A DNA stretch of 43,727 bases from Chloroflexota bacterium (GTDB taxonomy: Bacteria; Chloroflexota; Anaerolineae; Anaerolineales; Villigracilaceae), in NCBI GenBank assembly GCA_016866195.1, contig VGNF01000003.1, positions 1 through 43,727 on the forward strand. The letters run 5' to 3'. Below the pieces are notes generated by a model, which saw only the letters and a program-made list of their open reading frames with translations, had not been told where the DNA came from and did no database searches. A program made the translations under genes and the position numbers. Each line of letters begins with the position of its first letter. The stretch's first letter is position 1. Of the stretch, positions 1 through 43,727 are shown piece after piece.

Positions 1-387
1 GGGGATTTGCTCAATCCCTTCGGAGTGCTGCTCGGTCTGGACGGTGTCATTCTGCTCGCGTACATCATCGCCATTCCCGCCAACGAAATCGTCGTTCCAA
101 CCATGATGATGGTGTATCTGGGAGTGGGGATGATGGTGGACGGGCCGGGAACGAATGCCGGGATATTCGACCTGCTGGTCAATGGCAACGGCTGGACGAT
201 GCTGACCGCAGTCAACCTGATGCTTTTCTCCCTGCTTCACAACCCTTGCGCGACGACGGTCCTGACGATCTACAAGGAGACGAAATCCCTGAAGTGGACT
301 AGCCTGAGCGTGGGGATCACCCTCGGAACCGCCTTCCTCGTGACATTTCTTACAGCCAGTTTCGCGAGGGTGATGGGCTGGGTCTGA
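1..387 (+). CDS. feoB: Ferrous iron transport protein B, C-terminal fragment (5' truncated by the window)
   Basis: Open from base 1 (GDLLNPFG...). Contains HNPCATTVLTIYKETKSLKWT, typical of the FeoB C-terminal membrane domain; TGA at 385-387. Confidence 0.88.
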   Translation, partial: GDLLNPFGVLLGLDGVILLAYIIAIPANEIVVPTMMMVYLGVGMMVDGPGTNAGIFDLLVNGNGWTMLTAVNLMLFSLLHNPCATTVLTIYKETKSLKWTSLSVGITLGTAFLVTFLTASFARVMGWV

Positions 388-433
388 GAGTCTCGAGACG
401 CGGATCGGAAGTGAAATTTCCTAGGCGACCGCC

Positions 434-462
434 TTGACAAGTTTATTATTCCCCTTTAATAT
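434..462 (+). promoter_or_regulatory. Sigma70-type promoter for the arsR-like/metal ATPase pair
   Basis: TTGACA (434-439), N17, TAATAT (457-462). Confidence 0.6.
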
Positions 463-465
463 ATG

Positions 466-490
466 ATTACTTGTTCAACTATTCAAATAA
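466..490. promoter_or_regulatory. Candidate ArsR/SmtB-type operator (imperfect inverted repeat)
   Basis: TTACTTG (467-473) ... CAAATAA (484-490) imperfect inverted repeat between the -10 and the ATG at 491. Confidence 0.4.
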
Positions 491-781
491 ATGGATCTCA
501 ACGAACTGAAAGCGATCCAGCTTGCCGAACTGTTCAGCGCCCTGAGCGATGCCAGCCGCGTGCGCCTGATTTCACTTTTGATCGAAGACGAAATGAGCGT
601 CAGCAAGCTGGCAGCCCGCTTGAAGATGACGGAATCGGCCGTCTCGCACCAACTGCGCGGACTGCGTCAATTACACCTGGTGCGCGCGCGCAGGTCCGGC
701 CGGCAGGTTTTCTACTCGATCGACGATGATCATGTATCGCGCCTCTTCACCCTGGGGCTCGATCACGTCCGCCATGGATAA
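491..781 (+). CDS. ArsR/SmtB-family metalloregulatory transcriptional repressor
   Basis: 96 aa winged-helix: LFSALSDASRVRLISLL...MTESAVSHQLRGLRQLHLVRARRSGRQVFYSIDDDHV; directly upstream of a metal ATPase. Confidence 0.88.
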   Translation: MDLNELKAIQLAELFSALSDASRVRLISLLIEDEMSVSKLAARLKMTESAVSHQLRGLRQLHLVRARRSGRQVFYSIDDDHVSRLFTLGLDHVRHG

Positions 782-786
782 ACGAA

Positions 787-2886
787 TTGAATCCAATCCA
801 GACCATTGAAATTCCGATCGAAGGCATGGACTGCATGGAATGCACCCAGCATGTCCGCAGCGCCCTTTCCAGCCTGGGCGGTGTGAGGAATGTGGAAGTC
901 CTGCTCTCCTCTGAAAAAGCCATCCTGCAACTCGATCCAACTCTGGTGAAAATGGATGCCATCCATCAGGCGGTGAAGGGGGCAGGGTATTCCGTGGGTG
1001 TCGCTTCTGGCAAATCCGCTGAACGAACCGCGACCGCAGCAGACCTTTCCCGGCGACTTCTCACTGCGTTGGGAATCGTGTTCGGCGCGGTCATCCTACT
1101 TGTGGTTGCCGGTGAATGGCTTGGACTGCTCGACGGTCTGACCCGGTTCGTTCCATTCAGCGTGGGCGCAATGCTTGTTTTGACTGCCGGGGCGCCGATC
1201 TTCGCAAATGTCCTCCAGGCTGCTTGGAAACGCCAGATCATCGCTCATACGCTCATGTCCATCGGTGCGCTCGCGGCCCTGATCGTCGGGGAGTGGACGA
1301 CCGCGATGGTGGTAATTCTCTTCATGCACATCGGAAGCTACACGGAAAGATTGACAACCGAAGGCGCCCGCAGAGCGGTCAGGGAATTAACAGACATGGC
1401 ACCGCAAACCGCACGCGTGGAACGCGAGGGCCGGGAGGTGGACACACCGATTTCCGAAGTGCAGGTCGACGATATAGTGATCGTCCGCCCGGGCGAAAAA
1501 ATCCCCGTGGACGGGGAGGTCCTACACGGTCAAGCCGCGCTGGATCAATCATCGGTGACGGGCGAATCGATGCCGGTGGAGGCGGGGGTCGGATCCCATG
1601 TGATCGCCGCCACAATCCTGAAACAGGGGATGCTTAGAATCCGCACGATTGCCGTTGGACCGCACTCCACATTCGGGCGCGTCATCCAATTGGTGGAGCA
1701 GGCGGAGGCACACCGCGCGGTCGTCCAGCAATTTGCGGACAAATTCAGCGGATATTATCTTCCAATAGTGATGGGTATAGCTGGACTAACCTATCTCTTC
1801 AGTCGCAATCCCCTGGCAACCGCGGCAGTATTGCTGGTGGCGTGTTCGTGCACGATTGCCCTTGCAACCCCGATCGCCATGCTTGCCACGATCGGGGCGA
1901 ATGCAAAACACGGGGTGCTCATCAAAGGCGGAAAATACCTGGAAACCCTTGCTCGTGCAAATGTACTGTTGATCGACAAGACCGGAACGTTGACGCTTGG
2001 GAAACCGGTCGTCACGGATGTCCTCCCCTTCAATGGCATCGACAGAAAAACGCTGGTCTCGTACGCGGCCTCCGCGGATCGATATTCCGAGCATCCTCTG
2101 GCGGATGCTTTGCGCCACATTGCTCTCGAGGAGTCTGTATCTTTGCTTGAAATCACGCATTTTGAATCTGTTCCAGGGATTGGCGTACGTGCAAGAATTA
2201 ATGGCTTCGAAGTTGCCGTTGGACGCCGATCCATTCTGCCGGGCGGCCGGATCCCAGCCGAAGTGGAAGCCCTCGGTCAACAAGGCAAAACGATTCTACT
2301 CGTCACCAAAGATGGTTCGCTCATTGGCGCAATTGCGGCATCAGATACGCTGCGCCACGAGGTCCCGGAGGCGTTGAATCAAGCAAGACAACTGGGGATG
2401 CAAAAGATCGAACTGCTCACCGGGGATAACGAACAGGCTGCGGGTTCCATAGCCTCCTCCGTGGGATTACCGTATCGTGCTGGATTACTGCCCGAGGACA
2501 AGATTCGCATCGTCAAGGAATATCAATCCCAGGGAAATATCGTCGTCATGGTCGGGGATGGAATCAACGATGCTCCCGCACTAGCCCAGGCAGATATTGG
2601 CATAGCCATGGGAGCAGCTGGCACGGACATCGCCATCGAATCAGCTCACATCACCCTGATGCGCGATGATTGGAACTTGATCCCGCACGTGATTCAAACC
2701 GCCAGGCGGACCATGCGAGTGGTGAGGGGAAACCTCGGCTTTACAGCGGTGTTCAACATGGTCGGCCTCACGCTCGCGGCGTTTGGTTTTCTCCCCCCCA
2801 TGCTTGCTGCCGCACTTCAATCCATACCGGATCTGGGAATTCTCGGAAATTCTGCACGATTAATCAGACAACCCACAGGCAGATAA
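787..2886 (+). CDS. Heavy-metal-translocating P1B-type ATPase with N-terminal HMA domain
   Basis: GMDCMEC HMA motif, TGES, DKTGTLT, SEHPLADA, GDGINDAPALAQADIGIAMG. Transmembrane metal motif is CSC (ACSCTIALATP) rather than CPC. Confidence 0.93.
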   Translation: MNPIQTIEIPIEGMDCMECTQHVRSALSSLGGVRNVEVLLSSEKAILQLDPTLVKMDAIHQAVKGAGYSVGVASGKSAERTATAADLSRRLLTALGIVFGAVILLVVAGEWLGLLDGLTRFVPFSVGAMLVLTAGAPIFANVLQAAWKRQIIAHTLMSIGALAALIVGEWTTAMVVILFMHIGSYTERLTTEGARRAVRELTDMAPQTARVEREGREVDTPISEVQVDDIVIVRPGEKIPVDGEVLHGQAALDQSSVTGESMPVEAGVGSHVIAATILKQGMLRIRTIAVGPHSTFGRVIQLVEQAEAHRAVVQQFADKFSGYYLPIVMGIAGLTYLFSRNPLATAAVLLVACSCTIALATPIAMLATIGANAKHGVLIKGGKYLETLARANVLLIDKTGTLTLGKPVVTDVLPFNGIDRKTLVSYAASADRYSEHPLADALRHIALEESVSLLEITHFESVPGIGVRARINGFEVAVGRRSILPGGRIPAEVEALGQQGKTILLVTKDGSLIGAIAASDTLRHEVPEALNQARQLGMQKIELLTGDNEQAAGSIASSVGLPYRAGLLPEDKIRIVKEYQSQGNIVVMVGDGINDAPALAQADIGIAMGAAGTDIAIESAHITLMRDDWNLIPHVIQTARRTMRVVRGNLGFTAVFNMVGLTLAAFGFLPPMLAAALQSIPDLGILGNSARLIRQPTGR

Positions 2887-2891
2887 AACCG

Positions 2892-2921
2892 AAACCAGCC
2901 CCCGTTGACGGAGGCTGGTTT
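2892..2921. terminator. Hairpin terminator, possibly bidirectional between convergent genes
   Basis: AAACCAGCC-c-CCG-ttga-CGG-a-GGCTGGTTT. Confidence 0.65.
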
Positions 2922-2939
2922 AATGGCAACCCATCCCTC

Positions 2940-3425
2940 TTATTGTGATGGTTGCCCCTGCCATCTGCCCCATCCCCCATTCATCATCCCGGGACCGCGA
3001 CCGTTTTGAAGTCCATAACCACCGCAGCTCCCATACCCCATTCCCCCTCCCCCAAAACCGCGTGACTTCATCCAATCAGCTTGTTCCTTCGTGATGACGT
3101 TCGCCTTGGCGGCGGCGTCCAGGGCTTTCGAGCGGATTTTCTGCATCACGTTCGGGAACTCTTCCGCAGTCACTCCGGCGGAAAGGGCGATATCATACAT
3201 GTTTTCCCCTTGCGAGAGGCGGGTGTTGACATCGTTGACATTCAGGTTCAATTCCCTAGCAAATTCAACCGTCATGAATGTATGCAAGGGTCCCATCCCC
3301 TCGTGCATAAAGCCATGACGATAGCCTTGAAATGGCGGTGTCTCATCCTGGGCAAACGCCACGCCCACACCCACGATTCCGAGGGCCAGGACGATCAGGG
3401 CAACAACCAATACTGTCTTTTTCAT
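2940..3425 (-). CDS. Secreted small protein of unknown function with Gly/Met-rich tail
   Basis: Start refined to 3425 (AAAGGAG RBS then ATG; MKKTVLVVALIVLALGIVGVGVAFAQ signal peptide). C-terminus GFGGGGMGYGSCGGYGLQNGRGPGMMNGGWGRW. Confidence 0.7.
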   Translation of the reverse strand: MKKTVLVVALIVLALGIVGVGVAFAQDETPPFQGYRHGFMHEGMGPLHTFMTVEFARELNLNVNDVNTRLSQGENMYDIALSAGVTAEEFPNVMQKIRSKALDAAAKANVITKEQADWMKSRGFGGGGMGYGSCGGYGLQNGRGPGMMNGGWGRWQGQPSQ

Positions 3426-3564
3426 TCGATCTCCTTTGAGAATTTTTTCAGGTTCACTCCTGATTCTGCCCAAAGGATACAATCCCTTTGTAAAGATGAG
3501 ATAAAGAAGAAATCAAGGTTAGGCGAAGGATCCCCGGAGCAAAATCGGGCGGGTAGCCACGGAT

Positions 3565-5601
3565 CTACTCCTCCCCCGTCAATAATTTGATCCGCTCCCA
3601 AGGTTTCAAGCCTTCATCCCCTGCCAGGAGGGTCTTCAATTCGTACAATTCATCCCGCAAGGCAGCCGCCCGCTCGAACTCAAGGTTTTTCGCGGCGTCC
3701 TTCATCTGGTTTTCCAGCTCTTTGATGATGAGGCGTAATTCATCGCGCGGCATTCCGCTGGTCTCCCTTGTCTTGTACTCACCACGCATTTCCGCCACCG
3801 CCTTGGCGCTCATCACCTCCGTCAGATCGTGAATTGCCTTGTGGATGCTGACCGGCACGATGCCGTGCTCCTCGTTGAACTTCATTTGCTTGGCGCGGCG
3901 ACGGTTGGTCTCATCGATCGCCCGTTTCATCGAATCGGTCATGCGGTCGGCGTACATCAGCACCCGACCATTGACGTGTCGGGCCGCACGGCCGATGGTC
4001 TGGATCAGTGCGGTCTCCGATCGCAGGAATCCCTCCTTGTCCGCGTCAAGGATCGCAACCAGCGATACCTCGGGTAAGTCCAAACCCTCCCGCAACAGGT
4101 TGATCCCGACGATCACGTCGAATACGCCCAGCCGAAGATCGCGCAGGATGCCGACGCGCTCAAGCGTCTCAACCTCCGAATGCAGGTAGTGGACTTTCAT
4201 CCCCAATTCCTGAAGGTATTCGGAGAGATCCTCGGACATGCGTTTCGTCAGGGTGGTAACCAAAGCCCGCTCGCCGCGTTCCACCCGCTGCCGGATCTCA
4301 CCGATCAAATCGTCCACCTGTCCTCGGGTCGGTCGCACTTCGATTTGCGGATCCACCAGGCCGGTCGGGCGAATGATCTGTTCCACCACCTGGTCTGCAC
4401 GCTGCATTTCGTAGGGACCCGGCGTGGCGGAGGTATAGATCGTACAGCCCATCACTTCTTCGAATTCATTGAATTTCAAGGGACGATTGTCGAGCGCACT
4501 CGGCAAACGGAAGCCATATTCCACGAGGGTCTCCTTGCGGGAGCGGTCTCCGTTGTACATACCGCGAATCTGCGGCACGGTCATGTGACTCTCATCCAGG
4601 ACCAGCAGATAATCGCTCGGGAGGAAATCGATCATCGTCCAGGGATGTGTGCCCGCGGCGCGCTGATCGAGATGGCGCGAGTAATTCTCGATCCCGGAAC
4701 AATATCCAACCTCCTTGAGCATCTCCAGGTCATAGCGAGTGCGCTGCTCAAGGCGCTGCGACTCAAGCAATTTCCCGCTTTCCTTGAATTGCGCCAGGCG
4801 GTCCTCCAGCTCGGTTTCAATATCCGCGACGGCATCCTTCATCCTTTCCGCGGCGGTAAGGTATTGTTTGGCCGGGTAAATGGATACCTCCTTCGGCTCC
4901 TCAAAAATCTCGCCGGATACTGGACTGAACTGCATGATCCGTTCGACCTCATCGCCGAAGAAAGTAATGCGATACCCGCGTTTATCCTCATAGGCCGGGA
5001 CGATTTCCAGCGTGTCCCCGCGCACGCGGAAGGTCCCCGAGCGCAGGTCGATGTCATTGCGTTGATATTGGCTTTCGATCATCTGACGCAGCAGGGCGTT
5101 GCGCCGGTAGATCTCCCCCACTCGAAGGGTGACGGTTCCCTTACCGAATTCTTCCGGCGACCCAAGTCCATAGATGCACGAAACGGAAGCCACGATGATC
5201 ACATCGCGCCGTGAGACCAGGGCAGTCGTCGCCGCCAGACGCAGCCGCTCGATCTCCTCGTTGATTTCCGTCTCCTTTTCGATGTACAAGTCCTGACGGG
5301 GAACGTAAGCCTCCGGCTGGTAATAATCATAGTACGAGACAAAGTACGAAACCGCGTTTTCAGGGAAGAACTCCTTGAACTCGGCATATAGCTGCGCCGC
5401 CAGGGTCTTGTTGTGTGCCATGATCAGGGCGGGTTTCTGGACCTGCTCGATGACGGAGGCGATCGTGAACGTTTTGCCTGTTCCGGTGGCTCCGAGCAGG
5501 ACCTGATGCTTCATGCCATTTCCGATCCCCGTCACAAGATTCTGAATAGCTTCGGGCTGATCGCCCATGGGTTTAAAAGGGGCCTGGAGTTTGAATTTCA
5601 T
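3565..5601 (-). CDS. uvrB: Excinuclease ABC subunit B
   Basis: 678 aa; [68 protein letters not shown]-terminal UVR motif. Confidence 0.98.
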
Positions 5602-5623
5602 AATTAGGGCTTCAAGGTGTTAT

Positions 5624-5635
5624 GAACAGTTGTTC
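5624..5635. promoter_or_regulatory. Candidate LexA/SOS box upstream of uvrB
   Basis: GAACAGTTGTTC matches GAAC-N4-GTTC; 23 nt upstream of the uvrB start codon. Confidence 0.65.
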
Positions 5636-5911
5636 TATTTTAACTGAAAGCTTGAAAATCAGCCACCCCCTTATCGAGATTACACGATTCGTGGTCGAGA
5701 TTGATCGCTACAGCCTTCATGTTAGCCTGGAAGCAATTATCCGGGGCAATTGATTTCATTCTCTGCAATTTCCACCTACAAAGCAGGGAACTGCGTTGTT
5801 CTTTCAGGCAATTAAAATGTTGATGACTCACCATTTCACCGCCACCCAAAAAATCAAACACAAATTGAAGGAAATGAAATAAGATATAATCCGGGTTCCA
5901 CAAGGAACTTC

Positions 5912-7480
5912 ATGATAGATCAAAAAAACACAAAGTCAACCTCGTGGGTGATCGGCGCAGTATTGCTGTCTGCCGCTTATCTTATCGTCCTTTTGCGCAC
6001 AGCCTACGTGAACGAAGATGCCTATATCACCATGCGAACCGTGGACAATTTCGTCAACGGTTTTGGCCTGACGTGGAATGTGGCGGAAAGGGTGCAGTCA
6101 TATACACATCCACTCTGGCTGTTCCTGATCATCCTCCCTTACTACCTGAGCGGAAACGCCTTCTTCACGCTTATCGGCATCAGCCTGATCCTCTCGTGTG
6201 CGACCTTCGCCGTCGCCTTGCTGCCTTTCAAGCGTGAGAATTTCATTGTCCTGGTCCCATTCACGATCCTGCTCTTCTCAAAAGCCTTCGTTGATTATTC
6301 AACTTCAGGGTTGGAAAATCCTGCCACGCATTTTCTCCTCGCGCTGTTTCTGTTTGTCTTTCTAAACCGATTTGAAACAAGCGAGCACAATTTTCGAAGC
6401 ATCCTGGTGATGGGTATACTGAGCGGGTTAGCCACCTTGAATCGCATGGACGCTATCCTGTTATTCGCACCTGCCCTGGGTTTTGTAGTCCTGCGCAATT
6501 TGAAAACCCGCACGTTTGGAGCCCTGGTCATTGGATTTCTTCCCTTTCTCGCCTGGGAAGCCTTTTCGGTGGTGTATTATGGATTTCCATTTCCCAACTC
6601 AGCATATGCCAAGCTGAACACTGGGCTGACAAGGGCAGATCTGTTTGAATGGGGCATGATCTACACTTTGAACTCGATCCATTGGGACCCTATTACACTG
6701 TTCAGCATCGCGACCGTCTCGGGAGTAATAATCTTTCGCGGAGACATTAAAGAAAAGGCTGTCCTGGGTGGGATTGTTCTATATATATTGTACATATTCT
6801 GGATCGGGGGGGATTTCATGAGCGGACGATTCTTCTCAGGTACATTGCTGGCGAGTGTCATTTTGCTTGCCAAGCATTTCCCCACCGTAAAACCGGCCGA
6901 GGGATTTGGAATTTTCATCTTGATCGCCCTCCTGGCATATTCCTCCCCCACGCCGACCTTCACCAGCGTCGACGATGCCTCATTAAACACGGGAAGGACC
7001 GATTCGAACGGGATCTATGACCTGCGAAGTTTCTATTTCCAGAATTCCGGGCTGCTGCATTGGCGGAATAATTATCTCTCCCCCTTCCATGAATGGGCGT
7101 TTCGTGGCATGGAATACAGGAAACAACATAAAAGGTACGCCATCGAAGGGGCTATCGGTTACCTGGGATATTTTGCCGGGCCGGAAGTCTTCATTATCGA
7201 TCCGAACGCCCTCTCGGATCCGTTGCTGGCCAGGTTGAAACCCATTAAGGAGGAACACTGGCTGCCAGGCCACCTGAAACGTGAAATCCCCGATGGATAC
7301 ATCGATACCTTACGTTCCGGCGGAAATATGTTCGAGAATCACGATTTGGGTTTGTTTTACGAAAAACTGTGGTTGATAGTCCGAGGTCCGATCTTTTCCA
7401 AGGAGCGGGCGGAAGCAATCTGGAAAATGAACACGGGACAATATGATCATCTTCTTGAAAGTTATGAATCACAATATTGA
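5912..7480 (+). CDS. Polytopic membrane glycosyltransferase-like protein, resembling the AftB arabinofuranosyltransferase family
   Basis: 522 aa; NEDAYITMRTVDNFVNGFGLTWNVAERVQSYTHPLWLFLI resembles the N-terminal signature of AftB-like GT-C enzymes; multiple TM segments. Confidence 0.6.
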   Translation: MIDQKNTKSTSWVIGAVLLSAAYLIVLLRTAYVNEDAYITMRTVDNFVNGFGLTWNVAERVQSYTHPLWLFLIILPYYLSGNAFFTLIGISLILSCATFAVALLPFKRENFIVLVPFTILLFSKAFVDYSTSGLENPATHFLLALFLFVFLNRFETSEHNFRSILVMGILSGLATLNRMDAILLFAPALGFVVLRNLKTRTFGALVIGFLPFLAWEAFSVVYYGFPFPNSAYAKLNTGLTRADLFEWGMIYTLNSIHWDPITLFSIATVSGVIIFRGDIKEKAVLGGIVLYILYIFWIGGDFMSGRFFSGTLLASVILLAKHFPTVKPAEGFGIFILIALLAYSSPTPTFTSVDDASLNTGRTDSNGIYDLRSFYFQNSGLLHWRNNYLSPFHEWAFRGMEYRKQHKRYAIEGAIGYLGYFAGPEVFIIDPNALSDPLLARLKPIKEEHWLPGHLKREIPDGYIDTLRSGGNMFENHDLGLFYEKLWLIVRGPIFSKERAEAIWKMNTGQYDHLLESYESQY

Positions 7481-7516
7481 TCTCCGTATGGTCCAATGGA
7501 TACCCCCTGACTCTGC

Positions 7517-9580
7517 GTGAACAGACTCCATTCCATATTTAAGCAACTCACTTTCACCGAGAAAAGTGCACCGCTGGGTTTCTTCATCCTGTGCCTGCTT
7601 GGGTATGGTCTGATGATTCCCAGCCTCGGATTTTACATGGACGACTGGCCTTATGTGTTTTATGCCTTCAACAAGGGTATCCCCAGCCTGAAGGAGATGC
7701 TGATCTACGACAGCCGGCCGAACGCGGCCTGGTTGTACATGCTGGCTTTTCAAGTCTTGGGGTTCCGACCATTAACCTGGCATATTTGGGCTTTGATCAT
7801 GCACTGGGGTACCATGGTCATATTCTGGCTGGTGATGCGCGAAATGTGGCCGGAACGCAGGAGAGAGGGGGTGATTGTCGCTGGTTTATTCGGTGTGTAT
7901 CCCTTCTTCATGCTTCAACCGTTCGCTGTTGGATCCACTCATCACTGGTTCGGATTTCTGGGATTCAATCTTTCCCTCTACCTGATGATCAGGGCGTATC
8001 GTACAACCGGCATCCGAATGGTTCTGCTTACACTAACGGCGCTGGTTATCGAGGCGGCGCATCTCTTTACAAGTGAGTATTTTGCCGGCCTGGAGCTGAT
8101 CCGCCCGGTGCTGCTTTGGATTCTCGCAGCCCGCACCTTGCGGAATTTTTCCGCGACCATGACCCAGGTCTTGCTGCGTTGGATACCTTTTTTGATCCTT
8201 CTGACGATATTTGCGTACTGGCGAGCGGCAATCTACGAAAATCCTGAGGAGATCACAAGAAATACGCCCGTAGTGGTTGAACAACTGCTGGAGGAACCAT
8301 GGAACGCAGTGACTTTTCTTTCCAATGCCGCCCTTAAGGATGGACTTTCAGTGTTGACGATCGGCTGGCAGAAGGCCACGGATGTGGAAACATTAAATCT
8401 TGGATCCTCCTTCGTCCTGTTCCGCATCGGCATCGTTGGAATCACGTTTCTGCTGTCGTGGATTTATTTGTCCAATTATCAGTCCTTCGAGACCGCTGCG
8501 CGGGATGGGTGGAGATATGGAAGCCCTGCGCTGGCATTCTTCGCGCTCCTCACAGGGGGACTACCGGTCTGGTTAATCGGTCGAACTATCCTCGAGAGCA
8601 AAAATCTTCTGTCCGCCTCACGCTTCGGAATACCCGCGACCTTCGGCGCCGCGCTGACGATCTTTCTGCTCGCGGATTGGATCGTCACCGAAAGGAATCG
8701 GAGATTGTTGCTGTATTCGATCCTTATTGCGCTTTCTGTGAACTTTCACCTCGATAATGCGAAAGGTTTTCAATACTCGTGGGAAAAACAGGTTCGTTTT
8801 GCCAAAGAATTGCTGTGGAGGGCGCCACAGATCGAAGCAGGCACTGCCTTGTTCACGGATGAGGAAATCCTGGGAGTAATGGGAGAGTATGCCGTTTCCT
8901 TTTCCATCATCACAACCTATCAGCCGGGGGATATTGATTCCCCACCATATTGGTATTTCCCCTTCTATTACACCTACCCAAATCTGGATGAACTGCTCAT
9001 GGGTACACCGTTGGAATATCGCAAATTGACAATGAATTTTAAAGGGGACAGCCGGAACATGCTCGTGCTTTCATTCAACCCCGAAATGAAGCGATGCTTG
9101 TGGGTCCTACAGCCGCAGGATGTCCGCCTGAGGCTGGTAAGCGACGATATGCGGAAATTAAGCCAGGGATCTCGAATCGAGCGCATCATTTCAGCCGAGG
9201 GCGTCGAACCATCCCTGCCAGAACCAATCTATGGGAAAACTGAAAACCAGGGTTGGTGCTACTATTTCGAAAAGGCGGACCTTGCCCGACAATATGGTCA
9301 ATGGGACGAGATTGCGCGGTTGTGGGAGGAGTCCCAAGCTATTGGCGAGCGGGCGGATAACGGCTTCGAGTACATCCCCTTCATCGAAGGGTTCGGACAT
9401 CTGGGGGACTGGGAACAGGTGAATTCGCTTACCCGAACAGCAAACCGGATCACGTCCGGATTGGAACCAAGTTTGTGTTCCGCGTTGGATAGATTATTAA
9501 TTTCCACACCTGCGGACATTCAAAGAGACGAGACGATCAATGAATTGAACGCTCATCTCGTCTGCGATTCCCTCCGCTAA
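7517..9580 (+). CDS. Polytopic membrane protein, putative GT-C-type glycosyltransferase
   Basis: 687 aa with GTG start; GFYMDDWPYVFYAF near the N-terminus (acidic loop after TM1 typical of GT-C folds), many TM segments. Confidence 0.5.
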   Translation: MNRLHSIFKQLTFTEKSAPLGFFILCLLGYGLMIPSLGFYMDDWPYVFYAFNKGIPSLKEMLIYDSRPNAAWLYMLAFQVLGFRPLTWHIWALIMHWGTMVIFWLVMREMWPERRREGVIVAGLFGVYPFFMLQPFAVGSTHHWFGFLGFNLSLYLMIRAYRTTGIRMVLLTLTALVIEAAHLFTSEYFAGLELIRPVLLWILAARTLRNFSATMTQVLLRWIPFLILLTIFAYWRAAIYENPEEITRNTPVVVEQLLEEPWNAVTFLSNAALKDGLSVLTIGWQKATDVETLNLGSSFVLFRIGIVGITFLLSWIYLSNYQSFETAARDGWRYGSPALAFFALLTGGLPVWLIGRTILESKNLLSASRFGIPATFGAALTIFLLADWIVTERNRRLLLYSILIALSVNFHLDNAKGFQYSWEKQVRFAKELLWRAPQIEAGTALFTDEEILGVMGEYAVSFSIITTYQPGDIDSPPYWYFPFYYTYPNLDELLMGTPLEYRKLTMNFKGDSRNMLVLSFNPEMKRCLWVLQPQDVRLRLVSDDMRKLSQGSRIERIISAEGVEPSLPEPIYGKTENQGWCYYFEKADLARQYGQWDEIARLWEESQAIGERADNGFEYIPFIEGFGHLGDWEQVNSLTRTANRITSGLEPSLCSALDRLLISTPADIQRDETINELNAHLVCDSLR

Positions 9581-9742
9581 ATAATCGTCATCCTCAGCGC
9601 AGGCTTCACCAATTCTTTCGTCGGGTCTAAATCAACTGAGCACGGAAAGAACCTGACCAAGGCAGGCAAGTCATCCACCATAAGATTTACCAGCCTCCCA
9701 GCGGGAGTGGTGGACTGATCTCTTGCAAATACACCAACAAGT

Positions 9743-12700
9743 TTATCCCTTCCCGATCGTGGGTCCCCGGTTTTGATGTCTGATGAGTTCCAGCACATCC
9801 AACAATTTCGTCCTCCAGGACTCCTCATTTGACAGAATAATCCGATATGCGGATTTCCCTCCTCGTATCCCATTGCCAAGATCCGGCAACCGCTTCGCCT
9901 CGGGCCCTTTTGCGGAGCCCGGATACTTGAGCACGATCTGCCCGGCCTCCCAGCTGACCGAGGAGAGACCGGCACTTTCTGCCCGGAGCTTGACCCGCAT
10001 TTGATAGAGAAGGTTTTGGAGCATCTCCGGCATCGGTCCGAAACGATCGCGAAATTCGGATCCGAGCGCATCCAGTTCCGATTCATCCCGCAAATCAGCG
10101 ATGCGCCGGTAGAGCCGAAGGCGCAGGTCCAAATCTGCGATGTAATCGGAAGGGATTCCAACCGCCAGCGGCAAATCCACATTCACCGGCATGGAGATGG
10201 GCAGGTTGAAACTCCCCAGGCCGCGTTCCAGAGAAGAAGACTCAACACTTAATTGCTGGCCAGCCTGCCGCCTCAAACGACGGATTGCGTCTGCCAGCAT
10301 TCTCGTGTACAGGTGAAATCCCACAGATTGGATGAACCCATGTTGACGCGTTCCCAGCAACTCCCCTGCCCCGCGGATCTCGAGATCGCGCATGGCAATT
10401 GAATAACCGGCGCCGAGTTGGGTGTTTTCCGCGATCACATCGAGTCGCTGCTGACCTTCGATCGTCGGAGTCAGCTTGCGATGACGAAAGAAATAGGCGT
10501 AGGCACGCATCGCACCGCGGCCGACCCGCCCGCGCAGTTGGTACAACTGGGCCAGGCCGAAGGTGTCCGCACGATCCACGATGAGCGTATTGGCGTTGGG
10601 GATGTCCAGACCCGATTCGATGATCGTTGTACACAGCAGCAGGTCGATTGCACCCGCGTTGAAATGATGCATGACATCCGCCAGTTGCTGTTCGGGCATC
10701 TGACCATGAGCGATATCCACGCGCGCTTCCGGCACCAACTTAATCAAATGTGCCTGCATTGCCTCAATCGTATTCACCCGATTATGAACGAAGAAGATTT
10801 GCCCTCCCCGTTCCAGTTCCCGCAACACCGCCTGTCGTACCAGGCGCGGTGAGTACGGTCCGACATGGGTAATGATCGGCAGACGTTCCTCAGGCGGTGT
10901 ATTCAAATTTGAAATATCCCGTACGCCGGTTAACGCCATGTAAAGGGTTCGAGGGATCGGTGTGGCGGTCAGGGTCAATACATCCACTTCCGTGCGCAAC
11001 TTCTTGAGATGTTCCTTGTGCGTGACGCCGAATCGCTGTTCCTCATCGATCACCACCAGTCCCAGGTCCTTGAATTGAACATCGGAGGAAATCAATCGAT
11101 GGGTTCCCACGACGATGTCCATCTCACCGGAGGATAATTTTCCCAAAATGTCCAGCTGCTCTCGAGCAGACCGAAAACGGGAGAGCATTTCAACCTTTAT
11201 GGGGAACGCGGCCAGTCGCTGCTGAAAGGTCTCATAATGCTGTTGGGCGAGCACAGTGGTTGGAACAAGCATGGCGACCTGTCTGCCGCTCATCACTGCC
11301 TTGAAGGCGGCACGCAGGGCAACTTCGGTCTTCCCATACCCGACATCCCCACAAAGCAGGCGATCCATCGGGCGGGCGCGTTCCATATCATGCTTGATAT
11401 CAATCAAAGCCCGTTTCTGGTCCTCGGTTTCGACGTACGGGAAACTGTCTTCAAGCTCCCTTTGCCACTGCGTATCGGGCTGAAAGGCATATCCCTCGAC
11501 AACCTGACGGTGGGCGTATAGATCCAGCAATTCCGCGGCAACTTTCTGAACGGCCTCTGTGACGCGCGTTTTTGTTTCGCTCCATGCCTGCCCCCCCAAA
11601 CGATCGAGCGAAGGAACTCCCCCTTCTGCACCGATGTAACGCGTCAATCGATCGGCTTGATGGACCGGCACATAGAGCATGTCCCCGCCATCATATTCGA
11701 CGGAAAGATATTCCCGCTCATGACCATCCAATTGCCTTCGGAAAAGACCCAGGAATTTCCCGATCCCATGATCGATGTGAACAACGTAATCCCCGGATAG
11801 CAAATCTGCATAAATCGATTCCGGCGTCTCGGCGGTTTGTTTTTGCCGAACTCGTAATTGGGGGCGCTCCCAGCCGAAGATCTCAGAGTCAGTGAGAAGG
11901 CGTGCCAGAATCCGGGAATCGGATTGAAGCGTGAATCCGGAGGATAAAGAAGCCTCGATAAAAGTCACATCTTCCTGATCCAGATCCGGAAATTGATCGC
12001 GCCACAATTCCCGCAGTCGAGGAGTCTGCCGCGAGGCGATCACGATGGGGATCGTTTCCTCGGAGATCGTTTCAAGATAATCCATGAACGGTTTCAATCT
12101 GCCCCCGAACCGTTCATCCTGCCCAAAGCAATTAGCCAACTCGCTTCCCGGACCTTGGATTGTGCCGTCCACTGCCTGCCCAAGGACAACGGTCAGAAAC
12201 TCATCCAAGGAATCAACCACTTCCGACCACGGGAGGTAAGGAACCGGAAAATCCGGAGCCAGAGTTCCTTCGGCGACGCTTTCGCTTCTGAACTTGACCG
12301 CCTGCTCCTCGATTTCATTAGCCATGGTTTCCAACAAGCCCTGATCATCCAGCAACACCAGGGTATCACGCGGCAAATAATCGATCAGGGAGCCCGGATG
12401 AGGATGCAACAACGGAATATGAAATTCTGTCAGCGGATCCTCGATCGCCTTCCCCCGCGGGAGAAGGTATTCCCTCGCCGGCACAATCAAAACGGATGAT
12501 ATCTTCTCGATTGTACGCTGGGTGACCGGGTCGAAAAGACGAATGGTTTCGATCTCATCACCAAAGAATTCCAGCCGCACTGGATGATTTCCTGTTATTG
12601 ACCAGACATCCAGCAAGCCGCCGCGATGGGAAAAATGCCCGGGCTCAAGGACCGTATTGACGCGCAAGTACCCGATGCGGGTCCATTCGCGGATCAATGT

Positions 12701-13186
12701 CTCTGGTTGATGGAACTGATTGACCGCCAGCTTCCTGCAGGCCCGCAAGTAGTCGCTGCGAGGAAGTGTGCGAGTCATCAGCGACCGCGCGGTCGTGATG
12801 ATCACCGGCGGCACCTTCAGCGCTTCTACAAAGGGAAGATGATAGGCTGCTAGAGCGGCAAGCGCAGCAAGTCTCGCCCGCCGGGTGGAATCGCCCCAGG
12901 CCGCCTCCTCATAGAACAGGGGGTTGGGTTCTGCAAACAGCAGGCAGGAGGAATTCAACCATACCTCCAACTCATCCATCAAGGACATGGCATGATCCGA
13001 CCGGTCGGTCACGAGCAGGATCGGCCGGGACAGATCCCGATGGATGGATGCGAGCACAGGCAGCCGGGCTGCGCGCGGCAGCCCCATTCCGCGAATGGGT
13101 TTACCAGTCCGGATCTCCTCCAGCAGGTCTTCGTAGGGAGGCAGGTTTTTTAGGAGCGTTAGCAGGGTATCAAGCAGCACGTTCAA
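9743..13186 (-). CDS. mfd: Transcription-repair coupling factor
   Basis: 1147 aa; [60 protein letters not shown]. Start codon (TTG at 13186) uncertain. Confidence 0.98.
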
Positions 13187-13195
13187 ACCAGAGAT

Positions 13196-13792
13196 CTATT
13201 CACTATCCTGTGAATAGTCCTTGTTGTGTTTATTCATGGCTGCATTCAAACCGTTTAACACGAATTCGAGGGCAGCTTCTCCCGCGTGATCCAAGATAAC
13301 CGGCAGGAACTCTTCTTGCTCCCGGGAAAAATCCTGCAGGACGTAATCCTTGGGATCCATTCGCCCGGGAGGCCGGCCGATTCCCATGCGCAGACGCGGA
13401 AAATCCCTGGTCCCCAACCGCTCGATGGTTGATACCATGCCGCGTTGACCTCCCGGTCCCCCACCGGGACGGATGCGCAAGGATCCGAACGGAAGGTCCA
13501 AATCATCGTGGGCTACCAGCAGGTGTTCAAAAGGGATCTTGTAAAAATGCAATAATCCCTGAACCGCGCCTCCGGAAAGGTTCATGTAGGTCTGTGGTTT
13601 GGCCAGAAAGAGCCGGCGACCTTCAACCTCGGTCTTGATGACCAGGGATTTAGATTGCAATTTCATGCCTCCGGCATTCAGGCGTACACACAGCCTGTCA
13701 ATCAACCTAAATCCAATGTTATGGCGGGAATTGCGATATTCGCGTCCGGGATTTCCAAGACCGATCAGTAGGTAGGAATTCTCAATAGACAT
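13196..13792 (-). CDS. pth: Peptidyl-tRNA hydrolase
   Basis: LIGLGNPGREYRNSRHNIGF, LAKPQTYMNLSGGAV, LLVAHDDLDLPFGSLRIRPGGGPGGQRGM. Confidence 0.97.
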   Translation of the reverse strand: MSIENSYLLIGLGNPGREYRNSRHNIGFRLIDRLCVRLNAGGMKLQSKSLVIKTEVEGRRLFLAKPQTYMNLSGGAVQGLLHFYKIPFEHLLVAHDDLDLPFGSLRIRPGGGPGGQRGMVSTIERLGTRDFPRLRMGIGRPPGRMDPKDYVLQDFSREQEEFLPVILDHAGEAALEFVLNGLNAAMNKHNKDYSQDSE

Positions 13793-13795
13793 GGT

Positions 13796-14395
13796 CTAGT
13801 CTTTTCGCATGCGAACGATCCAGGCCGCAAGCAGGAAAATTCCCAAGGCGATCATCGCCCCTCTCCCAAATGTACGATAGACCTCGATCGTGGTTAAGGA
13901 AGCAGAGTTGTCCGGCAAAGGGGTAGCAAGCTCAAGCATTCGAGTTGGCGTGGGAACCGGAGTGGGAGCGGCGCTCGAATTTACGACTGCCAGGGTTGGA
14001 GTTAATTCCGTAGGCGTGGGTTCAACGGGTTGGTCGTTACGAATTTTCAGCCCCTCCACCAGAATGACTTGAACCGAACCATCCTTCAGCAGTACGCGCA
14101 TTCGAAGGTTGTAATCCCCATCGGTCACTGCGGACGTATCCCAAACGGCCAGCACAGCCGCTTCGGAGGGTTGGGTCAACGATTGAATCACATACCACGT
14201 ATCTGTTGGATTTACCGAATACCCAAACCCCAATTCCGCAGAGACGAACTCCGGGACGTTGACCGTACCGATGATCTCCACCTGGCCGCGCAAAGTCGCA
14301 CCGGGCCGGGGGGAGGTGATCCCGATGGAGGTTGACTGCCAGAGGAGAATGAGCACGAACAAGTTTTGAAGCACGGCAACTTTTAAGTTTAACAT
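13796..14395 (-). CDS. Membrane-anchored Ig-like/Pro-Thr-rich protein of unknown function
   Basis: ITSPRPGATLRGQVEIIGTV (Ig-like opening), PTPTELTPT linker, C-terminal TM followed by RMRKD. 3 nt upstream of pth. Confidence 0.6.
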   Translation of the reverse strand: MLNLKVAVLQNLFVLILLWQSTSIGITSPRPGATLRGQVEIIGTVNVPEFVSAELGFGYSVNPTDTWYVIQSLTQPSEAAVLAVWDTSAVTDGDYNLRMRVLLKDGSVQVILVEGLKIRNDQPVEPTPTELTPTLAVVNSSAAPTPVPTPTRMLELATPLPDNSASLTTIEVYRTFGRGAMIALGIFLLAAWIVRMRKD

Positions 14396-14536
14396 GAAGA
14401 AAGGGGAGGGTCAAATTTTCTCCTTACCCATCATTCCAATCTGGGACACAATTCTCGAATCATTCGTTTTCTGGTAAACTCTTGATGGCACTTGAATCAG
14501 CGGGGCGAACCCGCGGTTTGCCCAGGAGATTTTGAA

Positions 14537-14911
14537 ATGACCAAATCCCGCTCGGATCAGATGGTGGAACGCTTGCGCAACATGCAGGCCTCCGCTCCCG
14601 ACATCGAAGCCTCCGCAGTGGTTTCGGTCGACGGGCTGATCATGGCTTCTGCGCTTCAACAGGGCGTGGAGGAGGATCGCGTTTCGGCCATGTCCGCCGC
14701 CATGCTTTCACTGGGCGAGCGCATTTCCGGCGAACTCGGCCGCGGTGGCCTCGAACAGGTATATATCAAGGGCGACCGGGGCGCGATCGTACTGACCTCC
14801 ATCGGTGAAGAAGCGGTGCTCACAGCCATGGCCAGGCAGGAAGCCAAACTTGGCATGATCTTCCTTGAAATGCGGCGGGCTGCCGAAGATCTGGTGAAAC
14901 TCGTCGGATGA
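14537..14911 (+). CDS. Roadblock/LC7 domain protein
   Basis: Start refined to 14537 (AGGAG RBS). IEASAVVSVDGLIMASAL...EQVYIKGDRGAIVLTSIGEEAVLTAMARQEAKLGMIFLEMRRAAEDLVKLV. Confidence 0.8.
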   Translation: MTKSRSDQMVERLRNMQASAPDIEASAVVSVDGLIMASALQQGVEEDRVSAMSAAMLSLGERISGELGRGGLEQVYIKGDRGAIVLTSIGEEAVLTAMARQEAKLGMIFLEMRRAAEDLVKLVG

Positions 14912-14948
14912 GCCGGATCGATTTTCAAACCAATAGACTAACAACCCC

Positions 14949-14980
14949 GAATGGGGAGGGCTTAACCGCCCTCCCCATTC
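14949..14980 (+). terminator. Intrinsic terminator downstream of the Roadblock gene
   Basis: GAATGGGGAGGGC-ttaacc-GCCCTCCCCATTC, perfect 13-bp stem, followed by TCTTTAT. Confidence 0.8.
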
Positions 14981-15028
14981 TCTTTATCCATCGCATTATT
15001 TCCAGCGGATATTCACAGTGAGGTGACC

Positions 15029-16639
15029 ATGTCCACCAAGTATGTATTCTTCACCGGGGGTGTCGTTTCCTCGGTCGGGAAAGGGGTGACCGCTGCAGCC
15101 ATTGGCCTGCTGCTGAAGGAACGCGGTTTTAAGGTCGCGGTACAAAAACTCGACCCGTACATCAATGTCGATCCGGGCACCATGTCTCCCTACCAGCATG
15201 GGGAAGTGTACGTGCTGGATGACGGCGCTGAAACCGACCTGGATCTAGGTCACTATGAACGGTTTATCGACATCCGACTAAGTCGCGTCTCCAACTTCAC
15301 CACAGGACAGGTATACGCAGAGATCATCGCCAATGAGCGCCGCGGGGATTACCTGGGCGGAACCATCCAAGTCATTCCGCACATCACCAACGAAATCAAA
15401 CGGCGCATCGGTTTGGTCGCCAAGGAAACCGGGGCTGAAATCGTGCTGCTCGAGGTGGGCGGAACGGTGGGTGATATTGAATCCCAACCCTTCCTCGAAG
15501 CCCTGCGCCAGCTGCGGAATGAAGTAGGCCGGGAGAACTGCCTGTTCGTACATGTCACCTGGCTGCCCACCATCGGTGCCACCGGTGAAATCAAGACGAA
15601 ACCAACACAACATTCGGTTGCCGCCTTAAGGTCCATCGGTATCTCACCGAATATGATTATCGCACGCGCCGATCTGCCCATCGACCAAAGTCTATGTGAA
15701 AAGATCGCCCTGTTCTGCGACGTTGAAAGGGATGCGGTTATCCCCATGACCACCACGGACGTGCTCTATGAAGTGCCGTTGCTGCTTGAAAAACTCGGCG
15801 TCGGTGATTGGGTGACCGACAAGCTCGCTTTGAAAGCAACCCGCAAACCAAACATGCGCCCCTGGAAAAAATTGGTGGAGGAGGTGAGAGCCTCCAAACC
15901 CGCAGTGAAGATCGCGCTGGTCGGGAAATACGTGGAACTGCAGGATGCCTATATGTCCGTGCGCGAGGCGATCAAACACGCCGCCATCGCCAACCATGTG
16001 GAGGCGGAAATTTGCTGGGTGCATGCGGCCGACCTGGAAAAAGACAAGGGTTGGGAAGTGGTGAAGCAGGCGAACGCCATCCTTGTTCCCGGCGGCTTCG
16101 GATCGCGCGGCATCGAGGGCAAGGTGCTGGCGGCCCGCTACGCGCGCGAATACAAGGTTCCCTATCTGGGATTGTGCCTGGGGATGCAGGTGATGTGCAT
16201 CGAATTTGCGCGTCATGTGCTTGGTCTGGAAGAGGCAAATTCCTCCGAGTTCGATCGGAGCACGGAACATCCGGTCATCGATCTCATGCTCGATCAACGC
16301 ACGATCTCCGACATGGGTGGAACGATGCGTCTCGGTTTGTATCCATGCACTCTACAAAAGGGGACGAAGACCGCCGCAGCCTACGGAGTTCCGCGAGTTG
16401 AGGAAAGACATCGCCATCGCTTCGAATTCAACAACACCTACCGGGATGAGTTCCATAAACACGGTATGCTGTTTTCGGGCATGTCCCCGGACGGCAAACT
16501 GGTCGAAATCGTAGAGTTGGCTGATCATCCCTATATGATCGCAAGTCAATTTCACCCGGAGTTTCTATCCCGCCCGATGAAACCGCATCCATTATTTGTC
16601 GGGTTGCTAGGGGCAGCTAAGGGAAAATCCGGGCACTAA
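15029..16639 (+). CDS. pyrG: CTP synthase
   Basis: KYVFFTGGVVSSVGKGVTAAAIGLLLKERG, KLDPYINVDPGTMSPYQHGEV, glutaminase LGLCLGMQ. ORF opens at 15023 (GTG); ATG at 15029 preferred. Confidence 0.98.
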   Translation: MSTKYVFFTGGVVSSVGKGVTAAAIGLLLKERGFKVAVQKLDPYINVDPGTMSPYQHGEVYVLDDGAETDLDLGHYERFIDIRLSRVSNFTTGQVYAEIIANERRGDYLGGTIQVIPHITNEIKRRIGLVAKETGAEIVLLEVGGTVGDIESQPFLEALRQLRNEVGRENCLFVHVTWLPTIGATGEIKTKPTQHSVAALRSIGISPNMIIARADLPIDQSLCEKIALFCDVERDAVIPMTTTDVLYEVPLLLEKLGVGDWVTDKLALKATRKPNMRPWKKLVEEVRASKPAVKIALVGKYVELQDAYMSVREAIKHAAIANHVEAEICWVHAADLEKDKGWEVVKQANAILVPGGFGSRGIEGKVLAARYAREYKVPYLGLCLGMQVMCIEFARHVLGLEEANSSEFDRSTEHPVIDLMLDQRTISDMGGTMRLGLYPCTLQKGTKTAAAYGVPRVEERHRHRFEFNNTYRDEFHKHGMLFSGMSPDGKLVEIVELADHPYMIASQFHPEFLSRPMKPHPLFVGLLGAAKGKSGH

Positions 16640-16700
16640 TCGCGACCGACCAGGCGGCCTCCCTTCAGGCAGTGGCTGAAAGGATGGGCTGATTTCATTT

Positions 16701-16780
16701 ACCGTAGAGAACGCGGGGTTCGCGGAGCAGGACAAAAGGGCGTCTCTGCCTTCTTGGCGAACTCTGCGGTTGGCTGAGAG
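16701..16780. repeat. Candidate extragenic repeat island between pyrG and eno
   Basis: accgtagagaacgcggggttcgcggag ... ggcgaactctgcggtt forms an imperfect terminal inverted repeat with internal GCGG/GAAC sub-repeats; no credible ORF. Confidence 0.4.
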
Positions 16781-16834
16781 GAAGACCCGTGACTTTTGTC
16801 ACTCTCTCCCTCCAAGATGAAAGGTTCATCCTGA

Positions 16835-18190
<1,356 letters not shown>

Positions 18191-18214
18191 ATCGTGGTAT
18201 TGGGGTGCGGTAGT

Positions 18215-18245
18215 AAACACGGAGGCCGATGCCTCCGTGTTTTTT
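18215..18245 (+). terminator. Intrinsic terminator after eno
   Basis: AAACACGGAGGC-cgat-GCCTCCGTGTTT followed by TTT. Confidence 0.88.
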
Positions 18246-18263
18246 CGTGGAGGATTTGTTAAG

Positions 18264-18291
18264 TTGACAAATCTTCCAGGGTGGCTATAAT
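18264..18291 (+). promoter_or_regulatory. Consensus sigma70 promoter for the ROK regulator
   Basis: TTGACA (18264-18269), N16, TATAAT (18286-18291); both hexamers are exact consensus. Confidence 0.85.
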
Positions 18292-18315
18292 TAGTTTGTT
18301 GGTGCAACATACTAA
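18291..18315. promoter_or_regulatory. XylR-type ROK operator
   Basis: TTAGTTTGTTG-gtg-CAACATACTAA, 25 bp, arms match at 10 of 11 positions; overlaps the last base of the -10 and ends 5 nt before the ATG. Confidence 0.82.
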
Positions 18316-18320
18316 CTCGG

Positions 18321-19553
18321 ATGAGTAAAGCATCTCACGACCAGGTTTATCTCCGCGAATTAAACCTCTCCTTGGTACTGCGGTTGATACATACCCAGTC
18401 TCCTCTCTCGCGGGCACAGATCGCGATCACCACCGGCCTGAATAAATCCACGGTTTCGAGCCTGGTGGATGAATTACTCGGGTTCAATCTGATTCATGAA
18501 ACAGGTGTCAACTCGATGGGAACCGGACGGCCAGCCACTCTGTTGGAGATCAACCCGCAGGCTGGCTGCATTATCGGTGTGGAACTGGGTGTCGATTTTG
18601 TTTCTGTGGCGGTAACAGACTTTCTCGGCAATATCCTGTGGCGCAGAAAGGAGGACGCCGACCCCTCGGAGGATCAGGAGAAGATGATCAACCAGACCCT
18701 GACGATTGTCAGGGATGGCATGACCATCGGGAAGAACAGGAATTCCAGGATATTCGGCCTCGGCCTTGCCATACCCGGCACCGTGGATATTGAACATGGC
18801 GTCCTGATCTTCGCCCCCAACCTTCATTGGCGGAATGTTCAATTTGGAAGGATCTACTCGAAGAAAACCAGATTAAAGGTATTTGTGGAGAATGATGCCA
18901 ATGCCGCCGCGGTTGCCGAGCACCTGTTCGGAACCGCACGCCGCTGCCGTGATTTTCTCTTCGTATTTGCCGGTGTGGGGATAGGCGGCGGATTGTTCCT
19001 CAACGGAAAATTGTACCGCGGCAAGAATGGGTATGCCGGCGAGATTGGTCATTCCCCTATCATGGCCGAACCAGCTCAGACCGTATGCCACTGCGGCAAC
19101 CGCGGCTGCTGGGAGACCTACGCAAATCAATACTCCATCCTTCAGCGCGTCCTCGCCCGCCTGGAGGTCAAGCGCACGAGCATCATTCCAAAATTAACGG
19201 CGGAGCAAAATTCACCCCTCACCATCCCCCTGATCAAGCAGGCTGCCGATCTTGGGGATGTGGAGGCCATCGATTCGCTGGTCGAGGCCGGGCATGCCAT
19301 GGGACAGGGTTTTGCCGGCCTGATCAATGTTTTCAACCCGGACAAGATCATCCTGGGAGGCCCGTTAAGCATCACGGGTAAGTACCTGCTGCCTGCCATC
19401 AAGGAAACCATCGCGCGTCACGCTCTGCCCGAAATCGAACAGCAGGCCGAGGTATTGCTCTCCCCCTTCGAAGCAGATGCCAGTTTGATCGGCGCGATCG
19501 CTATCGTAGCGGATGATGTGCTGTCCAATCCCACTCATTATGAAAGGAGGTGA
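18321..19553 (+). CDS. ROK-family transcriptional repressor (XylR/NagC-like)
   Basis: N-terminal HTH (SPLSRAQIAITTGLNKSTVSSLVDELL); ROK kinase fold with VENDANAAAVAEHLFG and zinc motif CHCGNRGCWET. Confidence 0.93.
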   Translation: MSKASHDQVYLRELNLSLVLRLIHTQSPLSRAQIAITTGLNKSTVSSLVDELLGFNLIHETGVNSMGTGRPATLLEINPQAGCIIGVELGVDFVSVAVTDFLGNILWRRKEDADPSEDQEKMINQTLTIVRDGMTIGKNRNSRIFGLGLAIPGTVDIEHGVLIFAPNLHWRNVQFGRIYSKKTRLKVFVENDANAAAVAEHLFGTARRCRDFLFVFAGVGIGGGLFLNGKLYRGKNGYAGEIGHSPIMAEPAQTVCHCGNRGCWETYANQYSILQRVLARLEVKRTSIIPKLTAEQNSPLTIPLIKQAADLGDVEAIDSLVEAGHAMGQGFAGLINVFNPDKIILGGPLSITGKYLLPAIKETIARHALPEIEQQAEVLLSPFEADASLIGAIAIVADDVLSNPTHYERR

Positions 19554-19629
19554 GGCTATCGAAGGGTTTCATGGGTAACGATTTTGAAAACGAATCGAAC
19601 TTGAAGAAAATATTCTATAGGAGAGAAGA

Positions 19630-20910
19630 ATGAACAAAAAGTTGTTTGCTCTGCTGAGCACCCTCATACTTGCTTCCCTGGCGCTGGCTGCATGCGGCGG
19701 GGGAGGCGCGGCGACCCAGGCGCCTGCCGCCGGTGGCGGCAAGGTGGAAGTCTTTTCGTGGTGGACCGGGGGAGGTGAAGCAGCGGGTCTTGAGGCGATG
19801 ATCAAAGTCTTCAACGAGAAATACCCGGATGTGGAGTTCATCAATGCCGCCGTAGCCGGTGGAGCCGGCACGAATGCCCGCGCCGTCCTGGCCACCCGCC
19901 TGCAGGCGGGTGATCCGCCGGATAGCTGGCAGGGTCACGCGGGTCAGGAATTGATCGGCACGTACGTGGCCGGCGGTCAGATCGAGCCTTTGAACGAACT
20001 GTACGAAGCCGAGGGCTGGCTCGCCGTCATGCCCGAGACGCTGATCCCGCTCATCTCCCAGGACGGAAACATCTACTCCGTGCCGGTGAACATCCACCGC
20101 GCGAATGTCCTGTGGTACAACCCGGGCATCCTGGAAGCCAATGGTGTGGAAGTTCCCTCCACCATGGATGAATGGTTCGCAGCCATGGACACCCTGAAGG
20201 CTGCCGGCGTTCAGCCCCTTGCTTTGGGCGAACAGTGGACCAAACTGCACCTGCTTGAAACCGTCCTGCTCGGCACGCTGGGCGCGGATGCATACAATGG
20301 GTTGTGGGATGGCTCCACAGATTGGGGCAGCGCTGAGGTCAAGACCGCCATCGATAATTTCGCCAAGGTTCTAACGTATGCCAATACCGATTCCGCTTCG
20401 CTATCCTGGCAGGATGCCGCACAACTTGTCGTGAACGGGGATGCGGCGTTCAATGTGATGGGCGACTGGGCGGCGGGTTATTTCATCGAATTGGGAAAGA
20501 CTGCCAACACGGATTACGGTTGGGCTCCCACACCCGGCAGTGTCGGCGTCTTCCAATTCCTCTCGGACTCCTTCGTACTTGCCGTGGGTGCACCGGATCC
20601 TGAAGCCGCAACTTCCTGGTTGAAGATCGCCGGCTCCAAGGAAGGGCAGGAAGCCTTCAACCCGGTGAAGGGCTCCATCTGCGCCCGCACCGACTGTGAC
20701 AAGACACTATTCGGTGAATACCTGCAATCTGCCATGGCCGACTGGTCTTCCAACAAGGTCGTTGGCTCGCTGACTCACGGCGTAGTCGCAAACGACTCCT
20801 GGAAGACTGAAATCGACACCGCCCTCGGCTTGTTCGTTTCTGATGGAAATGTGGATACCTTCCAAACTGCCCTGGTTGCAGCCTGCACCAGTTCAGGTCC
20901 CTGCAAGTAA
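19630..20910 (+). CDS. Sugar ABC transporter substrate-binding lipoprotein, glucose/mannose-binding-protein-like
   Basis: Lipobox LALAAC. VEVFSWWTGGGEAAGLEAMIKVFNEKYPDVEFINAAVAGGAGTNARAVLATRLQAGDPPDSWQGHAGQELIGTYV resembles Thermus glucose-binding protein. Confidence 0.87.
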   Translation: MNKKLFALLSTLILASLALAACGGGGAATQAPAAGGGKVEVFSWWTGGGEAAGLEAMIKVFNEKYPDVEFINAAVAGGAGTNARAVLATRLQAGDPPDSWQGHAGQELIGTYVAGGQIEPLNELYEAEGWLAVMPETLIPLISQDGNIYSVPVNIHRANVLWYNPGILEANGVEVPSTMDEWFAAMDTLKAAGVQPLALGEQWTKLHLLETVLLGTLGADAYNGLWDGSTDWGSAEVKTAIDNFAKVLTYANTDSASLSWQDAAQLVVNGDAAFNVMGDWAAGYFIELGKTANTDYGWAPTPGSVGVFQFLSDSFVLAVGAPDPEAATSWLKIAGSKEGQEAFNPVKGSICARTDCDKTLFGEYLQSAMADWSSNKVVGSLTHGVVANDSWKTEIDTALGLFVSDGNVDTFQTALVAACTSSGPCK

Positions 20911-20927
20911 ATCTTGGTGTTAGAATC

Positions 20928-20965
20928 GTTGAGGCTCCGGAGTTCGGAGCCTCAACCTTTTTTTT
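20928..20965 (+). terminator. Strong intrinsic terminator/attenuator between the binding-protein and permease genes
   Basis: GTTGAGGCTCCG-gagtt-CGGAGCCTCAAC, 12-bp stem, then C and eight T. Confidence 0.92.
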
Positions 20966-20985
20966 GAGCCTTCAACGAGGATCTC

Positions 20986-21873
20986 ATGATCAGAGACAAA
21001 GACCGCATCCTAAACCTCATTCTCATCTCCCCCTCGATCCTGGCTGTTTTGATCTTCATTTATGCGTTCATCGGATGGTCCATTCGCGTATCTTTGAGCA
21101 AATGGAAGGGTCTCACACCTGATTACACGTGGAATGGTTTGAATAACTTTACAGAACTTTTCGCCGATCCCCGCTTTGCCGTGGATGTGAGAAACACGCT
21201 GATTTTCACGGGAGTGTTCGTGGCCGGCAGCCTGCTGCTCGGTTTTTTTCTGGCTGTCATGCTGGACCAGGGCTTGAGGGGTGAAGGGTTTTTCCGAAGC
21301 CTGTTTCTTTTTCCGATGGCAATTTCCTACATCGTCACCGGTGTGGTGTGGCGATGGTTGATGAATCCCGCCATGGGGACACGCCTAAGTGGTTTGAATT
21401 TGTTATTTTCCTATATCGGACTCGACTCGCTTGCCAGTGCCTGGCATACCACACCCAGGTGGGGCATGGCAGCAATCGCACTTGCCGCCATCTGGCAGAT
21501 GTCCGGCTACACGATGGCCCTGTACCTTGCCGGGCTGAGGGCAATTCCGCAGGAATTGAAGGAAGCCGCCCAGATAGATGGAGCCAGCGAACTACAAATA
21601 TACCGTCATATCATGCTACCACTGCTCGCTCCGGTCACGCTCTCCGCCTTGATCATCCTCGGTCATATGTCCCTGAAGGTATTCGATCTTATCGTGGCGA
21701 TCGCAGGAAAGCAGCTCGAGCTGGACGTTCCGGCGATCTACATGTGGCAGGCGACGTTTGACGGTCTGTTCTACGGACGTGGTGCCGCGATCGGCATCCT
21801 GCTTTTGATCAGCGTTGCGGCGTTGATCATCCCCTACATTCGGTTCACACTCAAGACAGAGGCACAGCAATGA
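20986..21873 (+). CDS. Sugar ABC transporter permease (MalF/UgpA-like)
   Basis: 295 aa, multiple TM; EAA loop ELKEAAQIDGASELQIYRHIMLPLLAP. Confidence 0.9.
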   Translation: MIRDKDRILNLILISPSILAVLIFIYAFIGWSIRVSLSKWKGLTPDYTWNGLNNFTELFADPRFAVDVRNTLIFTGVFVAGSLLLGFFLAVMLDQGLRGEGFFRSLFLFPMAISYIVTGVVWRWLMNPAMGTRLSGLNLLFSYIGLDSLASAWHTTPRWGMAAIALAAIWQMSGYTMALYLAGLRAIPQELKEAAQIDGASELQIYRHIMLPLLAPVTLSALIILGHMSLKVFDLIVAIAGKQLELDVPAIYMWQATFDGLFYGRGAAIGILLLISVAALIIPYIRFTLKTEAQQ

Positions 21874-22688
21874 AAGGGCTTCGCATCGGCAAGAACTGGT
21901 TGTACCTGCCATTGATCGGGATGGCCGTTTTCTATCTGCTGCCAATGTATGTCATATTGGTCACGGGCTTCAAGAGCTTTGGGGAGATCGACCTGAAAAC
22001 CATGTGGAATCTGCCGCGGGGAATAGCCCTCGACAACTACATTGAAGCTTATTCCAAGCTGGCGCCCTCCCTCTGGAACAGTTTTTCCATGGTCATACCT
22101 GCCGCCATCATCTCCTCCTTCCTGGGGTCGCTCAATGGCTTCATCCTGGCCAAGTGGAAATTTCGCGGCGCCGATTTCATCTTCCCTTTCATCCTGTTCG
22201 GGATGTTCATTCCCTACCAGAGCATCCTCATTCCACTGGTGCAGTTCATGAAGGCGGTGGGCATCACCGGCCTGGCCGGGCTGGCAATGGCACACATTAT
22301 CTACGGTATTCCAATCACCACGCTCACCTTTCGCAATTATTACGCCAGCCTGCCGCAGGAACTGCTCGAAGCCGCTAAGATCGACGGAGCGGACATGTTG
22401 GGAATCTACCGCTACATCCTGCTGCCCATTTCACTTCCCAGTTTTGTTGTCGTATTGATCTGGCAATTCACCTCGGCATGGAATGACTTCCTGTTCGCGG
22501 TGGTCCTGACAGGAAACACGGATTGGCCCATAACCGTCGCGCTGAACAACATGGCGGGGAGGGGAATCATATCCTGGAATGTGCAAATGGCCGGGTCGTT
22601 GCTTGCGGCACTCCCCACTCTGTTGGTGTACATTTTCCTTGGGCGATACTTCCTGCGAGGTCTGCTGGCTGGATCCCTCAAAGGCTAG
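21870..22688 (+). CDS. Sugar ABC transporter permease (MalG/UgpE-like)
   Basis: 272 aa; EAA loop ELLEAAKIDGADMLGIYRYILLPISLPSFVVVLIWQFTSAWNDFLFA; 4-nt overlap with the upstream permease. Confidence 0.9.
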   Translation: MKGLRIGKNWLYLPLIGMAVFYLLPMYVILVTGFKSFGEIDLKTMWNLPRGIALDNYIEAYSKLAPSLWNSFSMVIPAAIISSFLGSLNGFILAKWKFRGADFIFPFILFGMFIPYQSILIPLVQFMKAVGITGLAGLAMAHIIYGIPITTLTFRNYYASLPQELLEAAKIDGADMLGIYRYILLPISLPSFVVVLIWQFTSAWNDFLFAVVLTGNTDWPITVALNNMAGRGIISWNVQMAGSLLAALPTLLVYIFLGRYFLRGLLAGSLKG

Positions 22689-23129
22689 TCTGTTCAATTC
22701 AACCGCCAGGGGTAAAACCACTCCGCTCAAGGACCGATGGCGACCAAACTGTCTCACCTCACCACATTGTTGCCCTTCGCATTGTGTCGCCTGGGTTGAT
22801 ATTCTTAGAAATTACGAAAATCCGGAAGGATCAGCCCTTTACGCCTGAATCAGAGCGGTTTGCTTCATGGCAGCGGATGTATTCACACCCTTACTTGCCA
22901 TCATTTTTTCCGCTAAACGTGATTTTCATCACCGTGATCCTTCTCACCATGACTGCGTCACCCTGTCGGGGGATCAGATTCTGCGTCGCAGGGCTGGGAG
23001 GGCTGTTTGGGCAGAGGAGGATCGGGTGAGGCAGCGACCCGCTTAACCCGCACGCCGGGTTCTCGTTCAATATCCTTCTCATTGCACCGGTCTTCCCATC
23101 GATCCTGCCGCCTCAGAAAGGAAATTGAA

Positions 23130-24116
23130 ATGGAAAAGATCCTGAATTGGGGCTTGCTCTCCACAGCCCGGATTAATCGAGCACTGATTAAGCCATTGAC
23201 CGCATCCAAACGTACGCGTTTACTGGCCGTGGCGTCGAGATCCCAATCCACCGCCGACGCCTATGCGCATGACTGGAATATCCCAAGGGCGTATGGATCT
23301 TATGAATCCCTGCTCGACGATCCCGAAATCGATGTCATTTACATTCCCCTCCCGAACCACTTGCACGCCGAATGGACGGTGAATGCTTTGCGTGCCGGCA
23401 AACATGTCCTGTGCGAGAAACCGCTGGGGTTGACCCTTGAGCAGGTGGATTCGATGGTCAAAGCCTCTCGCGAATCCGGCAGGGTTCTGGCAGAAGGATT
23501 GATGTATCGTCATCACGCTCAGACCTTGAGAGTGAAACAGATCGTTCGAAACGGGGACTTGGGCAAGGTGCAATTCATTCGCGGCAGTTTTTCATTCAAA
23601 CTCAACCGTGAAGGGGATTATCGGAACTTCAAACACATGGGAGGAGGCAGCCTCTGGGATATCGGAATATATCCGATCTCGTACGCGCGGATGATCGTCG
23701 ACGAAGATCCCGAGGAGGTGTTTGGTTGGCAAAGCCAAGGTCAGGGAGGATGCGATATCAGCTTCGCCGGGCAGATGAAATTCCCCAACGGAGTGATCTG
23801 CCAGTTTGACAGCAGCTTCGACTCGCCCTTTTATTCTTCCATGGAAATCGTTGGAACTTCCGCGACCCTGTCGATCCCCAAACCGTTCAAACCGGGAAAA
23901 TCGAATACCCTTTTGATCCGCCGCGAGGACGAGGAGAAGCCCATGACTATCAAAGGCGGGGACTTGTATCTTGGAGAAGTTGAGGACATGGTCAGCTCCA
24001 TCCTAGAAGGAAAACCTCCGAGGGTGACTTTGCAGGATAGTCGCGGGAATATCGCAACGATCCTGGCCTTGCTAGATTCAGCTGAAAAACGCTTGCCGGT
24101 ATCATTCAAAGAATGA
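23130..24116 (+). CDS. Gfo/Idh/MocA-family NAD(P)-dependent oxidoreductase
   Basis: Start refined to 23130 (MEKILNWGLLSTARINRALI). IDVIYIPLPNHLHAEWTVNALRAGKHVLCEKPLGLT, GGGSLWDIGIYPI. Confidence 0.88.
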   Translation: MEKILNWGLLSTARINRALIKPLTASKRTRLLAVASRSQSTADAYAHDWNIPRAYGSYESLLDDPEIDVIYIPLPNHLHAEWTVNALRAGKHVLCEKPLGLTLEQVDSMVKASRESGRVLAEGLMYRHHAQTLRVKQIVRNGDLGKVQFIRGSFSFKLNREGDYRNFKHMGGGSLWDIGIYPISYARMIVDEDPEEVFGWQSQGQGGCDISFAGQMKFPNGVICQFDSSFDSPFYSSMEIVGTSATLSIPKPFKPGKSNTLLIRREDEEKPMTIKGGDLYLGEVEDMVSSILEGKPPRVTLQDSRGNIATILALLDSAEKRLPVSFKE

Positions 24117-24132
24117 TCGGGTTGAACCTTAC

Positions 24133-24160
24133 TTGAAACTGAACCATAAGGGGTTATAAT
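24133..24160 (+). promoter_or_regulatory. Promoter for the ABC ATPase gene
   Basis: TTGAAA (24133-24138), N16, TATAAT (24155-24160). Confidence 0.6.
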
Positions 24161-24194
24161 CAGATCACTATATTTCCACGACTGGAGGTTAACC

Positions 24195-25295
24195 ATGGCA
24201 AGCGTAACATACAAAAACGTCTTCAAGAAGTTCGGCGATTTAACCATCATCAAGGACCTGGATTTCCAGGTGGAGGACAAGGAATTCCTGGTCCTGGTCG
24301 GGCCGTCGGGATGCGGGAAAACCACTGCTCTGCGCCTGCTGGCCGGGCTGGAGGAAATCACGGAAGGCCTAATTACCATTGGGGATCGCGTGGTCAATGA
24401 CATTGCCCCCAAGGACAGGGATATTGCCATGGTCTTCCAATCGTATGCCTTGTACCCTCATCTTTCGGTGTACGACAACATGGCATTCGGGCTTAAACTG
24501 CGCAAAACCCCCAAAGGTGAAATCAAGCGGCGGGTGACCGAAGCAGCGGAGATCCTGGGCATCACAGAATTACTGCAGCGAAAGCCTCGTCAGCTTTCCG
24601 GCGGGCAGCGACAGCGAGTTGCGGTAGGAAGGGCTATCGTGCGTGAACCCAAGGTATTTCTTTTTGACGAGCCCCTTTCCAACCTGGATGCAAAACTGCG
24701 CGTGCAAATGCGCGCAGAGATCAGCAAACTCCATCAACGTCTGCAGACTACCTTCATCTACGTCACGCACGATCAGACCGAGGCCATGACCATGGCCACC
24801 CGCATCGCGGTGATCAACAAGGGAATTCTCCAGCAATTGGATACGCCGCAGGTCCTGTACGACCGGCCATCGAATCTTTTCGTCGCCGGCTTCATCGGCT
24901 CTCCCTCGATGAATTTCTTTCCCGCAAAACTTTCCAAGGACGGCGATGGAATTATCGTGGACACCGTGGACTTCAAGGTAAAGATCCCTTCCAAGCATGC
25001 TGAGCCGTACAAGAGTCTGGGCGGGAAGGAAATCATTTTCGGGATTCGACCGGAAAACATCCACGATCCCGAATTTGCTCCACCGAATATTCAAGGTGAA
25101 AAAATTGCTGCGAAGGTGGATGTGACCGAGCTGATGGGCAATGAAACCCTGTTATACCTGGTCAGCGGTAAAAATACGTTCGTGGGACGGGTGGATCCGC
25201 GATCGAAGTTCCATGTTAACGATTCTGTGCAGGTGGTCTTCGATATGGATAAATTCCATATCTTTGATAGAGGTACCGAGGAAGTCATCCGCTGA
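24195..25295 (+). CDS. Sugar ABC transporter ATP-binding protein (MsmK/UgpC/MalK-like)
   Basis: GPSGCGKTTALRLLAGLEEI, LSGGQRQRVAVGRAIVREPKVFLFDEPLSNLDAKLR, C-terminal TOBE region. Confidence 0.93.
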   Translation: MASVTYKNVFKKFGDLTIIKDLDFQVEDKEFLVLVGPSGCGKTTALRLLAGLEEITEGLITIGDRVVNDIAPKDRDIAMVFQSYALYPHLSVYDNMAFGLKLRKTPKGEIKRRVTEAAEILGITELLQRKPRQLSGGQRQRVAVGRAIVREPKVFLFDEPLSNLDAKLRVQMRAEISKLHQRLQTTFIYVTHDQTEAMTMATRIAVINKGILQQLDTPQVLYDRPSNLFVAGFIGSPSMNFFPAKLSKDGDGIIVDTVDFKVKIPSKHAEPYKSLGGKEIIFGIRPENIHDPEFAPPNIQGEKIAAKVDVTELMGNETLLYLVSGKNTFVGRVDPRSKFHVNDSVQVVFDMDKFHIFDRGTEEVIR

Positions 25296-25315
25296 TTCCA
25301 CGTTGCAATGATCCC

Positions 25316-25346
25316 ATGCGCGAGTCGTGAGATTCGCGCATTGTTT
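25316..25346 (+). terminator. Hairpin between the ABC ATPase and GH13 genes
   Basis: ATGCGCGA-N10-TCGCGCAT followed by TGTTTT. Confidence 0.5.
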
Positions 25347-25375
25347 TATCAAGCTTCGGTCCAGGATTCTTTTGC

Positions 25376-26839
25376 ATGACCACTCCCGATTGGGTCAAAG
25401 ACGCCATCTTCTATCAAATCTTTCCGGATCGGTTTGCGCGATCGAGCCGCAAGGCGGATATCGGATTTGAAGCCTGGGAGTCCCCGCCCACCCAAAACGG
25501 ATTTAAGGGGGGAGATCTGTTCGGCGTGATCGAAAAGCTGGATTATCTGCAAGACCTGGGGATCAACGCCCTCTATTTCAATCCGGTTTTCGCATCCGCC
25601 TGCAATCACCGCTATCACACCTACGATTATTACAATGTCGATCCCCTGCTCGGTGGCAATGATGCTTTAAAGGAGTTGGTGGATTCCGCTCACAAACGCG
25701 GCATTCGAATTCTTCTCGATGGAGTCTTTAATCACGCCAGCCGGGGATTTTGGCAGTTTCACCACGTCCTTGAGAATGGCGGTGGTTCCCCATACAAGGA
25801 TTGGTTCATTTTCGACGAGGAGCGGTTGCGCGGACACAAGCACTGGGGCGCTTATCCCACACCTCATGAGAGAAAGGCCTTACAGCATGAAGACAGCCTG
25901 ACTGCCATCGGATACCGCGCCTGGTGGAATCTGCCTGCCTTGCCCAAATTCAACACAAGAACACCGGCTGTCCGGGATTTCCTTTTCAGCGTGGCTGAAT
26001 TTTGGATCCGTTTTGGCATCGACGGCTGGCGCCTGGATGTGCCGGCTGAGATCGACGACGATGAGTTCTGGCGTGAATTCCGTCGAAGGATCCGGGCGGT
26101 CAATTCTGAGGCTTACATCGTGGGGGAAATCTGGCATGAAGCCAACCGTTGGCTGCAGGGCGATCAATTCGACGCGGTGATGAATTACCTGTTCACCGCC
26201 GCGGCGTTGGGATTTTTCGCCGGTTCACATCTTAATTTGCAGATGGTGTCACATGCCGGCGGGATCAAGGACCGCGTCCGGCGCATGCACGCACACGACT
26301 TCGCGAACGAAGTGGACCGGATCCTGAATCTTTACCCAAGGGAAATCACTTTTGCCCAATTCAACCTGCTCGACAGCCATGACATGCCGCGGTTTCTTTC
26401 ATGCGTTAATGGAGACAAAGCTTCGTTAAAGCTTGCCTGGCTGTTCCTGTTTACCATGCCCGGCGCGCCCTGTATTTATTACGGGGACGAGATTGGTATG
26501 GATGGCAGTCACGATCCGGATTGCCGCAAAGCCTTCCCTTGGGAGGTTTCAAAGTGGGATCAAGAACTCCGCGGGTATCTCAAGGCATGCATATTCATGC
26601 GGAAGGACCAGCCCGCGTTGCGCCACGGTGACTATCAACGAGTTCACGTTGAGGACGACCTGCTGGTGTACAACCGATCATCCAGCGAACATGAGGTCGT
26701 GGTCGCGATTAATGTGTCAAATGTCGAAAAGCAATTGCAATTGCCTTTCACTACCAAGGGCGAGATGATTTTCGGTAGCGGAAGTAAATCCGAGAACGGG
26801 TACTCTATTCCTCCGCGCAGCGGAATTGTTTTCCAATAA
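25376..26839 (+). CDS. GH13-family alpha-glucosidase/cyclomaltodextrinase/neopullulanase-like enzyme
   Basis: AIFYQIFPDRF, LLDGVFNHAS, DGWRLDVPAEI (nucleophile Asp), YIVGEIWHE (acid/base Glu), LLDSHDMPR. Confidence 0.92.
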   Translation: MTTPDWVKDAIFYQIFPDRFARSSRKADIGFEAWESPPTQNGFKGGDLFGVIEKLDYLQDLGINALYFNPVFASACNHRYHTYDYYNVDPLLGGNDALKELVDSAHKRGIRILLDGVFNHASRGFWQFHHVLENGGGSPYKDWFIFDEERLRGHKHWGAYPTPHERKALQHEDSLTAIGYRAWWNLPALPKFNTRTPAVRDFLFSVAEFWIRFGIDGWRLDVPAEIDDDEFWREFRRRIRAVNSEAYIVGEIWHEANRWLQGDQFDAVMNYLFTAAALGFFAGSHLNLQMVSHAGGIKDRVRRMHAHDFANEVDRILNLYPREITFAQFNLLDSHDMPRFLSCVNGDKASLKLAWLFLFTMPGAPCIYYGDEIGMDGSHDPDCRKAFPWEVSKWDQELRGYLKACIFMRKDQPALRHGDYQRVHVEDDLLVYNRSSSEHEVVVAINVSNVEKQLQLPFTTKGEMIFGSGSKSENGYSIPPRSGIVFQ

Positions 26840-26905
26840 GCCAGAGATAATCGAAATCAAATACAGATCGTTTGCTTTAGCGATCCGCCAAGGAGATCTT
26901 CGCCA

Positions 26906-29900
26906 ATGGACACCTCCCCCGAAATTCGATTGGCACGTGCGGCATATGGTTGGTTGAGAATTTCCCCGCTCTTGACCGGATTCACCTTTTTCCTCATCTG
27001 GGGAATGGACCCCGGTGGATTTGTTTGTGGGGAAATCGATTGTGCATATGGGGACTCCTTGTATTTCTCACTTCTGGCGGCGGTTTTAGGATCAGCCCTC
27101 TGGCATCTGATTCTGCTCCAATACCTCAATCACAAAACCAGTCAATTCGTTCGCAAGCACGGACGAAGCGCATTGCTGCTGGCAGGGTTTCGAACTTCCG
27201 TTCCCCTGGGATTACTCATCCTGGATTTTTTGGCAGATGCCAATGGATTGCTACTGGGCTGCACCGCGATCCCAATTCTGATCCTTCTGTGGGCTGTGAA
27301 TACCACCTCCGGCTACAAAGACATCAACCGAGAATTAGGTCTTCCACCTTCCGCAGGGAAGGAAACCGGTTCGAAAGAGAGCCCTGAGCTACTTCCCCAG
27401 ACTGCCATATCCCATCCGTCCTCCAATTCAAATGCGATTGATCGATCCGCCTCAAAACAAGCTCCAGAAGAGACTTTGACCAGAATCTTGAATGATCTGG
27501 ACCATGAATCGAATACCGTGCGAAGGCAGGCACTGGAGGAACTCGAATCATTGACCTTCGGCAGCGAAGCACTGCGTCGCAAGGTGGAGGCTCTGGCGCT
27601 GCACGAGGAGGATGAAACCCTCCGCCGGGCAGCGCTGGATGCATTGGGAAATTCGATGATGCGACATGTCCAGAGCCGCCTGAACAAGGTCAGTCGGGGC
27701 GATCGATACGTCCTGCTCCGCGAAATCGATGTATGGGAAAAACTGGATTACGTTACCCGATCTGTTGCGGAAGTCCTGCGGCGCCGTTATGATTTTGATT
27801 TCGCGCGAACCGAACCGTCGGTGAAACTTGTCCAGGTCCAGCCTCCGACTCCGGTCGATCGACCTGTTTCTCCAGCAAGACCCTCTCCCGCGCCCGCTGC
27901 CCCCTTGCCTGCCGCTTCCATCTCCACGCCCTCCATCAAGAAGCCCGAGCCAGCCGCACCGCGACCAACGCTCCTGCAGGCCTTGTTGAGCGAGACCAGC
28001 ATAAAAATCTATTTATATCTCGGGGCGTTTTTCGTCATCGCCTCGGCTGTGATATTAGGAACCCTTTTCGAGGCTGCCCGTCTGCCGATCTTGATTGCAG
28101 GGACGCTTTTATTTGGCGGCACAGCAGTCTCGATCCGTTCAAGGCTGCCTCAGCCCAGCTTCGCATTGTTCATAGTTTTTTCCTTTCTCCTGCCGATCAC
28201 TGCCAATGTAGCAGGAGAGTCGCTTAATCTGACCGCGCAAGGTCGAACCGCCTATTGGATGACCATTTACCTGGTCATGACCCTCCTATGGAGCGGAAGC
28301 ACATGGATTTATGAATCACGATTATTCAGCCTTTCCGCATTCCTCTCATTGCTCCTTGCTCTGTACCGCGCAGCCGATCTGGTTCAGGGACGAGCCGAGT
28401 TGCACACCTCGTTGATCGGAATGGCTGCACTGATTGGTCTTTTCGGCGTACGGAGATTAATCAAGTGGAAGAATTTCAAATTCAGTCTGCCGCTTTTCAT
28501 CACTGCCCAAATCACCCAATTATCGGCGGTGATCGCCGCCCTTTCCTTATTCCTCCTCAGGTTGGCAGAGGTGGATGATCAACCCCTTTGGCATGCGGTC
28601 TCGGTCCTAACCATTCTTGCCGCCTGTCAATTTTTCATCCTCTCGCACTCGACCGTTCCATTCTTCGCCTTCCCCTGGTTGGCAGCCGGAGTCCTGATCC
28701 CGCTCCCCTGGTTTGTGATTGCCACAAATGGAGAGAATCCCTTCCCAGGCAGCTGGCTGGCCACACTTACCTATACGATCTGGGCGCTGATCCTATCGGG
28801 CGCAAGTGAACCACTCTACAGCAAGAACAGATACCGCTCGTATAGCCTGCCTTCCCTTTTGGCATCAATCCCAATCTTCTCATTCGCGATCTTGAACAGC
28901 CTGCTCCATACGGATGCGCAAATCAGTAACCTATTGGTATTTGCAGTTTCACTGATCACAGCCGGGGTATTTGGGGGGATCCATGCAATCCGAAGGCGCG
29001 GCTGGTTATGGGCAATTTCACTTGCCTTTTTTGCCCTCGCCTATTTCTTCCTCCTCAACATTCAACCAATAAAGGTATGGAGCATTTACCACGGATTTGA
29101 AGTTCTTGGCTTGATCCTCCTATTCATGCTCCCAGATCTTCTGCTCAAGAAGGACTTCACTTCCGATCCACCTTGGAGGGTGCCACCCAGAATTTTCGGT
29201 GCAATCCTTTCCTTATGGGTATTTCTCCGATACTCGATGGTTCTGACTGATCAGTCCTTGAATTCAGGCATCTTGTTCGGTATTCTGGCTGTCGTATTCG
29301 CACTGTATTCCACGTCGTACCGGAAACCAGGAATCGGTTATGTGATAACGGTAAGCCTGGCAATCAGCGCCATCCACATTCTGCATTACATGGATCTGGA
29401 TTTGTGGTCTGAAACCTTATCGATCCTGGCGGTTCTCTACTATCTGATCGGATTCGCGATCCGAAGATATACGGCACACTCCGATTGGGGATCCATGTTT
29501 GCCATCAGCGGTCTTGCCTTGGGCAGCCTTACATCGATTGTGGCACTGTTCACCTTGAGACAAGGAGGCGGTTGGCTTATAGCTCTAACAGGAACTTTTT
29601 ACCTGTTCGAAATGCACGCGCGCAGAAGTGAATATCTTGAAATCGGCACTCATGTCCAAGTTCCCGCTGGAATATTTCTCCTGCTGAACGAAATCCTGCC
29701 CGATGAAATTGCCTATATCCTGCTCGGGTGGAGTATCTGCTGGCTGGGGATTGACGCTGTTCTATCAAAGACGTTCAAATCCGCCCGCCTGCTCGCACCT
29801 CCGGTTCGAATTGTCGGTTCACTGGCTACTCTTCTGGCGACCATGGTCTTACTGGCGGAGGGTGATTCAAGAGTATCTGCCATTTGCTTTGGTATCTACA

Positions 29901-31963
29901 CGGTATTTTTCGTTTTGTACACAGGACTTAAGCGGAGATCTATCTTCGGTTACCTGCCGGCATCTTTCCTGGCCCTCACGCTATTTTTTACGCTGGATCA
30001 CTCATCGATGGATATTTGGTTGCCCGCCCTTTCGGGTCTGGCGGCAGTCTACTTCCTGACTGGGTTCGGTCTCTCCCGCAAAGCAGATTGGTCCTACATG
30101 CTGCGCAATTCCTCCCTTGGATTGGGGGGAGTGCTCTCACTCGGCGCGTTGATCTCCCCCGGGATCCACAACGGATGGTACGTCGCCTTTATCGGCATCC
30201 TGTTCATTGTCGAAATGCATATCCGCAAACAAGCACTGTTCGAAATTGGACCTCAATTGCTGATCCCTGCTGCGGTCTGCCTGATTCTGGCTGACTTCAA
30301 GGTTTCTGATGAGGCTCTCATTCTGCTTGGCCTGAGCCTGACCTGGCTTTCCCTGGATCTTGTATTCGCACGGACTTTTGCAGGGCAGCGCAAGCGGTCG
30401 CTGGAGCAGTTGACGCAAATTGCAGGAGCGGGGACAGCATTATTCTCGACAGTCCTATTGATAGTAGAAAACGACCTTGCCAGGGCGTCGATCTGCTTCG
30501 CCATATTCACCGCTTTTTTCGCCCTCCATACGTTCATTCGGCGAAAACCAGTCTTTGCCTACCTGCCTCTTGCCTACCTTCCCATGACGATCTATTACAC
30601 CCTGGGATTTTTCGAAGTTGACGCCTGGCTGCCCTCCCTTACCATTTTGGCGATCATCTACTTCGTCGTCGGATTGGGGATCCGGCACAACCAAGACTGG
30701 TCCCTGACAATTCGGAATGGCGCACTGGTTCTCGGATCCATCCTATCCATCGGCGCGCTCCTGACCTTCAAACCGGGAGGGGGATGGTACGCGCTTCTGA
30801 TCGGACTCATCTTTGCCGTAGAAATGCATCTACGACGGAATGGCTGGCTGGAAGTGGGTGTGCCTGCAATGTTCAACATCGGCGCGTTCCTGATTCTGAC
30901 CGACTTCAAGATCAAGGAACCAACCTATCATCTACTGGCCTACAGCCTGGTCTGGATTCTCTCAGACCTGCTGGCCCACCTGACCTATGCGCAACCGAGG
31001 AGACTCAAATGGACCGTGCGAGGCATTGCTGCGGTGATCGCGGCGGTCAACTATGCGCTACTGATCATCAACGGCATCCGCGGTGAACCTGCCCCGGCGG
31101 CGTTATGTTTTGGGGTGTATTCGTTGGCATCCCTGCTGACCAGCCTCGGCTATCGTGAGCCAAAATTGATGTACACGTTTACTTCTTCCACCTCACTGTT
31201 TGGCGCGTTCCTTTTTCAAGTGTACGAAATGTCTAAATGGATCCATCCGGTTGTGACACTGGCAGTAATCTTCTACGCTGTGGGATATCTTCTACGCCGC
31301 GCCAGGCAGACCGGTGGCTGGGACATTCCACTTCGCTACAGCGGGCTTGGGCTGGGTTTGATCGTTTCGGCGGCAGCACCCGTTCTGGGAGGATTGGATG
31401 CAGCCATTCCCGTCGCATTGGCGGCGACGTTATGGGCTGTGGAGGCTTTTCATCACAAGAACGCCTGGTTGGGATTCCCCGCCAACGCCCTTTATTTGCT
31501 GGCATACTTCATCGTGCTTTTCGAATTACAGGTTGACGAAGTGCAATTCTTCTCCATGGGAGCCGCCTTGCTCGGTTTGATCCAACATTACCTGCTCAAC
31601 CGATCCGGGGCAAAGACCGGTGCATTTATCACCGGAATGGTTTCGCAGCTGATCTTGCTGGGGACTACATATATTCAAATGCTGAACACGGAGGAGTTGA
31701 TCTATTTCGTGGTGCTCTTCCTGCAATCGATCGCCGTTATGATCTATGGGATCGTCATCCGCTCGCGCAGCCTGACGTTTGCACCCATCGCCCTGGTGAT
31801 ACTGGGTGTGGTGACCGTGATCTACAGTGCGCTCAGGGATATCTCCACAGTGGTTCTGATCGGCTGTACCGGAATCATCCTCCTCGGCCTAGGTATACTA
31901 GCCGTGATCCTGCGTGAACGTATCACCAGGCTCGGAGAACGCCTAAGTTCCTGGGAAGCCTGA
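26906..31963 (+). CDS. Giant polytopic membrane protein with N-terminal HEAT-like region and tandem ~204-aa membrane modules
   Basis: 1685 aa; HEAT-like NTVRRQALEELESL...ETLRRAALDALGN, Pro/Ala-rich linker, then dozens of hydrophobic segments with recurring module motifs. Confidence 0.85.
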   Translation: MDTSPEIRLARAAYGWLRISPLLTGFTFFLIWGMDPGGFVCGEIDCAYGDSLYFSLLAAVLGSALWHLILLQYLNHKTSQFVRKHGRSALLLAGFRTSVPLGLLILDFLADANGLLLGCTAIPILILLWAVNTTSGYKDINRELGLPPSAGKETGSKESPELLPQTAISHPSSNSNAIDRSASKQAPEETLTRILNDLDHESNTVRRQALEELESLTFGSEALRRKVEALALHEEDETLRRAALDALGNSMMRHVQSRLNKVSRGDRYVLLREIDVWEKLDYVTRSVAEVLRRRYDFDFARTEPSVKLVQVQPPTPVDRPVSPARPSPAPAAPLPAASISTPSIKKPEPAAPRPTLLQALLSETSIKIYLYLGAFFVIASAVILGTLFEAARLPILIAGTLLFGGTAVSIRSRLPQPSFALFIVFSFLLPITANVAGESLNLTAQGRTAYWMTIYLVMTLLWSGSTWIYESRLFSLSAFLSLLLALYRAADLVQGRAELHTSLIGMAALIGLFGVRRLIKWKNFKFSLPLFITAQITQLSAVIAALSLFLLRLAEVDDQPLWHAVSVLTILAACQFFILSHSTVPFFAFPWLAAGVLIPLPWFVIATNGENPFPGSWLATLTYTIWALILSGASEPLYSKNRYRSYSLPSLLASIPIFSFAILNSLLHTDAQISNLLVFAVSLITAGVFGGIHAIRRRGWLWAISLAFFALAYFFLLNIQPIKVWSIYHGFEVLGLILLFMLPDLLLKKDFTSDPPWRVPPRIFGAILSLWVFLRYSMVLTDQSLNSGILFGILAVVFALYSTSYRKPGIGYVITVSLAISAIHILHYMDLDLWSETLSILAVLYYLIGFAIRRYTAHSDWGSMFAISGLALGSLTSIVALFTLRQGGGWLIALTGTFYLFEMHARRSEYLEIGTHVQVPAGIFLLLNEILPDEIAYILLGWSICWLGIDAVLSKTFKSARLLAPPVRIVGSLATLLATMVLLAEGDSRVSAICFGIYTVFFVLYTGLKRRSIFGYLPASFLALTLFFTLDHSSMDIWLPALSGLAAVYFLTGFGLSRKADWSYMLRNSSLGLGGVLSLGALISPGIHNGWYVAFIGILFIVEMHIRKQALFEIGPQLLIPAAVCLILADFKVSDEALILLGLSLTWLSLDLVFARTFAGQRKRSLEQLTQIAGAGTALFSTVLLIVENDLARASICFAIFTAFFALHTFIRRKPVFAYLPLAYLPMTIYYTLGFFEVDAWLPSLTILAIIYFVVGLGIRHNQDWSLTIRNGALVLGSILSIGALLTFKPGGGWYALLIGLIFAVEMHLRRNGWLEVGVPAMFNIGAFLILTDFKIKEPTYHLLAYSLVWILSDLLAHLTYAQPRRLKWTVRGIAAVIAAVNYALLIINGIRGEPAPAALCFGVYSLASLLTSLGYREPKLMYTFTSSTSLFGAFLFQVYEMSKWIHPVVTLAVIFYAVGYLLRRARQTGGWDIPLRYSGLGLGLIVSAAAPVLGGLDAAIPVALAATLWAVEAFHHKNAWLGFPANALYLLAYFIVLFELQVDEVQFFSMGAALLGLIQHYLLNRSGAKTGAFITGMVSQLILLGTTYIQMLNTEELIYFVVLFLQSIAVMIYGIVIRSRSLTFAPIALVILGVVTVIYSALRDISTVVLIGCTGIILLGLGILAVILRERITRLGERLSSWEA

Positions 31964-31976
31964 GCCCTCGGTTGGT

Positions 31977-32723
31977 TTACCGGCTTGCAGTATCGGCAAG
32001 TTTCTTCACAAGTTCAGGCAAAATCTCCCCGGACTTTCCCTGGAGAAAGTAATCCGCTTTCCCGGTCAGCTGTGTACATTCGGCGTTGATCTCCACGATT
32101 ACCGCGCCCTGATTATGCGCCGAGTAAGGTAGGGCAGCCGCCGGATGAACGACGCCGGAAGTGCCGATCGAGAAGAATACGCCGCATGATCGCGCTGCCT
32201 GAACAGCCTGCTCAAGCTGGGAACGCGGCAGAGGTTCTCCAAACCAGACCACATCCGGCCGAAGCAGTCCGCCGCAATCGACGCATCGAGGGACCTCCTG
32301 CGATTGCTCGTCCCAGGACTCGGCGAGGCATCCGCAATTCGAACATCTTACCCGCTGAATATTTCCGTGCAATTCCAGGATTTGCCTGCTCCCCGCCATC
32401 TGGTGCAATCCATCCACATTCTGTGTAATCAACGTGAAAGCGGAATTGCGTTTTTCCAACTCCACAAGTGCGTAATGACCGGCGTTCGGCCGTACTCCTT
32501 TGATGGCCTCCCTTCTCCATGCATACCAATCCCAGACAAGTTTGGGTTCGCGGGCGAATGCTTCGGGTGAGGCGAGATCCTGCGGCTTGTATTGTGCCCA
32601 GAGACCGGTTTGCGAGTCCCTGAAAGTGCGCAAGCCGCTTTCCTGGGATACACCCGCCCCGGTGAGAACCGCCATGCTTTGCGCGTTGGAAAGGAGGCGG
32701 ATCAGATCAGCAGGGAAATCCAT
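31977..32723 (-). CDS. Sir2-family NAD-dependent protein deacylase
   Basis: VLTGAGVSQESGLRTFRD, TQNVDGLHQMAGS, ELHGNIQRVRCSNCG...CVDCGGLLRPDVVWFGEPLP. Confidence 0.95.
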   Translation of the reverse strand: MDFPADLIRLLSNAQSMAVLTGAGVSQESGLRTFRDSQTGLWAQYKPQDLASPEAFAREPKLVWDWYAWRREAIKGVRPNAGHYALVELEKRNSAFTLITQNVDGLHQMAGSRQILELHGNIQRVRCSNCGCLAESWDEQSQEVPRCVDCGGLLRPDVVWFGEPLPRSQLEQAVQAARSCGVFFSIGTSGVVHPAAALPYSAHNQGAVIVEINAECTQLTGKADYFLQGKSGEILPELVKKLADTASR

Positions 32724-33418
32724 TATGGGGTTGGAACGGGAGTGGTTGTCACAGAAGGCGTGGCGGTAAAAGCGCAGTCAGAAAGGGTTAACCGTTCACG
32801 AAAAATGGCGGTCCGGCCGATTTCCCTATTCTTCGAATCCGTAGCCACAAACTGGTATTCCACCCACGCGTTGGTGAACAAGCTGACGGCTATCATCTCC
32901 TCGGCAGTCAATTCGTGATTGAATGTTCCTGCGCCGCGATTTTCCATGGTGATGTCGGTCCACTTACTGGTTGTCCCGCTTTGCTTGCTCTTAAAGCGGA
33001 CGAAAAGCACTACAAAGGCAGTTCCCGAAGCATTGGATGCCTGTGCCGTGAATTTCATTGAAATTGGCTCGCACGCCCCGGCTTTATAGAATACATCCCC
33101 CGCAGTAAAAGCCGCGATAAATCCCTGAAGGTCTACCGTTGGAGTCGAGGTGCCGGGAGTGACCGGCGTGGGCGGCAAGGTGGGTGAATAGTCCGGAGAT
33201 GGGGTCGCGGATTTGAATCCCACCAAGGTGGGCGTCAATGTAAAAGTTGGCGTCGCAACTGTCGGTGTGAAGGACGGAACTGGTGTGGGAACGAATGTTG
33301 GAGGGATTTGAATCGTTGGAGATTCCTGAACCAACGGTTCGGGAAAATAACCGCTCGGGTCAAATGAACAGGAACTGAGTATAAGTCCACACAAGATGAG
33401 AGCGGCAACTCGTTGCAT
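32723..33418 (-). CDS. Lipoprotein with Pro/Thr-rich stalk, paralogous to the upstream gene
   Basis: Start refined to 33418 (MQRVAALILCGLILSSC lipobox). Stalk TPTPV/PTFTLTPT; C-terminal FVVLFVRFKSKQ...WVEYQFVATDSKNREIGRTAIFRERLTLSDC. Confidence 0.7.
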   Translation of the reverse strand: MQRVAALILCGLILSSCSFDPSGYFPEPLVQESPTIQIPPTFVPTPVPSFTPTVATPTFTLTPTLVGFKSATPSPDYSPTLPPTPVTPGTSTPTVDLQGFIAAFTAGDVFYKAGACEPISMKFTAQASNASGTAFVVLFVRFKSKQSGTTSKWTDITMENRGAGTFNHELTAEEMIAVSLFTNAWVEYQFVATDSKNREIGRTAIFRERLTLSDCAFTATPSVTTTPVPTP

Positions 33419-33441
33419 GCAGCGATTGTCCCTTATATAAT

Positions 33442-34113
33442 TTACATACACGGAGAGAGGGAAATCGATTCGCGATAAATAGGTGTTCGCCCCACTTCCT
33501 CGCCATTCCAGCCGGTGGCAACCAATTGAAAGAACACCCAGGAGTCTTTGTAGTGATTATGACCCTCAATAGCGCTGCCGAGCAAGGTATAACTGAACCT
33601 GCCATCCAGATGATTATGCATGGCATCTCCGGTGGTCCAGGGTGTATAGTCTTCCTTCTTGGCGGATTTTACACGTACAAAAATTACCACACTGGCGACA
33701 TCCTCTGGTTCCAAGACTGTGGCCGTGACGAAGGCCTTGTTGTTCTTACAGGAACCCCAGAACATTTTATTGGGGGAAACGTTCACTGAAAGGAACCCCA
33801 CTCCCGGATCCTGTTTGGATGGATTCCCCAGTCCGCCCGGACCCAAAGTCTCACCCGGGGCGATGATCGGGATTGGTGGAAAGGTAGCCGTAGGTTGGTT
33901 GAAATCCTGGGTTGGGATGCGCACGACCGTTGCCGTGGGAGTATTGGTCCTGGTGGAGGTTGGTGTGGAGGTGATTGTCGGTCTTAACGTTCGGGTGGGA
34001 GTCGGTTCTGGAGTGGGGGTGATCGATGGCGGAAATAATTCTCCCACAAAGGGTATGCTGCTGCAAGATTGAACAAAGAAACCCAGGAGCAACAGAACTG
34101 CAACACGACGCAT
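33442..34113 (-). CDS. Lipoprotein with Pro/Thr-rich stalk and the same C-terminal domain
   Basis: MRRVAVLLLLGFFVQSC lipobox; TPTPEPTPTRTLRPTITSTPTSTRTNTPT stalk; VVIFVRVKSAKK...SWVFFQLVATGWNGEEVGRTPIYRESISLSPC. Confidence 0.72.
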   Translation of the reverse strand: MRRVAVLLLLGFFVQSCSSIPFVGELFPPSITPTPEPTPTRTLRPTITSTPTSTRTNTPTATVVRIPTQDFNQPTATFPPIPIIAPGETLGPGGLGNPSKQDPGVGFLSVNVSPNKMFWGSCKNNKAFVTATVLEPEDVASVVIFVRVKSAKKEDYTPWTTGDAMHNHLDGRFSYTLLGSAIEGHNHYKDSWVFFQLVATGWNGEEVGRTPIYRESISLSPCM

Positions 34114-34176
34114 TGAAAGCCTCTTTAAGGCTATAATACCGCAAACTCACTTACCATTGTACAACAGTATCCTTCC

Positions 34177-35028
34177 ATGAATGCATCGACCCTGGACAAG
34201 CAATTCTGGTACGATATCCGCGAGAGTGGATACAATCTCCCGCATGATTATTCAGTCACCGACCTGACCGAAGAACTCTTTACATATCTGGGCAGCACAG
34301 ACCCGGACCTGCGCGAAGAAATCGCCTATGAAACCTTTGCCAGCTGGCTTAATAAACGGCACTACCAACCAGAACAAATTCGCGGATACATCGTTCCCCT
34401 GGTGATCAATTTGCAGAGCGGGCTCGGTGAAATAGATTCGGATGGATTATTTCTAAGAACCATTTCGATTCTCATGCTGGCCGAAATCGTCCATACAGAT
34501 AACAAGCGAATTATTCTGGAAAGGGAGGATGTTTTCAGCATTTATGACAAGTCGCTGGTTTACCTCGCCGAGGAGCTCGATATGAGAGGCTTTGTCCCGC
34601 AGAAGGGCTGGGCGCACTCCCTGGCTCGTATAGCGGACTTGCTTTCTGTGCTTGCCGGCAATCGCTACCTGGCGCGTGTTGAATTGGAGAATATTCTCTC
34701 CGCCATATCCGAGCGCGTCACTGCCGACAATAACCCGGTGCTCATCCATGGTGAAGATGACCGGCTGGCGCGAGCCGTCATTGCTGCCAACCAACGCCAG
34801 ATGCTCGATGAATTCTTCATCAAGCAATGGCTGCATGTTCTCGTTGACCCAAGAAAGCGCAGTTGGAAGGGTTCCTACACATCGCCATCCAGGCAGGCAG
34901 CGTATATCAACACCCGGAACTTCCTGCGTGGCCTTCATCTTCAAGTGACTCAAAATCCCGGCCTGTTCAATCAGGATTACCTCCTGGAAGAAATCCGAAA
35001 AACTCTGGGGAAGCTGCATCAGTTTTAG
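34177..35028 (+). CDS. DUF2785-like protein
   Basis: 283 aa; KGWAHSLARIADLLSVLAGN typical of the DUF2785 core; mostly helical. Confidence 0.65.
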   Translation: MNASTLDKQFWYDIRESGYNLPHDYSVTDLTEELFTYLGSTDPDLREEIAYETFASWLNKRHYQPEQIRGYIVPLVINLQSGLGEIDSDGLFLRTISILMLAEIVHTDNKRIILEREDVFSIYDKSLVYLAEELDMRGFVPQKGWAHSLARIADLLSVLAGNRYLARVELENILSAISERVTADNNPVLIHGEDDRLARAVIAANQRQMLDEFFIKQWLHVLVDPRKRSWKGSYTSPSRQAAYINTRNFLRGLHLQVTQNPGLFNQDYLLEEIRKTLGKLHQF

Positions 35029-35169
35029 CCCAATGCGAAGGCGATTTGTATACACCCATACGATTCACCGGACACGTCTTTGTCTGTTCAATTCAGCAAA
35101 CACGAACCCTCGGACCATCCATATCACCCAGCGGATGATATGCGATATTCTCGGCATCCCCGGAGAGCG

Positions 35170-36467
35170 ATGATTACGAGAAACCTGATATCGAAATCCG
35201 GGTTCCTGATTGCATTCCTGGTCGCCTTGACCGTGTACGGTTTCAGTGCCGGTTTGAAGATCACCAAGCAGTCACGCACCCCTCAATATGTGTACCTCGC
35301 CTATTCCCTTCTGAACGGCCACTTGGACCTGGTGGCATTTCCTGAAAGCAAGTTCGATCTGATCCATTATCAGGACAAATGGTATGTCCCCGGAGGCATA
35401 GGGCCTGCCCTGCTCCTACTACCATTCGTAGCCATCTTCGGGTATGGGATAAGCGACATCCTCTTCGGTGTAATCCTGGGAGCAATCAATGTCGCTCTGA
35501 TCTACCATTTACTTGGGAAAATGAAGCCGATCATCTCGTCGCAAATTTGGATCACGATCTTATTTGCCTTCGGCACGGTGCATTGGTGGATTTCAAGCGT
35601 GGGCTCGGTCTGGTTTAACGCCCATCTGGTCGCCTGCCTGTTTATGATCTTATATGTGAAGTCAACCATCGACGATCGACCATGGCTTGCCGGTCTATGC
35701 CTTGGCCTGGCTTCGCTTTCAGTCCACCGACGCTTTTTTCCGCGGTCTTCTTCATTGCATTTACCTATTTCCATAAACGGAATATCCGGCTTGCACTCAA
35801 TAAAATATTGCCCTTTGCCACAACTCTTGGCAGTATGATCCTTGTCATGCTGCTGGGCAATTACCTGCGATTCGGTAACTTCATGGATTTTGGGTACCTT
35901 TATGTACAGGGGACCAGGTCGCTAACCGATGCGTTTTCAAGCGGCGGTGGATTCAATCCCCGCTATATGCCCTGCAATATGTATGTCTCACTGATCGGTT
36001 TGCCCAATCTCTCCTGGAATCCCCTTCCGTCGGGGGATGACATGTGCCAGCACCTGGAACCGATCATTCACGATTTCACGGGATTGTCAGAATTTTTCAA
36101 TCCGCTGGGCATGAGCATCTTCCTGACCACTCCGGCGTTCCTGTTGATCTTTCGCGCCGGATTTCGTGAGCCCCTCGTCCAATCAGCCTGGTTGGGTATC
36201 CTTGCAACCATTACCGTCCTGTGGATGTACCACACCACAGGCTGGGTCCAATTTGGATATCGTTACACCCTGGATTTCATTGTATTCCTGATTCTTTTGT
36301 TGAGCCAATCGATAAAACGCATCGCATTTGTTGAAGTGATGTTGATTGGTTGTTCCGTTCTGCTTGGCGCTACCGGGGTGTATCTCATGTACTATATGAC
36401 CTTTGGAATTATTTGGTACGAGATGGCCTTGGAAATGCTTCACAAGATCTATTGGATCATTTTCTGA
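35170..36467 (+). pseudogene. Polytopic membrane glycosyltransferase-like gene interrupted by a frameshift near 35721
   Basis: Upstream frame ...LAGLCLGLASLS ends in VHRRFFPRSSSLHLP..., while the next frame continues SPPTLFSAVFFIAFTYFHKRN. Inserting one base after 35721 restores one hydrophobic protein (e.g. LSRPPTLFSAVFF). Confidence 0.75.
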
Positions 36468-36489
36468 ATTCCCGACCATATTTGAAGTC

Positions 36490-38238
36490 ATGTCGCCCTG
36501 GAAGAATCGATACCAATTTTGGCTCGCAATGATCTTGACGATCGCTGCGATCGGAGTTCGCATTCCATCCCTGGGAATAACCAACTATGACATGGAGGTC
36601 TTCAACCGTCGCTGGTACGAGACACTCGTGGAGGAGGGGATCTTCCAATCCCTTGGCAGGTCATTCACGAATTACAATCCCCCCTATACCTATCTCCTGG
36701 CGTTGTCTACGCTAACCCGGGAGTTCCTGCCGTCCCTGATCGCCATCAAATTAATTCCGACCATTTTCGATCTGCTGGGAATGTTCGTGATCTTCAGGAT
36801 CGCCCGACTTGGGCATCCATCGAACGATCTTCCCTTTCTGGCCGCGGCCGTCTATTTTTGTGCACCGACGGTGATTCTCAACAGCTCGTATTGGGGGCAG
36901 GCAGATTCGATCTATACAGTGTTCCTGCTGGCTTCCTTACTTGCCTTCATGAAAGACAAGATCCACCTGGCATTGGCTGCGCTCGGTTTTGCCGTCTCGG
37001 TCAAGGCACAAGGGATATTCCTGCTCCCCCTGGTTGGCATTCTTGTCCTTCAAAAAAGGATTCCCTGGAGGCTGCTCCTCATTCTTCCACTCGCCTATCT
37101 GCTCGCGGTTCTGCCGGTCATCGCGTTGGGAAGATCGTTTCCCGAAACCATGCTTATCTATTCGAGTCAGGCTAACTTTGGGGCAAAGCTTTCGGCGAAC
37201 GCTCCGAATCCCTATTACTTTTTTTCCTATGACATGTATGAAAGGGTCCTTCCCTATGGATTCCTGGCAGCTTGCATCTTCATTCCTTACTGGGTGATTT
37301 CCGCTGCAAAACACAGGGTTTCTGCGACGAATCAAATTCTCCTGTACGCCTTGATATCCGTGGCATTGACCCCCTACGTGCTCCCCAAAATGCATGATCG
37401 CTATTTCTACCCGGCCGATGTCCTTTCGATTGTGTACGCCTTTTTCTATCCGGGTTTCTGGTTCATTCCGATTTTATTTCAGATTACCTCGTTCCTTGCC
37501 TACTCCGTCTTCCTTTTCGATGTTACCGTCGATGTCGTCATCGGGGCGGCTGTTATCAATTCAATCACCCTCGCCATATTGATGCGACACCAGTGGCAGG
37601 TTGAGGGGAACAAGCATACTTACCCTGGCACCACCACGGTGCTGGCATGGGTCGTGGCGCTGCTGGTCCCTTTCGCTGTATTCGGGACATGTTTCAGGTT
37701 TACCTTGACCCCGCTTTATTTCCGCGGCGAATATGGATTTCGCTACACTCAGGATCAATCTCAGGTCTACACCAAATATGATCTGATCAAAAGAGCCTCC
37801 CTGATCACGGATTATTTGACGACGGACAAGGAGGTCGGTTATCTCTATCGAAATCGATTTCTCGACGGTACACGCATGTTCGATGAACAGGTTTTGCGTC
37901 TCCTCCAGGGAACCAAAAAGGAAATCAAATTTGTTTTCACGATCTGGTTTGCCTCGCTCATTCTCCTCTTTCTCACAGGTTTATTTGCATGGTCAAAGAA
38001 TCAACGGAAAGCGTTTCATCAGGGGGTCAAATTCGGCGGGTACCTGGCCATCAGCCTTTCTCCAATCTTTGTGCTGCTTGCCTATTTCTTGCTCTCTAAC
38101 AACCGAAGCTTGTCTGCACTTCTGGTATTCCCAATGCCGATTTGGATGGATATGACAATATTCAGTTCAATTCTCACTGCCGCCACCGGAACCATGTTGA
38201 TTCAATCGATGAAAAATAAGATCCACGCAAGCCAATAA
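36490..38238 (+). CDS. Polytopic membrane glycosyltransferase (GT87/GT39-like)
   Basis: Start likely 36490 (MSPWKNRYQFW). NYDMEVFNRRWYETLVEEG, NSSYWGQADSIYTVFLLASLLAF, GFAVSVKAQGIFLLPL, LPKMHDRYFYPAD. Confidence 0.7.
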   Translation: MSPWKNRYQFWLAMILTIAAIGVRIPSLGITNYDMEVFNRRWYETLVEEGIFQSLGRSFTNYNPPYTYLLALSTLTREFLPSLIAIKLIPTIFDLLGMFVIFRIARLGHPSNDLPFLAAAVYFCAPTVILNSSYWGQADSIYTVFLLASLLAFMKDKIHLALAALGFAVSVKAQGIFLLPLVGILVLQKRIPWRLLLILPLAYLLAVLPVIALGRSFPETMLIYSSQANFGAKLSANAPNPYYFFSYDMYERVLPYGFLAACIFIPYWVISAAKHRVSATNQILLYALISVALTPYVLPKMHDRYFYPADVLSIVYAFFYPGFWFIPILFQITSFLAYSVFLFDVTVDVVIGAAVINSITLAILMRHQWQVEGNKHTYPGTTTVLAWVVALLVPFAVFGTCFRFTLTPLYFRGEYGFRYTQDQSQVYTKYDLIKRASLITDYLTTDKEVGYLYRNRFLDGTRMFDEQVLRLLQGTKKEIKFVFTIWFASLILLFLTGLFAWSKNQRKAFHQGVKFGGYLAISLSPIFVLLAYFLLSNNRSLSALLVFPMPIWMDMTIFSSILTAATGTMLIQSMKNKIHASQ

Positions 38239-38306
38239 ACTGTTGCCTGGCCTCACCTTTTCCTCCGGGATCCGATTAATCCATGTACGGTCGAACCATC
38301 CTTTTC

Positions 38307-38315
38307 TGGTATAAT
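38307..38315 (+). promoter_or_regulatory. Extended -10 promoter element upstream of rpsO
   Basis: TGGTATAAT (TGn plus consensus TATAAT). Confidence 0.6.
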
Positions 38316-38397
38316 CTCCGCCCGTGACTGGTCCTGCCCCGCGGTTTCGGCTGCGGACATGGAGACCTGCAAAATTCAACGAAAGGAAGCATACGTC

Positions 38398-38670
38398 ATG
38401 CCGCTCGCGAAGGAAGCAAAAACCAAGGCGATACAGGATTATCACCGGCACGAAAACGACACAGGTTCCCCCGAAGTTCAGGTGGCAATTCTGACCTCAC
38501 GCATCGCCCAATTAACGGAGCACCTGCAGAACAACAAACAGGATCAATCCTGCCGGAGAGGTCTGCTGAAGCTGGTGGGACAGCGTCGCAGGCTGCTCAC
38601 CTACCTGCGGAGAAGCAATTACCAGGGGTACATCAACCTCACGGACCGTTTGCAGCTCCGTCGCAAGTAG
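38398..38670 (+). CDS. rpsO: 30S ribosomal protein S15
   Basis: MPLAKEAKTKAIQDYHRHENDTGSPEVQVAILTSRIAQLTEHLQNNKQDQSCRRGLLKLVGQRRRLLTYLRRSNYQGYINLTDRLQLRRK. Confidence 0.97.
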   Translation: MPLAKEAKTKAIQDYHRHENDTGSPEVQVAILTSRIAQLTEHLQNNKQDQSCRRGLLKLVGQRRRLLTYLRRSNYQGYINLTDRLQLRRK

Positions 38671-38675
38671 CTCGA

Positions 38676-38710
38676 AAGACCCTAAAGACTTCCAAAGCCT
38701 TTAGGGTCTT
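38676..38710 (+). terminator. Hairpin terminator after rpsO
   Basis: AAGACCCTAAAG-N11-CTTTAGGGTCTT, perfect 12-bp stem. Confidence 0.8.
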
Positions 38711-38727
38711 CTTTGATCACCCCTACC

Positions 38728-38783
38728 GTCAGGAATTGAAGAGCGCGAACAACCCAGGTTGTTGACACTCTTCAGTCCCTGAC
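38728..38783 (+). promoter_or_regulatory. Long stem-loop in the pnp 5' leader, candidate RNase III/PNPase autoregulatory element
   Basis: 38728-38743 pairs with 38768-38783 (one A.C mismatch, one GU), 4x4 internal loop, then AACAAC-ccag-GTTGTT. Confidence 0.7.
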
Positions 38784-38835
38784 AGAGGCGGAAATAGTCA
38801 AGCGCAATATCCTTGCGCGACAGGAGAAATTCAAT

Positions 38836-41094
38836 ATGAAACCCGAAGCAAAACGTTACTCAACCGTCGTTGGGTCGCGCACCTATGCGTTTGAAACCGG
38901 CAAATTGGCCGGCCAGGCCGGCGGCGCGGTCACCTTTGGCACCGATGATTCGATGGTCTTTGCCGCGGCCACCATGGGCAGTGTGCGGGAAGGGATCGAT
39001 TTCTTTCCCCTCCAGGTGGAATACGAGGAAAGATTGTATGCCGGCGGAAAGATTCCAGGCTCATTCTTCCGCCGCGAAGGACGACCGGGTACCGAAGCCA
39101 TCCTCACGGCTCGTCTGACCGACCGGCCGCTGCGGCCGCTGTTCCAGCAGGGGATGCGCAACGAGGTTCAGGTGCTGATGTTCTCCATATCCTCCGACGG
39201 ACAAAATCCGCTCGATATTCTGGCCATCAACGCCGCTTCCGCCGCGATCATGATCTCGGATATCCCCTGGGGGGGACCGGTGGGTGCGGTGCGTGTTGGC
39301 AGGGTGAACGGACAGTTCGTGATCAATCCGTCCTTCGCGGATCTTGACGCATCAGACCTGGACTTGCGAATCGCCGGCACGAAGGATGCCATCCTGATGG
39401 TCGAATGTGGCGCGAACGAGATTCCCGAAAGTGTCATGGCGGAGGCGCTCGAACTTGGACAAAAGTCTCTGCAACCGCTGGTCGAACTGCAGATCAAAAT
39501 GGCACGGGATATCGGCAAACCGAAACGTGAAATTACCTATTTCGTCCCGGATTCTGACCTTCAAAAGAGAGTCTCACAACGAGTCCAAAGCCCGATGTCC
39601 AATCTGCTATCCAAGCCCCTAAACAAGAACGAATTTTATGGCGGCATGACCTCATTAAAGGACGAGGTTGTTGCAGAATTTTGCACAGTCCCCGATGGTG
39701 AAGACTCCGCGAAGTATCCATCGCAGTCTTCAGTTCGGGAGGCGTTTGACCAGGCGGAGCAGGACCTGGTCCGCGAGTTGATTCTATCCAAAGACCAGCG
39801 TCCGGATGGTCGCGCTCCAACGGATATCCGCCCGATCTGGTGCGAGGTGGGCATTTCCCCGCGCGCCCACGGAACAGGTCTTTTTACGCGTGGAGAGACG
39901 CAGATCTTCTCCGTGGCCACCCTTGGGACCCTGGGAGAGGCGCAGGAATTGGATAACCTCTCGCCCAATGACACAAAGCGCTATATGCACCATTACAACT
40001 TCCCGCCTTTCTCAACCGGTGAGGTGAAACCCCTGCGCGGACAAAGCCGGCGCGAGGTCGGGCATGGAGCGCTGGCCGAGCGCGCCCTCGAACCAGTCAT
40101 CCCGGCGGAGGAAAGCTTTCCCTACGCCATCCGAGTAGTCTCCGAGGCACTTTCTTCGAACGGTTCGACTTCGATGGGGTCGGTGTGCGGCTCCACCCTG
40201 GCGTTGATGGATGCAGGTGTTCCCATCAAAGCTCCCGTTTCGGGAGTGGCAATGGGGCTGATCACCGGAGAGGGGGGTCAATACAAAATACTTACGGACA
40301 TTCAGGGGACGGAGGATCATCTCGGTGACATGGACTTTAAGGTGGCTGGAACCGCTGCCGGCATCACTGCCCTGCAAATGGACATCAAGATCAGCGGTCT
40401 GAGTGCCAAGATGATGAAAGAGGCGCTCGAACAGGCGCGTGCTGCGCGCATGTCCATACTTGAGAAAATGCTGGAAGTACTCCCTGAACCTCGCGCCGAG
40501 CTCAAACCGCATGCTCCGCGCATCATCACCGTTAAGATCCCGGTGGAAAAGATCGGCGCGTTGATCGGTCCGGGAGGTAAGAACATCCGCGCCCTGCAGG
40601 AGGAAACCGGCACCAAGATCGATGTGGAGGAGGATGGGACCGTATACATCGCCTCCACCGATGTGGACAGCGCCAAGATCGCCCAGGAAAGAGTGGAAAT
40701 GCTTGGCGAGAGCGCGGTGATCGGCAATATCTATACCGGCAAAGTGGTTCGGATCGAGAGCTTTGGAGCCTTTGTCGAAATTCTGCCGGGAGTGGATGGA
40801 CTTGTACACATCTCCCAGCTGGATACCGAGCGGGTGAATACCGTCGAGGACGTCTGCCGAATGGGCGACGAATTGACCGTAATGGTCACCGATATCGACC
40901 CGCAGGGAAAGATCAGGCTGTCTCGACAGGCAGTCCTCGAGGGCTGGTCGGCTGAAGAGGCAAGGGAAAAGGACAAGGGCGGACGGAATGGAGGAGGTCG
41001 AGGCGGTTCGCGCGGCGGCCGCGGGGGCGACCACAGAGGTGGTCGAGGCGGGGACCGGCGCGGTGGACGCGGTGGTGATCGTAGCCGAAGATAA
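38836..41094 (+). CDS. pnp: Polynucleotide phosphorylase with RGG-rich C-terminal tail
   Basis: Two RNase PH-like domains, KH (KIGALIGPGGKNIRALQEETGTKIDVEEDG), S1 (GNIYTGKVVRIESFGAFVEILPGVDGLVHISQL), tail GGRGGSRGGRGGDHRGGRGGDRRGGRGGDRSRR. Confidence 0.98.
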   Translation: MKPEAKRYSTVVGSRTYAFETGKLAGQAGGAVTFGTDDSMVFAAATMGSVREGIDFFPLQVEYEERLYAGGKIPGSFFRREGRPGTEAILTARLTDRPLRPLFQQGMRNEVQVLMFSISSDGQNPLDILAINAASAAIMISDIPWGGPVGAVRVGRVNGQFVINPSFADLDASDLDLRIAGTKDAILMVECGANEIPESVMAEALELGQKSLQPLVELQIKMARDIGKPKREITYFVPDSDLQKRVSQRVQSPMSNLLSKPLNKNEFYGGMTSLKDEVVAEFCTVPDGEDSAKYPSQSSVREAFDQAEQDLVRELILSKDQRPDGRAPTDIRPIWCEVGISPRAHGTGLFTRGETQIFSVATLGTLGEAQELDNLSPNDTKRYMHHYNFPPFSTGEVKPLRGQSRREVGHGALAERALEPVIPAEESFPYAIRVVSEALSSNGSTSMGSVCGSTLALMDAGVPIKAPVSGVAMGLITGEGGQYKILTDIQGTEDHLGDMDFKVAGTAAGITALQMDIKISGLSAKMMKEALEQARAARMSILEKMLEVLPEPRAELKPHAPRIITVKIPVEKIGALIGPGGKNIRALQEETGTKIDVEEDGTVYIASTDVDSAKIAQERVEMLGESAVIGNIYTGKVVRIESFGAFVEILPGVDGLVHISQLDTERVNTVEDVCRMGDELTVMVTDIDPQGKIRLSRQAVLEGWSAEEAREKDKGGRNGGGRGGSRGGRGGDHRGGRGGDRRGGRGGDRSRR

Positions 41095-41106
41095 TTGCCA
41101 GGAGAA

Positions 41107-41141
41107 GCAGGTCACGGCTTTTGCGTGACCTGCATTTTTTT
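41107..41141 (+). terminator. Intrinsic terminator after pnp
   Basis: GCAGGTCACG-gcttttg-CGTGACCTGC then A and seven T. Confidence 0.92.
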
Positions 41142-41144
41142 GGT

Positions 41145-41173
41145 TTGAATTCTAGAACCAATATGCATATAAT
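41145..41173 (+). promoter_or_regulatory. Sigma70-type promoter for the GH25-like/NAGPA gene
   Basis: TTGAAT (41145-41150), N17, TATAAT (41168-41173). Confidence 0.65.
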
Positions 41174-41264
41174 CTTCCCACGGGAATGTTCCGGAAAGCA
41201 CAATTAGAGATGGGCTTACCGGGTCGTAACAGGCTTTTTTAACCCAACCATACAGGAGGAACGC

Positions 41265-42938
41265 ATGTTGGATAAATTGGTCGTCGATATTGCCCACTAC
41301 ACCGGGGGAGTAGATCCACGCCCTCTGCTGGAGGGCGGCGTCCAGTTGATGATCCTCAAGACGGATTCGCTTTTCGAACAAAACGGCAGGACCTTCACCA
41401 ACGCGGGAATGCCGATCGCAGCCTACCATTGGATCGATCCCACGCGGGATGCCGTCCAGCAGGTGAACCAATCCCTGGATTTGATTCGCAGGTCCAATCT
41501 TCCAGTGCTTGCTATATTCCCGGACTTCGAACAATACTGGTCGAGCTGGGATCAGTTCTATCGCGCCCTCAACAAGACCCTGGCGTGGTCGATGGTCGCA
41601 AGGTTCGGCGGAGATCGAATATCCACACATGCCAAACAGGTATTCGAGCTGTTTGCCGCTTCCGGAATGACAACCATCGGATACACGCGCGCTTCGTTCG
41701 TCGCGGAATATGCACCTCAGGCTGTTCAATGGATGCCCAATTTCCGCTGGTGGCTGGCTCATTACCGGGAATACGGTTCACAAATATTGACCTGGGATGA
41801 TTTGAAGAACCGCATCCTGCCGACGGTTAACTTTTCCCCGGATCTCCCCGCCGGCATCGCTCAAAACCGGGTGGTCGGCCACCAATTCACCGGGGATGAA
41901 CTTTCTTTACCGGGATTGTACAGCGATTACATGCGCACAAAATTTTCGGCAGCGGACGTCAACCTGTTTGATGGAAATTTCCTGACCGAGATTGGAGCCG
42001 TTCCGAATCCCAAGCCGCTTCCTCCATTGCAATACCAGGCGGTAGTGACCGCCTCCCCCACCTTGAATGTCCGTTCCGGCCCCGGCCTCACTTATCCTGT
42101 GTTGTATAAGCTGAACAAAGGCGCCTCGGTCGAAATTGCGAAAATGAATGACGAGTGGGCGCGGTTGCGAACCTTTAACGAGGAATGGTGCAGCGCGAAC
42201 TACCTGGAAATCATCTCCGCCCTAGAACCGGATCCCGGAGAAGTGGAAGTTCCGGTCGTGATCCAACCGCCCGTGGACGTTACCTTCAACGGCATCACCT
42301 ATCGGACCATGCGCCGCTTCAATGCCGATTGTCACGTGCTGATCTGCGACATGCAAGGACAGCGATTTCACGTAACGCCTTTCACTACGATGCGCACCGT
42401 TTCCCAGGCAGCGAACGAACTGGGCGCCAAGGTCGTTGTCAACGGGGACGGATGGGCAATTAACGGCCGCTTCCCAAACTCCATCGCGGCCTCGGACGGA
42501 AGGTTTTATCAAAGGGTTCAGCTGCATTACCGACCGTGGATCAACATCGCACGCAACAAAAATGTAACATTCGACTGGCGCCGGCCGCAAAACCTGTACA
42601 ATGCCGTCTCCGGAGACCGCTACCTGATTCAAAATGCCAGGTACAATCAATCCATCCAAAACGTGACCAAGGATCCGCGCACGGTGATCGGATATACGCG
42701 TGACAACAAGCTGGTCATCATGGTGGCCGATGGCCGGACCGCTCAAAATGCAGGCTTATCCTTCCGTGAAGCTTCCGATATCCTGCTCGAATTCGGAACG
42801 GTCACGGCCATCAACCTGGACGGCGGCGGATCCTCGGCCATGTGGATAGAAAACAAGATCGTGAATATCCCGATCGATCAGAATGTGCCCGGCAAGGAAC
42901 GTCCTGTAGTCAACCATTTGTGTATATTCGTCAACTGA
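41265..42938 (+). CDS. Multidomain protein: GH25-like lysozyme domain, SH3b domain, NAGPA-type phosphodiester glycosidase domain
   Basis: GH25-like VDIAHYTGGVDPRPLLEGGVQLMILKTDS...PDFEQYW (DxE); SH3 TLNVRSGPGLTYPVLYKLNKGASVEI; NAGPA KVVVNGDGWAI...VIGYTRDNKLVIMVADGR...AINLDGGGSSAMWI. RBS AGGAGG. Confidence 0.82.
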   Translation: MLDKLVVDIAHYTGGVDPRPLLEGGVQLMILKTDSLFEQNGRTFTNAGMPIAAYHWIDPTRDAVQQVNQSLDLIRRSNLPVLAIFPDFEQYWSSWDQFYRALNKTLAWSMVARFGGDRISTHAKQVFELFAASGMTTIGYTRASFVAEYAPQAVQWMPNFRWWLAHYREYGSQILTWDDLKNRILPTVNFSPDLPAGIAQNRVVGHQFTGDELSLPGLYSDYMRTKFSAADVNLFDGNFLTEIGAVPNPKPLPPLQYQAVVTASPTLNVRSGPGLTYPVLYKLNKGASVEIAKMNDEWARLRTFNEEWCSANYLEIISALEPDPGEVEVPVVIQPPVDVTFNGITYRTMRRFNADCHVLICDMQGQRFHVTPFTTMRTVSQAANELGAKVVVNGDGWAINGRFPNSIAASDGRFYQRVQLHYRPWINIARNKNVTFDWRRPQNLYNAVSGDRYLIQNARYNQSIQNVTKDPRTVIGYTRDNKLVIMVADGRTAQNAGLSFREASDILLEFGTVTAINLDGGGSSAMWIENKIVNIPIDQNVPGKERPVVNHLCIFVN

Positions 42939-43048
42939 AAATGAGCGTGGTTTGCTCATCCCAATGCAGGTTACACACCCGGCTATCCATCCCGTGATCA
43001 CCGAACTTATAAACAGGAAACGGTGAGGCTGGCCTTGCGTGTTAGCGC

Positions 43049-43727
43049 ATGAAGAATATGACCAATCCAATTGCCATTAAAGTTGATGACCTGTACAAGT
43101 CCTTTGGCGAAACTGCAGCCGTGAAAGGCGTTTTCTTCGAGATTCTGCAGGGTGAGATCTTCAGCCTGCTCGGTCCGAACGGCGCCGGCAAGACCACAAC
43201 CATATCCATGCTGAGCTGTCTGCTGCGACCGGATCGGGGGGATGCGGTGATCCTGGGGCATTCCATCCTCTCCGAGCCCATGGGCGTGAAATCCGTCCTG
43301 GGTGTGGTGCCTCAGGACCTGGCTTTGTATGAAGATTTGACCGCCCGGGAAAACCTTGATTTCTGGGGAAAAATGTACGGCTTGCGCGGGGCATCTCTGC
43401 GCAGCCGGGTGGACGAAGTCCTGGAGGTCATCGGTCTGCGGGAGCGGGCGAACGAACGCGTCGGAAAATATTCCGGAGGCATGAAGCGGCGAGTTAACAT
43501 TGGAGTGGCGCTGCTGCACAAGCCCAAGGTTATTTACATGGATGAACCCACGGTGGGTATCGATCCACAGTCCAGGCGCAACATTCTCGACAGCGTTGTT
43601 GGGCTGAAAGACCAGGGAATGACAGTGCTTTATACCACCCATTATATGGAAGAGGCTCAGGAACTCTCCGATCACATCGCCATTATGGATCACGGTGAAT
43701 TGATCGCCTGTGGGACCCACGATGGGG
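43049..43727 (+). CDS. ABC transporter ATP-binding protein (ABC-2/drug-export type), 3' truncated by the window
   Basis: LLGPNGAGKTTTISMLSCLLRPDRGDAVILG, YSGGMKRRVNIGVALLHKPKVIYMDEPTVGIDPQSRRNI, TTHYMEEAQELSDHIAIMDHGELI. Confidence 0.92.
   Translation, partial: MKNMTNPIAIKVDDLYKSFGETAAVKGVFFEILQGEIFSLLGPNGAGKTTTISMLSCLLRPDRGDAVILGHSILSEPMGVKSVLGVVPQDLALYEDLTARENLDFWGKMYGLRGASLRSRVDEVLEVIGLRERANERVGKYSGGMKRRVNIGVALLHKPKVIYMDEPTVGIDPQSRRNILDSVVGLKDQGMTVLYTTHYMEEAQELSDHIAIMDHGELIACGTHDG

Follow-up and report, generated by a model that had tools for sequence, protein, structure and literature searches.

A giant polytopic membrane protein of Anaerolineales with tandem eight-helix modules, a candidate membrane-embedded solenoid

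Many soluble proteins (HEAT, TPR, ankyrin) consist of open-ended arrays of tandem repeats. Polytopic membrane proteins usually carry no more than two or three internally duplicated copies. A literature search on intragenic duplication in polytopic proteins gave no result. The locus described here raises the question of whether a whole membrane domain has been copied repeatedly within one gene, how the copies arose, and what an array of this kind might do. It lies in a 43,727-nucleotide stretch of DNA from a Chloroflexota bacterium (contig VGNF01000003.1 of assembly GCA_016866195.1), here termed the window. The gene encodes 1685 residues from an ATG start; its coordinates and length were exact on re-reading (Table 1), the opposite strand carries many stops (one frame was translated), and a search of the genome returned no match besides the gene itself, which is single copy there. 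From its sequence, and from structure prediction of good model confidence, the product is nearly all membrane and includes a HEAT-like domain whose predicted location is the cytosol. In the models it has about 54 predicted transmembrane helices, 50 in one continuous array and four at the N-terminus.

Table 1. Features of the giant gene, its product and its immediate neighbours (window coordinates)
Feature	Coordinates	Strand	Basis
GH13 alpha-amylase-family gene, 66 bp upstream of giant gene	25376..26839	+	PF00128 E 6.8e-75
AGGAG Shine-Dalgarno sequence	26891..26895	+	10 nt before ATG; read directly
Giant polytopic membrane protein CDS (P0001)	26906..31963	+	Intact open homologous frames, 30-60% identity
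N-terminal four-helix part (aa 4-144), weakly DUF4870-like	26915..27337	+	AlphaFold2 model
HEAT/ARM-like helical domain (aa 187-295), predicted cytosolic	27464..27790	+	AlphaFold2: seven short helices
Pro/Ala-rich disordered linker (aa 303-345)	27812..27940	+	Sequence; pLDDT < 50
N-terminal membrane array of 15 helices in diverged four-helix units (aa 356-777)	27971..29236	+	AlphaFold2; loop charges
Degenerate module or half-module (aa 645-799) directly before array	28838..29302	+	z 4.8 against module 1
Module 1 (aa 800-1003), inner type, 8 TM helices	29303..29914	+	Self-match, HMM, tree, AlphaFold2
Module 2 (aa 1004-1206), inner type, 8 TM helices	29915..30523	+	Self-match, HMM, tree, AlphaFold2
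Module 3 (aa 1207-1410), 8 TM helices	30524..31135	+	HMM, tree, AlphaFold2
Module 4 (aa 1411-1612), conserved cap	31136..31741	+	Overlaps SCO7613_CTERM match aa 1501-1666
C-terminal tail, 73 aa, three helices	31742..31960	+	YG.VIRSRSL ... RERI...GER.SDW.A; alignment and AlphaFold2
Sir2-family gene, convergent, downstream	31977..32723	-	PF02146 E 9.6e-55

Modules, halves and predicted topology

A sequence-only reading of this DNA had described four like repeats of about 204 residues beginning at residues 800, 1004, 1207 and 1411, spaced by 204, 203 and 204 residues, and these positions are exact. Ungapped self-comparison gives its best off-diagonal signal at an offset of 203 (BLOSUM62 score 430, residues 961-1163), followed by offsets of 404, 201, 611 and 407. 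Local alignment scores are 327 for modules 1 and 2 (36% identity), 300 for 1 and 3 and 373 for 2 and 3; against the fourth module, modules 1, 2 and 3 score 146, 106 and 123. Control scores from 300 shuffles that preserved the pattern of hydrophobic, polar and other residues had means of about 40 and maxima of at most 87. Since every module pair lies at z 9.4 to 34 over these pattern-keeping shuffles, an internal similarity that goes no further than hydrophobicity is excluded. An HMM made from the four window modules also recovers full-length modules in homologues outside its training (i-E 1.5e-61 in L031), and self-alignment, module HMM, tree and AlphaFold2 model all agree on tandem polytopic modules. 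Two parts of the earlier description needed adjustment. Four copies are present, but the fourth is a diverged cap, 22-28% identical to modules 1-3, which lacks GGGW and has EAFHHK in place of EMH.R. The shorter divergent copy, for which a start at residue 637 had been suggested as possible, is real but weak: residues 645-798 align with module 1 at z 4.8, the HMM i-E is 3.5e-4 at 658-799, and a weak module-HMM match just before the array is present in most homologues.

Whole modules have been duplicated, as first proposed, but the primary repeat is shorter. A profile of 142 modules aligns with itself at a shift of about 101 columns (E 7e-6, against 0.04 for a reversed-profile control), and the homologue L048 (the same protein as L123) contains 100-residue half-modules at an exact 100-residue spacing with mutual identity of up to 56%. 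These two results make the elementary unit one of about 100 residues and four helices. By such sequence comparison the 204-residue module is two four-helix halves of about 100 residues each, and the 204-residue pair is the block usually duplicated. In L048/L123 five tandem four-helix half-modules occupy residues 633-1132, before the cap module; alternate copies are alike, and so are adjacent ones.

AlphaFold2 modelling of residues 790-1685 with 55 aligned sequences (pLDDT 89.6, pTM 0.66) gives exactly eight helices in all four modules, followed by the three-helix tail. In the model of the N-terminal 808 residues (pLDDT 86.6, pTM 0.65) four long helices come first, then a HEAT-like domain whose seven helices are short, then a disordered linker and finally 16 membrane helices. 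The last of these helices is common to both models, so that the continuous array numbers 50 helices. Loop charges alternate accordingly: over 49 loops, those that follow even helices have a K+R to D+E count of 54/12, and those that follow odd helices one of 14/35. This fits a topology in which all 50 array helices would cross the membrane and both the HEAT domain and the N-terminal side would be cytosolic; every external loop is short in the prediction.

The HEAT-like segment and Pro/Ala linker recognised earlier also hold up. HEAT_2 matches at E 2.4e-5, below the Pfam cut-off, in the giant protein and at E<=0.1 in 31 of 51 homologues, and in the PDB the domain matches alphaRep chains (E 9e-5). 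The four-helix part that precedes it is missing from most homologues, and its likeness to DUF4870 appears as matches of E 0.017 in an ORF of locus L051 and E 0.007 in one homologue, neither of them above cut-off. That ORF (L051:1890-2747, minus strand, 286 aa) resembles the four-helix part plus the HEAT region and adjoins a 1755-aa relative; because both pieces form a separate neighbouring ORF there, they occur fused as well as apart.

HEAT and SCO7613_CTERM were the only matches in whole-protein Pfam, NCBIfam and PDB searches, and the Pfam search assigned the protein no transmembrane domain; BcsF, Tim17 and the remaining whole-protein matches were sub-threshold and were discarded as chance. 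The array has no solved-structure match by sequence or by fold in the PDB and Foldseek searches. In Foldseek comparison with the PDB the best matches were full-length soluble helical-repeat solenoids, with TM-scores mostly of 0.2 or less, which would reflect repeated hairpin stacking rather than any known fold. A match to DdvA, a transmembrane anti-sigma factor (E 0.36-0.38, TM-score about 0.11-0.12), was likewise set aside as chance, and a literature search on it gave nothing.

Homologues and the history of the modules

Matches at E<=0.001 were found in 24 of 61 genomes (the window's own and 60 relatives), and a scan of 84,980 species genomes returned 74 loci, nearly all titled as Anaerolineales, Anaerolineae, Anaerolineaceae or Chloroflexi MAGs. 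The subfamily is patchy, since just 16 of 298 genomes of the same class match at that threshold. Comparison of repeat number, which the earlier reading had proposed as a check, shows that homologues do differ: among 67 distinct proteins the HMM recognised one module in 14, two in 28, three in 17 and four in eight, and total length rises in steps of about 204 residues. All 19 family members scored have a tail of 72-73 residues behind their last module. Four homologues (L106, L088, L068 and L071) are shortened or split over at least two frames, and may be pseudogenes or MAG errors; their frames were kept unaltered.

When 142 modules were placed in one tree, the final modules of 63 proteins fell on one side of a single branch with 100/100 support, pointing to a single origin of the cap. 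Module 3 of the window protein is orthologous to the penultimate module in close homologues. The other modules are mixed between positions (13 changes for the C2 label, 14 for C3), and within-gene sister pairs occur in L083, L076, L085, L031 and others, with modules 2 and 3 of L083 92% identical in DNA. From the single cap branch, the mixed inner modules and the within-gene pairs together it follows that a fixed cap has been kept as inner modules were gained and lost in place. Independent re-duplication of inner modules in several lineages is well supported by the sequences, as are the architecture and evolution of the family in general. The tree came with program warnings about long-branch joins and an unsettled bootstrap; the named within-gene pairs are short-branched and independent of those joins, and the long-branched modules of L033 are to be ignored in the tree. 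Many or most members come from draft MAGs, in which near-identical repeats are prone to mis-assembly, and two single-contig genomes (G007 and G164) carry multi-module genes too. An extra half module at first assigned to L083 (the same gene as L154) was dropped, as the two pieces at 864-1088 are one module.

Residue conservation separates the cap from the modules before it. Q1547, H1561, Y1562, R1566 and Q1581 are invariant in the cap, which also keeps N1527, Y1530 and Y1534, and inner modules carry different residues at the cap's conserved positions. Their own conserved set includes, in module-2 numbering, D1036, R1067, G1090, E1103, E1113, D1151 and R1164, with G1090, E1113 and D1151 conserved in inner modules only; several of the set sit at the cytosolic edge of their predicted helices. 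These patterns suggest that the cap has a special role and the inner modules a common one.

Candidate roles

What such a protein would be is answered here by a structural proposal, to which a probability of roughly 45% is assigned: a previously undescribed membrane-embedded alpha-helical solenoid of some 50 transmembrane helices, whose eight-helix blocks are added and removed as are TPR or HEAT repeats, giving it an adjustable length and a fixed cap. Consecutive four-helix units would pack next to one another and form an elongated or curved ribbon within the membrane, its length set by the number of modules. Specific or interacting roles would fall to the cap, where polar residues are invariant, and to the HEAT domain on the cytosolic side, and the inner modules, each keeping its E/E/D/R set at the cytosolic edge, would act as interchangeable spacer or binding units. 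Lipids or lysolipids might be held or organised in the grooves between units. The likeliest function, put forward tentatively and by analogy with Arc3A/DUF2339, is that of a scaffold in the cytoplasmic membrane that handles lipids or protects the membrane, rather than a single-pore channel or an enzyme. With a probability below one half, it is favoured over enzymatic activity, tension sensing and transport tied to the sugar operon.

The neighbourhood hints at carbohydrates rather than lipids and so counts against a lipid role. A plus-strand run in the window leads through genes for a ROK regulator, a substrate-binding protein, two permeases, an oxidoreductase, an ABC ATPase and the GH13 protein to the giant gene. 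Of 67 loci, 38 contain a GH13-family gene and 35 a Sir2-family gene. On this evidence the giant protein might serve the adjacent sugar operon as a transporter or flippase, moving alpha-glucan, maltodextrin or lipid-linked sugar, with each inner module, and its conserved charged residues, as a repeated transport path. That is unlikely, although it stands first among the alternatives. The protein has no transporter-family match and no PDB sequence match, import is already supplied by the ABC system, and a variable number of tandem whole transport domains would be unusual. The GH13 gene is not core to function, since almost all one-module members (13 of 14) lack it as a neighbour, and its synteny may reflect inherited gene order, as is shown by the Sir2 gene, a conserved neighbour that is not claimed as part of a system. 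The order GH13, giant gene, convergent Sir2 (window 25376-34113) recurs in divergent Anaerolineales, and tandem genes for Thr/Pro-rich putative lipoproteins often come next (23 of 67 loci). Further downstream in the window, overlapping membrane-protein-like ORFs of 252 and 261 aa in different frames (35080-36467) have the appearance of a single gene split by a frameshift or by an error in sequencing.

Somewhat less probable than the transporter is the idea that the array has no specific selected role, and that modules are gained and lost neutrally by recombination between repeats in what is otherwise a large membrane scaffold. Copy number does shift many times over the tree, with different modules involved. 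The modules nevertheless appear to be under constraint, because frames are intact at nearly all loci, the inner modules retain their conserved residue set, and length stays near 204 residues although copies are only 22-37% identical.

An enzyme that modifies a polymer or lipid, with its active site in the SCO7613_CTERM-like cap and the repeats as a substrate-lining channel, is improbable. It would suit the restriction of invariant polar residues to the cap and tail, and deletion of SCO7613 in Streptomyces lowers polyhydroxyalkanoate (PHA) (PMC8313934). The mutant still makes PHA, however, the assignment of SCO7613 as a PHA synthase is based on a lipase-box-like sequence, and its authors also raise a membrane-transport role (PMC8313934); no known catalytic motif or fold was found in the window protein. 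Least probable of all is a sensor or organiser of membrane tension or curvature with the HEAT-like domain as cytosolic output, for which four-helix units in series resemble the blades of PIEZO1 (38 transmembrane helices, nine four-helix units; PMC12712055) and a variable-length lever is easily imagined, but which finds no PIEZO match in sequence or fold, no pore-like module and no large extracellular cap among loops that are all short.

Comparison with known families

As judged by sequence, the sole detectable known relatives of this family are the SCO7613_CTERM proteins (NCBIfam NF047321), to which it is distantly related. The intragenic module duplication that had marked the gene out as novel stands, but the gene is not an orphan. 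The NF047321 cut-off of 45 bits is not reached by the window protein (24.7 bits at full length, 29.3 bits for the C-terminus alone); the model matches the C-termini of 19 of 19 family members (best E 2.2e-10). The module profile matches an SCO-type alignment at E 2e-7 and 2.5e-6 (reversed control 0.38), and a profile of the N-terminal membrane region matches Chloroflexota SCO7613-type proteins at E 5.7e-11. In both groups the C-terminal domain follows a long polytopic region, and the Chloroflexota members of SCO7613_CTERM are giants as well (982-2285 aa for the frames above cut-off), with a period of about 105 residues. The window protein differs in its near-exact 204-residue paired modules and its HEAT N-terminus, and its relatives have recent duplications. 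Three SCO7613_CTERM-type proteins of the same bacterial family (L143, L144 and L146; frames of 1948-2285 aa) are weakly periodic and probably have even more transmembrane helices. SCO7613_CTERM shares proteins with DUF2157 (PF09925) in some Chloroflexota, as in G120, where both are above cut-off; DUF2157 has no Pfam match in the window protein, and by profile it matches neither the modules nor the N-terminal region of that protein.

Likeness to PIEZO lies in the long one-chain series of four-helix units (PMC12712055). The window protein has no sequence or fold match to PIEZO and no pore or cap domain of the PIEZO kind; PIEZO is absent among the Foldseek matches listed, and the module array has no PDB sequence match.

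The comparison that informs the lipid-scaffold reading is with Arc3A of P. aeruginosa, a DUF2339 (PF10101) protein with 35 predicted transmembrane segments, a number that varies among its homologues (PMC8926400). Arc3A prevents the accumulation of lysophospholipids during phospholipase toxin attack, and its authors propose that the transmembrane segments may sequester lysolipids (PMC8926400). The window family resembles it in having very many transmembrane helices, whose number varies between homologues. DUF2339 has no Pfam match in the window protein, its homologues or genome G000, and by profile comparison it reaches E 9e-4 (probability 22%) with the N-terminal region and E 0.008 (probability 5%) with the modules, against 0.006 and 0.65 for reversed controls. 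The lipid role therefore rests on architectural analogy, homology to DUF2339 not being established by these sequence comparisons. Chloroflexota DUF2339 proteins (L181-L184) have an internal repeat of their own at about 115 columns (profile self-match E 2e-12), which could explain the varying transmembrane number of DUF2339/Arc3A-type proteins (PMC8926400).

Recent, independent, in-place gain of eight-helix blocks can be traced across one bacterial order, where proteins of one to four modules form a natural series for studying how a helix array is inserted, stacked and scaled in the membrane. The little-studied giant DUF families examined here, SCO7613 and DUF2339/Arc3A, have in common with this one a repeat plan of about 100-115 residues, which may help to explain why their number of transmembrane helices varies.
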